64,000 bases of DNA from Hexactinellida sp. DTS-2022. Taxonomy: Eukaryota; Porifera; Hexactinellida. Location: assembly GCA_028753945.1 (NCBI GenBank), contig JAPNXP010000013.1, forward strand, positions 124,001 through 188,000, read 5' to 3'. Both the position numbers and the translations under genes were made by a program. Below the pieces are notes generated by a model. The model worked only from the letters and a program-made list of their open reading frames with translations. It had not been told where the DNA came from and searched no databases. Positions 1 through 64,000 of the stretch are shown piece after piece. How positions within the stretch are numbered: position 1 is the first letter of the stretch; every line of letters starts with the position of its first letter.

Positions 1-173
1 TCCGAACGAAACGGGCTGGAAATGGACTCCAGCTGTTTAAGCAGCTCTGACTCCCTCCGCTGGACTGCCCACATCAGCTCGTGAAATCGGCATCTGATCT
101 CCTGGCGCAGCTTCTCTAACAAGCTATCGAATTCCTCAAACTCCATTATATTATTCGGTGAAGAAACTGCCAT
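1..173 (-). CDS. 5' part of a coiled-coil gene, probably of the NHL-repeat family (runs off the window)
   Basis: An open frame starts at an ATG at 173 and runs 57 codons to the window edge without a stop. The peptide is rich in Glu, Leu, Arg and Gln (LLEKLRQEI, RRESELLKQLESI), as expected of a coiled coil. Its style matches the N-terminal 45 or so residues of the four NHL-repeat genes at 41 to 49 kb, which also start with a short leader followed by a helix of the type 'RRxELLxxLxxLE'. The family assignment is inference, because the diagnostic NHL propeller would lie outside the window. It is the downstream neighbour of UBXN6, 261 bp away on the same strand. Another coiled-coil protein is possible. 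Confidence 0.5.
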   Translation of the reverse strand, partial: MAVSSPNNIMEFEEFDSLLEKLRQEIRCRFHELMWAVQRRESELLKQLESISSPFRS

Positions 174-434
174 ATGTGTATTCAAATAGCTTACGGTATC
201 GAACTTGTATTCTCAATTAATTTATATACTTGTAGTGCAATGAACTTGCATTATACACTTGCAGATAATTATGATCATAGTATAATTATTCCCTGTTAAG
301 TTTCTAATTATAAGCATCAGTGTACGTAGTGGTCAGATAATTATAATTATAAACTTGAACTTCAATATATACTTCTCAGTAATTTGTAGGATTGACGACG
401 CAAACAAAAGAAAAAGCAATCTCTACCAGCAGGA

Positions 435-3400
435 CTAGCTCATTCTTTTGATATTTCTCATAAGACATGGCTTTAGAGACAAATCAGATTTTGTTTGCGA
501 ATCGATTCTCATATTGACGAGCGCAGCGGGCACTAGGTCTGCTTCCTGCAGAGAGCTGTTCATGCTCTCCAGTTTCTTGCCGCCCTGGTGGAACAGCGAG
601 AATAGCGTAGACTCCTGCGAGAGGGACTGACTCACGAAGGAGAACAAGTCGATAACCTTCTCTCTCGCCCTGAAGGTGGCCTGTAAAACCAGCCCATTAA
701 GCAGCCTGACTCTAACCACGCAGAACTGGTACTGCCTAGCGGCGTGTTGCTCCAGTCTCTCTCTCTGCCCGCGGGTGAGCAGCATCTCATTAACCCCGAC
801 CTGCTCCCGCTTGAGCTGCTGCTCCCTTAAGAGCTCCTCCGGCTTAAGGATGAAGAAGGAGGCTGGCAGGTCCGGGAACTTGTGCACAGAGGCGCAGGCC
901 CTGTACACGTGTGTGTCTCTGTTCAGCTCTAGCTTTATGGGAGACACGCTTGTCAACAGCTCAACCGCGGTGTTCAGGTGCTCCATCTGCTTACCCAACT
1001 CATCAACAACAACAACAACAACAACATCTGTAGAAGCAGTCTGCTTTGCTGCCTCAGGGCTATCTGGTATAGTTATTAAGTCATCATCTTGCTTGTCTCT
1101 ATCTTCACTTCGGGACTCCGCAGCTATTCCTTCTGTTACAGGTTCTACGTCTAACGGGTCGGGTTTGGGGAGTATATAGAATAGATCGTCATTCCCCTAA
1201 CACCAAATGTAATATAATATAAATAGACGCATTCCTTATGCCTATACTGTATCTACCTGGAACTCTCTCAGCTCCTGTACGAACCCCACGGCCAGCAGGA
1301 ACTGCTCGGTCCCCGTAACACAGAGCACCTTATCCTTCAAGGCCTTACTCCCACAGCGAATGCTCCTGTACTTATCTTCCCGGGGGTGTTCTAGAATGTT
1401 CCTCAGACACTTCCCTAGGGTGTCCACGCAGGCCGTCAGCTTGTCCTTCTCTATCAGCCCCGCGGTTGTACCGACTAGGTGGGTGGTGAGGGGCGAGTTG
1501 GTCCCGAGGGTGTGTATCATGAGACAGGAGGCGTACAGGGGCTCCTGTGCATACATAGCCTGCAGCGTCTCTTGCAGGTGGGCCAGTCTCTGTCCATACT
1601 CCACAGTCTTACCTATATAACTATATCATTAGCACTATAGCGAACCCTACACACAACTTATTGTCAGCACTAATAGATATTACATATACTAATGCACCAC
1701 AGCATAAATATATAACAGTTCTATTGAATGGGGTACTGCGCCCGTACGATATACTCCCCAGCGGCTGTAGCGAAGTGTATGTGTCCGCTCTCGCTCTCTG
1801 CGGCTTCTGTCACCAGAGAAGCGTGCTTCCCAGTCGGATCTAACACGTACTCCACCACTGCCCCCTCCTCGCTAAGCCGCAGAGCCAGCCCCTTATTACC
1901 CTCCGCAGACATGGACTGTCTCTGCAGGGTCTCCACGGGTATCAGCTTAGTTAGCGTTATCCCCAATATAGGGTACCTCAGCATTACGTCATAGAGCGTA
2001 TCTCTGATTAGGGGCACGCCCACCCAGTAGCCAGAGCCCCTGGCCCGCTGGATATTGTCCGGTAACCCGATTAGGTTGTCAGAGAACACCTCTCTGCTGC
2101 CCGCTTTGCTACCTGCGAAGTAGTAGCGAGTTATGCGCGCGATTGAGAACTCTGCTATGAGCACGGACTCCCCGTCTCTGTGGAGCTCTATCCCATTCGG
2201 GAAGTGCAAGTCGGATACGAGCAGTGTGACATGCCCCGTCAACAGATCGTATCTGTATACCCTGCCGTCCTGTCCGTGTTCCAGCAGCGCCAGCAGCGGC
2301 CTAGTAGCAGGGAACTTTGTTGTAGAGTCTGTGAACAGGAAGCTGTTGTCTGTCGGTATGACCACCAGGCTGTTGGGGAGATTAATCGGCGTGTCCAGGT
2401 ACCCTGGCTGGTTCCTCAGGTCCAGCAGAAGAGTCTTAGACCTGTCCTTAATAGAAACAGAGTATATCCCGTATATGCTGTCTATCACGATAAGCGTGTG
2501 TTCATTCAGCAGCCGGACGCCGAGAATCCTCCCACAGTCGGTCAGGTCGTCCGCCAGAGAGCTGCGGTTGCACCTACCGCTGTCCACTGGCTCCCTACCG
2601 GTGCGCACTAGAGGAGTGACGTCATGGAAGTCCGGGCTAATCTGCACTAACAGGCCGTTGTACGTCCCCGTGTAGAGGTGCCCTTGTGAGTCTATAGCTA
2701 TCGACTCGCACCCGGGCAGACGTATCTTCTGAGAGGCGCTAAGGGGGCTGGTCACGCTGCCCTCTAGCCTGTGAGCAGCAGGGGACAGAGAGTAGGGGGC
2801 GGGTGAGATCGGGGAGGGGATTAGGATCACAATCAGTACGACGACCACAAGGAGAGATAGGAATGTTATAGTTATAAGAAAACAGACGCTAACAACAGGG
2901 TTTGTTGTTACACTCTTTTCGGGTGGCAACTGTTCCTCTCTCGGAGCCTTGACGCGATGAGTTAGTTGTGAGTCTTCGGACATTAGCTAACTTAATTCCA
3001 TAATATTATGTTGGATGAGCATACGTACACATGATACCCGATACATACACTATAACACACAGTATAACACACAGTATAACACTATAGTATAACATTAAAG
3101 AATTAAAGAAGTATAGTATAACGAGACTCACCAGTTACCGGACAGTCTACCAGCACTCTAGCATACCCCCCTGCCGCTACCACGGCCTCGGGACTGTCCC
3201 CTGTAGTTAGCTTATTAGCTACCTTAATTGCTAGCGAGTCGACAGCGACCTGAGTATTCCCATCTCTCTCTAGCTCTCGCTTTGCCTCGGTCAGCATTCC
3301 AGCCTCGGACCTAGCGACCTTAGAGCTAACTGGTTTCTGTACCGGAGGCGCCGGGGCCTTAGTCTCGTAGCGAGAGAGAGCGGCGGAGCCAGCTGATCGC

Positions 3401-3621
3401 GAGGAGCTGCTCTGTCTACACAACATATAACTAACAGCTATAACTACATACTCATAAGCTTACGGTCTGGCTTCTGGCTGCGTGGTGACGGGGGCGGGGA
3501 CGGGGGCGGGAGGGGAGGCTCCCTCGGGTCCGGAGTCGCGAGAAGATCCGAGGACCGTGCCAGAGCCCGGCTGCGTGGCGAAGTGGATCTTAGACTTGGC
3601 TTTCTTAACGAAACTTTTCAT
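435..3621 (-). CDS. UBXN6: UBX domain-containing protein 6 (UBXD1-like p97 cofactor), four exons
   Basis: Exons, all minus strand: 3621-3464, 3415-3132, 1612-1257 and 1196-435, joined in phases 2, 1 and 0 at GT/AG sites, giving about 519 residues (human about 441). Exon 1 starts MKSFVKKAKSKI, like the human N-terminus. Across the exon 2/3 join the reading CPVTG-K continues the conserved segment before the PUB domain. Exon 3 holds the PUB domain (CLMIHTLGT, then LRNILEHPREDKYRSI and TEQFLLAVGF), which binds the tail of the AAA ATPase p97/VCP. Exon 4 has the FILKPEELLREQ helix and the C-terminal UBX domain (VRVRLLNGLVLQATF to LVPAALVNM). By family knowledge it is a p97 adaptor in endolysosomal and ER-associated sorting. 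Exon 4 carries an eight-valine tract encoded by a GTT repeat (about 1004-1026). Intron 2 (3131-1613) contains the whole APMAP gene on the same strand. Confidence 0.88.
1721..2983 (-). CDS. APMAP: Adipocyte plasma membrane-associated protein-like (strictosidine synthase fold), nested in a UBXN6 intron
   Basis: Single-exon gene of 420 residues. A short cytoplasmic N-terminus is followed by one membrane helix (about residues 29-55), so this is a type II membrane protein. The rest is a six-bladed propeller of the strictosidine synthase/paraoxonase-like class: GCESIAIDSQGHLYTGTYNG, LADDLTDCGRILGVRLL, LFTDSTTKF, DGRVYRYDLLTGHVTLL, LHFPNGIELHRDGESVLIAE, IGLPDNIQRARGSGYWVGVP. These match APMAP in order and length (human 416). 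APMAP has reported arylesterase-like activity; that is family knowledge. The gene lies wholly inside UBXN6 intron 2, reads in the same direction, and leaves about 110 to 150 bp to each splice site. How it is transcribed independently of its host is not visible. Confidence 0.9.
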   Translation of the reverse strand: MSEDSQLTHRVKAPREEQLPPEKSVTTNPVVSVCFLITITFLSLLVVVVLIVILIPSPISPAPYSLSPAAHRLEGSVTSPLSASQKIRLPGCESIAIDSQGHLYTGTYNGLLVQISPDFHDVTPLVRTGREPVDSGRCNRSSLADDLTDCGRILGVRLLNEHTLIVIDSIYGIYSVSIKDRSKTLLLDLRNQPGYLDTPINLPNSLVVIPTDNSFLFTDSTTKFPATRPLLALLEHGQDGRVYRYDLLTGHVTLLVSDLHFPNGIELHRDGESVLIAEFSIARITRYYFAGSKAGSREVFSDNLIGLPDNIQRARGSGYWVGVPLIRDTLYDVMLRYPILGITLTKLIPVETLQRQSMSAEGNKGLALRLSEEGAVVEYVLDPTGKHASLVTEAAESESGHIHFATAAGEYIVRAQYPIQ

Positions 3622-3779
3622 TATCTGTAGCTACGTATACAACAAGACAATGGTTTGAAAAAGGAGAATAATAGAACTCTAATTAGATCAGTTATGATTA
3701 CAAATAAATTATTACACAAATATACAAATATCTACTTTGCTTGACGCTGCGAAGTGCACTGCAGTTAAAAGTTAATTAT

Positions 3780-4865
3780 TCAAGTGTAGCCGAGTCGTGT
3801 TAATAAAGGCGCGTTTTTGTGTGCTTTTTCTAAAAACTCAGAAGGCAGTTCTGATTTCCATTTGTAGAGTGATTCGTTGTAGATGGCTTGAGACACCTGG
3901 TTGGTAGAGGGCTCTAGTTTAGAAAGTTTTATCTCCCCGTTTCCCACAATCTGCTCGTGGTGCATGATCCTGCTGTCCCACGGTATTCCCAGGAAGCTGA
4001 ACACCCGCTTGAGCTCGCTCTCCGTATTCTGTATTAAGTTCTCATAGAACACCTGCAGACAGTGCAGCTCTCGGGACTTACGGTTTATCTGGGTGCACTG
4101 GTTAACCATGTTTTCGCAAACGTTGTTCCAGAACCCAAGCACCTTATCTCTGTCCTTTATATCCAAACCGAAAATGGTAACACCTCGCGTCATGATGGAG
4201 TGAGTAACAGCTCTGCCGTCGCGAATCATCAATATATATTTCGCGTTTGGGAATATCTTTTCCAAATCGCGAACATGCGCTAGGTTCAAAGGATCTTTGT
4301 TGCAATAATAGTCTGGCCTGCCTGCCGACTGTTCACGGAATATCTGCATTAGCATGGCAGCCATTACCCTACTCAGCGCACTCGGGTCTAGAGAGGCCTC
4401 GCTCAGTCGCTGCGCTTCTTTCTCCGACTTATTCCACCCGGAATACATTCTGAGAATCCGCGGGATTATCCTGGTCTCCTGGCCGCAGGAGATCTCCCTG
4501 TGCGCGTCGAGCAGCACCCGCATTAGCGTAGTGCCGCTGCGCGGGACCCCGCCCACAAATATAATCTCTCTCCGCATGTCGCGCTCCATCTGCCACCGGG
4601 ACACATTCTCCATTAGCTCTATTATTCTGTTGTCGTAGGGCTGCTCTCGCTCGATTTTGTTCAACAATTCAATGATTATGTGTTCAGTTAATTTCACGTG
4701 TTTCTTGTTCAGAGTGTTACCGGTTTTTCGCAATAAAGTGTTTGTACAAATGAGGAACAGAAACACGCCCACTACCACGCCGAGCAAGGGGTACCTCCTC
4801 TTCAGACGGAGAGGGCACATAGGGGAACTGTCAAACAATAAATACTGACTTATTAAGCCCAACAT
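3780..4865 (-). CDS. TPST: Protein-tyrosine sulfotransferase (Golgi)
   Basis: Single exon, 361 residues, close to human TPST1/2 (370 and 377). A type II signal anchor lies at about residues 27-46. The 5'-phosphosulfate loop is PRSGTTLMR at 108-116. The catalytic glutamate is in CGQETR (about residue 130). The 3'-phosphate binding segment is YILMIRDGRAVTHS. The enzyme transfers sulfate from PAPS to tyrosines of secreted and membrane proteins in the trans-Golgi. The ATG at 4865 is the first in frame and puts the membrane anchor at the usual place. It is 86 bp upstream of the YIF1 stop and about 158 bp from the UBXN6 start, on the same strand. Which vertebrate paralogue it matches cannot be said. 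Confidence 0.93.
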   Translation of the reverse strand: MLGLISQYLLFDSSPMCPLRLKRRYPLLGVVVGVFLFLICTNTLLRKTGNTLNKKHVKLTEHIIIELLNKIEREQPYDNRIIELMENVSRWQMERDMRREIIFVGGVPRSGTTLMRVLLDAHREISCGQETRIIPRILRMYSGWNKSEKEAQRLSEASLDPSALSRVMAAMLMQIFREQSAGRPDYYCNKDPLNLAHVRDLEKIFPNAKYILMIRDGRAVTHSIMTRGVTIFGLDIKDRDKVLGFWNNVCENMVNQCTQINRKSRELHCLQVFYENLIQNTESELKRVFSFLGIPWDSRIMHHEQIVGNGEIKLSKLEPSTNQVSQAIYNESLYKWKSELPSEFLEKAHKNAPLLTRLGYT

Positions 4866-4951
4866 TACTACTTACAAAACTCATATATAATATTATAATT
4901 AATTAGCAATAGAAAGAATAGCACACCTAATTCAATTGGGATTAACTCTTC

Positions 4952-5783
4952 TCAGCTGTAGTGCACCAAATGCCAAGTCAGCCAATACACCATAACAGGT
5001 TGTACCAGAGCTATCGCGATGTTGAGATAAGTTCTGTTGTAAGATTGTACCTCACCACTGAATACGCTGTTTAGACTATGGACTGTGAACAGAATATTGG
5101 ACAGAGTAGTCGCTAGTATGCTAATGTAGTAGCCATAGGTGCCCAGTATTCCGAATACACCGATACAGCAGACCATGTAGAAGAACTTATACCCGCTCAA
5201 CACACACAAGCGGTGCCATAGCCCCGAGGTATACAATCCAGCGATATACGTAGCAACTAGAGACGCGCATATTTCAATGGTTAACCAGACTAGCGCAGAG
5301 GTGGCGGTGATGCCCAGAAGATCGGGGGAGAACCTGCCCTGACTGCCTAGCACGTATCCCACCATTAGAATGTAGGTGACAAAGGACATAGAGGGGATGT
5401 ACAGGTCCGGGGTCTCCAGGGGGCGGGTCTCACTGCCTGGCGAAGTCGGGTAGGCGTAGAACCCGTTAGACTCCGAGCCTGAGAACGGGAACACGAGGTA
5501 GAGCAGCTTCCTCAGCACGTAGCTGGTGTCCACTGCCCAGTAGCTCTTGTACACGCCTCGGGTCTGAGTCGCGAAACTCTCCAGCTTCTGGTCCAGGAAC
5601 TCCTTGCCGGTAGCGGCCAGTGTCGGGCCGTATTGCAGGGCAGTGGCAGCCAAGGTCTCGCCGGAAATGTTAGAAGCCATCTGGCCCAGAAACATCTGTT
5701 GGTGGGAGGAATTCGCATAGGCTGCTTGTTGGTAGTCAAACTCGTAAGTATTCGGGGCAGCTTGTGAGTAGTCCATAGAGCTC

Positions 5784-5855
<72 letters not shown>

Positions 5856-6112
5856 AAGAACTGTTGCTCCTGTTGCTGTTGTTGTAGAAACTGGTCTTGT
5901 TGTGGTTGGCGCTGTTGTTGTTGTTGTTGTTGTTGTTGCTGTTGTTGAGTGTACTGTGAGCCTACATAGTTCCCCTGAGGAGCGTACGCAGACTGGTCCG
6001 GGGAGTATATGGGAGCCGGACTAGCGTTGTGGACAGGCGCAGGATTGGGTTGGGAGTTGGGGACCGGCGCACTGAATGGAGGGTTCGGAGGGTAGGGATA
6101 GTTGTAGGACAT
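4952..6112 (-). CDS. YIF1: YIF1 family protein (ER-Golgi membrane protein) with a long polyglutamine N-terminus
   Basis: 386 residues from the ATG at 6112 (MSYNYPYPP); the frame stays open 10 codons further upstream but without an ATG. The N-terminal half is Pro-, Gln- and Asn-rich, with two glutamine tracts, the longer one 24 pure CAA codons. The C-terminal half carries the YIF1 core: FLDQKLESFA, YKSYWAVDTSYVLRKL, LYIPSMSFVTYILMVGYVLGSQGRFSPDLLGITATSALVWL, then several membrane helices to the C-terminus. YIF1 proteins pair with YIPF/Yip1 proteins in early secretory membranes. Known animal YIF1A/B have short, non-repetitive N-termini, so the glutamine tracts look lineage-specific. Single exon. 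Confidence 0.92.
5784..5855. repeat. (TTG/CAA)24 trinucleotide microsatellite coding polyglutamine
   Basis: 72 bp of uninterrupted triplet repeat inside the YIF1 coding region, read as CAA (Gln) on the minus strand. A second, interrupted tract lies at about 5917-5947. A related AAC/GTT repeat at about 1004-1026 in UBXN6 is read as valine. Because the codons are pure CAA, the tract is likely to vary in length between individuals. Confidence 0.95.
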
Positions 6113-6384
6113 CGCTATAGTACATATTGTAAACACCAACAAGTTATACGTACATAACTGATAATAAATATATTAATTAAAATATGACAATAATCTCAGT
6201 TCAATAAATAGCAAAAGTTACAGGTATTATGATGCTACTCCTCACTAGCCTAGCTAACAACAACAACAAATTGAGTTTTAGGGGTAAATACTGTTAGTTA
6301 TAAACATGCATTATTTCATACTTAGCAGACAGAGACTATTCTAACTACTTGAATAATTACTGAATAATTACAGACATGATGACG

Positions 6385-7317
6385 TCACAGGAAGTAGTCC
6401 GGAATGCGTCTGGTCACGAGCGGCTCTCCGCGTCTGGGGGCGGGGTCGAACTGCAGAAACGTGTACTTGAGGATGTCGTCTAATTCCATCAGTGCAGCTT
6501 GGTTGCCACAGCGGTAGCAGTAGTTGGGAGCGGAGAATATGGTGACGACATGTTTCTCGTGGCACCAGTTGTACCCCTCCATGACCAGCTGGTGAGCGCG
6601 GGATATCAAGGTCAGCGCGTTGTTGTGGTTGAAGTTCTCGGAGATGTCCTGTCCGAAGGTGTACCCCGCCCCCCTGGGGGATATGCCCCACCCACACCGG
6701 TCGTCTGGGTCGCTCCAGAGGAGGTCGCACATGGGACCCTCGTGTGGCACCTCTTGCAGACGGTCCAGGCTACGAATGTGGTCCAGAGTGTCGATAGAGG
6801 GGGAGAGACCCCCGTGCAGACAGAATATCTGACTCTCCACCAGGGCTGTCAGAGGCAGGTAGTCGAACAGATCTGTGAAATACTTCCACACATTCGGGTT
6901 TCCGTACTTCCTGAGACACTCGTCATAGAACCCATACACCTGGGTTATCTGACGGGACTCGTGGTTCCCTCGCAGAAGGGTGACGCGGTGAGGGAATCTG
7001 GTCTTCAGAGAAACCAGCAGACTGGCAGTCTCCACCGAGTAGTAGCCGCGATCCACGTAGTCCCCCATGAAGAGGTAGTTTGTGTTGGGACTGTCCCCCC
7101 CTATGCGGAACAGCTCCATCAGGTCGTAGAACTGTCCGTGCACATCTCCACACACCGTCACGGGACACTTGAGCTCCTGCACTGTGGACTCTTTCGAGAG
7201 AATCTCCTTTGCTTTCTCGCAGAGAGTTTTGACGTCGTTCTCATCCAAGAACTGACAATTGTTCAGTTTCTCAATCCATGAGTCTAGCGTTCCTGCCCAA
7301 ACACGGTCTTCTACCAT
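6385..7317 (-). CDS. PPP2CA: Serine/threonine protein phosphatase 2A catalytic subunit, copy 1 (intact)
   Basis: Single exon, 310 residues (human 309). All metal-binding motifs of the PPP phosphatases are present: GDVHGQ, GDYVDRG and RGNHES, then LHGGLSP and [12 protein letters not shown]. The C-terminus is TRRIPDYFL, so the Tyr-Phe-Leu end used for carboxyl methylation (Leu309) and holoenzyme assembly is kept. The position of human Thr304, a phosphosite, is isoleucine. The ATG at 7317 gives the expected N-terminal length. A second copy lies 3.1 kb upstream (10406-11365); the two are almost identical in DNA over about 520 bp of the middle but diverge at both ends, which suggests gene conversion. 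The MULE transposon lies between them. Confidence 0.95.
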
Positions 7318-7667
7318 TCTATTATTATAACCTACTAGACGACTTTCAAGGAATATATAACTTACTTACACACATAGGGCTCGTATCTCCTATAAATAGA
7401 CATCCGTCAGTACGGTAGGCGCATGCGCTCAGTACTTTTAAATATATGATACATTGACGTCAATCAGAAAGCGAACAGACTACACAGGCTAAACCCCCTC
7501 CCATTCTAGTAAACAGACCCATAGGGAGTGGCCTTCCCACCTATCATGTTTTAAGAAAAATTATATTACCCAGATAAGCCTCTTGTTATAATCTGATTTC
7601 ATGAACAAAAATGTAATCTGATTCTATACAAATATTTAAAAGTGCAAGATATAAATAAACAATGATG

Positions 7668-7717
7668 TCATAAGAAATACCCATGCCTTGGTTTAGTGGC
7701 TAATTGGTCTTTGCTCC
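7668..7717 (-). pseudogene. Stranded C-terminal codons of PP2A catalytic copy 2
   Basis: Read on the minus strand directly after the downstream target-site duplication, these bases encode SKDQLATKPRHGYFL followed by a TGA stop (7670-7668). They align residue for residue and at equal length with the end of copy 1 ([14 protein letters not shown]). Removing the transposon plus one 9-bp duplication joins them in frame to the copy 2 coding region. This fragment is therefore the original 3' end of copy 2, separated from its gene by the element. No start or promoter of its own is visible. Confidence 0.88.
7709..7717. repeat. Target-site duplication, left copy (CTTTGCTCC)
   Basis: A 9-bp direct repeat flanks the MULE exactly; the second copy is at 10480-10488. 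Nine bases is the usual duplication length for Mutator-like elements. It lies within PP2A coding sequence (Arg-Ser-Lys codons on the minus strand). Confidence 0.93.
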
Positions 7718-7860
7718 GGGTATAGGTCACTTCGTACCCAACACCCTTTCGTACCTTTATCACGACAACTTCGTACCCAATACTCTTTCGTACTCAACAC
7801 TCTTTCGTACCCAATACTCTTTCGTACTCAACACTTTTTCGTACCCGATACTATTCCATA
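7718..7860. repeat. MULE left terminal inverted repeat with subterminal tandem units
   Basis: Seven or so units built on TTCGTACCCAA / TTCGTACTCAACACT follow one another at 15 to 20 bp spacing. They are probable transposase binding sites, as subterminal repeats are in other MULEs (inference). The same motif appears inverted at the right end. Confidence 0.85.
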
Positions 7861-7969
7861 CTTGACATTACTACATCTAGGTATAAAGAAAGTTTAATTA
7901 TTAATAGTGTACTTCTAAATCTAAATCACTAAATTTCCTATCAAAGTCAAGTTAGTCAACACTGCACAT

Positions 7970-10080
7970 TTATCCTGAAACAGGCCCGTTCAAATGGCCA
8001 ACTGCTCTTAGTAATTGGGACGTGGAGATCTCGTTGTCCTGATAGCGTCGCCAAATTTCAAATATCTTTCCCTGTAGTTTTCTGTGTTGTGTCCGTTGAT
8101 GTCGCCGCAGTTTCCTTTCTGAAATTAGCCGAAGATGGAGTCTCACAGTTCTCGACTCGGAGTATAGAAGTGGGATTAAAACATACAGCTGCAGATTTCC
8201 TTTATCTGCAGCTTTGGAGTTCAATCGACGGTGGTAACCTTCTAAATCATTGTTCGTTCTTATGCTCTGCATGAATACGCACCAGTTTGAAGGTTTAAAC
8301 ACCGTTGAAAGAATCCATGTGTTCTCTACATACTGGACTAGGGGCTGCATATGTGTTGTGGCTTGTTCCTTAAGTGTATTGAACACAGGGATTATTTGTT
8401 CTTCTGGAAGAAATGGAAGGGCCATCAACTTCCTTACATAGTTGTACGTTGTGCCCTTCTCATTGTATGCTACCTGAAAAATTTGTAACAGTCAAAACGT
8501 CTACGATATCGATATATAACATATAAAGTAATTATCTACATACCTGGAAACCAAGTTGTTGCACATGCCGCCATATTGCTTGTCGCCAGTGAAAAACACA
8601 TCCTTGTATCTCCACCTGAAATAATGTCTCTCTGACTCCTTTCCAAATTGCTGCTTCGAAATCTGTGACCACTTTTGTTACAGCAATCGTATCTGGTAGT
8701 TTATCCAATATAGCTACTATTACCTGCAAGATAAATAAATAATAATAATAAGAACATATCTGCACATCTTACATACCTTCTCATAATCTACTGCTCTCCT
8801 CTGTGACATCAATGCATATGCTAGTGGAACTTGTTTGATATGCCCGTCTTTACTGATGAAGCCATGTATGCTAAATAGCTGATAAAAGGGTTTTTTGACC
8901 AACTTGAAGGTTCCATCCATGTACCATGTTTTGCATCTAGCTAATAGTTGAAGCTGTTTGTTAGTAGCAAATACAAGGTGTCTTGATGTTGTGCTTTGGA
9001 TATCAGATATAAGAAAGTTTTCTGGTAAGTATTCTTCAGCTAATGTAAAATCTACATTTCTGGGTTCTTCGGGACGCTTAGATTGTCTCAGTCTGTTTGC
9101 TGCCCTTGTAAGGTTCTCAATATCAGGGCGGCATGGTTCAGGAGCATCGTCTGGCAAATCCATCATGGCATTTTCGATCAATCCAGCAGCAGAAGTGAAG
9201 ATCTGTTCACATGCATGTCGTTTAACCTAAAAATGTGCAGGAATGTTTATATATTAGTAATAGTATTTATCCTTAATTAATTATTTAACTCTTACATCAT
9301 ACTACATACCTTTGCAATTGTATCAATTCTAAGATGTAATCCAGGCTCTCCTTGATGGCAGTGTTTGCACCGTCCACGTTTGAAGTTTCCTCCCTTCTGA
9401 ATTACTGTAGCTGGACAACGTGTGGACTTTCCTCTGATGTAGCAGCACCAGTACTGTGTTGCTTTTCCTGGTGGAGTTTTCCTAGTATAAGAGAAACCAA
9501 CTGTGTCCACTAGTTTATCTCGCGCCCGGGTAGTGCCACCAGTAATGATCGTATATCTCACGCTTACTTCTTCCATGGGGAAGTCAGAATCATCATTAAG
9601 TTCTTGAATGGAAGATTCATCTATTAGTAGTGGTACTGTGTAGGAATTATCGACATTGAATGACGAATTATCATTTGTAGTGTCCATATTATTATTGTTG
9701 TGTGATTGTAAGGAGGAACTCTCAACAACAGTAGAGTCATCCATTGGTTCGGGCTGATCATAATCATAATCAGTTGTCTGGTCCAGGGAGATACCAGGGA
9801 TTTGTAGCAAGTCCAGATGAGTGCTTTCTGCAGCTGGGAAACTGAAATTTAACATATCATCAGGCAATAGAGGAGGTGCTGCTGGAATAATATCTATGAT
9901 TTGACATGAGTTACAAGTCCACTGATATTCAATCTCCCCTTTTACCAGCCTTCTATAGAATGCGCGGTCTATAGGTATATCGCACACTCTATGCTGCCAT
10001 CTTTCACACCCTCCTTCACACATCAGTGCTTCCTGCGTTTCTTTGACAATTTTCTTGCATACGATGCATAGGTCACTCAT
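7970..10080 (-). CDS. MULE transposase with PHD finger and FLYWCH-type zinc finger, four exons
   Basis: Exons 10080-9310, 9226-8777, 8723-8544 and 8473-7970, with three short phase-0 introns (83, 53 and 70 bp), encode about 634 residues. The N-terminus is a PHD finger with all eight ligands in C4-H-C3 order (CIVC, CEGGC, WQHRVC, WTCNSC). An acidic, Ser/Asp/Asn-rich linker follows, then a FLYWCH/WRKY-like zinc domain (about residues 195-245: FSYTRKTPPGKATQYWCCYIRG, CPATVI, CKHCHQGEPGLH). The MULE DDE catalytic core is complete: WYMDGTFK (first Asp), VVTDFEAAIW (second Asp), CVFHWRQAIW (the C/H motif) and TNNDLEGYHRRLN (Glu). No disabling mutation was seen, so the element may still be active. 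Introns and phase were placed by hand from GT/AG sites. Confidence 0.87.
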
Positions 10081-10334
10081 AATTATTGATTAAGAGTATT
10101 TAAAACAGTATTTATACTCAAACATTTGTTTCGTCGACAAACCTGAGAAGGGCACTTTTTTCGTGAAGACATAAACAACCGATCACTGCATTTATAACAC
10201 TTGTAATTATATACCAAAAACAACTGAGCACTGCATTAATAACACTTATAATTATATTTCAAAAACAATTAGCCATTAGACAAAACAAATTCGTATCACA
10301 AAGTCACTTTGGTCACATTAAATAATATATGTTA

Positions 10335-10479
10335 ACATTGGGTACGAAATTATGTTGGGTACGAAATTATTTTGGGTACGAAATTATGTTGGGTACGAAA
10401 TTGTGTTAGGTACGAAATTGCAATTTAGTGCGAAATGGCAGGAGTACGAAATTGTTTAGTAGCGAAATGACTTGTATTC
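10335..10479. repeat. MULE right terminal inverted repeat with subterminal tandem units
   Basis: Units of TGGGTACGAAATTATGT type repeat four to five times, then become irregular (AGTGCGAAATGGCAGG) towards the end at 10479. They are the inverted counterparts of the left-end units. Codons 297 onward of the present PP2A copy 2 frame are read from this repeat. Confidence 0.85.
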
Positions 10480-11365
10480 CTTTGCTCCTGGGGGCTGGAA
10501 TGAACTGTATGATCTTGTAATTGAGTTGTTCGTCTAATTCCATGAAGGCAGCTTGGTTGCCACAGCGGTAACAATAGTTGGGCGCACTGAATATGGTAAT
10601 CAGCTGTTTCTCATGATCCCAGTTGTACCCCTCCATGATCATCTGATGAGCGCGGGATATGAGAGTCAAGTTGTTCCTGTGAAGGAATTCCTCAGTAATG
10701 TCCTGGCCAAATGTATAACTAGCAGTTGCACGGGATATGCCCCACCCACACTGGTCTTCTGGGTCGCTCCAGAGGAGGTCGCACATGGGACCCTCGTGAG
10801 GCACCTCTTGCAGACGGTCCAGGCTACGAATGTGGTCCAGAGTGTCGATAGAGGGGGAGAGACCCCCGTGCAGACAGAATATCTGACTCTCCACCAGAGC
10901 CGTCAGAGGCAGGTAGTCGAACAGATCTGTGAAATACTTCCACACATTCGGGTTTCCGTACTTCCTGAGACACTCGTCATAGAACCCATACACCTGGGTT
11001 ATCTGACGGGACTCGTGGTTCCCTCGCAGAAGGGTGACCCGGTGAGGGAATCTGGTCTTCAGAGAAACCAGCAGACTGGCAGTCTCCACCGAGTAGTAGC
11101 CGCGATCCACGTAGTCCCCCATGAAGAGGTAGTTTGTGTTGGGACTGTCCCCCCCTATGCGGAACAGCTCCATCAGGTCGTAGAACTGTCCGTGCACATC
11201 TCCACACACCGTCACGGGACACTTGAGCTCCTGCACTGTGGACTCTTTGGAGAGAATCTCCTTTGCCTTCTCGCAGAGGGTTTTGACATTTTTCTCTTCA
11301 AAAGGCTGGCACTTAGATAGCTTTTCTATCCATGCATCCAAAATAGATACACTAATGTCGGCCAT
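10406..11365 (-). CDS. PP2A catalytic subunit, copy 2, C-terminus replaced by transposon-derived residues
   Basis: The frame opens at an ATG (11365, [16 protein letters not shown]) and carries all PPP catalytic motifs ([38 protein letters not shown]). It matches PP2A up to APRSK. After that the MULE end begins, and the frame reads 24 foreign residues ([16 protein letters not shown] and on) to a stop at 10406, for 319 residues in total. The native tail ending in Tyr-Phe-Leu is 2.8 kb away at 7668-7717. If made, the protein should keep a catalytic core but lack the carboxyl-methylated leucine needed for normal B-subunit assembly (known for PP2A). The last third before the insertion differs from copy 1 ([28 protein letters not shown]), so the copy had already diverged there. 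Loss of a polyadenylation signal is likely but cannot be judged. Confidence 0.88.
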
Positions 11366-11403
11366 TTTGGTTCTAAAGCACAGTATTTACTATTTAGCAT
11401 ACA

Positions 11404-11455
11404 ACATGTAGCCTGTGCATGTTGTATGTACATGTAGCCTGTGCATTGTTGTATG
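11404..11455. repeat. Two tandem copies of a 26-27 bp unit
   Basis: The unit ACATGTAGCCTGTGCATG, continuing to TTGTATG, is present twice head to tail between ALG6 and PP2A copy 2. Each copy contains the partly palindromic string ACATGT. No gene is affected. Confidence 0.8.
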
Positions 11456-11509
11456 AACCATTTTTTATGAAATCACAGAATTATTGCAAATATACCGAAT
11501 CTAAATGTA

Positions 11510-12964
11510 TTAATCCTTCTTTATGGGTTTGATAAGCAGACATCCCCTTTCGTCAATAAACTTTCTTTTGTGAGAAGTGAACTGTAGATAATGAAAATAG
11601 TATAAAAAGCCGCTAAAGTGAGCGCAGGAATACACAGCGTTGAGGACAGGCCACAAGTCCGGTTTGTTGGAAGGAGGCGTAAACACGAACGGGAGAATAG
11701 AGAGGCAAAAGCAGCCGAGGAGACTCAGTCTCTGTGCGTACTTGAAACGCTGCGAAACTACTTGTGTTCTGAAGGGGATTTCAGAGCAGAGCTTATAGAA
11801 CATAACTGTCATAGCAACAGCAGGTATTATGCTGCCTTCTCGCTGCAAAAGTGGGAACAAACTGAAAGAAGCGATTGCTATAAACCAGTTCATAACGAAG
11901 GGATAGAAAGGAAGCAGGAATACAGCTGGTAGCACTGCCAGTAAGATTGATTTCTCGTGCACATGGAAAGAAAACAAGAAGAAAGCCAGAGACGAATTGG
12001 CAAGGGAGATAAGCAAGTTGTGAATCGTTGGTCTTCTGACGAGATGGAGAGATGAGGGCAGCAGCGCTATCCCAGTTGAGGCCAAACAGAGGTACACGAG
12101 GTGCTTCTGAGGAACAAGCCTTCTAACTTTAACCAAAATCTCCAGCACACACCAAATGCTCGCTACCTTGTCTTCAAAAAGCCCACGCTCGAAGGGGAAT
12201 ATGCGGCTCAAAACCTGCAAAACACTCGAAGTGGTAGAAAGGAATGGGAACCAAATAACAGCGAAGGTAGCTACCACTGAGATGGCGTACAAGAGGAGCA
12301 GGGAATAGCGGGTTTTGAGCGCTTTCCCTAAAAGGTAACAGAAAAATGGGAGAGCGTGGTACAGCTCCATTTGCTTGTAATTTAGAGACGCTGCAAATAG
12401 CACACACCCAGTGGCATCATAGTCATTTGCTAGCATAGTGTAGGCTAGCAAGGCCAGTCCTAAACTGACTGTATTGAATTGGAAGTGACAGTAATCGATG
12501 AGCAGAATGGGAGACGGCAGCAGGAGGAGAGCGAGGAAGAGAGACCTGCGAAGGGAGGGGAATGACGAGAGAAAAGTTCTAACATAGAGCAGCGTAGCGG
12601 GAAAGTATATTAACAAGTCTGATATAAGAACAGTCCCACGCATGAACAGTTTCAAGTTGTAGCTCTCAAAACCACGAGAGGAGTTGAAGGCTACGAACCT
12701 AGGATCGATTATGTTAGCCACAGCCCCACACACATAACTATGGTAGGCAGTGAGAGGGGGGTAGTCCAGGCCCCAGTAGAGCAGGTTGTTCTCTGTCGAG
12801 TTGGCGTACCAGAGGGAGGGAGGGAGGTGGTAGCAGATCTCCATCCAGTGACGCTGCGCCTCAAAGTCCCCAAACATGGGCGGGGTTGATTCTCCCGAAT
12901 ACTTCCACAATGAGAGACACCAACGGACCAAAATCGCGAATGTTATCGCAGGTAATACATACAT
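11510..12964 (-). CDS. ALG6: Dolichyl-P-Glc:Man9GlcNAc2-PP-dolichol alpha-1,3-glucosyltransferase
   Basis: Single exon, 484 residues (human ALG6 507). The diagnostic lumenal segment is nearly unchanged: STPPMFGDFEAQRHWMEI, LPPSLWYANSTENNLLYWG, LDYPPLTAYHSYVCG and SRGFESYNLKLFMRGTVLISDLLIYFPA. Further on are INYKQMELYHALPFF-like (here LNYKQMELYHALPFFCYLLG) and FSFHVHEKSILL motifs of the ALG6/ALG8 family. These, with about eleven hydrophobic segments, support ALG6 rather than ALG8. The enzyme adds the first glucose to the lipid-linked oligosaccharide in the ER lumen before N-glycosylation. The C-terminus is lysine-rich (KPIKKD). It lies 133 bp from TYW1 on the same strand. Confidence 0.92.
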   Translation of the reverse strand: MYVLPAITFAILVRWCLSLWKYSGESTPPMFGDFEAQRHWMEICYHLPPSLWYANSTENNLLYWGLDYPPLTAYHSYVCGAVANIIDPRFVAFNSSRGFESYNLKLFMRGTVLISDLLIYFPATLLYVRTFLSSFPSLRRSLFLALLLLPSPILLIDYCHFQFNTVSLGLALLAYTMLANDYDATGCVLFAASLNYKQMELYHALPFFCYLLGKALKTRYSLLLLYAISVVATFAVIWFPFLSTTSSVLQVLSRIFPFERGLFEDKVASIWCVLEILVKVRRLVPQKHLVYLCLASTGIALLPSSLHLVRRPTIHNLLISLANSSLAFFLFSFHVHEKSILLAVLPAVFLLPFYPFVMNWFIAIASFSLFPLLQREGSIIPAVAMTVMFYKLCSEIPFRTQVVSQRFKYAQRLSLLGCFCLSILPFVFTPPSNKPDLWPVLNAVYSCAHFSGFLYYFHYLQFTSHKRKFIDERGCLLIKPIKKD

Positions 12965-13097
12965 TGATAGAACTACAAAGTAGAAATAAGTAAGAATTTT
13001 AATAAAGTATAAACTGACTGTAGCTATCTATAGAAGGGGAAATAAATTCAAGAAAAGTTGAGGGTCTAAGAAATGAATCAAGTTACTCGTAGGATAA

Positions 13098-15116
13098 TTA
13101 ACACCCCGAGTTATCCTTGTTCTTATGCCTCTTCTTACTCACCCGCTGCTCTTCGGGGTCGAAGCCTCTCTTCTCGCTACCGAACACTGCCCAAGCCGGC
13201 GTCACGTTCAGGTAGTCCATCGAAGTGAAGTAGGTGTTCTTATCATCGACTTCGTAAGTACTAACCAAGTCGAGAAATGTGTCATAATCTATCCAAGTGC
13301 ACCATTTCCCTTCTATAAAAAACTTCCTATGCGCTATGAGGATACAATTGGAATGCTCGTGTTCACAAGCCAGGTCGTATTCAGGCAGGTAGTCAGCTAA
13401 CAAGCGACTGAACCCAATGACCTCTTCATGCCAAGGAACGTTCTGCATTGTCAAGCTACTCGCGTCAGAGGTGCCACAGAAAGTGACTCCTTTCACTTCA
13501 ATGAAGTCCGGCTTCCCCAGCGACACGAGCCTAGCGTAGCCTTGAATTTCATCCGAGTTCCATTCCTTTACCAGCGTCAGTCGGTACACAGTTCTCTGTC
13601 CCTTGTCCGAGAGCGCTCTCAGGCTATCTACGAAGCGGGGCCAGAAGTCGCGAAAAAGCGGACGATCGATCAGCTTGAGGCTCTCTTCGCTCGCGGCATC
13701 GACACTCACGTAGAGCTGTGTCACCGGCACCAAGCTCTTGATGAGGTCAGGGAACTGAGCGTTAGTAACCAGGAAGGAGGAGATCCTCCGCTCATGCAGC
13801 ATAGAAATGAAAGCGTTTATTTCCGGATACATGATGGGTTCTCCTACCAGAGACAGTGCGCAGTGCCTGATGGCCATCGCCTCTGCGTACCTGTCCGGCT
13901 TAACGCCTGGCACCCCCTTGTACTGGTTAATCAGCTTGTGGTGGCTCTCTATAGCCCCGTCAATAACCTGCCCAGGCGGGTCCATCAGCCACTTCCACTC
14001 AGTTCCAACTGGGTTCGTGTGGTGGCGCCAGCAGAACACGCACTTGTTGGCGCAGGCGAGTGACGGGGTCGTCTCCATGCACCTGTGGCTCTCAATGCCG
14101 TAGAAAGTGTGTTTATAGCAGCCGCCCCGCCCACGCAGCATGCTCTTGGTCCAGCGACACAGCTTAACTCCCGAGTGCGAGCCTATCAACTTGTAGCCCT
14201 GCTTGGTGAGGCTCTGTCGTAACAGCGGCGTCAACATGGACCTCGGCTCTTTCGAAGCCGGCTTAGATTTAGATTTTATAGAACTCTCAATGCCGTTTCC
14301 CATATCCTCCACGTCGGCTATCTCCAGCTCGGAATCGCTGCTGCTGTCGGATAGCGCTTCGCTCTCGGGGACCTGGGGAGGCTTGGCGGGCTTCGTAGCC
14401 AGCTTAGACTCGAACACGCTCTCGTCGAACCCTTCCAGGACTGTGGACTCCGCGTTAAGCAGGGGCTTACAGGCCCGCAGCAGCTGGGTGGCCCAAGCAC
14501 TGAAGTCCCCTTCCACACCTCCGTGCTTACTCGCATTCACATCCTGGTCCCCCGTCGTGAAGGGCAGCAGCCGCTTGCCAGCGAGAGAGGCGAGCCACTC
14601 GTCCGTCTGTCTGCCTGCCACACAGAACCTATCTGCCCCGTACACAGAGTGTCCGATGCCGAACACGGCGTAGTGCAAATGCTGTAGGAGAGTCTTGGAC
14701 ACACGGTGGTCCTGGCTGGCGTCCTGTAGCCAGGTCCAGAACCACTTCACACTCTCAGGAGGCAGCCCCTCCTCGTACGTGGACATTATAATCACCAACA
14801 GAGATTCCTCTGAGACACACTGGGATAGGAAGTCGTCTGGGTCGGGACAGTCCTTGCTGGAGAGAGAGGATACTCTGTGTGAGATGTTATCTCTCTTGCA
14901 GAGAGCGGCCAGTCGGTCTGCTAGCGCTCTGCTGGTACCAGTTTGTGTCCCGTAGCTAATCACCAGAGTGCGGGGGGTGGTGGGAGCTGCGGGCTGGTCT
15001 GTGGCAGCAATGGAGTCTCTGATGGACTTCACGAAAATAAAAACAAGAATCATTGTCGCAATAAATGCCATAGCATAAGGCAGGAAGGCCGGATGGAAGA
15101 GTAGCTTCTCGATCAT
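13098..15116 (-). CDS. TYW1: tRNA 4-demethylwyosine synthase
   Basis: Single exon, 672 residues (human 732). A membrane helix lies at about 12-30. It is followed by a flavodoxin-like domain (LVISYGTQTGTSRALADRLA, about 51-70, through FGIGHSVYGADRFCVAGRQTDEWL). An acidic linker comes at about 250-290, then the radical-SAM domain with cluster cysteines C355, C359 and C362 (CANKCVFCWRHH). The C-terminal region has ITRIP-like TYW1 motifs such as FLVTNAQFPD, VSVDAASEESLKLIDRPLF and FIEVKGVTFCG. TYW1 builds the tricyclic base of wyosine at position 37 of tRNA-Phe from N1-methylguanosine and pyruvate. The N-terminal anchor suggests attachment to the ER face. No intron in a gene that is intron-rich in vertebrates. 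Confidence 0.95.
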   Translation of the reverse strand: MIEKLLFHPAFLPYAMAFIATMILVFIFVKSIRDSIAATDQPAAPTTPRTLVISYGTQTGTSRALADRLAALCKRDNISHRVSSLSSKDCPDPDDFLSQCVSEESLLVIIMSTYEEGLPPESVKWFWTWLQDASQDHRVSKTLLQHLHYAVFGIGHSVYGADRFCVAGRQTDEWLASLAGKRLLPFTTGDQDVNASKHGGVEGDFSAWATQLLRACKPLLNAESTVLEGFDESVFESKLATKPAKPPQVPESEALSDSSSDSELEIADVEDMGNGIESSIKSKSKPASKEPRSMLTPLLRQSLTKQGYKLIGSHSGVKLCRWTKSMLRGRGGCYKHTFYGIESHRCMETTPSLACANKCVFCWRHHTNPVGTEWKWLMDPPGQVIDGAIESHHKLINQYKGVPGVKPDRYAEAMAIRHCALSLVGEPIMYPEINAFISMLHERRISSFLVTNAQFPDLIKSLVPVTQLYVSVDAASEESLKLIDRPLFRDFWPRFVDSLRALSDKGQRTVYRLTLVKEWNSDEIQGYARLVSLGKPDFIEVKGVTFCGTSDASSLTMQNVPWHEEVIGFSRLLADYLPEYDLACEHEHSNCILIAHRKFFIEGKWCTWIDYDTFLDLVSTYEVDDKNTYFTSMDYLNVTPAWAVFGSEKRGFDPEEQRVSKKRHKNKDNSGC

Positions 15117-15282
15117 TTCTAATCTCTCCTAAATGGATATCAATGAGCACTGAGGTAACTGGAATGCGACAATAAAGTTATCATACATAAGTTTCTTTAA
15201 AATCTCAAAGAACAAGGTCAATTATATTAACGTAAGTGAAATGTATACGTGGATGGTCCAGTAATTCATCAGTTTGTTAAAA

Positions 15283-18200
15283 TTAATTTTTATGAGACAG
15301 TTTAAGGTTGACCTGGCCGTTTTCGCGCAATGACTGAAGCAGAACAGCAATGTTAGACGCTTTGATTTTGTTAAAGATGAGAGATAGCTCCTTCAGGTGT
15401 TGCAGCCTTCCGATAGCCTGTGACAAGAGGAGGAACTCCCTGCACTCCTCTAGGCCACATGACTCTAGTTTGAGACTCTGTAGACTGGGCGTGTGCGCTA
15501 GGAACTGAGAGAGGGCCCTGCCCCCGTCTCCGCAGAGGAAGTTAAAGCTCAAATCCAGCTGCAGCAGGCCCCGCAGCGGCTCCCTGACAGCCCCCTGCTG
15601 AGTTACTATCTGCGTGAGGAGAGCGGTCACGCCCCGACAGGAGATGTTACAGCAGCTCAGAGACAGACTCTGCAGTGCGGTCAGGTTGCAGAGAGAACAG
15701 GCCAGCACTTTAATAGCCTCGTCCCCTACCATGTTGCTGCTGAGGTCTAACCTGGTTAGATGGCACTGAGCAGAGATGCATCTGAAGAGGTGAGACAGCT
15801 CAGCTGAAGGGAGCATTTTGTTAGACAGATTCAGTTCGTTCTCAACAGCCAGCTCTGGGAGCAGGGCCACTAACGGCTCGCATACAGTCACTCCGTGCGT
15901 AGTGCAGTACTGCTTGTACCGGTCTCGGAGAGAGGGCAGGTCCCAGCTCTCGACGCGCCCCATAATCTCCTCCTCGTTAGAGAGGATATCCGATATCCTG
16001 TCCATCGGCATCAGCAGAGCCCCGGACCTGTCCGTGAGCTGCAGCAGCGGGTATATGCCGCGCAGCGAGCAGTAGCGCTTGCTGGCCTCTTCGCACAGCC
16101 ACGAGATAGTCTGTCCGTCCTGACAGGGGATCTTTATCTGGTCGCTCTCGATGGTGACCTTAACCCGCTTCACGTCCTGAAACAGCTTAACCTCCGACAA
16201 GCGAGCGGACACATTGCTGGCAGACAAGCGATCGGGTGAGTGGGCGAGTTCGTACTCCTGCACAGGGACAGATGGGACGGGCTGATTAGCCACACAAGCG
16301 CCGAAGAACGCAAACGAGTCGGAACTGAGAGTATCCTCTAAGGAGAGTAGGCTCGTGTTAGAGTCCACAACAGGGGTAGATGATAGCTTCAGCTTCTTAA
16401 CACTCGGTATAGCAGACTTCCTGCGTTTGTGCTTAGACTGTTTCTTAGCTCTGTGGGAGGGTCTAATCGGAGACTTTAGTAGGTACGGCTCTAGTTTCTC
16501 TGGCGATGAGCGGGGTCTAGATTTGAATCTGGGAGACATTCTAACTCGCTTATTCTTGTACCCCATGTCCTCTACTAGCCAGGCCTGGGAGCTGACAGGA
16601 CTGCTGCACTCGGGCACCAAGGGGGGAGGGGAGTCTAGCACGGGGGTCCGCTTCTTATGGAGGGGAATAAAGCCTACGCGTATCGGCTTAGAGCTATAAT
16701 TATTCGCGGGACACGATGACAAGAGCTCCAGTATCTTCTTATTGATTCCCTGTTGCTCTAGTGAACAGTCCTTATCCCCTACAACAGTCCTGGCGATGTC
16801 CACAGCTGATTCGTTGCTCTTGTTCTTCAGGAAAGGATCGGCTCCGAACTCTACCAGCAGCTTTACGCAGCTGTAGTGCCCGTTCTCCACGGCGTCGTGT
16901 AGCGGGGTTATCCCCTGGCAGTGCTGCCCCCCGGGGTCGTTAACGCTAGCGCCGTACTCCAGCAGCACAAGCGCCATGTCCGTGTTACCGAAGTTACACG
17001 CCTCGTGGAGAGGAGTCCACCCGCAGTTGTCACGCGTGTTCACCAGTGCCCCCTGTTTAAGCAGGATCCTAGCCATGTCCGTTCTCCCTACAGGCAGTGG
17101 TTAATAGCTACGCCCATAGTTAGCTGTATGCTACCTTGTATTGCGGCTTCCTGAAGCTTAGTCTCTCCCTTGGCATTGACTCTATCTACCTGTGTGTTCC
17201 TAGCACGTCTGACGCAGGAAACTGGCGTGGTGCCCTCCTGCAGTTCCTCCAACTCCGCCTCGGATATATCCGACTCGCTGAGGACGAACTTTTGCACCTC
17301 GTCCTCTTCGTCCCCGCTGTCACAGCTGTCAGAGAGCTCTGGCGATAGGTCTTCAATCGCCATCTTAGCAAGTCGCCCTTGCTCCTCTCTTCCTATCACA
17401 CATATAACACACATAGCGTAGCTAATGCTGTATTACCTTCTCTGTCGTATAGCCGGAGCAGGCTCTTCCACACTGCGAGCAGAGGTCTCGTGTCCCCCAG
17501 CTGCTCTCCCTCTAGCCTGGCTCTGTCATACACCTCGTTAACCGCCGCGTAGCCGTGTCCAGCCTCATAGTGCGCATCCCCCAGCACCCTCAGTCTCTTG
17601 CAGTTGTTCCTGTACTCCTCACTAGAATGCTCCAGTTCCAATTCGTAGTACACAATAGCGTTCTCGTAGTCCCTCAGGTCGGCATACGTGACGGCTATGG
17701 AGCAGCATATCTCTGCGCCCTTACCGTATCCACTGGTCTCTGCTAGCGCCAGCTCTTCCTTATAGAAGTTAACTCCCACCGTATACAGCTCTAGCTTACA
17801 GGCAGTGTCCCCCAGCCTCTCCAGGAGCTCTATCTGCCGCTTATAATCCTCCTTATGCAGCCCCCTGCGCATCTCCAGACACTCTAGCAGAGAGCTCATC
17901 TGCATGTAGCGCGTCTGGAGTGTGGCTTCCTCCTCCTCGCTCATCCCGCCGATCTTAAGCGCGCTTTTCCACGCCTGCTTTGCGGCACTGAAGTCTCTCA
18001 GAACGGCAAACACGCCCCCCATCTGCTCGAGCGCGTGGCTCCGCATGGGCTTATCGCCGTCCTTCTCCGCCTGTCTCAGGGCCAGGTTAAACTGCCGCAG
18101 CGCTTCGTTGTACTCCCTACAGGCCAGGTGTATGGAGCCGAGGGAGAGGTAGAAGTTAGCGCAGCAGAAGTCGTGGCTCTTGGAGAGCAGAATAGCCTTC

Positions 18201-18775
18201 TGACTGTACTGCTTCGCCAGAGGTAGGTTCTCTCGCTGCTCGTAGTAGTTCGAGAGGTTCGAGTAGAGCCTGGCTTTCATTTCGAGAACAACTTTCTCAC
18301 TCGCGCCTTTGCCCGCTTGCAGTTTGTCGCAGCACTTGAGGGACTCCAGTATCGCGTCCTTAGAGAGCTCAAGCTGTCTAGCGGAATCGGGCTCGGGGAG
18401 AGAGAGAGCGTAGAAATAACAGTTGCGCCCTATGGTCGCTAGAGCTCGCTGCTCCTCCAGCAGATTCCCGAGACTCTTTGCTATTCTGAGATACAGCTTG
18501 TGGTGTCTCAGTCCCTCCTCGTACTGCCCCATCTCCGACTTGCACTCCCCCACTCTGCGGTTAGCAATGGCCACCCCCAGTCGGTCTCCGATGGAGTCGC
18601 AGAGCTGCAGCTCGGTCTCGTGCTCCCTGAGAGCCCCCCTCGGGTCCCCCTCCCTCTTGAGCATCTCTCCCAGCACGTTGCAGTACTTAGCCTCCTCCGA
18701 GACACACCCTCTCTTCTGGGCATGCTCCTTAGCCCTCAGCAGCTTTCGCACCTCAGGCTTAACATATTTTGACAT
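15283..18775 (-). CDS. TONSL: Tonsoku-like DNA repair protein, three exons with 44-47 bp introns
   Basis: Exons 18775-17437, 17392-17135 and 17087-15283 (introns of 44 and 47 bp, both phase 1) give 1,133 residues (human 1,378). Exon 1 is a TPR solenoid (ANRRVGECKSEMGQYEEGLRHHK; YYEQRENLPLAKQYSQKAI; LGSIHLACREYNEALRQF). An acidic patch (CDSGDEEDEVQ; SESDISEAELEELQEG) follows, then ankyrin repeats starting GETKLQEAAIQ and continuing across intron 2. DNCGWTPLHEACNFGN keeps the Asp, Trp, Glu and Asn used by human TONSL to read histone H4 tails unmethylated at Lys20. A ubiquitin-like stretch (VKRVKVTIESDQIKIPCQDG) and C-terminal leucine-rich repeats (LTRLDLSSNMVGDEAIKVLA) complete the TONSL order. 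With MMS22L it loads RAD51 at broken forks (family knowledge). Confidence 0.93.
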
Positions 18776-18902
18776 TATTCAGTCGACACACCTAATTCAA
18801 AAGAATTGGACAGGGTTAACTGTTCATTTGTTAAAAAATTTGACTAATTCACAATACTTTCATACTATATTCTCTATAATTTAGCATAAAGCGTTTACTA
18901 GG

Positions 18903-19454
18903 CTACTCCCTGTGTATCAACACGTAGAGACCCAGCAAACACAGCACACCGTACTTGAGCTGTGGATAGTCATTCATCAAAATGGTAACCATGCCTATGT
19001 ACGGAACAAAACCCTTAGCTCTCCCGATGACGTCAGAGCGCTCCAGCCACATCTGACCCGGGGAATACAGGGACCTGTCATCAACCGCGTTGTTGTCTCC
19101 TTTCGTTAGGAACTTGATCTTACCGTTCTTAGAGCGGTGGAGCTTTATAGTTCGGTGCACGATAGGGATGTCCCTGTCCTTAATCTTGAACACTACAATG
19201 TCCCCTACCTGGATGGGTTCGTGCTGCTTGTCAGTGAGAATAAGCAGGTCTCCGCGGAAAAATGCCGGTTCCATACTCCCGCTGAGCACTACCACTATTG
19301 GAGACTCGGAACCCGTCATTAGCATCAGGGACTTCCATATCATAAGGGCGCTGCTCACAATGAGACAGAAGTTAAGTATCTGCATAATCAGCTGTCTCCG
19401 GTCCATCCTGCGAACCTCGTCTAAGCTAAACATGCTGCTAACACTAGCCCCCAT
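18903..19454 (-). CDS. SEC11: Signal peptidase complex catalytic subunit
   Basis: Single exon, 183 residues (human SEC11A 179). A membrane anchor lies at about residues 24-46. Catalytic serine 60 is in [13 protein letters not shown], histidine 100 in IPIVHRTI, and the aspartates in [13 protein letters not shown] (about 120-126). The Ser-His-Asp arrangement is that of ER-type signal peptidases rather than the bacterial Ser-Lys type. A C-terminal hydrophobic segment ([13 protein letters not shown]) matches SEC11A/C. It cleaves signal peptides in the ER. The start lies 116 bp from the stop of the upstream C18orf21-like gene, and the stop lies 127 bp from TONSL. Confidence 0.94.
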
Positions 19455-19570
19455 CTTATAGGGACAATAGGGACATTAGTACGAAATGCTTATAGTTTGT
19501 ATACGAACGTGTTATTAGCAAATTGGGAAGAAACATAATTAAATACCTCCATATTGTTTCATAAACCAGA

Positions 19571-20167
19571 TCAATCAATTTTAACGTCACAGTCAATTAG
19601 AAAATCCTTCAGTGTTTTAGGTTTTGGCATTAGAGACTGCAAATTCTGTTTTTCAAGCAATTTTTTTTTAGTTTTCTCCATCTTTGCATTCTTAGCCCTT
19701 TTCTTTCGCGAAACCTTTGTTTTAAACTTATCACCTAAACTTAGTTTCGAGAACTTTCCTCTGACTTTCCCCTTTCTCCGCCGGCTGCTCTTGGGAGCTA
19801 ACCTCTGTGAAAAGTCTACGAATATAACATTGCATTTCCTGCAGCGTATGGTCCAGTAGGCCCGGGCACGCTTCCCGAACACAATATGCTTATTCCCGTA
19901 CCCGCTCACAGACTGGATTATGAGACTCCTCTGTAGGACTCTAAGCTGCTTTGAGCTCCTGCTCCTAACAGAGCAGTTAACGCCTATAACAAACGACACG
20001 TAGCAATTCGGGCAGTGCGTCTTACAACGGCCCTGGGTATAGCTAGCCGTGTCTAGTATCAACTCACAGTCTAGGTTCAAGTGACGGGAGAGTACAGGGA
20101 TAGAGTCCTCGTAGAGAGAGGATAGCTCAGATAGAAAGCGGATAGTTAGAGCTTCTGAAGAGTCCAT
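19571..20167 (-). CDS. C18orf21/UPF0711-like zinc-ribbon protein, possible RNase MRP subunit (RMP24)
   Basis: 198 residues, single exon. An N-terminal helical region is followed by a split zinc ribbon: CPNC (THCPNCYVSF) and CRKC (WTIRCRKCNVIF) about 65 residues apart, with basic residues between. A lysine/arginine-rich stretch follows (RRRKGKVRGKF; KVSRKKRAKNAK), and a short conserved end KTLKDFLIDCD. Spacing of the CxxC pairs, the basic tail and the terminal DF(L) motif agree with remembered C18orf21 sequences, described as an RNase MRP-specific subunit related to Rpp21. Rpp21/Rpr2 itself is an alternative. It sits 87 bp from ELP4, another tRNA-related gene, which may be coincidence. Confidence 0.6.
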   Translation of the reverse strand: MDSSEALTIRFLSELSSLYEDSIPVLSRHLNLDCELILDTASYTQGRCKTHCPNCYVSFVIGVNCSVRSRSSKQLRVLQRSLIIQSVSGYGNKHIVFGKRARAYWTIRCRKCNVIFVDFSQRLAPKSSRRRKGKVRGKFSKLSLGDKFKTKVSRKKRAKNAKMEKTKKKLLEKQNLQSLMPKPKTLKDFLIDCDVKID

Positions 20168-20254
20168 TAATTGTATGTGTAAACTAATTCATCACATCCC
20201 AAGAGAGACTGTAATAGCATATAGGTTTGATAGAATAATATATAGAAAGAAAGA

Positions 20255-21322
20255 TTAAAAGTCGAGAAGTTTCTTATCAATCTTAACATTTTTAATTTCA
20301 ACAGAGTTGCTCTGTTCCTCCCCGAGCTCCGGAGGGAGATGCAGCTTCTCAATTACAAACTTTCTCTTCTTAGCTTTAAAGCCAAAGTTAAGCGTTTCTG
20401 GGATAAAAGACTGGAGCGAATTAATCTTTGGCAACTTCACTAAATGAAAGAGACCGTGGTAGTCCGAGAAGAGGGGGCTTACCTTCTTATCGCTACTCTG
20501 GAAGCATTCCACCCTGTACACGACATCACTAATATGTCTTATTCTATTCAGATAAAGCTCCGAGTGATTATAGGTGGGATAGGAGAGGAGACAGGTGACT
20601 GGCAGGGATCTGGTCAGGGCTCGGAGGCTGAATAGGAACTGAATGAACTGTTGGGACCCCTCAGGGCCCGAGTCAGCCCATAGCGCAGAGCCCACGTGCT
20701 GCAGCGCTACTCTTGCAGCCCCGCTAGTCGCCACTAGGCTCCCTCTTATGGCGTCTAATAGATAGGAATAACGCATTTCTATTGCGTTATCTGCAGAGGA
20801 GTGTAACTTGTTATTAATAGCAGTTATGTTAGGATTGTCTTTCACAAAAGTGTTAAAGTCGAGTTTGTGAGTCAAGTCGTACGAGTGACAGAACTTGATT
20901 GCTGTTTTGAACTCAGAATCGACCGGATGTAGCGTCTCGTACCTAAAAGCTATCTTCATAGATTCCCCTACAGAAGCAGTACTCTCCTCTGGCTCCACAC
21001 TAACAGCTGACTCGCTAGCGCCAGGCAGCTGTTTCATAAACTCCTCGAACCGACACGAGCCCACAGACACGACAGCGCTGTGCCCACACAGGATGCCCTC
21101 GCTCAGGAAGTACCTCAGGAGGAGGTCCGAGTAGGTTAACAGCTGATCCTCCTCCAGCAGCACCAGGGAGCCCAGTGGCAGCCCCCCGCCCAGGAGGAAG
21201 TCAATAGCGGCCACTCCTGATGAGATCACGGTCTGGTTGTTGTAGATAGAGGGCTTGCAGCCAGCGGGTAAGGCAGGCTGCTTCGGTTTGTGGGCCCCTG
21301 TCTTCTTAACGAAACTAGACAT
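20255..21322 (-). CDS. ELP4: Elongator complex protein 4
   Basis: Single exon, 355 residues (human 424). The N-terminus has the PAXNEB/ELP4 pattern: KPSIYNNQTVISSGVAAIDF and LLGGGLPLGSLVLLEED (RecA-like fold with a degenerate P-loop), then YSDLLLRYFLSEGILCGHS. Later blocks FRYETLHPVDSEF, SYDLTHKLDF, ALQHVGSALW and FHLVKLPKINSLQSFIPETLNFGFKAKKRKF match ELP4. With ELP5 and ELP6 it forms the hexameric ring of Elongator, which modifies the wobble uridine of tRNAs. The ATG at 21322 gives MSSFVKK. A 152-bp miniature transposon lies just upstream of it. Confidence 0.92.
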   Translation of the reverse strand: MSSFVKKTGAHKPKQPALPAGCKPSIYNNQTVISSGVAAIDFLLGGGLPLGSLVLLEEDQLLTYSDLLLRYFLSEGILCGHSAVVSVGSCRFEEFMKQLPGASESAVSVEPEESTASVGESMKIAFRYETLHPVDSEFKTAIKFCHSYDLTHKLDFNTFVKDNPNITAINNKLHSSADNAIEMRYSYLLDAIRGSLVATSGAARVALQHVGSALWADSGPEGSQQFIQFLFSLRALTRSLPVTCLLSYPTYNHSELYLNRIRHISDVVYRVECFQSSDKKVSPLFSDYHGLFHLVKLPKINSLQSFIPETLNFGFKAKKRKFVIEKLHLPPELGEEQSNSVEIKNVKIDKKLLDF

Positions 21323-21363
21323 CGGATTCTCTACTATTCGATATAACTAGAGTGTAAAGTAAG

Positions 21364-21515
21364 TACAGTAGAACCTGTTATTACGGCCACCAATGGATTA
21401 ACGAAAAGCCAAAATGACAGCTATATACAGGTGATCGCTATACACAGGTTAATTATAATGTGGGATGTCATGTGGGGACCTATTATAAGTGCCGTTATAG
21501 ACAAGTTCTACTGTA
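21364..21515. mobile_element. Miniature inverted-repeat element, Tc1/pogo-like (TA target)
   Basis: Ends are CAGTAGAACCTGT and its inverse ACAAGTTCTACTG (one mismatch in 13), flanked by TA on both sides. There is no coding capacity. It lies between ELP4 and CHD1L, and with it removed those genes would be only about 100 bp apart. Similar termini occur at 45.9, 56.5 and 61.7 kb. Confidence 0.8.
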
Positions 21516-21577
21516 TGTATATTAGATTGAGTTTTGTATCTAAACAAACTAAAAAGAAATAAAACAGTACCAGCTAT

Positions 21578-24440
21578 CTAGGTGCTAGCAGAGAAGTAGT
21601 ACACGTATGTCGGTATGCCCTTAGACGCGAGGTGCTTCTGGATGAGCCGCTCGGTCCCGTACCAGTTGAAGTGGCGAGTGCTGTGTCCGATCCGAGGCAG
21701 GTGCACACTCGCCTGCTCCTTAACCGCGAATCTCTGCACGCGCTTCAGTCCCTCTTCCAGTGCGCATAACTTTATACCGGACACTCCGTGCTCGTCTCTT
21801 CGCTGACAGACGATAAGTCCCACGAAGTCACTCCCCGTATCGCGACTCTGCAGGTCGTCAATAGCCGCGAAGTGCGTCTGTCCCAGCTCCAGGTCCCGCA
21901 TGCTCCCGGCCAGCTCGTACGCGGCAGAGGCGCGAGGGGACCGGCTGCTCAGCGCCTTGAACACGCCCCCGCGCCCCCACTTGCCAGAGTCGTCCACACA
22001 ATGCACAACTATAGCATTCCTATCTCCCACGTGCTTCGCGCTCGGATGAGTGACGTCACCCTTAACGTAGCAGATCCTCCTAGCTTTCTCCCTATCCCTA
22101 TCACCTAGCCCCAGTGCATAGTCCGTGTCATCGTCCGACTCGCTGGAGCTGTCACTACTCTCCTCCGGCAGAGGCTGGTTGGAACTGGTATAGTCATTCT
22201 TCTCCCAGAAGAGCAGCTGTTTCTTGCGCGCCTCTTCGAGCTTCAGCTGCTCCTTCTCCTCCAGCTGTTTCTGACGTTTCGCGCTGTTTTCTTCGCGCTT
22301 TATCCTCCTAGCCTCGAGCTGCTCAGGTGTCAGAATCCGCTTCTTATGTATCACGAGCTCAAATGGCTTCGCAACCCTCTGCGGGCCCTCCTCACTTCGC
22401 AGGACTCTCTTCCCCAACACAACTTCCCCCTCCGTCCCCATACTCAGGTACCCCTGCAGCATCAGATCGAACGCAGAGTCGTCTTTCTCCTTATTCACCG
22501 CGGAGTAGTCCTCTCCCTCGAACTGGTACATATTCTCTATCTCCTGCGACGCGCTGGCCTCTCCGCTGGCCGGGTCCATGCCCCCCCTCCCGCCCCACTC
22601 CCCCTCGTGAGTACTGCCCAGCAGACTCTCGATATCCACAGGGATATCCTCCTGTGTCTCCTCCGACAGAAGAGAGTCCAAACCGAACTTCAACACCTCT
22701 GTTATAAGGGACCGTTTGTCCCCCTCCTCGCCTAGCCCCATTGCGAACTGCCCCCCTTCTATAATGGTGTCAGTCAGCTCTAACTTCTTAGCGGCCCTGC
22801 GGAGAATGATCTCTTCCACAGAGTTCTTTGTGACCAGACGGATTATCTTAACCGGCCTCGCTTGTCCGATCCTATGAGCCCGCGCGGCCGCCTGTATATC
22901 GTTCTGCGGGTTAAAGTCGCTGTCAAAGAATATCACAGTGTCCGCAGCTGTAAGGTTAAGCCCCACGCCTCCAGCCCTCGTGCTCAGCATGAACACGAAT
23001 GTGTCATCGTTCTTGCTGAAGTTGTTAATCGCTAGGTACCGCTCTTCCCCTCGCACCGACCCGTCCAGACGTTCGTACGTGTAGTTCCTATAGGCCAGGT
23101 AGTCCTGTATTATGTCCAGCAGTGACGTCATCTGGGAGAACAGCAGCACCTTGTGGTTGGTCTCCTTCAGGTGTTTAAGGATTCTGTCGAGAACAACCAG
23201 CTTTCCACTGGCAGTCACGAGGTGCTCTCCCATCTCAAACGGCTCCGGCTCCACGCCATTGAAGAGGTAGGGATGGTTAACGCACTTCCTAAGCTGCATA
23301 AGGATGTTAAGCAGTCGCGTCTTCTTGCCGGCCTCTCCGAACACGCTTACGTCCTTGTACAGGATAGCTCTGTAGAGCTTCTTCTGCAGGTCGGATATGG
23401 GGGTGTATATGTGCACCTGGAGAGGAAGGATAAAATTACAATGATTTTTTTATATAAAACCAAAATCAAAATCAATTGATTTTTAAAGTTTCTTTTTTGT
23501 AGCTATTTCGATGTAATATAATATTATAAAGTATATTCACTGCGCAATTCTCAATTGAATAGCATTTATACAATTTGAGTTAGGTATGTTCATTCAAATC
23601 AATGATTTAAGTTTCCCAATAAAATCAAATATTGTTTCAATCCCTGACCTGTGAGCACTTGGGGAGAGAGGACAGCACCTCCTCCTTGGTTCTACGCAGA
23701 AGGCAAGGCTTCAGGAGCGAGTGCAGATCTCCTATCTCCTCCTTGTTGTCTTTGTCGGCAATCGCCTGGAACCGAGACACGAAGCGTTCGATCTTGGAGA
23801 GTGGGAAGTTACTTGTGTGAATTAGCGTTAGTAGGGAGTATAGCTCGTGTAGGTTATTCTGAATGGGCGTACCCGTCAGTAGCAGCATGAACTGAATGGT
23901 GTAGCGCGTCCTAATCATTGTGTGGAGTTTGCTTTCGTGGTTCTTCAGTCTATGCGCCTCGTCAAATACCAAGCATGACCATTTCAAATTGTGGAGCTCT
24001 GACTCTATCAATACATACTCAGGAGTTGTTATGACAACGGAATCAAGGGATTTGGAATGTATAATCTGTGAAATTGTACTCTCGCGGTGTTCTTTCGCTC
24101 CCACAAAACTTATAACATTCAAATCCGGAGCGAACGTCTCGATTTCTTTCTCCCAGTTCTGAACCACACTGAGAGGACACACGACCAGAAAGCAATACGT
24201 GGAGAGCTTGCTCCTCAGATACAGCAGATACGCTATTGCCTGGATTGTCTTACCGAGCCCCATCTCGTCCCCAAGAATACATCCATGGTTATTATTGTAG
24301 CAATCAATTATCCAGTTTACCCCAGCCAGTTGGTAGTCCCTTAGCACAGTGTTGGACTCGAGGCCCAGCTTATAGAACTCATCCTGAGTTATATTTGACT
24401 CCTGCTCCTGAGGAGATGCAGAAAACGAATGCGTCGCCAT
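21578..24440 (-). CDS. CHD1L: Chromatin remodeler ALC1/CHD1L: SNF2 ATPase plus macro domain, two exons
   Basis: Exons 24440-23649 and 23416-21578 (intron 232 bp, phase 0) encode 876 residues (human 897). The Snf2 ATPase starts at about residue 33. Walker A is GDEMGLGKT at 57-65 and the DEAH box is at 160-163 (CLVFDEAHRLKNHES); LTGTPIQNN and LLRRTKEEV follow. The helicase C lobe is in exon 2 (LLFSQMTSLLDIIQDYL; RLDGSVRGEER; LSTRAGGVGLNLTAADTVIFFD; AARAHRIGQ). A charged linker leads to the C-terminal macro domain (IVVHCVDDSGKWGRGGVFKAL; VHLPRIGHST), which binds poly-ADP-ribose and holds the ATPase inactive until PARP1 activation. Domain order is that of CHD1L. Confidence 0.95.
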
Positions 24441-24629
24441 CTATACTTACGATTGGAAATAAGTTTTAGAAGAAATGTATGGTATAAAGTTTATCAATTA
24501 ATTAATCAATAAATACAAGAGGAATAACTTATAAATGTAAAAATAACGATAATATAACAAGTGCCTCACTCACGGGCATTCAGCTAGCAATACAATGGAG
24601 TTCGGGAGAGAATTAATTAGTCGGACAAG

Positions 24630-27010
24630 TTATACAATCTCATCGTCTTCCTTTGAAGCGTCGTGTGTGAAAGAAGTTGGAATCTCCTCCAGGAGGGGAG
24701 GCGGCTCTTCTCCAAAGAATTTCTTCAGTTTCATAAACCGGTTGAACTTGGCCATGTCCTGTATGCGCGAGTGGTCTCTCCTCTGGGCCTCAGAGAGACT
24801 CAGGAGAGAACTGGGTCGCGACGAAACCCCGGATTTCTCCAGCTGCGTTAGCCGCGTGGTCAGGCCCCACACCTTGCTCCTGAGGTCTGCGTTCTCTCGC
24901 ATGGTCTGCACCAGGTACCCCTCCATCAGAGCCAGCTTGTCCTGCAGCTCCTTCTCCACGCCCCGAGAGCGCGCGTGCTGCGATCGCTCCAGGCGCCGCA
25001 CGGACTGGTTCTGCGTCTCGAAGCAGCGACGCATGACTGGGTAGTCCTGCGCGAACCGAGAGGCGATGGCGTGGTGCGTGCGCACTGTGGTCTTCATGCG
25101 CTGAATCTCCTGCCAGATGTCCTCCAGCGAGTGCGTCTCTATAAGCGCAGATTCGTTTCGCGAAACGGACTTCAAACGGTGGTTATCCTTCGAGCTACTC
25201 TTCTCTCTCTTTCGCTGTTTGGAGGGCTCTGTGGTACTATCTGTCCTATCGATAGTCTCGCTGGACTCTCTATCTGAGTTCATAGAGTCCTGCTTCACCA
25301 GCTGATCGGTGAGACCGTACCCCAGCTCCTGTCCCAGGGCCTCCTCTTGTCTGGCACTCATCACATCCTGCAGCTCTATAGAGGTCGCTTGGCGCTTTGT
25401 TTTCCGCAGAATACGTTTCGCATCCTTCTTCATCGCCGCGTCTCCTACTTCCGGTGTCAGATCTCCCAGCGCCAGGGGAGGCAGGACAGTCAGACTGTCT
25501 CTCTCAGGCGAATCAGCTGTTAGGCTATCAGTAGCATCAGTAGCTATAGGAACACTTGTTGATGCTGCTTGCATATCTCTGGTGTCAGTTGGTCGCGGTG
25601 GAGAGAGCGTCAGTTCAGAATCCATGGTATCAGAAGTCAATATAGATTCCTCAGTCGTCTCTTCGATAAGGTCAGGCAGGTCGCTGCTTGAGAACGCGTT
25701 GAAGGCATCCAGCAGCTTTCCCGCTAGGCTCTGCAGATTCAGAGGAGAGTATCTCCTCTGCTTAACCTGCTTAGGTGACTGTCCTTCCTCTCTAGACTGT
25801 TTGGATTTGGTCCGTAGGATCTTGGTATCGCTATCGATCTTCATAACTTCTCTAAACTCACTCTTTGTCTGTGTCTCCTCGCGAGGGGGGCTGGGGAGGA
25901 ATTTATTGGATACTCTCTGTGACGGTATTTCTATACTCAGTTTCTTAGCAGGCTTAGCTTTATCACTGTCTAAGCTAGTTTGTTGCTTATGGGTATCAGC
26001 CAGTGACGTAGACACATGTAGATCTCTCCAGTTAGATTTGGTATCCGATTCTACTTCTGTTCTCTTGTCAGTCTGTATATCTCTAGCTGCTAACAGGCTG
26101 GTAGGGTCATTCTGTTGGTGCGAATCCAAAGAGGGAATTATCTCAGCAGCTGATTGCACTGTAGTTTCTATCTGTATATCTTCCAAACTGAGGTAGTTAC
26201 TCGCATCTAATTTTATTGTTTGTTCCAATAACTCAATCTTGTCAGCATTCTTATTGCCAGTGGGAGAAGTGATTGGGTTGCTGGCTGTAACTTTACTTCC
26301 TATGCCAGTAGCAGTCTGCTGTTTGGGAGAGGCTGATAACTTCTTGTGCTCTCTTTCCAAAGCTTGACAGAGGATCTTAATCGGTATTTTCTGTCCGTTT
26401 ACTATCTCCTCAGCACTGACGGCTTCCATTGCCACGCCTCTCCTAGCTATCAGCTCCAAGCACTTCTGAGTGTTTATGAGTTTATGCTTCAGGGCGGGGT
26501 CGCTCTTAGTGACTTGTATCTTCTCAGCTAATACCAGCTGTGTCAGCACGACAACCAACTTGCCATTCGAGAATGCTTCGCCTAGATTGTCTATGTGTCC
26601 CATGTCTTGTGAGAGCAACAGTCCATTGATCCAATTCTAAACAAGTTATACAGTGAATATAAAGAAAAGAAAATCTATAAAGAAATTCTAGGGGCCCTTA
26701 GTTTGCTTCGATATAAGTGGAGTAAATCAACTACTTTATCCATCTTGGGGATATTATATAAGAAGTGGGTATTTCGTTTATCCTACTTGTTATAACGTGG
26801 GTTTACTGTAATATGAGGCTCACTAAATGCAATACCTACCTTGTAATAGTGCATAGATCTGAGACCCTGAGGGCCTACCCGCGCCCTCTCAGCTGTTCCT
26901 CTATTTCCGGAGCTGCTGCTCTCTTTCCCGTCGGGCCTGCCCGTTCGGGGCTCGGTTTGCCTGTCCACTGAGAGGCTGGGACTGGTGGCTTTCGCAGCTC
27001 CTAACAGCAT
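24630..27010 (-). CDS. Calponin-homology domain protein with C-terminal coiled coil (navigator-type CH), two exons
   Basis: Exon 1, 27010-26840, has a Ser/Arg-rich leader ending RSMHYYK. Exon 2, 26636-24630, begins NWINGLLL; the phase-0 join rebuilds the first helix of a CH domain. In total about 725 residues. The CH domain (about 55-160) has FSNGKLVVVLTQLVLAEKI and CLELIARRGVAMEAVSAEEIVNGQ. The last stretch resembles the CH domain of neuron navigators (compare 'GLSAEEIRNG'). A long Ser/Thr/Asp-rich region without recognisable domains follows. The last 200 residues form a likely coiled coil (LEDIWQEIQRMKTTVR; RRLERSQHARSRGVEKEL; MEGYLVQTMRENADLRSKV). No AAA domain is present, so it is not a full navigator. 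A cytoskeletal role is inference. Confidence 0.7.
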
Positions 27011-27424
27011 GGCTTATGGAGTATGATTAGTTAATAATTATTGAAATAATACATCTTGCTATCCTCATAACCGCAACTAACAAATTCAAAATTATTTAAT
27101 CAGTATTAATTCATTAGACATAATATTATCAGTATGTATAAGGTGGCATACTATAGTACTACGTACAGAGTACAGGGCAGGAGTACGAGCTGATGATGCG
27201 GTGATTACAAGACACAAGGTGGATAATATGTCATGTATTTTGGACCGAGTGCAACGTCTAAATATGTGTGTGCAGGAATAATTATTCTGTATATGGAATA
27301 ATTATGATAACATATAGAAAATTCTTTTAGTTCCACATTATAATTTCCTCTTATTGTGAGTTGAGTAGATAAATATAAATAATATTACTAATTACCCAAT
27401 ACACATGAACATATTTGTCTGCCA
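27011..27424. other. Intergenic DNA between ACTR1 and the CH-domain gene
   Basis: AT-rich with no open frame of note. It should hold the promoter or 5' region of the CH-domain gene and the 3' end of ACTR1. Nothing else was recognised. Confidence 0.6.
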
Positions 27425-28558
27425 CTACACGGTCTTCCTCTCCACCACTTTATACCCCTCTTCACTGTACTCCTTCTTTGTTATCCAGATCCTCTTGAAT
27501 GCCTCCAGAGAGGCCAGAATAGATCCGCCCATCCAGGTAGAGTACAGCCTCTCCGCGGGGGCGGAGATTCGTATCTTTATTTCCTTCGGCGATATTTCCT
27601 TCATTTCCGCCAGCAGTCTATCTCCGAACCCTTTGAATAGAGTGGAGCCGCCTGATAGCACGATGTTAGTGTACAGCACCTTACGGATGTCCAGGTCAGA
27701 TTTCCGTATCGCGTTGCTGAGCACCAAATGAATCCCCTCTGTCTCCTCGCCGATCAGGTGAGGGTGGAACAGCAGCTCGGGCCCGCGGAACCGCGATCTC
27801 CCTATCGTTATGCAGGTGCCGTCAGGCAGCACGTACTCGCCCCCCTTGTTCGCGAACAGCTGTTCCTCCTTCTGCACATTCTGCGATACGAAGCAGGCGT
27901 GCTCCTTGATGGTTTTGACGACCTCAAACTCAGAAGTGGTCTTGAAGATGTGTCCCTCCTTCCGCAGGAGAGTCTGCATGAATGCGGTGACGTCTCTGCC
28001 GGCTATGTCCGAGCGCGTTATAGAGTTCGTAAGTGCGAACCCCTCATACACCGGCACCGAGTGGGAGACCCCGTCCCCGGAATCCAGCACCACTCCCGTA
28101 GTGCGGCCTGTGGCGTACAGACTCAGCACGGCCTGCATTGAAATGTACAGCGCAGGGACATTCAGAGTTTCAAAGAAGAACTCGACAGCCTGCAGTCTGT
28201 TTGCGGTTGGATTTAGAGGCGCCTCTGTAAGGAGAACCGGGTGGTCTTCAGGGCTCGTCTGGAGCTGCTCCTTCGAGTATAAATACTGCCAGACCTGTTC
28301 CATGGCTCGCCAATCCTTCACGATCCCATGTTCCATCGGATACTTTATACTCAGCAGCCCCCGATGCTCCTCGGCTTTTGGTCCGATGAATATTTCTCCC
28401 TCCAGACCGCCAGCCATCACCCGGACGTGTTTCGGTAAACCGATATAATTACAGAACCGGAATTTCGGTTGATCTTCACCCGCAAAACCGGCTTTTATGA
28501 TTCCACTCCCATTGTCAATAACTACAGGCTGATTAGCTATAAACCCGAACCCGTCCAT
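27425..28558 (-). CDS. ACTR1: Centractin, actin-related protein 1 (dynactin)
   Basis: Single exon, 377 residues (human ACTR1A 376). The N-terminus [13 protein letters not shown] is the Arp1 hallmark. Nucleotide-binding loops VIDNGSG and [11 protein letters not shown], the [12 protein letters not shown] segment, [29 protein letters not shown] and [17 protein letters not shown] all match Arp1 rather than conventional actin. The end is VVERKTV, where human has IHRKTF. Arp1 builds the short filament of dynactin, which links dynein to cargo. The ATG at 28558 (MDGFGF) sets the usual length. More than 4 kb of gene-free DNA lies upstream. Confidence 0.94.
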
Positions 28559-31500
28559 TACGTGTGACGTATGACAGGTAATGCAAGGTATTCGTAGTTG
28601 ATTCGACTAATTGGAATAAGCAACGATAATTTTATTGAGTGAGTTTGGTTAGAGACTTAGAGTTGATTAGACCAGTAAATACCATTATTGCTACAATTAA
28701 TTAATTTCGTTACATGTAAGACGTATGTATTTCTCCTAATGCAATCTCTGAACTATCAATGAACCGAATTTCTTTAATGCAGATAACATAACTCGTAGCT
28801 TCGTGTACAAGGAACAATTGTTTTACAAAAATGCCAGCAGATGTGCAAGCCAATTCTTTTTAATAATTTCAGTTAATTAACTGGGAAGAAAATCAGACAA
28901 CATAAACAGGCAAAATAATGAAATTTTTTAATTAACGGTTAGAATAGACTTATCTAAGCAATTCCATAAATTAATATTAGTGTACTACCTAACAAAAGGT
29001 TGCTACAAGGTTGCAGATCGTAAAATGTCTACGTATCTTCATTGGAATATGCTGTAGCATGATAATTATCATGGAGTAGTAATAAACCAATAATCTTAGG
29101 TACTAGAATATTAAAGTTAGATAACTCTTAATTTTATATTAGAAATGTCAAAATATTTTAATGAGGTGAATTAATGCAAGATGGATTCGTATATTAAATT
29201 GTAGATAGCAATTATTTAATAACTAAAAGCTTTCAGAAAATTGTAATCATAAGTCTGTAACTAGTTTGGTTAAACAACTGTTATCGTATGGTAGCAACTT
29301 ATAAATTAAGCAGAGAATATACCAAAATGCAATGTTTTACCGTTTGACAGGTCGTGCGGAATACCTTCATTGGCAGCAGACAGAACTCATTTTAATAGCC
29401 ATTTGTAGAATTAATTTGAATAGATAGAACAGACGCTAATTTAGCGGTTGTGTGTGAATTTAAACTTGTCTATGAATCAACTAATAACGGATAGTGCAAA
29501 CATAGAATAAGTAATCTAATTCTATTAGACACTTTTAAATTCGTAATAGAATTACTATTATCATTCATTAATATATATTTTGTCTAACATCCTCCATTTA
29601 ATTGCCAGAGAGAATATACATTATCCAGCATAAACTACGTATATACGCATCAAAAAGAACTCGGTAGTAATATAGGAATGATGTATAACTCCTCTTGTAT
29701 TCTAGCTGGGGGTTGGCCTTATCAGATCGAGGCGATAGTATTACGAACAGTCAAATACTGTTAACTGATTAGATATAATAAAGGCATGAATCCATTGAAG
29801 TTAAAATAATATATTTGCCACCACAAAGACCAACCTCTAAATTATCTAATACTTATTATATTACAGACAGAATTGATAATAATAATACGATAAAATACCT
29901 TTGATAAAATAACCCTGAATTATCTCAATTAATAAAAGAAATTCTTTTTTATTTTCTACCAAATTACAAATAATTATTTAAGAAAGAAAAAAACATAAAT
30001 CTTTTGAAAGAATCAACACACGCAATAATACAATTGATAATATAAATCAACTTTGTTTTCTAATAGATGCTGACACATATAATCTGTTTATCATCAACAC
30101 ATTGCATATTGAGTATTCCTGTGTGTAGTAATTAACCTTACATAATGGTTACAAGTACAAACAAATTATTGTGGCAGAGGAGACTTCACAAACATCTTCA
30201 TGGAGTAGCCAGTAGCTTGAAATGCTTCGCTAGACATATCTTATTACTCGTAATACATACACCAATGCCCTCTTAAAGTATTGTATAGAATTATAGAATT
30301 TCAGAATAACATGACCTCGGGACTCACCTACTATGAATTGTGACTCTGTACTGAATGCATATCAGGATTGAAGTCCAATGAATTAATTCCTACAGAATAT
30401 GACCCATGAACTATAGAAATATTTGGAAGAAAGCATTTAGTAATTTAATTTAATCATGTGTTTGAATCACTGATTAGAGCTCAATCTATTAAGAATAATT
30501 CCATTGTGTAAGTACATGTATTTGTAATAAACCTTATGTGTGTGAGCTAAGCAGTAATGAGCACCTAAGATATTAGAAATAGAAATAAATTTGTTGTATG
30601 ATCGCCCAACTGATTACACGCGAGTGTAAGATTTTAAGGTAGGTGATTAAGTGGGAGAAATAAATTTTATAAGAAATGGGATAATTCCACATCCAGTAAG
30701 TTATTGAGCTGCCAGTAGATTGGGTAATGTGAATAATCTGGGAACAATGCAGGGTAATGTAATGCTAATTTACAGTGTATATATTAATTTATGATAAAAC
30801 TCCCACAATTGGGAAGTTAGAAGGATAGCACAAAGTTTATTAAAAATTAATTAAACAGTTAAATAATCCACTTCGTATATTCATGGGAATTCATTGAATA
30901 TCCAACAAGAGATGGAGCAAACAAGCTGTCGTATAGATGAAATAACTAAAGAGAATTTGGTCAGATCGTGATATAAGAAGTAGCTTATAAATCCTATTGT
31001 CGCCAACTTTAATTAAATTCATAGAGCTCCACTTTAATGCTTATTTAAAATGCTTCAGATCAATTATAGGAAATATCAATACACTTACAGAGAAGCTAGA
31101 AGAATTGATAAAAATCTAGCACAGGTAGTATAAAGTTGCAAACATCATCTAATTAAGGTAGCATATACAGAAACAAAGAAAATTTATGGAAAATAATATA
31201 ATGAGCAAATGTTTGGTCTAATTGGCTTATGACAGCTATTCATAAGACAAATACAAACAAAATTATTGTGTGCAATTTTTAACTTTGAAAAGTACTGAAA
31301 AATCTTCGTAACTAAATTAATTTTGAAGGAAAATTAATTTATTAGTCAAAATATGTACAAGATCATACGATTATATTTAATGAAATAAGGAATTCAACAC
31401 ACTAATAACAAGTTTACGGAGGGAAATATCTAATTCTGAATTCAAATAAGTGGTGGATGTACTTAATAATTCATAAGGTGATCAGCACAGCTCATTTTTA

Positions 31501-33089
31501 TTGATTTCCTTCAGTTTATAAATATTTAATGTGAATTGTATCATACTAGTTATTCGCCGGTTGTTAGTGCTTGCTACATAAGAATACCAAACAGTGATCT
31601 AAGCAGTCGTATTGAAATTCGCACTGATTGCGCTTTATAGCAGCTCGACAGCTGGGATTACAACTACGTTTACTAATAAAAATAAAGTAAATATGTCAAG
31701 TTTTAGGGGTAAAGAGCGTAAAATAGATTGATTTAGTTGCACTTTTGTCAACAATATGCAGATTATGATCAAATAATGATTGCAAAACTATGTAAGTTGG
31801 TTGGAAGACGTGTTTGTAGTAGAATCCGTTCGCCGTCCGTTATTATATACAGATTTCGTAATTAATAACTAGTATTTACGTATTCATTAAACACATCTTC
31901 TCAAAGGTCAGGGTAGATTGTTTGAAATTCTATTAATTAATTCAAGCATAAATCGATAACCTAACGACTGAGTAAGAAACGAGAAATTCAATTGTGCAAT
32001 TAAATAGTAGGATATGTTACGCATTGATACATTTGTATAGAAATATTACATGGTTGATGCCCGTCTTATCAAACCCATTCCTGTAGAAAGTTACTAGAAT
32101 TTAATTATTATAATTGAGTAATAATTGCCAATGTAGTAGGTGAATTACAAAGCTTGCAAACGGATGGCTAAGCAAATACCCAATTGCAAAGTTGTTGCTT
32201 TGAGATGGACAGAACGAGTACTCTCTCTATGGTATCAGCTGCATTTATTCATTAAATTATTTCCTTATAAATTGCACAATTGAATAAACTGTCTTTTCCC
32301 CATACAATAGATAAAGCCACGAGAAATTACGCAACTCTTACATAGATACAAGGTATGCTAGATTGAATTCAAACAAGAGTTAATTCAAAGCATGAAACCT
32401 TCCTTATAATAAGTTTAAATTGTCTCTAAACGCTCTAATTCTTCCCAAGAATGGAATAGCAATTTGATTATTTTACTTTGGGAAACAACATAAAAATGTA
32501 TTATCTGTGGTGGCCGTAAATAGCTGAGGTTGTTGAAGTAAAATTATTAAAAAAATTCTTTGTTCACAAATGCATGAAAAAGGATGTTTATTAATTGAAT
32601 AGTCAGTTTATAACATAAAATATAATAAAACTTTGTTACCTCAACAGATGATCTAATGATAGGGCCATTGTTATCTTATCAAAGTACGTATAAATTGTTT
32701 CTGTCAATTGGTAAGAGATAACAGCATAATAATGCGTCAACATGATAGTTTAGGGAATTAAAATTAGTAAACAACAACATTATATACGTATCGTTTTAGT
32801 TCCACTGGAGACGTCTTGCAACCTCAAGAAATGAATAATTTTCTGAAAGGTTTATAAATTATTCAATAACATAGTTTCGAAATTTATTATTTAATGAACT
32901 ATTAACTACAATGTAAATACGCAATATTAATAAATTAAGAACAGAGTTCGTTTAATTAATTAATTCAAATAAGTGAATTCAAGATTGAACTGTGACCTAG
33001 AGCAATATGAATATTGTATAACATATTCATGTGTAGAAATTAATAAAGTAAGATAAAACTCGATTACTCAAGAGATAGAAAAAACATTT
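28559..33089. other. Gene-free AT-rich stretch of 4.5 kb
   Basis: No open frame of useful length, no tRNA-like B box, and no terminal inverted repeats were found by eye. The sequence is strongly AT-rich and of ordinary complexity, without tandem arrays. In a window where genes usually lie 85 to 270 bp apart this is the largest gap. It may hold regulatory DNA for the serine-rich gene at 33090-33959 or for ACTR1, a non-coding RNA, or a decayed element; the sequence alone does not decide. Confidence 0.6.
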
Positions 33090-33959
33090 CTACTCAAGTT
33101 TTCGTTTCTTGATAGAATTTGATTGTGTACAGTCATTGACGCGATTCGATTCAAGATTTACAGTGTCTGATCTTCTGATCCGAATACAATTATTTCGAGG
33201 AAATCTTCCACACAGCATTCTTTTCTTGGTGCGAAATTGCCGAGGCTCGCTTCTAACCGTCGATACTTCTGTAACCTCTTCTGGCATTGGTCTGTCTGGG
33301 TAGATGAAGGCATCGTTTGTGTTTGGTGTAAATGTATTAGGACTCCCGGATGAAATGGATTCAGTTTGATACTGAGGTGGGATTACCAGTTTGGGCGGAT
33401 GAATAAAATATTCTGAGGACGCGTAGGAAGAGGGACTGGAAATGGACAAGTTGGAACCGGATAGAGAACTTTGTGGGCGTAGTTCCCAGGTTGCTGACCG
33501 ACAAAGAGGAGACTGTGGCGCACTCCTACACTCCCCCATTGGGCTGACGCTACGTGGCGACAAGTGAGAGGGAGATATAGACCTTGTGATGTTCCTCAGA
33601 GCTGAAATTCGGTCCAAATAGTCATCACAGGCATTCTCGTTCTTTCGCTTCCTATCCGGTATAAATGAAGTTCGTTGTAGGGGCGTGTGACGTAAATTTG
33701 AATTCGGAATGTGTATATAAATGTTAGATGGGCGGGATTTGAATGGGTTAGGGGAAGAAGGTGATGCAGGATTTGAAGAGTCAATCGATGCTGTTTCCTC
33801 GGAGTCGAAACGATTGCGGTTCAGAGAACTCAATTCTATTGTCTCATATAATGACGTGAGCTGCAAGAGATGGAGATTTGGGTCATTGTCGGGATCACTA
33901 GTTCGTTCCTCGCGAATCAATTGCGAAATACGACCTTGACTTCCGCTTGGTGATTGCAT
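33090..33959 (-). CDS. Serine/proline-rich protein of unknown function
   Basis: The frame is open from 34091 but the first ATG is at 33959 (MQSPSGSQGRISQLIREE), preceded by a possible splice acceptor (ATAATAG). From there 289 residues. The protein is rich in Ser, Pro, Asn and Arg, with many Ser-Pro sites (SISPSHLSPRSVSP; SAPQSPLCRSATWELRP; SPSSPNPFKSRPS). There is a basic cluster PDRKRKNENA and a basic C-terminus SIKKRKLE, both possible nuclear localisation signals. No domain was recognised; it looks largely disordered, with a short predicted helix at LHLLQLTSLYETIELSSL. A regulatory nuclear protein under proline-directed kinases is a guess. It lies in the gene-poor part of the window. Confidence 0.6.
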   Translation of the reverse strand: MQSPSGSQGRISQLIREERTSDPDNDPNLHLLQLTSLYETIELSSLNRNRFDSEETASIDSSNPASPSSPNPFKSRPSNIYIHIPNSNLRHTPLQRTSFIPDRKRKNENACDDYLDRISALRNITRSISPSHLSPRSVSPMGECRSAPQSPLCRSATWELRPQSSLSGSNLSISSPSSYASSEYFIHPPKLVIPPQYQTESISSGSPNTFTPNTNDAFIYPDRPMPEEVTEVSTVRSEPRQFRTKKRMLCGRFPRNNCIRIRRSDTVNLESNRVNDCTQSNSIKKRKLE

Positions 33960-35763
33960 TTGGCTATTATGTAGAAAATATTTAGATACTTTTGTAATTA
34001 CAAGTCTACTCTTATGAGCTAAATACAGTGTATTTATATGTATTGTGTAGATCGAGCTAGACAATGCAGTGAGCGCGTTGGTATAGTTCAAGTGTTGATG
34101 AGAATGCAGCCTTTTAAATACTAATATGTGGTTAGGAAGGTTGATAGAAACTATGAACTCATAAACAATCTCTTGAAAGGTAGTTTGATCTGAGAGTGAA
34201 ATGAAGGAAATTATAATACTGGTTAATTGGCGCCAGGGAATGTGTAGGAAACCATACTCCCGCTATATAATCAATTTGTTTTGAGAAAACGTCAGTGTTA
34301 ATAAATAATTAATAAATATAAGAATCGACAAAATTAAGATAGCTTTTTTTATTGTAAATAAACTCTACATTATAGGAATATTCAAACATACATTTAGGCA
34401 AAAACCCCGAGTTTAGTTAGTATTTTAATAATTAGGTTCATAACAAACGGAACTGGATAATCAAGTTGGTGTGTATATTTAGTATAATATTATTCTTTCA
34501 CGTGCAAGCAAACAATGCATAAATTTATCCATAATAAACTTCTTTTTTGGTATCCAATTGTCGTTTAGAATTACTGGTGATTTTAATGCTGGAGAAACAT
34601 GTATGCCTAAACCATAAAATTACAGACAAAGACTTAGAGTGGTCGAACAAGAATGAATATATTTTTGCTATGCTTCCCTAAAGCAGAATAGAATATCAAT
34701 TTAGACGTATATCCCTTATCGAATGTTTTATGTTATCTCATGCATCGATCCATATCACAAGCTTGCTGCTTAGCCGTCCGAGAAACTGGCAGTATTTAAT
34801 TTAGGAAGCATTATAATAAGGTAGACACGATAAGAGCTACAAGGATTCAATAATAGGATTATTCGCCTTAGAAAAACGTGTTATAGCAATAACTGAATTA
34901 TCTACGTGGCTATATACCATAAGGACAAGAACAGTGATTAATTGCATCATTATATTCTCATTAGACATCATCTAGATTATTCCAGAGGAAAAATCACAAA
35001 TGCATTCACAGCCAAATATGCTATAAGTTGTGTGCTGCAAAATAAATACCCTTTATGTAGTGCAGAGTAGAAACTCATACTAATTAATGTAACCAGATAA
35101 CATCAAATAAAGAAAGCCAGTTAATTCCTCAACTCTACTCTGAGCGTGTACGAGCATAAGGCAAATCAATTTACAGGACAGTGTTATCAGAAGTTGATTA
35201 TGAGGTCACGCAAGCAGTGGCTAGAACTAATGATATCTTATCTTAGTTATAAGCCAGCTACATAACAGCCCTAGAGTGGTTATTCGTATTAGTGTAATCT
35301 AATGCACTCTAATTGAGAATAGGGCAAATTAAACACAAGTACATTTTTGATTAAATTTCTTAGTTTCTACATTGACTTCCAATAAGCAATTGGGCAAGTT
35401 CCAACAATTCACTACCCATGTTGTTGATTTGTTGTGTTTCTAGTATATACGTTGACATGGGCAAAGGGCGTCCTATTTAATATGCAAGTACGTACACAAG
35501 TTTTAAAAGTATATTTTATAAGGAAATATTTCTGGACATTTATCTGTGAAAATATTACTTTCAATCAACATTACATCAAGAATTAGCAAGAAAATTGCTG
35601 AAAGTGAAAAATTTACAATTAAAAGTTCTGTCATCCAAATCTTTAGTTCTGTTGATGAAATATTGTGCTATTATACTTTCAATGTAGTTTTAATTTAAAC
35701 TCTCCTATTATAATTAGAATACCATACATCCTATGAATACTAATTCATAATAGACAACTTATT
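33960..35763. other. Non-coding AT-rich stretch
   Basis: No gene, tRNA or transposon end was recognised. The first 130 bases next to 33959 continue the open frame of the serine-rich gene without an ATG and probably are its 5' untranslated region or an intron. Confidence 0.55.
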
Positions 35764-36148
35764 CTAGTTATTTTTCCTATCTCTACTAGTACTACCTTGC
35801 TTCAATAACAAAATTCCTAAAATCATACATAATATTCCTAAAATCCAGGTAAACTTCAGTTCCTCTTCGAACAGAAAGTGGCCTAGAATTCCCGTAGTTA
35901 TGAAGTTGCTGGTTGTATTGAATATCATCGCAATAACAACTGAAGGTGTTGAATGAAGACTGCGTACAAATAATAACCACATCAGCACATTACAAACAAC
36001 AACCATTCCAATTGAGATAACTTTGAATTGAAATTCCCAATCTACGGAAATGAATCCATTTGAGGCAAAATGCTAGTTTGGAAAAGAATGCAGCCAGGGC
36101 GGCAAATATCCCAGCCGTTGTAGACAAAATAATACCGTTGGTTAACAT
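35764..36148 (-). pseudogene. TMEM42: TMEM42-like four-helix membrane protein with a one-base frameshift
   Basis: Two open frames on the minus strand join only if one base in the T4 run at 36070-36067 is ignored. The first part starts at the ATG at 36148 and reads AGIFAALAAFFSKLAF. The second reads ASNGFISVDWEFQFKVIS then IGMVVVCNVLMWLLFVRSLH, SVVIAMIFNTTSNFITTGIL, GHFLFEEELKFTWILGIL. Blocks and order fit TMEM42, a small drug/metabolite-transporter-like family (human 159 residues; here about 127). No GT/AG pair can restore the frame. This is either a recent pseudogene or an assembly error in a homopolymer. A further upstream exon is possible (acceptor TTTAG just before the ATG). Confidence 0.72.
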
Positions 36149-36821
36149 AAGCTAAATAGTATTTAGATAAATAATAGGTGTGTTTGTTTAGTCTAGTTGG
36201 GCTTGTGATTGAAAAATAGATTGAAACTATGACTTCTCTTTGTGATTAATTCACCAACAGAGTAATATTATATTATCTCAATTAAAAGTTAGTTGTGTTA
36301 AATTATATATCACAAACTGATCGACAAACTCTATGTCGTCGCATGATTCATAGCATTACAATAGCTATCTCGTAGCCATACAGTCCTATCCTACAACAGA
36401 GGCCAATAGCCAATAATAACTTGCAATATTTGGAACTCCTCCCTTGTATGATGCAATTTCATGTTTTAAAATTTTAGTATTGTTTGTACGGACATATGTA
36501 GTACAACTACTATCATCAAATTCACAATAAAATGTCACAATTTATTTTTGAAATATAAATTCAACTTAGAATTGTAGTTATCTACACCAAATAATGTTGG
36601 GATATCATATCATCATATCATATTCTGTTAATTAATAGAGTCACCTCGGGACCAGGTTACTTTGACCCAATTAAGCGGAGAAATCTATTTTTTAACCGAA
36701 AATATTTTAAGCCAAAATGTAATTCCGTCCTATATATCCTGTGAAATTTTGACCCGGCCGAGACCCTGTATTAACGAATTAACAATAGAGACACTATTTT
36801 GAGGTTTGTTTGTAGCTATAA
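36149..36821. other. Divergent intergenic region between TMEM42-like and ALDH7A1
   Basis: The two flanking genes point away from each other, so this should hold both promoters. It is AT-rich with a short ATATC/ATCAT repeat near 36602-36625. No gene was seen. Confidence 0.55.
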
Positions 36822-38426
36822 ATGCTCCGGGTAATAGCATCAGCATTCCGATTCCGATACAGTCACTACCAACAATGTAAGACCCGTGCATTCTCTGACT
36901 ATCTCGTCAACGACAGCAAGTACTCGTTTCTCAGACGGCTCGGATTAGACACCTGCAACCCGGGTGTGTTTAACGGCGAGTGGGGAGGGCGAGGCGACAC
37001 GGTTACGTCATACTCCCCGGCTACTAACAAACCTATTGCTCAAGTTACTTTCGGTAGCGTACAGGATTTCAATGAGACGGTTGAGAAATCGCGAGAATCG
37101 TGGAGAGAGTGGTGCTTGGTGCCGGGGCCCAAGAGGGGAGAGGTGGTGCGACAGGTAGGGGACGCACTCCGCGGAAATCTAATCGATCTGGGAAAGCTTT
37201 TGAGCCTCGAGGTGGGTAAGATTCTTCCAGAGGGCATTGGTGAGGTCCAGGAGTATATCGACATGTGCGATTTCGCAGTTGGCCTGAGTCGCATGCTAGG
37301 CGGCAGTGTGATGCCTTCGGAACGGGCCGGACACATGCTGTTAGAGAACTGGAATCCCCTCGGCTTAGTTGGGATCATAACTGCGTTCAATTTCCCTGCT
37401 GCTGTATTCGGATGGAATCACGCGTTATCCCTGGTCTGTGGTAACTGCACGATACTGAAAGGCGCTCCTACTGCCCCGCTAGTCTCCATAGCCATAACAC
37501 GCATCATACAGTCTGTACTCGAGGCCAACGGGTACCCGGCTAACATATGCTCGCTGGTCTCGGGCGGGGCTGACATCGGACGGGAGATGGTGGCGGACAG
37601 ACGAGTGGACCTGGTCTCCTTCACAGGCAGCACCGAGGTGGGGCGACAGGTGGGCGCCACAGTGCAGGCGCGGTTCGGTAGACATGTGCTGGAGCTCGGA
37701 GGGAACAACGCACTTATTGTGAACGAAGACGCAGACTTAGAGATGGCGCTGCGCTCCATGCTGTTCTCCTGTGTAGGGACTGCTGGACAGCGATGCACCA
37801 CTACAAGACGCGTGATGCTACACGAATCCATTCACGACGAGATGGTAGAGGGGTTGGTTAAGGCCTACAAACAGGTGCCCATCGGAGATCCGCTGGAAGA
37901 GGGGGTGCTATACGGCCCCCTGCATACCGATAAGGCTGTGAGAGAGTACCAGTCAGCTGTCAGGGAGGCTGTCGAGCAAGGAGGCAAGGTATCCTATGGG
38001 GGAAAGAAAATAGACCGACCCGGTAACTTCGTGGAGCCTACGCTTATCACAGGTATCGCCCATGACGCGCCTATTGTGTGGAAGGAGACATTCGCACCTA
38101 TCACATACGTATACAAGTTCTCCACTCTCGAGGAGGCGTTTTCCTGGAACAACGAAGTGGACCAGGGATTGACTTCATCTCTATTCACCAAAGATGTCGG
38201 TAAGGTATTTAAATGGCTAGGCCCGCACGGATCTGATTGCGGAATTGTTAACGTTAACATTCCAACGAGCGGCGCTGAAATAGGCGGTGCCTTCGGAGGG
38301 AATAAGGCCACTGGGTGGGGTCGGGAGGCTGGTTCGGACTCGTGGAAGCAGTACATGCGACGGTCTACTTGTACCATTAATTACAGCGATGAGTTGCCTC
38401 TAGCCCAGGGCATTAAGTTTGAGTAA
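36822..38426 (+). CDS. ALDH7A1: Alpha-aminoadipic semialdehyde dehydrogenase (antiquitin)
   Basis: Single exon, 534 residues (human 539). The first 25 or so residues are basic and hydroxylated ([18 protein letters not shown]), a likely mitochondrial presequence. The body matches antiquitin: [64 protein letters not shown]. The general base Glu291 is in LELGGNNA and the catalytic Cys325 in [12 protein letters not shown]. The tail [30 protein letters not shown] is typical. It oxidises alpha-aminoadipic semialdehyde in lysine breakdown and betaine aldehyde-like substrates, using NAD+. It is the first gene of the plus-strand block. Confidence 0.96.
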
Positions 38427-38947
38427 CATTTGCATTCGTGATCTATTACTCGTTTACTACTCACTTAATCACATGTAGTTATCTTACAACTTTCTATTAA
38501 AATAGATTTTAGACTACATTTTAATTAGAGTATTTATCAGACTACACGGCTCTTACTTTATTCTTAAACTTTAATCTTGTGCTTTAGTGATTCATGATGT
38601 TATTTCGGAATTCCTTAGCTTTCTCTGTACTGTATACTTAGAATACTCAATCAAGTGTATGGAACTCACTATAAAACTCAGGGAGCATATGTTTGTTATT
38701 AGAAGCGCAAATATGCTACCTAGCAATCATAATCATAATCAATATCAGAGAATGAATGGGATTTCTTAACTTGGTGTTGTCAGGATGCATCGTGTCTCAT
38801 TTCAGTTGGCTTCGTATATGAACATATGAATAGTCGAATCAAGGTTTCGTTTTATTCGTTTACCTACCAAGTTGTGTAGTCTTATTACTCGCTACCTACA
38901 GCTGTTAGTACAAATACATTGTTGAGTTCATTTCTTCATCCGAACAA
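38427..38947. other. Intergenic DNA, nothing recognised
   Basis: AT-rich; contains the 3' end of ALDH7A1 and the 5' region of the next gene. A short open frame at 38587-38769 has no recognisable features. Confidence 0.55.
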
Positions 38948-39733
38948 ATGGCACGTCTATGTAGAAAAATACTTTTTGTTCTGTTAACTTTGTCACCTTT
39001 TCTCTCCAACATTCTCACTACACAGGAACGTCTTACTTGCGAAAAAATTAACTCTTGTGCATGCGAACTCTCTAACGGCGAGATTGTGGACCTGAGTCCG
39101 TTGGAGTACACTGAGCTAATCGCTGCAGGAGAGAACTCGGCCTTCCAGCTTTTTATTTGCAACGCTAGGGACTATGGGGACGAAACGAGCACTTGCAGTA
39201 CTGAGAATGACGTAGTCATTTGCCAGGACTTGTCAGTGACGGAGGGTGTGCACATATACTATAACTGGGGCAGACAGTACACTGCCGAGTTTACAGTCTC
39301 CAATCCCTATCCGTTGCAGATAGAAATACTCTACAGACTGGGGGACTCTGATCGTAATGCAACTGTTAATGTGCGTTGTGACGAATCTGTGGTGGGCATC
39401 CTATCACTGCTGGGTGTTTACAACAGACACGCGGAATTCGCACTGCACACTAAGTACGGTTGTCCCGGATATCAAGAATCCACTGGTACTATCCCTGCGC
39501 TATTCATACTGCTTGTGTTAGGCTTATTAGCATTCGGGCTATACTTTGTAGTAGGCGCTGTTGTGAATTGGAAAATGAAAGGAACCAGTGGAGCCGAGAC
39601 AATCCCGAACTTTGAATTTTGGAAGGAAAGTCCTATTCTATTCATAGATGGGTTTTATCTAGTTGGTGCTCCTATTTGCCAATGCGCGAGAGACAATCTC
39701 TCCAAGAGAAGTGCTTCCTACGCACAGATATAA
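38948..39733 (+). CDS. Type I membrane protein with an MRH-like lumenal domain, CD-MPR/Atg27 type
   Basis: 261 residues. A signal peptide occupies about 1-26, followed by a cysteine-rich lumenal domain with eight cysteines (C31, C37, C39, C71, C83, C92, C144, C172), one membrane helix at about 183-207 and a cytoplasmic tail of about 54. Just after the membrane the tail reads KGTSGAETIPNFEFWKES and then FIDGFYLV, closely recalling the cation-dependent mannose-6-phosphate receptor ('[27 protein letters not shown]'-like, from memory). This supports the CD-MPR/Atg27 family, involved in sorting between Golgi, endosomes and autophagosomes. Whether the lumenal domain binds mannose-6-phosphate cannot be told from sequence by eye. 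Single exon. Confidence 0.68.
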   Translation: MARLCRKILFVLLTLSPFLSNILTTQERLTCEKINSCACELSNGEIVDLSPLEYTELIAAGENSAFQLFICNARDYGDETSTCSTENDVVICQDLSVTEGVHIYYNWGRQYTAEFTVSNPYPLQIEILYRLGDSDRNATVNVRCDESVVGILSLLGVYNRHAEFALHTKYGCPGYQESTGTIPALFILLVLGLLAFGLYFVVGAVVNWKMKGTSGAETIPNFEFWKESPILFIDGFYLVGAPICQCARDNLSKRSASYAQI

Positions 39734-40097
39734 TGACCTCTGACAGTTATTAATATTATATACCTATTCTATATGTACGTTGTGTGTCTCTAGTCAAGGT
39801 CTCTTTTTTGATAGTAGATTATATTTACAAGCAATAAATACACATTGATTAAGTATAATTATTTAAGAAATCGATGTTGAATCAATTGTTGCATAAACTC
39901 TTATAAGTTGTCTCTTAGAAGGTTTAGTTCTTTAATACTTTACATTTTCAGACTACGTATCTGCCTCGGGGCTTCTTAAATTAGTTAAAGGGAATAGTAC
40001 GTGATTATATGGAAGATATGTAGTATTTCTATATCTAGACAATAATTTAAATATTTTCAGATTGATTGACCATATTTTCGCAATATTTAGTTGCGAA
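39734..40097. other. Intergenic DNA, nothing recognised
   Basis: AT-rich. Splice-acceptor-like strings (ATATTTTCAG at 40051-40060; ATATTTAG ending at 40090) lie shortly before the EED start and could mark a 5' exon or a trans-splice site. Confidence 0.5.
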
Positions 40098-41240
40098 ATG
40101 GATTCTCTCCTAACAAGTTCACAGTCAGATTTCGAACCGGACGACTCCATATTTAGTCCATACGTCCTTCCTAAGTTTAAATTCACCAAATACATCAAAG
40201 AAGATCACAAGAAGTCTATATACTGTATCCAATTCAACCAATACTTAGGGAAAGACAACCAGAAAATCCTAGCTAGTATAGGTAGCAATCGTGCTACAAT
40301 ATACGACTGCACTGAACACGGTAGCATAACTCCAATTCAGGTATACGTGGATCCGAATGCAGATGAGGACTTCTACACCTGTGTATGGACATACACTTTT
40401 GAATACGAGTCTCTGTTAGCTGTCGCTGGAGCCAAGGCTTGTATCCATATTATAAATGTTACCACCGGAAAGCCATACAGGTCCTTACTAGGACACGGGG
40501 ATGCTATAAACGATTTAAAATTCCATGTTTCTAAGCCTGAGATATTATTCTCTGCTAGCAAGGACCATTCCATTCGTATCTGGAATATAGGCACTGTGGT
40601 GTGTGTGGCTATACTGGCTGGCATGGACGGACATAGGGACGAAGTGTTGGGTGTAGATATCAACCATAACGGGAGTCTGTTGCTGTCGTGTGGCATGGAC
40701 CATGCAGTTAAGATCTGGGACCTAGAGGAGGAGGAGCTGAGCGAGGCTATTCACGTTAGGTCGTATTCCCACAGTCCCGTGGATAAAGTGAAGTCGTTCA
40801 AAACACTAAACATGTATTCTGCTAAGTTCTCCACGCGAGACATCCACACTAACTACGTAGACTGCGTGCGTTGGATAGGAGAGTTCGTGCTGTCTAAATC
40901 CTGCGAGAATGTGATTGTATGTTGGAAGCCGGACATCCTCAAGCGAGCGACAGCCAGCTCCGAGCAGAAGGCTCTCATTCTGTACACATACACGGTGCCA
41001 GATAGCTCTATATGGTACATAAGGTTCAGTATGGACATGAACTTCAACATCCTCGTAACGGGCAACCAGGTAGGGAGTGTATTCCTATACAGCCTTAGGG
41101 TGGCTAAAAAACCGCGAGCTGAGCGATTGTCACACCCCGCGTGTAACTCTACTGTGCGACAGGTGTGTTTCAGTCCGGATACGAAGGTGTTAATAGTCGC
41201 GTGTGATGACAGCACTATCTGGAGATGGGATAAGAATTGA
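40098..41240 (+). CDS. EED: Polycomb protein EED (PRC2 core WD40 subunit)
   Basis: 380 residues from the ATG at 40098 (MDSLLTSSQSDFEPDD); the frame is open 12 codons earlier but lacks an ATG. Seven WD blades match EED in order: KEDHKKSIYCIQFNQYLG, DEDFYTCVWTYTFE, LGHGDAINDLKFH, FSASKDHSIRIWNIGT, GMDGHRDEVLGVDI, FSTRDIHTNYVDCVRW, LSKSCENVIVCWKPD, IWYIRFSMDMNFNILVTGNQVG. Of the cage that reads H3K27me3 in human EED (Phe97, Tyr148, Trp364, Tyr365), the Tyr in DFYTC and the Trp-Tyr in SIWYI are kept, while Phe97 is replaced by tyrosine (SIYCIQF). PRC2 methylates H3K27. The N-terminal tail is shorter than in vertebrates (human 441). Single exon. Confidence 0.95.
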   Translation: MDSLLTSSQSDFEPDDSIFSPYVLPKFKFTKYIKEDHKKSIYCIQFNQYLGKDNQKILASIGSNRATIYDCTEHGSITPIQVYVDPNADEDFYTCVWTYTFEYESLLAVAGAKACIHIINVTTGKPYRSLLGHGDAINDLKFHVSKPEILFSASKDHSIRIWNIGTVVCVAILAGMDGHRDEVLGVDINHNGSLLLSCGMDHAVKIWDLEEEELSEAIHVRSYSHSPVDKVKSFKTLNMYSAKFSTRDIHTNYVDCVRWIGEFVLSKSCENVIVCWKPDILKRATASSEQKALILYTYTVPDSSIWYIRFSMDMNFNILVTGNQVGSVFLYSLRVAKKPRAERLSHPACNSTVRQVCFSPDTKVLIVACDDSTIWRWDKN

Positions 41241-41362
41241 GTGTATTAGAACAATGCAACCCTATTGACTTATTAATTCAGTTTACTAGATTTATATGCG
41301 TTATGCGAGTTTATTGTTCCTTTAATTAGCTTTTGCTAGCAGAGAAGTACGTCTGTGAATTT

Positions 41363-42681
41363 ATGTCTCAACTGTCTAAGAAAACTCCCTTCCTTACCGC
41401 CATATGGTTAGTTGTCAGTTCGTATTCTACGCGTGTGTCTGACTTTCTCCCTATAGGGTACTTTATTGGTGCTTGGCATCAGTACACTGTTTCCCCAAAG
41501 AGTACAGAGCTGAAGTATCGAGAATTAGCTCTCTGAGATCTCAGATTGTATCGAGCTTTGACCAATTGGTTGTTCAGCTGGAAATGAGAAAAAATGAACT
41601 AATGGAAGAATTGGATGTGATAGAATACGAACTCTTGAGGGAACAAGAAGAAACAGATAAGTTTATTCGTATATTGGAAGACGGACATGAATACTCCCGA
41701 GTTAATCACCATCAGAGTGAATTTGTGACTTCTATTAAGAATCAACACATTACCGACACTGAACATAAGATAAAAGAACTCAAATACCATAAAAACAAGT
41801 CTGTTGTTGTGTTTATTTGGGATGATGGAATATTTCAAGATTTGAACAAACTAAGTAAAATTATTTTGAAAGATAAGATCCCTTATCACGAGAAGATACA
41901 CCCAGTTATTCAAACGAGTCATTATGGCAGTAAGATTGGAGAAATCAAACCTCGTGGCATTGCCATTGATCCTAAGTCTAATAACATATTCATAGCGGAT
42001 CATTATAATGAGCGAATTCAGGTTTTTGACCCTAATGGAAAATATTTGTATAAGTTTGGGGAGAGTAGACCAGGTAAGATCAATTCACCTATTGGTATAG
42101 CTATATATGGCGATAAGGTGTATGCGAGTCTTTATGAGAAACAAATAAATATTTATAATTTGGAAGGAGACTACATTAATAAGTTTGGTAACCCTAATTC
42201 CGATCCCAGAGGAATAGCTATATCTGAGATAAATGGAGATATCTATGTATGCAACTACGATAATAATAATATTCTAGTCTACTCTAAAGATCTCAGCTAT
42301 AAAACTAGTTTCGGAAAAGACAACTTAAGCTACCCACGATATATAGAACTGACTCAAGATAGGATATATATCCTGGATGAAGGGAACCCCTGTATGCACA
42401 TATTCAACAGAGATCACAGCTATTCTCATAGCATTGTGAGTAGCGGGATACATGAAGCAGTTGAACAAAGTTTTTTCTTTACCTTAGATATAGAAGAAAA
42501 CATCTTGATAACAGATTTTAATAGAAACTTAATCAGTGTATTTAGCAATGAAGGTGCTCTGATACATCAAATCAGGGTAGGAATTGAATACTTCCATAGG
42601 CCGTTTGGAATTGCAATAGACAGAATTAATAGGATCGTAGTAGCGACTGATGGGCAAAAAGGAAATCTAAAAATATTCTAG
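41363..42681 (+). CDS. Coiled-coil/NHL-repeat protein, tandem copy 1 (two exons)
   Basis: Exon 1, 41363-41406, encodes MSQLSKKTPFLTAI. A 50-bp intron (GTTAGT, ending CTGACTTTCTCCCTATAG with a branch-point-like CTGAC) is followed by exon 2, 41457-42681, for 422 residues. The N-terminal 120 residues are helical (LRSQIVSSFDQLVVQLEMRK; EELDVIEYELLREQEET). The rest forms NHL propeller blades (GEIKPRGIAIDPKSNNIFIAD; RIQVFDPNGKYLYKFGE; SDPRGIAISEINGDIYVCNY; HRPFGIAIDRINRIVVATD). The layout is that of TRIM-NHL proteins without RING and B-box. Function unknown; NHL propellers bind RNA or protein. It is nearly identical to the next two genes. Confidence 0.8.
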
Positions 42682-42950
42682 CTACAGAGTAACACTCTTG
42701 TTGTTTGTTTTTGAATTTTGAATTTTAACTTAATTTAGTTGTAATTATATATATTGTTTAGATATTTTTAATTTGTTTTATTAAAGCGGTACTAGGGCCA
42801 TTAATTGTCCACAACTTGTATTTGATCAGAGAGTCAAATGTAGTTATGTCCCATATCAGTTCAAATCAGTATATTAGCTTCATATGCGTTATGTAAGTGT
42901 GTTGTTGCTATAATTAGCTTTTGCTAGCAGAGAAGTACGTCTGTGAATTT

Positions 42951-44278
42951 ATGTCTCAACTGTCTAGGAAAACTCCCTTCCTTACCGCCATATGGTTAGT
43001 TGTCAGTTCTTATTCTACGCGTGTGTCTGACTTTCTCCCTATAGGGTACTTTATTGGTGCTTGGCATCAGTACACTGTTTCCCCAAAGAGTACAGAGCTG
43101 ATGTATCGAGAATTAGCTCTCTGAGATTTCAGATTGTATCGAGCTTTGACCAATTGTTTGTTCAGCTGGAAATGAGAAAAAATGAACTAATGGAAGAATT
43201 GGATGTGATAGAATACGAACTCTTGAGGGAACAAGAAGAAACAGATAAGTTTATTCGTATATTGGAAGACGGACATGAGTACTCCCGAGTTAATCACCAT
43301 CAGAGTGAATTTGTGACTTCTATTAAGAGTCAACACATTAATTATACTGAACATAAGTTAAAAGAACTCAAATACCATAGGAGCAAGTCTATTGTTGTGT
43401 TTATTTGGGATGATGGAATATTTCAGGATTTGAAGAACTTCAGTAAGATTATTTTGAAAGATAAGATTCCGTACCACGAGAAGATACACCCAGTTATTCA
43501 AACGGGTCGGTATGGCAGTTGGATCGGAGAAATCAAACCTCGTGGCATTGCCATTGATCCTAAGTCTAATAACATATTCATAGCGGATTTCGGTAATTCC
43601 CGAATTCAGGTGTTTGGCCCTAATGGCAATTATTTGTATAAGTTTGGGGATATTGAACCATGTAAGGCCAATTTACCTGTTGGTATAGCTATATATGACG
43701 ATAGGGTGTATGTGAGTCTTTTTAAGAAACAAATAAATATTTATACTTCGGAAGGGGACTACATTAATCAGTTTGGTAATACAGGAGGTGAGTTAGAGAT
43801 TACTTCTGATCCCAAGGGAATAGCTATATCCGAGATAAATGGAGATATCTATGTATGCAACTACGATAAAAATAATATTCTAGTCTACTCTAAAGATCTC
43901 AGTTATAAAACTAGTTTCGGAAAAGGTATATTAAACTTACCACGAGATATAGAATTCACTCGAGAAAGGATATATGTCCTGGATTTAGGAAACCCTTGCA
44001 TCCACATATTCAACAGAGATCACAGCTATTCTCATAGCATCAAGACAAAAAATAGAAGCGATACAATTGATTTCTTTACCTTAGATATAGAAGAAAACAT
44101 CTTAATAACCAATTATCCCACAAACATAATCAGTGTATTTAGCAATGAAGGTGCTCTGATACATCAGATCGGGGGAGAAATTGAATACTTCCATAGGCCG
44201 TTTGGAATTGCAATAGACAGAATGAATAGGATCGTAGTAGCGGCTGATGAGCAAAAAGGAAATTTAAAAATATTCTAG
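42951..44278 (+). CDS. Coiled-coil/NHL-repeat protein, tandem copy 2 (two exons)
   Basis: Exons 42951-42994 and 43045-44278 (50-bp intron, same junctions as copy 1) give 425 residues. The N-terminal coiled coil is almost unchanged from copy 1. The propeller has diverged more: IADFGNSRIQVFGPNGNYLYKF; a four-codon insertion TGGELEIT-like before SDPKGIAIS; LNLPRDIEFTRERIYVLD; KTKNRSDTIDFFTLD. Blade ends GGEIEYFHRPFGIAIDRMN are conserved. The pattern, with a conserved helix and variable propeller loops, suggests that the ligand-facing surface is what changes between copies. Confidence 0.8.
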
Positions 44279-44539
44279 TTGCAGAGTAACACTCTTGTTG
44301 TTTGTTATAAATTTTGAATTTAACTTAATTTAGTTGTAATTATATTGTTTAGATGTTTTTAATTTGTTTTATTAAAGCGGTACTAGCGCCATTAATTGCC
44401 CACAACTTGTATTTGAACAGAGAATCAAATGTAGTTATGTCCCAACAGTTCAAATCAGTTTATTAGCTTCATATGCGTTATGTAAGTTTGTTGTTGCTAT
44501 AATTAGCTTTTTGCTAGCAAAGAAGTACGTCTATGAATT

Positions 44540-45864
44540 ATGACTCAACTGTCTAGGAAAACTCCCTTCCTTGCCGCCATATGGTTAGTTGTCAGTTCTT
44601 ATTCTACGCGTGTGTCTGACTTTCTCCCTATAGGGTACTTTATTGGTGCTTGGCATCAGTACACTGTTTCCCCAAAGAGTACAGAGCTGATGTATCGAGA
44701 ATTAGCTCTCTGAGATCTCAGATTGTATCGAGCTTTGACCAATTGGTTGTTCAGCTGGAAATGAGAAAAAATGAACTAATGGAAGAATTGGATGTGATAG
44801 AATACGAACTCTTGAGGGAACAAGAAGAAACAGATAAGTTTATTCGTATATTGGAAGACGGACATGAGTACTCCCGAGTTAATCACCATCAGAGTGAATT
44901 TGTGACTTCTATTAAGAATCAACACATTACCGACACTGAACATAAGATAAAAGAACTCAAATACCATAAAAACAAGTCTGTTGTTGTGTTTATTTGGGAT
45001 GATGGAATATTTCAAGATTTGAACAAACTAAGTAAAATTATCTTGAAAGATAAGATCCCTTATCACGAGAAGATACACCCAGTTATTCAAACTAGTCAGT
45101 ATGGCAATAGAATCGGAGAAATCAAACCTCGTGGCATTGCCATTGATCCTAAGTCTAATAACATATTCATAGCGGATCATTATAATCACCGAATTCAAGT
45201 GTTTGACCCTAATGGCAAATATTTGTATAAGTTTGGGGATATTTCGGGGACACCAGGTAAAGTCAGTTACCCAGGTTGTATAGCTATATATGGCGATAAG
45301 GTGTTTGTGAGTCTTTATCAGAAATACGTGAATATTTATAATTTGGAAGGGGACTACATTAATAAGTTTGGTAACCCTAATTCCGATCCCAGAGGAATAG
45401 CTATATCCGAGATAAATGGAGATATCTATGTATGCAACTACGATAATAATACTATTCTAGTCTACTCTAAAGATCTCAGCTATAAAACTAGTTTCAGAAA
45501 AGACAAATTAAGCTACCCACGATATATAGAACTGACTCGAGATAGGATATATGTCCTGGATGAAGGGAACCCCTGTATGCACATATTCAACAGAGATCAC
45601 AGCTATTCTCATAGCATTGTGAGTAGAGGGAAACACGAAGCAGTTGAACACAGTTGTTTCTTTACCTTAGATATAGAAGAAAACATCTTGATAACCGATT
45701 TTAATAGAAACTTAATCAGTGTATTTAGCAATGAAGGTGCTCTGATACATCAGATCGGGGAAGGAACAAAATACTTCGATAAGCCATATGGAATCGCAAT
45801 AGACAGAATGAATAGGATTCTCGTAGCAGATCATAGGCTAGAAGGAAATCTAAAAATATTCTAG
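44540..45864 (+). CDS. Coiled-coil/NHL-repeat protein, tandem copy 3 (two exons)
   Basis: Exons 44540-44583 and 44634-45864 give 424 residues. Here one base is missing just before the start codon (GAATTATGACTC against GAATTTATGTCTC), which breaks any frame running in from upstream but leaves the ATG and exon 1 intact. This supports the chosen ATG in all three copies. The coiled coil is identical to copy 1 over long stretches. The propeller differs at loops (GDISGTPGKVSYPGCIAIYG; GEGTKYFDKPYGIAIDRMN; VADHRLEGNLKIF). Copies 1 and 3 share more propeller sequence with each other than with copy 2. Confidence 0.8.
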
Positions 45865-45930
45865 CTACAGAGTAACACTCTTGTTGTTTGGTTTTCTACA
45901 TTTCGAATTTTATTTATTTATTAATAATTA

Positions 45931-46012
45931 CAGTAGACCTTCGTTAAACAAATTTTTTGGATAATTCAAACAAATTTAGACGGTCCCATGGTGTTCGTAC
46001 GAGAGTCTACTG
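45931..46012. mobile_element. 82-bp miniature element, Tc1/pogo-like (TA target)
   Basis: Begins CAGTAGACCTTCGTTAAAC and ends GTTCGTACGAGAGTCTACTG, partly inverted copies of each other, flanked by TA. It lies between NHL copy 3 and PSMA4. The inner string GGATAATTCAAACAAATT recurs, diverged, at 61.7 kb. Confidence 0.75.
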
Positions 46013-46106
46013 TATATTGTTAGATGTTAATAATGCATTTTAATTAAAAAGTTATACTAGACCAATATTTCCCAATACTTATTTAGGCAGATAATCATTA
46101 GTAGCT

Positions 46107-46901
46107 ATGTCCCGTCAGTATGACACTAAGACTACCATATTCAGTCCGGAGGGCAGGCTCTACCAAGTGGAGTATGCCATGGAGGCTATCAACCATGCTG
46201 GGAACTGTCTCGGGCTTTTGGCCAGTGACGGTATTCTCCTAGCCGCGGAATACCGACTTGTGACACCTCTCCTCGACGAAGCCGGGTTTTCCGAGAAAAT
46301 ATACCGGTTGGATAAGCACGTGGCGTGTAGCGTAGCCGGCATAACCGGAGATGCCAATGTGCTCACTGAGTATCTACGCACGACTGCCCAGAGACACGTG
46401 ATAAAGTACGGAGAGCCCATGCCAGTGGAGCAGCTGGTACAGTCCCTATCGGACGTCAAGCAGCGCTACACGCAGTTCGGGGGCCTCCGGCCGTTCGGCG
46501 TATCCATCCTGTACATGGGGTGGGACAAGCACTACCAGTACCAACTGTACCAGTCCGACCCGAGTGGGAACTACAGCGGCTGGAAGGCCACGTGTATCGG
46601 TAAGAACCAGCAGCAGGCCATGTCTCAGCTGAGACAGGACTACAAGGAGGGCCAGCTGCCCACGCTCCAGGAGGCGAAGGCACTCGCCATTAAGGTGTTG
46701 AGCAAGACTATAGACGCCGCTAAGCTTAGCGTCGACACGGTGGAGATAGCTACCTTGCAGAGGGGCGAATCGGACGAGGGGCCTGCTACGAAGATAAAAA
46801 TGATGGATAAAGACGAGCTGAGGAAACTTATCGAGGAACACGAGGCGCTGGTCGAAGTTGAGAAGCAGACAGATAAGCCGAAAGGAGTTATTAAAGATTA
46901 A
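46107..46901 (+). CDS. PSMA4: 20S proteasome subunit alpha-3 (alpha type 4)
   Basis: Single exon, 264 residues (human 261). The N-terminal alpha signature [27 protein letters not shown] is present, followed by [74 protein letters not shown] and [12 protein letters not shown]. These match PSMA4 rather than the other alpha subunits. The C-terminal tail is charged ([19 protein letters not shown]), as in the family. It forms part of the outer alpha ring that gates entry to the proteasome. The ATG at 46107 follows TAGCT closely. Confidence 0.96.
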
Positions 46902-47421
46902 AACTTGGCCATCAACTAGAGAGTGTTAGTGTATTAGTGAACTTGTTAGATTGTCCTAATGGAAATGAATGGACTTCGTTATGAATATGTCAACGTGCTC
47001 TTATAAGTTGTTCAAGCATTTTCAATTCTATAATTTTTGATTATGCTCGCACAACTCATGTAACAGTAATTATTTGAACTAATTTATCAAAATAGATATC
47101 AACATTTGAAGTTTGAATATTTTGAATAAGTTTCTTCTAGAAATGGAATCAGAAAGTGTATAAAAGATATATTTCGGATGTACGTACACAATATATCATT
47201 GAAAATAACTGAATCATATAATGAACTCTATCGTCAGTGTAACAGATATATGGCAGGCATCGTATTTATTATACACTGTGATATATTTAGAAACTGTATC
47301 CATAATGTTTACGTATTATTTCAGGCCAAAGTACTTTGTTTTTGATATAAATACCACTGGAAATAGTAGAATATATAAACACAAATAATATAATTATTTA
47401 ATCAAATAAATAATAATAATA
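46902..47421. other. Intergenic DNA, nothing recognised
   Basis: Very AT-rich. Contains the 3' end of PSMA4 and the 5' region of the fourth NHL gene. No element ends or open frames of interest. Confidence 0.55.
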
Positions 47422-48711
47422 ATGGAAGCTCATAAAAATTTCAGCTTTAAGAATCAATTGAACTACACGAGAGATGCGATTTCAGAATCTTTCGACAGAC
47501 TTAACAGAGATATAGAGAGGAGGAGAGAGTACCTTTTGGAGAAACTCGATGAGTTGGAAGAGAACTACGAATTGATATATGGGCCTGAAAGCAACAACCT
47601 AGCCGATCTGTCGAAAATAAAACGACAGATAAGCGAGTCGATAAAGGGCAACAGCATGCAGGAATTCAAAGACCAACAAATCAGTGATATTAATAATAAA
47701 ATGGAGGAACTGAGAAAGAAGATGGAGATTGAAATTAAGCTCTGTTGGAAGGAATATCTGTTCGATTCCTTCACGCAGATTCTTGACCAGATCAACATAG
47801 AAGTAATTGTCTTAGAGCGGGATAATGAGACCGAATCTTCTATCTATTTCAAATCCAGCTGTGACACAACTATGTCACCAATACTTAACCCGCCATCCAA
47901 GTTAACACAACTTAAGCCATACGCCACTGCTTGCATTAAAGGCAGCAAACCTGGAGAACTGAGCAACCCACGAGGAGTAGCAGTAGACGACTCAACAGAG
48001 AGGATATACATAGCGGACCATGGGAATAGTAGGCTCCAGGTATTCAACTATGAGGGCGAATATATTTCCCAGTTCAGCGAGTCGAAAGCAGACAAGCCAT
48101 ACGGAGTAGCGCTATACGAGAACTCACTGTTCGTAACAATGGAAGGTACAAACAGTGTTTGTAAGTTTAGTTTAGAAGGGAAACTACTGGTGAAGAAAGG
48201 AGGCAAATTTAGCGATAAATTTAGAAGTCCATACGGAATAACGGTCGGGCCTAACGGCATAGTGTACCTGTGTGATTACGGGAACAATAGGGTTAAAGGG
48301 TTAACAACCGCTCTAAAGTATTCCTGTACAATTGGCAAAGGTATGTTGGACGGGCCAATGGATGTAAAGACTAATGGGAACGAGGAAATACTTGTGCTAG
48401 ACAGCAGTAAGGAATGTATGCACGTGTTTAACTTCGGAGGAGAACTGCTTAGAAGTATGCTCACGCGGGGTGTAGTTAACCAGTTGAGCAATCCATGGTT
48501 TTTCAGCGTAGGCTGTAGCGGAATGGTGTTTATGACAGATTCGAGTAAGAGCGTTATCAACATGTTCTCAGCCGACGGAGATCTCGTGAATACGATTGGT
48601 GGGAGTGGGGGAGGCGCAGAATTCGTGTTTCCAACTGGAATAGCTGTTCGGAGCGGAAATAAGCCAGTCTGTGTATTCAATAAGAAAAGCGCGCTTTTGC
48701 AAATATTTTAA
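47422..48711 (+). CDS. Coiled-coil/NHL-repeat protein, divergent fourth member
   Basis: 429 residues, single exon, starting at an ATG directly after a TAATAATAATA string. The N-terminus is helical (LNYTRDAISESFDRLNRDIE; EYLLEKLDELEENYEL), aligning with the start of exon 2 of the tandem copies. NHL blades follow: KPGELSNPRGVAVDDSTERIYIAD, SRLQVFNYEGEYISQFSE, FRSPYGITVGPNGIVYLCDY, MLDGPMDVKTNGNEEILVLD, NPWFFSVGCSGMVFMTDSS, GGGAEFVFPTGIAV. It is clearly of the same family but lacks the short first exon and intron of the tandem copies and is far more diverged, so it is an older duplicate. Function unknown. Confidence 0.83.
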   Translation: MEAHKNFSFKNQLNYTRDAISESFDRLNRDIERRREYLLEKLDELEENYELIYGPESNNLADLSKIKRQISESIKGNSMQEFKDQQISDINNKMEELRKKMEIEIKLCWKEYLFDSFTQILDQINIEVIVLERDNETESSIYFKSSCDTTMSPILNPPSKLTQLKPYATACIKGSKPGELSNPRGVAVDDSTERIYIADHGNSRLQVFNYEGEYISQFSESKADKPYGVALYENSLFVTMEGTNSVCKFSLEGKLLVKKGGKFSDKFRSPYGITVGPNGIVYLCDYGNNRVKGLTTALKYSCTIGKGMLDGPMDVKTNGNEEILVLDSSKECMHVFNFGGELLRSMLTRGVVNQLSNPWFFSVGCSGMVFMTDSSKSVINMFSADGDLVNTIGGSGGGAEFVFPTGIAVRSGNKPVCVFNKKSALLQIF

Positions 48712-49737
48712 TTCCCAATTACTCGTTATTGTATTTAATATTAATTATGCTAAATTATACGCTCTTTATTTATTTATTTTTAATTGAATTTAATATACAA
48801 AGGGAGAACAATCGAGAGTAATAAGGTTAAGAAAATCAAAATTCCAATCCAATACTCCAACTTGCAAAACTTACAAATTTCAGCTATCACTCCATCTTCT
48901 CTTAGTAGAATTTTATAGCCAGATTATTACCCGAGGCTGTACTCAAAGTTATCCCACTATACAGCACAATAGTATTCTTAATTGCTCTCAAATCAATCTA
49001 CTAAAATGTGCCCTTTATTATTAAGAAATTAGTCTCCCATTTAAAATATATTTGTTTCTTCTCTAACAGTTGAAAGTAATGTTTATTTCAATCCTATCTC
49101 CATCTGTAGGGGATAGAGGGGTGTTTGCAGGACTTTCATGCAATGGCGTGGGTCTGTTGATATTTCTGATATAAATAAGGACACGTGGCGAAATATACGA
49201 ATAATTAATATTGCTCACAGCAATTAATTCTGTTGTTTTTATGTAGTTCATGTAAATTAATATTGCGGCTTCAAATACAGTATATGGAAGCTTGCGCACC
49301 CTTAAATCAGCAAAAACATCTTGAAAGTATTAGTCGGTTAGAAAGTTCTTATAACAGTGTGCCATGTCGGCTAGTTCTTATTGCAAGACTGACATTAGCT
49401 AATTAATTACTGTACTGTGTTAAAAATGTTGTGAAAATGTTTTATTCAACAATAAAGTACTGAGTATAAATAAATCTTAGGTAATATAAAGTTATATATT
49501 TCCATATTTAAGATTTAGCAATATTTCCTCCGGTTCTAAATACAATGTATTTTAAGGTACTTTCCATTTCAGAACTCGTGTGATTAATTGCAGAAATACT
49601 TACACAACAACAAAAATTATAATGTATAAATCTTTGTTAGTATTTCTAAGACAATATTCCAAATTCCAAATTTATATTTATTAATATTGCTTAGCGGAGG
49701 GGGGGGGGGGTTATATAAAATACAATAGAACAATGTT
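48712..49737. other. 1-kb convergent intergenic region
   Basis: Lies between the stop codons of the fourth NHL gene (plus) and CRBN (minus). It is AT-rich. A run of 12 G (49699-49710) near the CRBN end is a likely sequencing or assembly weak spot. A 78-codon frame at 49063-49299 has no coding character. Confidence 0.6.
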
Positions 49738-51024
49738 TTAAGGAATTTCCCATTTCAGAGATCGTCTGGTTAATCCGTAGAATACTTTAGGAATGAGTTT
49801 AACAGATTGGAATTTCCACCCCAGGTGTCCCCCACAGTGCGCACAGTTCATAACGGTCCACTCGTACCCCGGAAACCAGCTGTGCTCACTTGTAGGTTTA
49901 CCAATGAACATTGCGTTTAGCACTCTGCTTACAGTTAGCGTATCGTGCACAAACCCATGCGGGTTTATATAGTTAGCCAGCGGACCGTCCTGCGACATGC
50001 TGAATATGAATTTAGAGTTTGTAATGTTAGAAGCGCAGTTAATGCAGTGCAGCTCTGAGGTGTGAGACAGGCACTTTAGAATGTATTGCAGTCGCTGGTG
50101 CGGCGAGTCGATACTGAGTATGCGCAGTAGAACTTTGTTAACGAAGGGAAGACTGCCAGCGAATTTGTAAGTGAATGCTATGAACTCGGTTGGCATCTGA
50201 CAGGGCAATGGACCTAATTTCTCAATGAAGAGAGACTTTGCATGTTCCATCAGTTCATCTTCTTCAAACAATCTCAGTGTCCATCTGTGACAAGCCAGAG
50301 CTGTGGCAGATCTCTTGAACCGCCTGTATGGCCTCAGCATATCCATGGTTGCCTGCTTGCTCATCTCAAGACCGTGTGTCTGTACGAACTGAGTAGCAGA
50401 CAGCGCGCTCCTCAAGAGAGTGTCCGGACAGTTGAATATGTGTGGCGGCACTGGTTGTATGGGGTCGTCAGGGAGGGCCTGTACGATTCCCATTTGTAGC
50501 CTGAAGGAAACGGGGGGATATTTAGGCGCCAATGCCTGTATGATTCTGACACGCTGTCTGCCTACAGTTGTGATGGTCAGCACTTCACGAATGCAGTTAT
50601 ATGACTTGTTATGTATCTCAGCTGTGCAGCCTATATCCAGGATGTAAGACCGGGATTTGGATTTGCTGTCTATTATAGGCGCTGCCACTACGATAGCGTT
50701 AGACCGCTTCAGGTGCTGCTCTATGAAGGCTATCTCGTTCCCGTCGAAAGAGAGAGGCAGTGCTTTCAGTGGGAACAGAACAATTTCGTTTAATAGGATT
50801 GGTAATAGCATTTTCTCTCTCTCTGGTAACCACGTGCATCCTCTCAGCTCCTCCTTGTCTCCCCCTATATAGCTGTGCTGAGAAGCCAGGGTCTTATTGA
50901 ATGCTACGCAGTCTGTTTCTTCCGAATCTGACTTGCTTGTACTCGAGTCCTGAGAGGCTGTGGCCTCATCAGGCGAGGGGTTGCCATCCCCAAACTCCCC
51001 AATCTCACCAAATTCCCCGGACAT
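49738..51024 (-). CDS. CRBN: Cereblon, substrate receptor of the CRL4 ubiquitin ligase
   Basis: 428 residues (human 442) from the ATG at 51024. The N-terminal region is acidic, followed by the LON-like domain (about 72-310: LPILLNEIVLFPLKALPLS; VGRQRVRIIQA) and the DDB1-binding helices. The C-terminal CULT domain keeps zinc ligands C327, C330, C394 and C397. The tri-tryptophan pocket is W383, W389 and W403 with H381 (EHSWFPGYEWTVMNC; HLGWKF). The residue equivalent to human Val388 is valine (Val391), the form that permits neosubstrate recruitment by thalidomide-type drugs in human; mouse has isoleucine there. The natural ligands reported for the pocket are C-terminal cyclic imides. Single exon. 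Confidence 0.95.
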   Translation of the reverse strand: MSGEFGEIGEFGDGNPSPDEATASQDSSTSKSDSEETDCVAFNKTLASQHSYIGGDKEELRGCTWLPEREKMLLPILLNEIVLFPLKALPLSFDGNEIAFIEQHLKRSNAIVVAAPIIDSKSKSRSYILDIGCTAEIHNKSYNCIREVLTITTVGRQRVRIIQALAPKYPPVSFRLQMGIVQALPDDPIQPVPPHIFNCPDTLLRSALSATQFVQTHGLEMSKQATMDMLRPYRRFKRSATALACHRWTLRLFEEDELMEHAKSLFIEKLGPLPCQMPTEFIAFTYKFAGSLPFVNKVLLRILSIDSPHQRLQYILKCLSHTSELHCINCASNITNSKFIFSMSQDGPLANYINPHGFVHDTLTVSRVLNAMFIGKPTSEHSWFPGYEWTVMNCAHCGGHLGWKFQSVKLIPKVFYGLTRRSLKWEIP

Positions 51025-51181
51025 TGGGCTTATCAAATACTCTATTCACTAACATGAGTAGAATATTAAAATGCTACTTTTTATCAAAATATTTTCAATA
51101 CAATTTACAAATACACTTTATATATCGGATAACATACGTGTATCAATTACCAGAAACTATACGGACTTATTGAGTATCGTA

Positions 51182-54100
51182 CTAAGAAGTGTCTAGCCCT
51201 CTCAGCAGCAGATTGTACTGCACAATAGAGTCTCCCTTAACAGTAACCTTGTAGTAGGCCAGCATCCGCTTGTGTCCCGTCTCCAACTGCTTTGGATTAA
51301 ATGTAATACTAACCTCCATCGTCGTACCAGCCTCAACAGCTGATTTCATAGGCTCTAAGTGGAATACCTTCTGAGCATTTGTGGGCTCTAGGAGTTCAAT
51401 AGTAAAATCTCCATTCGGTTTGAAGCCTGTGGCCCTATGCTTTATATTAGTTATCTTCATAACTTGTTGTAAATCGCTCTTATCAGGACCTCCCTTGTAT
51501 ACGAATACTTTTGTAATGTACGTGTATCTAGTTGGAGATTGCGGCAGCATAAGGTCTACTGGGTATATTCTATCGCTGTGTACGTACATGTTCATATCGT
51601 GACCTCTCCCCTTAACATCGAGACAGAAATAATCTTCTGTCTTGTTTATTTTTATTTTTAAAACTTCGGCGTACAACAGAGATGGCCGGTCGGGTGTTAA
51701 ACTGACTGTTAAATCTTTCTTGGAATTAGGTGGGATTTCTCCACGGAATGGGATGATATTGAATGCAGGCTGGCCAGTGTAGTTCTTGCCTGTAGTAGTC
51801 TCAGTCATGCTACAGCAGTAGGTACTGGGAAGATGGGACTTGTTGTTAATCGCGAAATTTAACTCCAAACTCTCGTTCAATATCACATCTCCCAATTCTA
51901 AGCCTCCCTCTATAACATTCTCTTCAGAGTCTAACAATTCCAACTCCAGCTTAACTCCCTTTGCGCTCAGAAAGAAAGATACTCTATTGTATTCCTCGTA
52001 GCATATAGTGCATTGCTCGTAGCAGAGCTCGTCTGTGTCCGGGACAAAGTTAACAATAACACTGAAAGTCTTTCCCGGAGCAATTGGCCTTGGCGCGTTT
52101 ATAACTTCAAAGGGTCCATTGATATTAAGCGGCTCTACTCGAAATGTGATCTCTCCTTCTGATGTGTTTTCTAACTCCAACTTGCGGACTATTTTCATTC
52201 CAATCAAGCACTCGCCGAATTCAACACATCTCCCCTGAACCCCGTTCAGTTTAAGTTTTGGTTTATTTGTTGGGAGAATCACTTCCAACAAGAGCGTCTC
52301 ATCTTTGATAATGGTAGGTGATTGGGTTGCTATGGAGACAAAGCAGGGTATACGGAATGTATCGATTTTATCCTGGAACATTTGTGTGAGTTTCTCTCTC
52401 GCTTCTAGCCAGGCTGCTGAATCTTCTTTTACCCTCTCTTTCGGGATCTCCGTTGAGGGCTTAGAGTTCTTTAGTAGCATACCACAGCTGCTCTTCTTCT
52501 CTACGAGCGATACTCTAGAGCTGGTGCCTCCCTCTGTCGACCTAACTTCCTCCTTCAAGCTCTCGCGCGCGAGATCTGCTATCTCCTGTGCAGGGATTGT
52601 CGGGAAGAATTCAACGCTAATATTCGCTTTCTGCCCCGTGGCTACAATGCCTGCTTCTGGCGTTATTCGTATCGGAGCGCCTTTGGGTACAACGAATTGG
52701 AATATTCTGTCTGAGTTAACAGGTGCTACGCCGCGAACCTTTGCGCTTGAAAGCCGCGCAATTTTTGGGTTCAAAATATGAATATTCGCGAATGAAAAAT
52801 CATCGATAATGGTTGACCTGAATGCTATTTTTGTATGCGACAGCTGCAAGCCAGACTGCACTCCTCTCCCAACGCAACCTATGCCGTAGTCCCTGTCATA
52901 CTGAGACTTACAAGTGAGGGAGAACTCGTACAACTTGATCTTATCTGGGTTGAATGCTAGACGCACTTCACATTTTTCTTTAGGCATTAAAGTCATGAAA
53001 CCATCATAAGGTTGTATCGCGATGTAGTGTGGGACATTTATGAATCCTATTTTCTGAGGCAACAACGAATGGTTGGTAACTTCTACGTTTGCTACGACGC
53101 TCTCTTGCATGTGACAGGTGCCAAAGTTTATATATGTTTTATCGAAGCTTATTTCCGCACGTGTGAGAATCGCGAAAAGTGTAAATGGCAGCGGCAATGT
53201 CTGACCCTTTATTACGAAATTAAATTTGATATAAAACTCCCCAGTCTCAGTGTTAAAGTACTGTTTGTATTTATCATTCCAAAGCTCCACTGTCGGTGTG
53301 AACTGAACCTGTAGACTCAGTTTGCCCTGCCCCTGTACTAGCGTGTTTAACGGAGATACATGGACTGTGCTGCTCATTGCATTAGGTAGGTCAGTAGATA
53401 TGCCCAATGGGTTGATGCCCTGGTTGTGTATTACTACAGAATCTTGGTAGAATGAGCCCGCTATACATATCATCATGTCCAGAGAATCTCTTTCGAGCCA
53501 AATAGGAAGGTCGGTACTCTCAGCACAAACAGTACACACTATTGTCTCTAACCCTTTGTGACTGAAATTAATCGCGAAATCTTCCACCTCTACTCCAGCC
53601 TCATCTGGTGCGAATTCAAATTCAATCACGCATTTCGAATACCCAGCTAAGTGCCCATTTGCAGTTAAGCACTTTATATTACAGCTGGTGACAGGCTCTG
53701 TCTTCATTATTTCCTCCGGAGCTTCGGAAGTAGTATCATCCTGTGTCTCTTGTGTTTGCTCGCTTTTCTCTTCAACTGACTGCGTCTCAGATTCTACAGG
53801 CTTCTCCTCTCCTATTCTGAAGTCCGTTGGGATCGCGCCTTGGTTCCTCAGCTCGATTGATTTTCGAATTTTCTCTCCTTTGCAGATTCTCCCGAAATCG
53901 ATTCGCTCGTTTTCCAAAGAAACAATGCATTTCTTCATACAACAGCTGACCAGCACCTCAAAAGCTCCTGTCTGCGTCAGAAAACAAACCGCCCCCTCGA
54001 TATCCATGTCCACTCGAGGCACGAATTTAATTTGGAACGAGCAGGTGAGTCCCGCTGAGAGGGGCCCGGGAGGATCGAATTCAACAAAACAGAAACCTTT

Positions 54101-55021
54101 AAGATTGTCACTAACTTCCACAAAGCGACAGTAGTTAACTGTGTAGGATACATTAGTGAGCTGAACTCTTTTCTGGTAACTCTTGTGAAGTTCAAAGTCC
54201 TTAAAGAGGACGACTTCCGGTTGAGACCTGAAAGGTTGCCCTTTGAACTCCCTCCCGGCTGCCACTTGCTTTCTAATTATATTCGTTTTCAGCTTCTCCA
54301 TAGCTTTCTGCATTGATTCATCAGAGATTAGCTTGTGTTCCTGTTTCTTCTTGGATTTATCCCCAGTATCCCAGAGCCCCCTATTCTCGGGCTCAGGTAG
54401 GATCTCTTCTCCAGACGAGCTGTCTATCTTCCTTTCTGCCTCGCCCCCACTACTGTCTTCTCCCAATATATCCTCCCTTGTATCTATAGTTTGTTTCTTA
54501 ACAGAGTCACCGGTTTGTGGACGTTTGTGTGTCTTCATACGAGGCAGATTTCTACTCGGGTTCCTCTTAACGTGAGATTGTTGCGAATCGTATTTATCCA
54601 TCCAGTGTGGGTTAGCTCTCTTCTTATCCTGCTTGATACGATTCTTCTCTTCTTTGATTATCTGTTCCAGAATCCTATTCTTTCCATCCTTAGTTTTGTT
54701 CTCAAACGCTCTCTTTCTGCTTTTATACTTATCGAATCTCTCTTCTTTAAGAAAGAACTCGTCAGGGTCCAGTTTCTCCAGGACCATCTCTCTCCGCTTC
54801 TCCTCTCGCCCGGCCTCTTTTTGAGATTTATCGTACACTTTTACATCCTGAATAGCGCTCAGTATTCCCCTGTTATTCCGGATATTATCACCGAGAGAGA
54901 CGTATGCTGACGTAATCTTGTCCTTCCGCTCCTGCTCTAAGTCATTATCTCGCTCCTTCTGCTCGCGTAGCTTCTCAAGAGTTTGGTGGAAGAACTTCCT
55001 TGCTTTATCCTCCCCTTCCAT
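51182..55021 (-). CDS. CFAP74: Cilia- and flagella-associated protein 74 (central apparatus), single exon
   Basis: 1,279 residues in one uninterrupted exon (human about 1,584). The N-terminal 330 residues are charged coiled coil (LEKLREQKERDNDLEQERKD; FLKEERFDKYKSRKRAFEN; EQIIKEEKNRIKQDKKRA). The block that follows is diagnostic: AMEKLKTNIIRKQVAAGREF, KGQPFRSQPEVVLFKDFELH, VSYTVNYCRFVEVSDNLKGF and FVEFDPPGPLSAGLTCSFQI, aligned with remembered CFAP74. The rest is a string of MSP/ASH-type immunoglobulin-like domains (RIDFGRICKGEKIRKSIELR; KTYINFGTCHMQESVVANVE; GRCVEFGECLIGMKIVRKLE). It belongs to the C1d projection of the axonemal central pair, implying that the organism makes motile cilia at some stage. 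HYDIN and other ASH proteins are alternatives but lack this N-terminal block. Confidence 0.85.
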   Translation of the reverse strand: MEGEDKARKFFHQTLEKLREQKERDNDLEQERKDKITSAYVSLGDNIRNNRGILSAIQDVKVYDKSQKEAGREEKRREMVLEKLDPDEFFLKEERFDKYKSRKRAFENKTKDGKNRILEQIIKEEKNRIKQDKKRANPHWMDKYDSQQSHVKRNPSRNLPRMKTHKRPQTGDSVKKQTIDTREDILGEDSSGGEAERKIDSSSGEEILPEPENRGLWDTGDKSKKKQEHKLISDESMQKAMEKLKTNIIRKQVAAGREFKGQPFRSQPEVVLFKDFELHKSYQKRVQLTNVSYTVNYCRFVEVSDNLKGFCFVEFDPPGPLSAGLTCSFQIKFVPRVDMDIEGAVCFLTQTGAFEVLVSCCMKKCIVSLENERIDFGRICKGEKIRKSIELRNQGAIPTDFRIGEEKPVESETQSVEEKSEQTQETQDDTTSEAPEEIMKTEPVTSCNIKCLTANGHLAGYSKCVIEFEFAPDEAGVEVEDFAINFSHKGLETIVCTVCAESTDLPIWLERDSLDMMICIAGSFYQDSVVIHNQGINPLGISTDLPNAMSSTVHVSPLNTLVQGQGKLSLQVQFTPTVELWNDKYKQYFNTETGEFYIKFNFVIKGQTLPLPFTLFAILTRAEISFDKTYINFGTCHMQESVVANVEVTNHSLLPQKIGFINVPHYIAIQPYDGFMTLMPKEKCEVRLAFNPDKIKLYEFSLTCKSQYDRDYGIGCVGRGVQSGLQLSHTKIAFRSTIIDDFSFANIHILNPKIARLSSAKVRGVAPVNSDRIFQFVVPKGAPIRITPEAGIVATGQKANISVEFFPTIPAQEIADLARESLKEEVRSTEGGTSSRVSLVEKKSSCGMLLKNSKPSTEIPKERVKEDSAAWLEAREKLTQMFQDKIDTFRIPCFVSIATQSPTIIKDETLLLEVILPTNKPKLKLNGVQGRCVEFGECLIGMKIVRKLELENTSEGEITFRVEPLNINGPFEVINAPRPIAPGKTFSVIVNFVPDTDELCYEQCTICYEEYNRVSFFLSAKGVKLELELLDSEENVIEGGLELGDVILNESLELNFAINNKSHLPSTYCCSMTETTTGKNYTGQPAFNIIPFRGEIPPNSKKDLTVSLTPDRPSLLYAEVLKIKINKTEDYFCLDVKGRGHDMNMYVHSDRIYPVDLMLPQSPTRYTYITKVFVYKGGPDKSDLQQVMKITNIKHRATGFKPNGDFTIELLEPTNAQKVFHLEPMKSAVEAGTTMEVSITFNPKQLETGHKRMLAYYKVTVKGDSIVQYNLLLRGLDTS

Positions 55022-55153
55022 GTCACTAGGCTAGTTATTACTTTGGAAATACTAATACGGATATAGTTAATATTGTCGACAGAAAACTATTTAGAATATC
55101 TATTATAAAATGTAGTTCGTGAAATATAAAATTAAAGTGATTTTCTTCATACC

Positions 55154-55888
55154 TTATACATTTTCTATTAAGTCTCCGATTTTTGTTATAATATTTCTGT
55201 AGTATTGCAGTTTAGCTACAATAGATTTCGCTTTGTTGTAGTCTCTCTTTGAGAAAATAGGAATCAGATCGGAATAGCATTTACTAATTTGTTGTTCAGT
55301 TTGTAATTTCAATTCACTCAGCTCTTCAGGAGTAATCCCATTTTCCAACAGTTCATTTATCTCAAACATTTCTATTAGGAACTCTGGTGACATTTCTGAC
55401 GTCACACTGCTCTTCTCCAAATCGATTCCTTCCAACAGAAGCAGATACACTGCTCTGGAATATATGTTGTAAAGTGTGCTGTAAGAGGTGCTAATAACCG
55501 CGCTGTGCTCAGCTGCCATATCCTGCTCTCGCTGCGAACTATTACTAAACCTGTCCGGATGAAACTTGTACTGTAGTTTGATATAAATTCTCCTTAATCT
55601 GGAAACATCAATATTGAATGTTGGAAGGGAATCGAAGATTGAGAAATAATTCGCGTATTTTTCAAGCGGCAATACAACCTTAAGCTCACAGGGACAGAAG
55701 TATTTCTCTGAATAACTATGTCTGTTCAACACTATTGTTTTTTCACACTTCCAACAGGTAGATTTGGAATCAGCTGACTCAGTGACATTTCTATTGATCG
55801 TGCTACTGAGGAGGCGAGAGTGAGTTTGTGTAGCTCTATACCACGTGTTTATAGTAAATATAAATGTATATTTTCTGTTCAATTTCAT
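55154..55888 (-). CDS. HSCB: Mitochondrial iron-sulfur cluster co-chaperone HscB
   Basis: 244 residues from the ATG at 55888 (MKLNRKYTFIFTINTWYR), which gives a basic mitochondrial presequence; an upstream extension of the frame has no ATG. A zinc-binding segment STCWKCEKTIVL then FCPCELK follows. The second cysteine pair is spaced C-x-C here, while human HSCB has C-x-x-C. The J domain has the HPD motif (LQYKFHPDRFSNSSQREQD) and the C-terminal HscB helices are present (YSRAVYLLLLEGIDLE; SPEFLIEMFEINELLE; FSKRDYNKAKSIVAKLQYYRN). It brings the ISCU scaffold to HSPA9 and stimulates its ATPase. Single exon. Confidence 0.93.
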   Translation of the reverse strand: MKLNRKYTFIFTINTWYRATQTHSRLLSSTINRNVTESADSKSTCWKCEKTIVLNRHSYSEKYFCPCELKVVLPLEKYANYFSIFDSLPTFNIDVSRLRRIYIKLQYKFHPDRFSNSSQREQDMAAEHSAVISTSYSTLYNIYSRAVYLLLLEGIDLEKSSVTSEMSPEFLIEMFEINELLENGITPEELSELKLQTEQQISKCYSDLIPIFSKRDYNKAKSIVAKLQYYRNIITKIGDLIENV

Positions 55889-56132
55889 TGCTATGCACAG
55901 AGTACAGTATAAACTATTAAATGGGTTTGTTTCCAAACCTATAATACCCTTTAACTAACAGCTAATGTATTATAGCATAAATAAGTTTTATCTAACAACT
56001 ATTCTAGTATAATATACAAGTTGAGGAGCTAAGCAAATGAATGTATATTAATTATTACATTAGCAACCAGGGACTGGACTCTTGTGAATAAACAGATGCA
56101 TAATGACACTGTTTGGTTAATTCTTATAACAA

Positions 56133-59100
56133 CTAATGCAGTTTTGAAATCTCCTTGCTCTTCTCTTCCCGTTCCTCGTCCGAAGGAATAAACGTGTTTA
56201 GCACGGTGTCTACCGTAGACTCGGTGGGATCGTCTCTGCCCTTGGGAATGTTCTGCTCGGCCCACTCCAGATCTTCGTCATCGTCCAGCTTCTTAAGCAG
56301 CGGAGCCATAGAGATGTTCCTGGAATTAAACTGTAAGTTCCACCCACATTCGTGTAGTTAATATAGAGTGTAATACGGTTGTAATTTTCAGTATAATTCG
56401 GGCTTATCTGGGTTAGTACTTAGTAATTTTTTAAGCAAGTTCACAAACAGAATGTATTTAAATGTAGAGTAAACTCAGTAGTACGTAAACTTGAATAGTA
56501 CGTATGTACTTATATTACATTCCCGAGGGTTATGTTATACTACATTATAACCGAGTTCTACTGTATTCTGACAATACTTACCTGTAAATGATCCCCTCTT
56601 CTGACCCCAGGGGTTTGTCCAGAGCTCCCTCTTCATCGCCCCCCTCAGAGAGAGGCACAAAAGCGAACCTCTTATCGTTGTTACTGGGCCGCCAGATAAC
56701 CATTATAGCGCCCTGGAGAATCAGGAAAAGTGACGGCCAGAAAATAAGATCTGCCTTACGTTCGTTCCAATTAGAATTGCAGTCATTTACAAGGAAAATG
56801 TACACATAGACGAGAATCAATGCAAACGAGGCTATTGCAGCGAAAATCAATACAATTCCAAGAGAATTGTACAAAGCCAGTTTAACCTTATTTCTCCGCA
56901 CCTTGAGAGCTCGTCTGGTATTGACCAGTGCGTAGAATATCCAATAGAACCAAGCGATGTCCAGTATTATCAGGAGGATACGGAGATACCAAATATTCTG
57001 GTATTCGTAGTCGTTAATTGCGTTAATAACACTCGTAACAGAAGCGACAGAGAAGTATATGATAGAAGCCGCGACTAAAACGCGGATATTCGCAGTGCCG
57101 AGTCGCGGTCGCACAGTCCCAAATCCGAGACACACGATAACCACAAGAACTCTAGCCATCGTTCTTTTAACAGCTGACACAATCTCAGCTACGTAAATAA
57201 GACCATTGGGATTGTTTCCAGTTATGTTCATGTATGCATAGTCCACAAGGAATAGAAACTGTTCTGAATAGCCAAGTAGCAGCACTGCTAGAATCACGAA
57301 CTGTAAGCGAATCAAGTTCTTAATTGAAATTATAATTAGAATTAACCAGACCACATTCAGTATCAAATAGGCCACCACCATTAGTACATAGAATATAAGG
57401 AAAGGATAATGCTTTACGGACAGATAACCATACCAACTCGACATCTTGGTTAGAACTTTTCCCTAAATACACACAATATAATATTACATTCATTCATTCA
57501 AATTTAAAACTAACCTTCGCTTGTAGATAACCATCGTCAGTAGAAACAGGTGAAATCCAAAGTAGCAAATAATAGTCTCCAGTAACATTGACATTGTATG
57601 TAAAGTTATAGCCTCTGTCTATATTAGCAATTGGCTCGTTGTATATAACATTACCAAGCATATCCCATTTGGCCTTTTCGCCTGTAGTAAAGAATTGTTC
57701 TACGATTGTGTCATTGTCGTTATTGTACTGTAGTTCTGAACAGGGCGTGTTGATAATTATACTCTCTAAGTTAATCGAGATTTGTGAATGTTTTCGGTTA
57801 TCGCTTCCATCGCTGTCACTTTTCCCAGCGATTGTCTCCCAGTCGATAACAAAGTGAATCTAATTGAATTAACTCATCAGTTACTCCTTCCTTATAAAAT
57901 TAAGGAAATCAAATATTTCCCATAACGAAGCCCTTCAGTGAAACATTCTACGTTTAATTGATATCTAATTAGAAGTTTCAATTCTCTCAAAGGAAAGAAT
58001 CCTCGCGGTCAAACGTAAAGCAAGTTATATATGCACTGCGTAATTAACCAAATATTGTATTTAATTTCTCTAATTAACCCTAGTCTCTATGGCGTATAAA
58101 TATATCAACATTTCATAAATATTAATTATTAACAAGTTCGTTGTAATATTCGCTGGTTAGTCGTACCAATTTAATCTCTGTAACTCCATACTATTATAGC
58201 TAACTTAGATACTGTATTATGGCAGTTCGAGTTCTATTGCTTCTTTTCACACTCGCAGCAGTATTCACCTATTCACACGGATTCAGCTACGTAAATGGCT
58301 CCGGGGTTTCCACCTGTAAGCTAGGGGCTCCACAAGGAGATCCCGATCTATTTGGTTTTTCGCTCGCAGCACACACACTGCAGGACGGAAGTAAGGTGCT
58401 ACTGGTAGGAGCTCCCAAGGCTAAGATCGGAACCAACAGAGAAGGGACCGTATACTCGTGTAAGCTGGGGACTAACCTGGATTGTAGCTGTACTCAATTG
58501 AACGTCGGAGAGCCCAAAGGGATTCTAGCAATTAGCGCAAATGACCCACAAGAAATTCCAGGCAGTGTTTTCGCGTATGCTGACTTGGCTGCGTTTGAGA
58601 CCGCGAAAAACGGTTCTCTGATGGGATTCTCTGTTACCTCCAGCGACGAAGCGGGGCACGCGGCAGCCTGCGCTCCTTTACACCTCGTGGACGGTCTCCC
58701 TTTCGGGAGTTGCGTTGGTCTAACGCAGGCACTCAACCAAACGCTTTTTCGTGCCTACCTAAGCTTCGGATCGGGAGGAATATTCGCCAGCGGAAGCAGT
58801 GTTAAACTCCGCAAAGACGCGAGCAGCTCGTACCGAATAATCGCGGGCGCTCCGCTCACCAACCGCGATACCAATAGAATCTCCGTTGGCAGTGTAGACC
58901 AGATAATATACACAGACACGGCATTCGATTTCGATTCTCTAAAGAGCGGCCTAAAAGGGAACTTTAACGACCTCAGAATCGGTTCGGTTTCTTCCTACGT
59001 AGGCTACGCAATAGACTATGGCTATTTCAGCGAGCCCAGCTCCACAGCTAGCCAGAAAGACGTAATAGCATCAGCTCCTCGCTACAATAACCACAAGGGT

Positions 59101-62100
59101 GCCGTGTTCGCGTTTAGTGAAGCCGCGAGTTCTGCCGGGACATTCGGCACCCTCACGCCGAGTGTAATAGCGCTAGGAGACAGTATTGGGAGCTACTTCG
59201 GCTATTCCATGCTGGTGGTTAACTTTGATTCCACTGACGAGTGTGATGACTTGATTATCGGGAGTCCACTGCAGTCTACGCTGTCTCCTCTCTCCCCTGA
59301 CAGGGGACAGGTTACTGTGTACAGGGGAGCGGTTAGCGGGGGTAGGTGCCAACTTTCGCGAGTTGACAGCTACAGAGGAGAGGCATACGATAGACTGGGA
59401 GCTAGCATCACTAATCTGGGTGACATTAACCGCGATGGGGTACCTGATATCGCCGTGAGTGGGCTGAACACGCCTAACATATACGTGTACTTAGGCACCT
59501 CATCAGGCCGATTGGTGCGATCACAGCTGATCGACACCTCTCTCTACGGGTTCTCAGGGGTGTATGCTATGCATGGGGGCGTGGACTATAACGGGGACGA
59601 ATATCCGGACATAGCATTCAGCGATCCGGCGAAGGAGACAGTTAGAGTTATCGCCGGGAGTCCGCTTGTTAGGATCACAGCTGAGTTCGATGTGTTCACG
59701 GAAGATGGCGCGTTAGTGGCTGCTAACGACACATTCGGTGTGACAGAGCCGACCTGCGAGAGCTCGGTGGAGTTAGCTGGGATTAAGGTTATCTGCTTCC
59801 AAGTGCGACCTTGCTTCACACTAACTTCAGTGCAGTCCGGACAAATAGCACTGTTCTCCATAGACTACTTTATAGACCTGGATATAGGCCGCAATGCCTC
59901 CCAGCGCGTATACTTCATAGATCAGGGCAGACAGAGACGGGTACAGGACAGGATAGAGTTAGAGGTGGGACAGAGGAAGTGCTCGGATAGAAACTTCACA
60001 GCGTACTTTGTCAGCAACTTCGGGGACATCTCTCCCGTGGAGATAACGCTAGAGATACACGACGTGCCGCCCGCTCTGCAGAACAGACTCACTAACGACA
60101 GCATGTTCACAACAATCGTACCCGTCCTAGACCGGAGTCCCGAGCTCCTATACCAGCAGGGCTATGCCACCCGCTTCTTACTACTGGAGCATCCCTGCAG
60201 CGACGGAGTCTGTAATGTGGATCTCGCGCTAGAGTTGGTACCCGTCCCGATACTGTACATATCGGAAGATATATTCAAACTGGAAATACTCGTGACCAAC
60301 AACGAACAAGACCCGGCTCTACAAACCTACTTCACAGCTTTATTCCCGAATAACATAGAAGTGGTGCAGAGACAGTTGAATGCTACTAACGAGCTATCCG
60401 GAGACAGCTGTGCTCATACTTCAAAGCACCAAATATGTTCTCTATCTCCTAATCCCTTTATGTCCACAAGGAACAGCGAACCATTGGTTATAACCTACAC
60501 ACTCAAGTTCACCTTTGAACTCCCACTCGATCTGACCTCTATCGCATTCATATTCAACATTTCTTCTACCAAATCAATCGATGTTAATCCTGCTAACAAC
60601 CAAATTATTCCCGAAATAAAACTCAATGCGACAGCTGATCTCTTCTTTCAGGTGAAATCTAGCAACGACCGTATAACTCTACGAGAGAATGATGACGGTA
60701 GTTATGCGGACACGAATTTCGTGGTTACTTTTCGCGTTGGAAACCGCGGTCCGACTTGGGTACCCCGTGAAACGATGAAGGTAATTATTTTCTGGCCGCT
60801 TTGCATTCGCGGTTACTGCAACAGAAATACTAGCTCAGAGGATTCCATCCGTTTAGTGCTAAACTCTATTTCTTACATCACACAGTCATTCGTGTGCGAT
60901 GCTTTAGAAGACATTATGAACAACACAATGGGGAATGGGAATTTCTCGAATTACACGTCTTACCAGTATTGTAACGAAACTGCCATTTGTGTGCCGATTG
61001 TATGTACGGTTCAACTGCTACGTGCGAATTCTAACACCTACATCACAATAGCATCTACACTCAACTTAGGAGCAGACGTGCAAATCCCAAACTCGCTATT
61101 AATCCAACCAAGCGCATTCCTAGTCATACCACAGCAACCAATAGTGACACTAGGAACTTCCGGAACTACAATTTCGCAGAGAATCTACGTGTTCCCACAG
61201 GCAAACCTTGAGCAGTGCATAATGATATTCCCGATTATATCTGGGGTCGTCGCTGGCATTGTATTTATAATTGTGATCGGATTGATAATATGGTTGCTGA
61301 ATTTCACAAGACAGGAGCGGTATGTGGTTGTCAATAGACGCAAGAAATTGGAAACTTCGCGATCAGTAACACCCTCGATGACAGGCCACGGGATTGAGAC
61401 AAGCCAAGTCTAACATTTTCAGTTTTGATAACATAGTCCTAATGTATCCTGTGTACTTAAATGATAGGTTTGCTAATTTTATTTTTCATACGTATTTATA
61501 ATCTGTTAAACTAACTTACTTTGTTTTCTTTTGTACTCTCAATTCTGAAATGAAATTCTTATTTATCAAATATTATGATTTCACAAATAAACAAACAAAT
61601 ATACATACGGATAAGGCGAAATATCGGTTAAAGGATTACAAGGTTTAATCCCCTATACAAATGCATTCAAATGACTCCGATTAAAAGTATTATGGATAAT
61701 AGTAACAAATTTCTACTGTCCCCTGGTGTTCGTATTACTAGAGTCTACTGTACTTTACAATAGGAAGTGGACTACGACTAATATAAATATTCCCTGGATA
61801 TTATTAATATAGAGGCGTTAATAAATGCCGCTAACGATCGCTATTGAGGGCTGTGCTCACGGAGAGCTCGACAAGATATACTCTACACTAGAATACCTAA
61901 TGAAAGTGAATAACATTGCGGTCGACCTGTTGCTATGCTGTGGAGACTTCGAAGCAGTCAGGTGCCCAGCTGACCTAGACTCTATGGCAGTGCCACCCAA
62001 GTACAGGAATATGGGAAGTTTCTACAGGTACTACAGTGGAGAGAAAATAGCCCCGGTCACTACCATATTTATTGGTGGGAACCACGAGTCGGCGAATTAT

Positions 62101-63701
62101 CTTTGGGAGCTGGGACATGGGGGGTGGGCGGCGCCTAATATATATTATGTTGGCTTCACAGGGGTGGTTAGTTTCGGGGGAATTCGTATTGGAGGTTTGT
62201 CGGGTATTTACAAACACCATGATTTCTATAAAGGGCATTTCGAGCTTCCGCCATTCAGTGAGAACAGTATGCGTAGCTTCTATCACACGCGAAATTTCGA
62301 AATATTCCAGCTGAAGCAGGTGAGAAGACCGCTTGATGTGTTCATGACGCATGACTGGCCGAATCACATCACTGACTTCGGGGACCGCAAGAAACTGGTC
62401 CGATTCAAACCCTACCTGCACTCTGACATCGAGAAGGGAGAGCTAGGCAATCCCCACACTGAGGACCTAATGTATCTGCTAAAGCCGGACTATTGGTTCG
62501 CAGCACATCTGCACTGTAAGTTCGCAGCTCTGGTGCCTCACGAGCAGACGGAGGAAAATAAGGGCAGCGAACTATCCGACGTAAAGAGACAGAAAATAGA
62601 GACCAGTGGGGAACAGCAGAAATTCACAAAATTCTTAGCTCTCAACAAGTGTCTGCCTGGGAAACATTTCCTCCAAGTTATAACACTACCAGACGCACAA
62701 GGTGACAAGATATTAAGCTACGATGCCGAGTGGCTATCCATCCTCAAATCCACTCACGAATTCTTCCCTCTGACAGAGGAGAAGTGGGTTAAGCCGACCC
62801 AGCGCTTGGGGGATCGCTGGATATTCACACCTACAGATGTAGAAATGGAGGATATAAGGAAACAGTTCAACCACGATCTGACTGTTCCCAACAACTTCCT
62901 AAAGACAGTAGAGACGCATGACGTCATGTACAGGCCAAGTGAGAATCCACAAACGAGACAGTTCTGCGAAAAACTTGGAATTATCAATCATTTCAAGCCT
63001 ATCTTCGCGATGAGACCCAGACAAGCGTTCTCACTATCTGACACAGAATACCCTAGTATCTCTGCATCAACACAGGAATCAGCTGGTCCCTACACGCCCT
63101 ACTCCCCCACAGAACAATTCCCAGGTATTTACAGCACTCAAGCCGGCTATACACATCCCGAAACACCCATTGACCCCCAACAGGGGATAACTCCTCTAGC
63201 TAATCCTCCTAGAGACTTCTCGCAAGACACTCAATACAACCCTAACTACTAAGCTGTGTATTAGATCTATAGTTATTATGTATGTTGCTAATTACCTACC
63301 AATTAAATAGTAATAACCAAAGCGATTACTTAATACATATAATTTTCAAAATAGTGGCCACAAAAGCATTATTATTAACACCTTCAAAAATACTAGAGAT
63401 CTGGATTCAAAATTTCTTATCGGTACTCACAAGAAAACAAACTATCCAAAAATGGAATTAAAAAAATGACTCGTGTATTAAAACTTTGTTAATATGGTGT
63501 TATTTAACATATTCTCATCCTTAATAAATAACTCACCTTAGAGCCTGCGGGTAGAGTGAGAGAGTGCTGCACCAGTTTAGGTGTATTTTCTTCTGAGTTA
63601 AGTGTAAATCCATCCATCCATCTCCCAGCTGTTATGTAGTTAGACTGAGCGATCGCTACGAGCGAGAGCAGTAGGAGCAACTTGTAGAGCTCTCGGTTCA
63701 T
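56133..63701 (-). CDS. TMEM87: TMEM87-like GOLD-domain seven-helix Golgi protein; first exon proposed 5.7 kb away
   Basis: Exons: 63701-63537 (proposed), 57859-57515, 57462-56582 and 56319-56133, joined in phases 0, 0 and 2; about 525 residues (human TMEM87A 555). The proposed exon 1 is a signal peptide (YKLLLLLSLVAIAQS) plus GRWMDGF and LVQHSLTLPAGSK, ending at a GTGAGT donor. Exon 2 continues IHFVIDWETIAGKS and ends YYLLLWISPVSTDDGYLQAK, giving a GOLD-like beta domain. Exon 3 carries seven membrane helices with WYGYLSVKHYPFLIFYVLMV, VSAVKRTMARVLVVIVCLGF, RPRLG and MVIWRPSNNDKRFAFVPLSE. Exon 4 ends DEDLEWAEQNIPKG and IPSDEEREEKS, as in the TMEM87A tail. Exons 2-4 are well supported. The link to exon 1 is inference from phase, missing N-terminus, and lack of any other partner. 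The intron would enclose integrin alpha and DBR1. Confidence 0.75.
56475..56565. mobile_element. Probable decayed miniature element inside a TMEM87 intron
   Basis: The right end GAGTTCTACTG followed by TA matches the terminus of the element at 21.4 kb; the left end CAGTAGTACGTAAAC is degenerate. No coding capacity. It makes up a third of the 262-bp intron. Confidence 0.5.
57860..58218. promoter_or_regulatory. Upstream region of integrin alpha (also within the proposed TMEM87 intron)
   Basis: Between the acceptor of TMEM87 exon 2 (ATTCAATTAG, ending at 57860) and the integrin start. It is AT-rich, and no signal-peptide exon for TMEM87 was found on the minus strand. It must contain the integrin promoter or 5' end. 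No specific sites recognised. Confidence 0.5.
58219..61413 (+). CDS. Integrin alpha chain without an I domain, with an aberrant cytoplasmic tail
   Basis: Single exon, 1,064 residues. A signal peptide (VRVLLLLFTLAAVFTYSHG) is followed by a seven-bladed FG-GAP propeller (FGFSLAAHTL; RIIAGAPLTN; DVIASAPRYN; DDLIIGSPLQ). Its calcium loops include DINRDGVPDIAVSG and DYNGDEYPDIAFSD. Thigh and calf domains follow, with many cysteines and Asn-linked glycosylation sites. One membrane helix (IVFIIVIGLIIWLL) ends close to residue 1027 and is followed by about 37 residues. The GFFKR motif that normally follows the helix and holds the beta subunit is replaced by NFTRQERY. No inserted I domain is seen between propeller blades. 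With a beta chain it would bind matrix ligands at the cell surface; which integrin class it belongs to cannot be told. Confidence 0.93.
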   Translation: MAVRVLLLLFTLAAVFTYSHGFSYVNGSGVSTCKLGAPQGDPDLFGFSLAAHTLQDGSKVLLVGAPKAKIGTNREGTVYSCKLGTNLDCSCTQLNVGEPKGILAISANDPQEIPGSVFAYADLAAFETAKNGSLMGFSVTSSDEAGHAAACAPLHLVDGLPFGSCVGLTQALNQTLFRAYLSFGSGGIFASGSSVKLRKDASSSYRIIAGAPLTNRDTNRISVGSVDQIIYTDTAFDFDSLKSGLKGNFNDLRIGSVSSYVGYAIDYGYFSEPSSTASQKDVIASAPRYNNHKGAVFAFSEAASSAGTFGTLTPSVIALGDSIGSYFGYSMLVVNFDSTDECDDLIIGSPLQSTLSPLSPDRGQVTVYRGAVSGGRCQLSRVDSYRGEAYDRLGASITNLGDINRDGVPDIAVSGLNTPNIYVYLGTSSGRLVRSQLIDTSLYGFSGVYAMHGGVDYNGDEYPDIAFSDPAKETVRVIAGSPLVRITAEFDVFTEDGALVAANDTFGVTEPTCESSVELAGIKVICFQVRPCFTLTSVQSGQIALFSIDYFIDLDIGRNASQRVYFIDQGRQRRVQDRIELEVGQRKCSDRNFTAYFVSNFGDISPVEITLEIHDVPPALQNRLTNDSMFTTIVPVLDRSPELLYQQGYATRFLLLEHPCSDGVCNVDLALELVPVPILYISEDIFKLEILVTNNEQDPALQTYFTALFPNNIEVVQRQLNATNELSGDSCAHTSKHQICSLSPNPFMSTRNSEPLVITYTLKFTFELPLDLTSIAFIFNISSTKSIDVNPANNQIIPEIKLNATADLFFQVKSSNDRITLRENDDGSYADTNFVVTFRVGNRGPTWVPRETMKVIIFWPLCIRGYCNRNTSSEDSIRLVLNSISYITQSFVCDALEDIMNNTMGNGNFSNYTSYQYCNETAICVPIVCTVQLLRANSNTYITIASTLNLGADVQIPNSLLIQPSAFLVIPQQPIVTLGTSGTTISQRIYVFPQANLEQCIMIFPIISGVVAGIVFIIVIGLIIWLLNFTRQERYVVVNRRKKLETSRSVTPSMTGHGIETSQV
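61414..61824. other. Intergenic DNA between integrin alpha and DBR1
   Basis: AT-rich. It contains one decayed miniature element (61664-61750, listed separately) and presumably the integrin 3' end and the DBR1 promoter. Confidence 0.55.
61664..61750. mobile_element. Diverged copy of the 82-bp miniature element
   Basis: The right end GTGTTCGTATTACTAGAGTC continues into TACTG and a flanking TA. The inside (TATGGATAATAGTAACAAAT) aligns with the element at 45931-46012. The left end is degenerate, so the start is approximate. Confidence 0.6.
61825..63252 (+). CDS. DBR1: RNA lariat debranching enzyme
   Basis: Single exon, 475 residues (human 544). All metallophosphoesterase motifs of Dbr1 are present in order: AIEGCAHGELD, LLLCCGDFEAVR, FIGGNHES, FMTHDWP and FAAHLHCKF. 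LGHGGWAAPNIYYVG and SGIYKHHDFYKGHFELPPF are also typical. The C-terminal debranching domain (TKFLALNKCLPGKHFLQVIT) is followed by a Pro/Thr/Gln-rich tail. The enzyme cleaves the 2'-5' bond of intron lariats so that they can be degraded. The gene itself has no intron. It lies on the opposite strand inside the proposed TMEM87 first intron. Confidence 0.96.
   Translation: MPLTIAIEGCAHGELDKIYSTLEYLMKVNNIAVDLLLCCGDFEAVRCPADLDSMAVPPKYRNMGSFYRYYSGEKIAPVTTIFIGGNHESANYLWELGHGGWAAPNIYYVGFTGVVSFGGIRIGGLSGIYKHHDFYKGHFELPPFSENSMRSFYHTRNFEIFQLKQVRRPLDVFMTHDWPNHITDFGDRKKLVRFKPYLHSDIEKGELGNPHTEDLMYLLKPDYWFAAHLHCKFAALVPHEQTEENKGSELSDVKRQKIETSGEQQKFTKFLALNKCLPGKHFLQVITLPDAQGDKILSYDAEWLSILKSTHEFFPLTEEKWVKPTQRLGDRWIFTPTDVEMEDIRKQFNHDLTVPNNFLKTVETHDVMYRPSENPQTRQFCEKLGIINHFKPIFAMRPRQAFSLSDTEYPSISASTQESAGPYTPYSPTEQFPGIYSTQAGYTHPETPIDPQQGITPLANPPRDFSQDTQYNPNY
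63253..63536. other. Non-coding DNA downstream of DBR1
   Basis: AT-rich. No minus-strand exon that could follow the signal-peptide exon at 63701-63537 was found here, which is one reason for placing the next exon at 57859. Confidence 0.55.
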
Positions 63702-64000
63702 TGAGTCTAATATCCTAGTTAGTTAGAGCTAAACTAAAGAACATGCGTACGTTAAATAGTCTCACAATGTGTGCATATAAAGAAAATACAGCAGGTTCGT
63801 TTTATGGACATTTAAGGGACCAAAAATGTGTCCATAATATACAGATTTAACTTCTAAAATTGGACCATTGTGCTTGGTATAATAAAAGTTGGTTATGTTA
63901 ATTAAGCAGATCGACTGTAATAGCTTTCTATAACGTTGCATGAATTACGAAACTCTAATTAGTATTTTAAGTTAACAAACAACTTCAAATGATAAAGTTG
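63702..64000. promoter_or_regulatory. Upstream region of the signal-peptide exon; window end
   Basis: AT-rich, with no open frame. Probably the promoter side of the minus-strand gene starting at 63701. An acceptor-like TATTAG lies a few bases before its ATG. Confidence 0.45.

Follow-up and report, generated by a model that had tools for sequence, protein, structure and literature searches.

How did a transposon come to lie within the last codons of a gene for a PP2A catalytic subunit, and what has become of the gene that received it? The question is raised by the window, as the whole 64,000-nucleotide stretch of hexactinellid DNA analyzed here is called, in which the second of two tandem PP2A catalytic genes (copy 2) runs into a MULE shortly before its stop codon. 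A sequence-only reading of the span 7668–11365, which is bounded by the stranded stop codon and the ATG, had proposed that an intact element separated the gene from its original C-terminus and left either a methylation-blind catalytic subunit or a dead gene.

The Insertion Site and the Stranded C-Terminus

The insertion is described by the following features.

7718–10479, minus strand: MULE of 2,762 bp; the transposase strand is the PP2A strand, and near-full relatives with the same ends are found elsewhere
10480–10488: target site duplication, gene-proximal copy, 9 bp
7709–7717: target site duplication, far copy, 9 bp
10406–10480, minus strand: present hybrid tail of 24 residues and a stop, derived from the element end
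7668–7708, minus strand: the former C-terminus, now stranded, DQLATKPRHGYFL with its stop; the first of these codons starts within the duplication

The 9-bp sequence CTTTGCTCC is present at 7709–7717 and 10480–10488 and absent elsewhere in the window, and the two repeats are exact and abut both ends of the element exactly. At least two matches of the repeat were found in 10 of 100 shuffles of the window, so that two 9-bp matches alone are not rare and the proof lies in the abutted ends, the in-frame join and the ends shared by the family. When the flanks are joined minus one repeat, the frame continues as ...PAPRSKDQLATKPRHGYFL-stop and ends in YFL, and the tail has 19 residues in the joined flanks of copy 2 as well as in copy 1. 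The bases from the stop codon onward are similar too (TGACATCAT in the joined flanks vs TGACGTCAT in copy 1). In the occupied state the frame reads PAPRSK followed by 24 residues of the element and a stop at 10408–10406, giving an open frame of 319 amino acids from ATG to stop. The flanking repeat, the frame broken at Ala-Pro-Arg-Ser-Lys with Tyr-Phe-Leu-stop stranded beyond, the 24 residues taken from the transposon end, the tail as long as that of copy 1 once the element and one duplication are deleted, and the in-frame join of the flanks were all part of the sequence-only reading and are borne out.

A search for the empty site (27 bases, with up to 3 mismatches allowed) found nothing in the 112.4-Mb assembly, which consists of 18 contigs and holds a single sequence for the insertion place. 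Splicing out of the element, judged by eye only, is not favored. The insertion of a MULE in the last codons of PP2A copy 2 is confirmed as real and correct to the base.

The Element and Its Family

What kind of element is it? The parts recognized between the duplications are listed below; all splice sites were predicted by eye.

7718–7867: imperfect terminal inverted repeat composed of units resembling TTCGTACCCAACAC, with an approximate inner limit; inverted self-match of 79% over 84 bp
10330–10479: the imperfect terminal inverted repeat at the other end, its inner limit again approximate
9310–10080, minus strand: predicted transposase exon 1, with PHD-finger-like and weak FLYWCH-like stretches
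8777–9226, minus strand: predicted transposase exon 2, with YMDGTF
8544–8723, minus strand: predicted transposase exon 3, with VTDFEAA and the CxxH in GCVFHW
7970–8473, minus strand: predicted transposase exon 4 and stop, with NNDLEGYH

Removal of three small introns (83, 53 and 70 bp; GT...AG) yields a predicted transposase of 634 residues without an inner stop, in agreement with the earlier description of the MULE as intact. Its MULE domain (PF10551) scores 39.8 bits against a cut-off of 27.6 (E 6.2e-10). We take YMDGTF in exon 2 and VTDFEAA in exon 3 to hold the first and second catalytic Asp, GCVFHW in exon 3 to be the CxxH motif and NNDLEGYH in exon 4 to hold the catalytic Glu. The PHD finger (PF00628) reaches 20.2 bits (E 6e-4) in the whole transposase and 23.6 bits (E 5.4e-5) in exon 1 alone, just below the curated cut-off of 24. 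The terminal inverted repeats are imperfect and about 150 bp long, with short tandem units at both ends; such repeats are present in many MULEs, though not in all.

The element belongs to the MULE superfamily and is of a known kind. With this superfamily it shares the transposase domain above cut-off, the 9-bp duplications and inverted ends made of short tandem units, and it differs in no feature tested. The duplication of 9 bp lies within the 8–11 bp that PMC6446971 gives for MULEs. The same paper describes Rehavkus elements, reported there from arthropods and annelids, as PHD-finger relatives or members of the MULEs that have a 9-bp duplication and a minisatellite preceding the 3′ inverted repeat. 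Compared with this description, the element shares the 9-bp duplication and inverted repeats in the range of 26–400 bp; its PHD-like match falls just below the Pfam cut-off, and short tandem units are found at both of its ends. FLYWCH occurs in some members of Phantom, and here the FLYWCH match is weak (16.1 bits, below the cut-off of 23.6). By its PHD-like match and 9-bp duplication, the family may stand near Rehavkus.

Other Copies and the Age of the Insertion

Four near-full copies were found elsewhere in the 112.4-Mb assembly (C4, and C1 at 7.58, 9.10 and 6.63 Mb). Relative to the copy in the window, C4 carries 5 substitutions in 2,761 positions (18 gap columns) and C1 7.58 Mb 5 in 2,721 (48 gap columns), while C1 9.10 Mb carries 84 in 2,682 (108 gap columns) and C1 6.63 Mb 64 in 2,742 (59 gap columns). 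The outermost bases are identical in all five copies except for one change 18 bases inside one end of C1 9.10 Mb. Inspected by eye, the flanks of C4 and C1 7.58 Mb carry the 9-bp duplication without a mismatch, and those of C1 9.10 and 6.63 Mb retain 8 of its 9 bases. The predicted transposase frame is open in two of the five copies (window and C1 9.10 Mb) and broken in the other three.

How old is the insertion? Within the youngest trio, three substitutions mark out the copy in the window (Poisson 95% range for a count of 3: 0.6 to 8.8). When all five copies are compared, two of the three are private (window positions 9350 and 9980), whereas the two older copies have the third as well. Since the nearest two copies differ by only 5 substitutions each, in addition to indels, and only 2 are private to the window copy, the insertion in PP2A copy 2 is judged from these counts to be very young. 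The best explanation is that the element is currently mobile or was so very recently.

Two copies of the element, L042 (1512–3557) and L044 (3026–5395), have themselves been struck by other MULE-like elements with 9-bp duplications, and the one within L042 has identical 40-bp ends and an open frame of 494 amino acids. Two further places on C11 (L048 779–813 and L049 788–822) agree with the element over its first 35 bp only and have a common right-hand flank; they are perhaps a different repeat with that end.

Landing Sites in Other MULE Genes

The other near-full copies show where else the element has landed. Joining the flanks at C4 gives a 440-residue FLYWCH/MULE transposase frame, and at C1 7.58 Mb an open frame of 540 residues in which MULE, RING and FLYWCH-like matches are found. 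C1 9.10 Mb has a FLYWCH-like start (19.5 bits, below cut-off) in its left flank and, in its right flank, a MULE domain above cut-off, with a joined frame of only 136 residues. No frame of at least 60 residues runs across the site at C1 6.63 Mb. Of the five near-full copies, three thus lie in other MULE transposase genes, one in a PP2A gene and one at a site with no long frame.

If such genes are assumed to make up 1.3 to 4% of the genome, a share guided by 961 first-look MULE candidates, the chance of finding at least three of five copies in MULE genes is 2e-5 to 6e-4. Such a distribution can be explained by survival in harmless sites without targeting. MULE transposase domains are abundant in this genome; 150 of the 961 first-look candidates were scored, and all 150 were above cut-off. 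L041, L042 and L043, other near-full copies of the element, belong to this observation, and a partial copy (L045 977) also adjoins a related transposase (46% identity, L045 974–753).

The PP2A Pair: Duplication, Conversion and Probable Selection

What was copy 2 before the element arrived? The two genes and their shared tract are arranged as follows.

10480–11365, minus strand: PP2A catalytic subunit copy 2, minus its last 13 codons; ATG at 11365; Metallophos E 3.5e-43
6385–7317, minus strand: PP2A catalytic subunit copy 1, open throughout, ending in RRIPDYFL
10732–11278, minus strand: tract of gene conversion in copy 2, spanning 547 nt, of which 8 differ from copy 1; approximate limits
6678–7224, minus strand: matching conversion tract in copy 1
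10727–10729, minus strand: Ala codon where the human protein has Arg214, just outside the conversion tract at its edge

Copy 1 lies just downstream of copy 2 on the same strand, and copy 2 aligns with human PP2A C-alpha (2ie4_C) over 288 residues without a gap (E 1.5e-165). Between the two copies dS is beyond correction (saturated) over the 29 codons at the 5′ end of the comparison and 1.25 over the 96 codons at its 3′ end, and falls to 0.054 in the 183 codons between. The score of the conversion tract, whose ends were set by one scoring rule (match 1, mismatch −8), was reached in none of 10,000 codon shuffles. The pair therefore consists of old duplicates, with silent sites near saturation outside the tract, that share a recent conversion tract of about 547 nt. 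By a rough clock the conversion would be many times older than the insertion, given a silent divergence of 0.054 between two lineages vs about 0.001 private to the element, so that the likely order of events is duplication, divergence, conversion of the core and insertion.

Selection seems to have acted outside the tract. In the 3′ part dN/dS relative to copy 1 is 0.21 (Fisher p 1.4e-8), and in the 5′ part replacement changes are also fewer per site than silent ones (Fisher p 1.4e-4); these are Nei-Gojobori pairwise estimates, with Fisher tests on rounded counts. There is no stop or frameshift ahead of the insertion. Since replacement changes are fewer than silent ones per site outside the tract, copy 2 was probably held by selection during part of its history and not free of it throughout. 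The pairwise value should understate the dN/dS of copy 2 itself, copy 1 being conserved. Residues 214–295 include 23 sites at which the copies differ; only copy 1 agrees with human at 16 of these, only copy 2 at none, and neither copy at 7.

A third PP2A C copy was considered and rejected, as among the 26 matches listed only the tandem pair reaches at least 85% over most of the length. The next-best match by score has 47% identity, and short exon matches of at most 70% lie at loci that look PP4- and PP6-like. L028 resembles an intron-split PP4, L033/L034, which are one place, a PP6 ending in TPYFL, and L031 a diverged PP4. Both PP2A copies are single open frames, and the PP4-like L028 and the PP6-like L033 are intron-split; the pair may derive from a retrocopy. 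Copy 1 ends (6385–6411) in RRIPDYFL with Ile at the position of human Thr304, the human PP2A C tail being RRTPDYFL.

In another part of the window (41443–45864), three closely similar tandem open frames are found, with a more distant one at 47410–48711. We take the three to encode coiled-coil/NHL-repeat-like proteins.

The Active Site of Copy 2

Would copy 2 be an active phosphatase even with its proper tail? Copy 2 shows PP2A-type sequence across the catalytic domain, and in the ungapped alignment with the human protein it keeps Asp57, His59, Asp85, Arg89, Asn117, His118, His167 and His241, among which we assume the metal ligands to lie. With the catalytic subunit PPP2CA (2ie4) it thus shares 288 gap-free residues including Arg89 and these positions. 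It differs in having Ala instead of Arg214 and in the replacement of the YFL tail by 24 transposon-derived residues; in addition, Gly215 is replaced by Thr. The Arg-Gly pair is kept in copy 1 and in the five phosphatase loci, out of nine examined, whose alignment covers the stretch (L023, L025, L028, L031 and L033). Arg214 is described as substrate-coordinating (PMC10765524) and as completely conserved (PMC11233601). Of the two phosphate-coordinating arginines, copy 2 retains only Arg89. As Ala stands in place of a phosphate-coordinating residue, copy 2 would probably be catalytically impaired whatever its tail.

The Lost Tail and Methylation

The C-terminal YFL carboxylate is absent from the occupied frame of copy 2 and present in the joined flanks. 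Could its loss matter? The genome encodes an LCMT1-like methyltransferase (PF04072; match to human LCMT1 3iei, E 2e-58), so that the leucine methylation pathway probably exists and a working subunit could be affected if it lost its terminal leucine. That the choice of B subunit depends on this leucine, as had been claimed at the outset, is disputed. According to PMC8630191, deletion of the terminal leucine in human cells reduces binding of B55, B56 and B72 and shifts the holoenzymes, but according to PMC11087950 trimers with B55-alpha and B56-epsilon form in vitro without methylation. The proposal of either a methylation-blind subunit or a dead gene needs to be weighted: with Arg214 replaced by Ala, the working subunit is not supported, and a dead gene, though unproven, is the more likely of the two.

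Weighing the Explanations

What, then, is the most plausible history of the locus? A MULE with a PHD-like finger has inserted itself near the very end of a tandem PP2A catalytic duplicate that had diverged and was probably already dispensable or catalytically weak. The insertion removes YFL-stop, adds 24 foreign residues and replaces the 3′ UTR with transposon, and the allele probably persists with copy 1 as the source of PP2A C. The best reading, and a probable one, is thus a null or nearly null (or neutral) allele of a duplicate that could be dispensed with, in view of the missing Arg214 and the replaced 3′ UTR. The intact copy 1 and the lack, among the matches listed, of a third locus that resembles the pair over its length count for it; the undecayed state of copy 2 before the insertion, with its low 3′ dN/dS, counts against it. 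The insertion is too young for the absence of decay to say anything for or against present function. It could be imagined instead that the hybrid works as a PP2A C-like enzyme with an unmethylatable tail and a shifted choice of B subunits. The open 319-residue frame, the retained residues with their presumed metal-ligand roles, and the LCMT1-like gene would agree with this, as would the shift of holoenzymes upon leucine deletion in human cells (PMC8630191). The absent Arg214 and the transposon in place of the 3′ UTR speak against it, as do the two trimers that need no methylation in vitro (PMC11087950), making a working hybrid an improbable outcome.

Alternatively, copy 2 may before the insertion have been a selected pseudophosphatase or decoy subunit, its core refreshed by conversion, which the MULE has just broken or altered. 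Such a history would fit a dN/dS below 1 on either side of the tract and the loss of an active-site residue in a protein whose core is nearly identical to copy 1. The pairwise dN/dS, however, includes the conserved lineage of copy 1, conversion may have run in either direction, and the comparison is made within one genome; this history is accordingly considered unlikely, if slightly less so than a working hybrid. Less credible than either is a disabled decoy that was selected with docking of A and B subunits kept via conversion, and that is now tail-less, methylation-blind and segregating in the population. That the assembly mis-joined the element into the gene can hardly be believed in view of the exact 9-bp duplication, the family-wide ends and the same architecture at other loci.

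Significance

Transposon insertions in exons are common, and this well-preserved MULE insertion is an event of an ordinary sort, new only in the gene it concerns and in the state of that gene. In a limited literature search on tail-replacing insertions, no published account of a comparable one was found. Such an event is rarely caught so young, with an exact reconstruction of the empty site, and in so conserved a tail. The host pair, in which a converted core adjoins a divergent C-terminal third without the active-site Arg, would let one ask, as in a natural experiment, whether selection can maintain a PP2A decoy.
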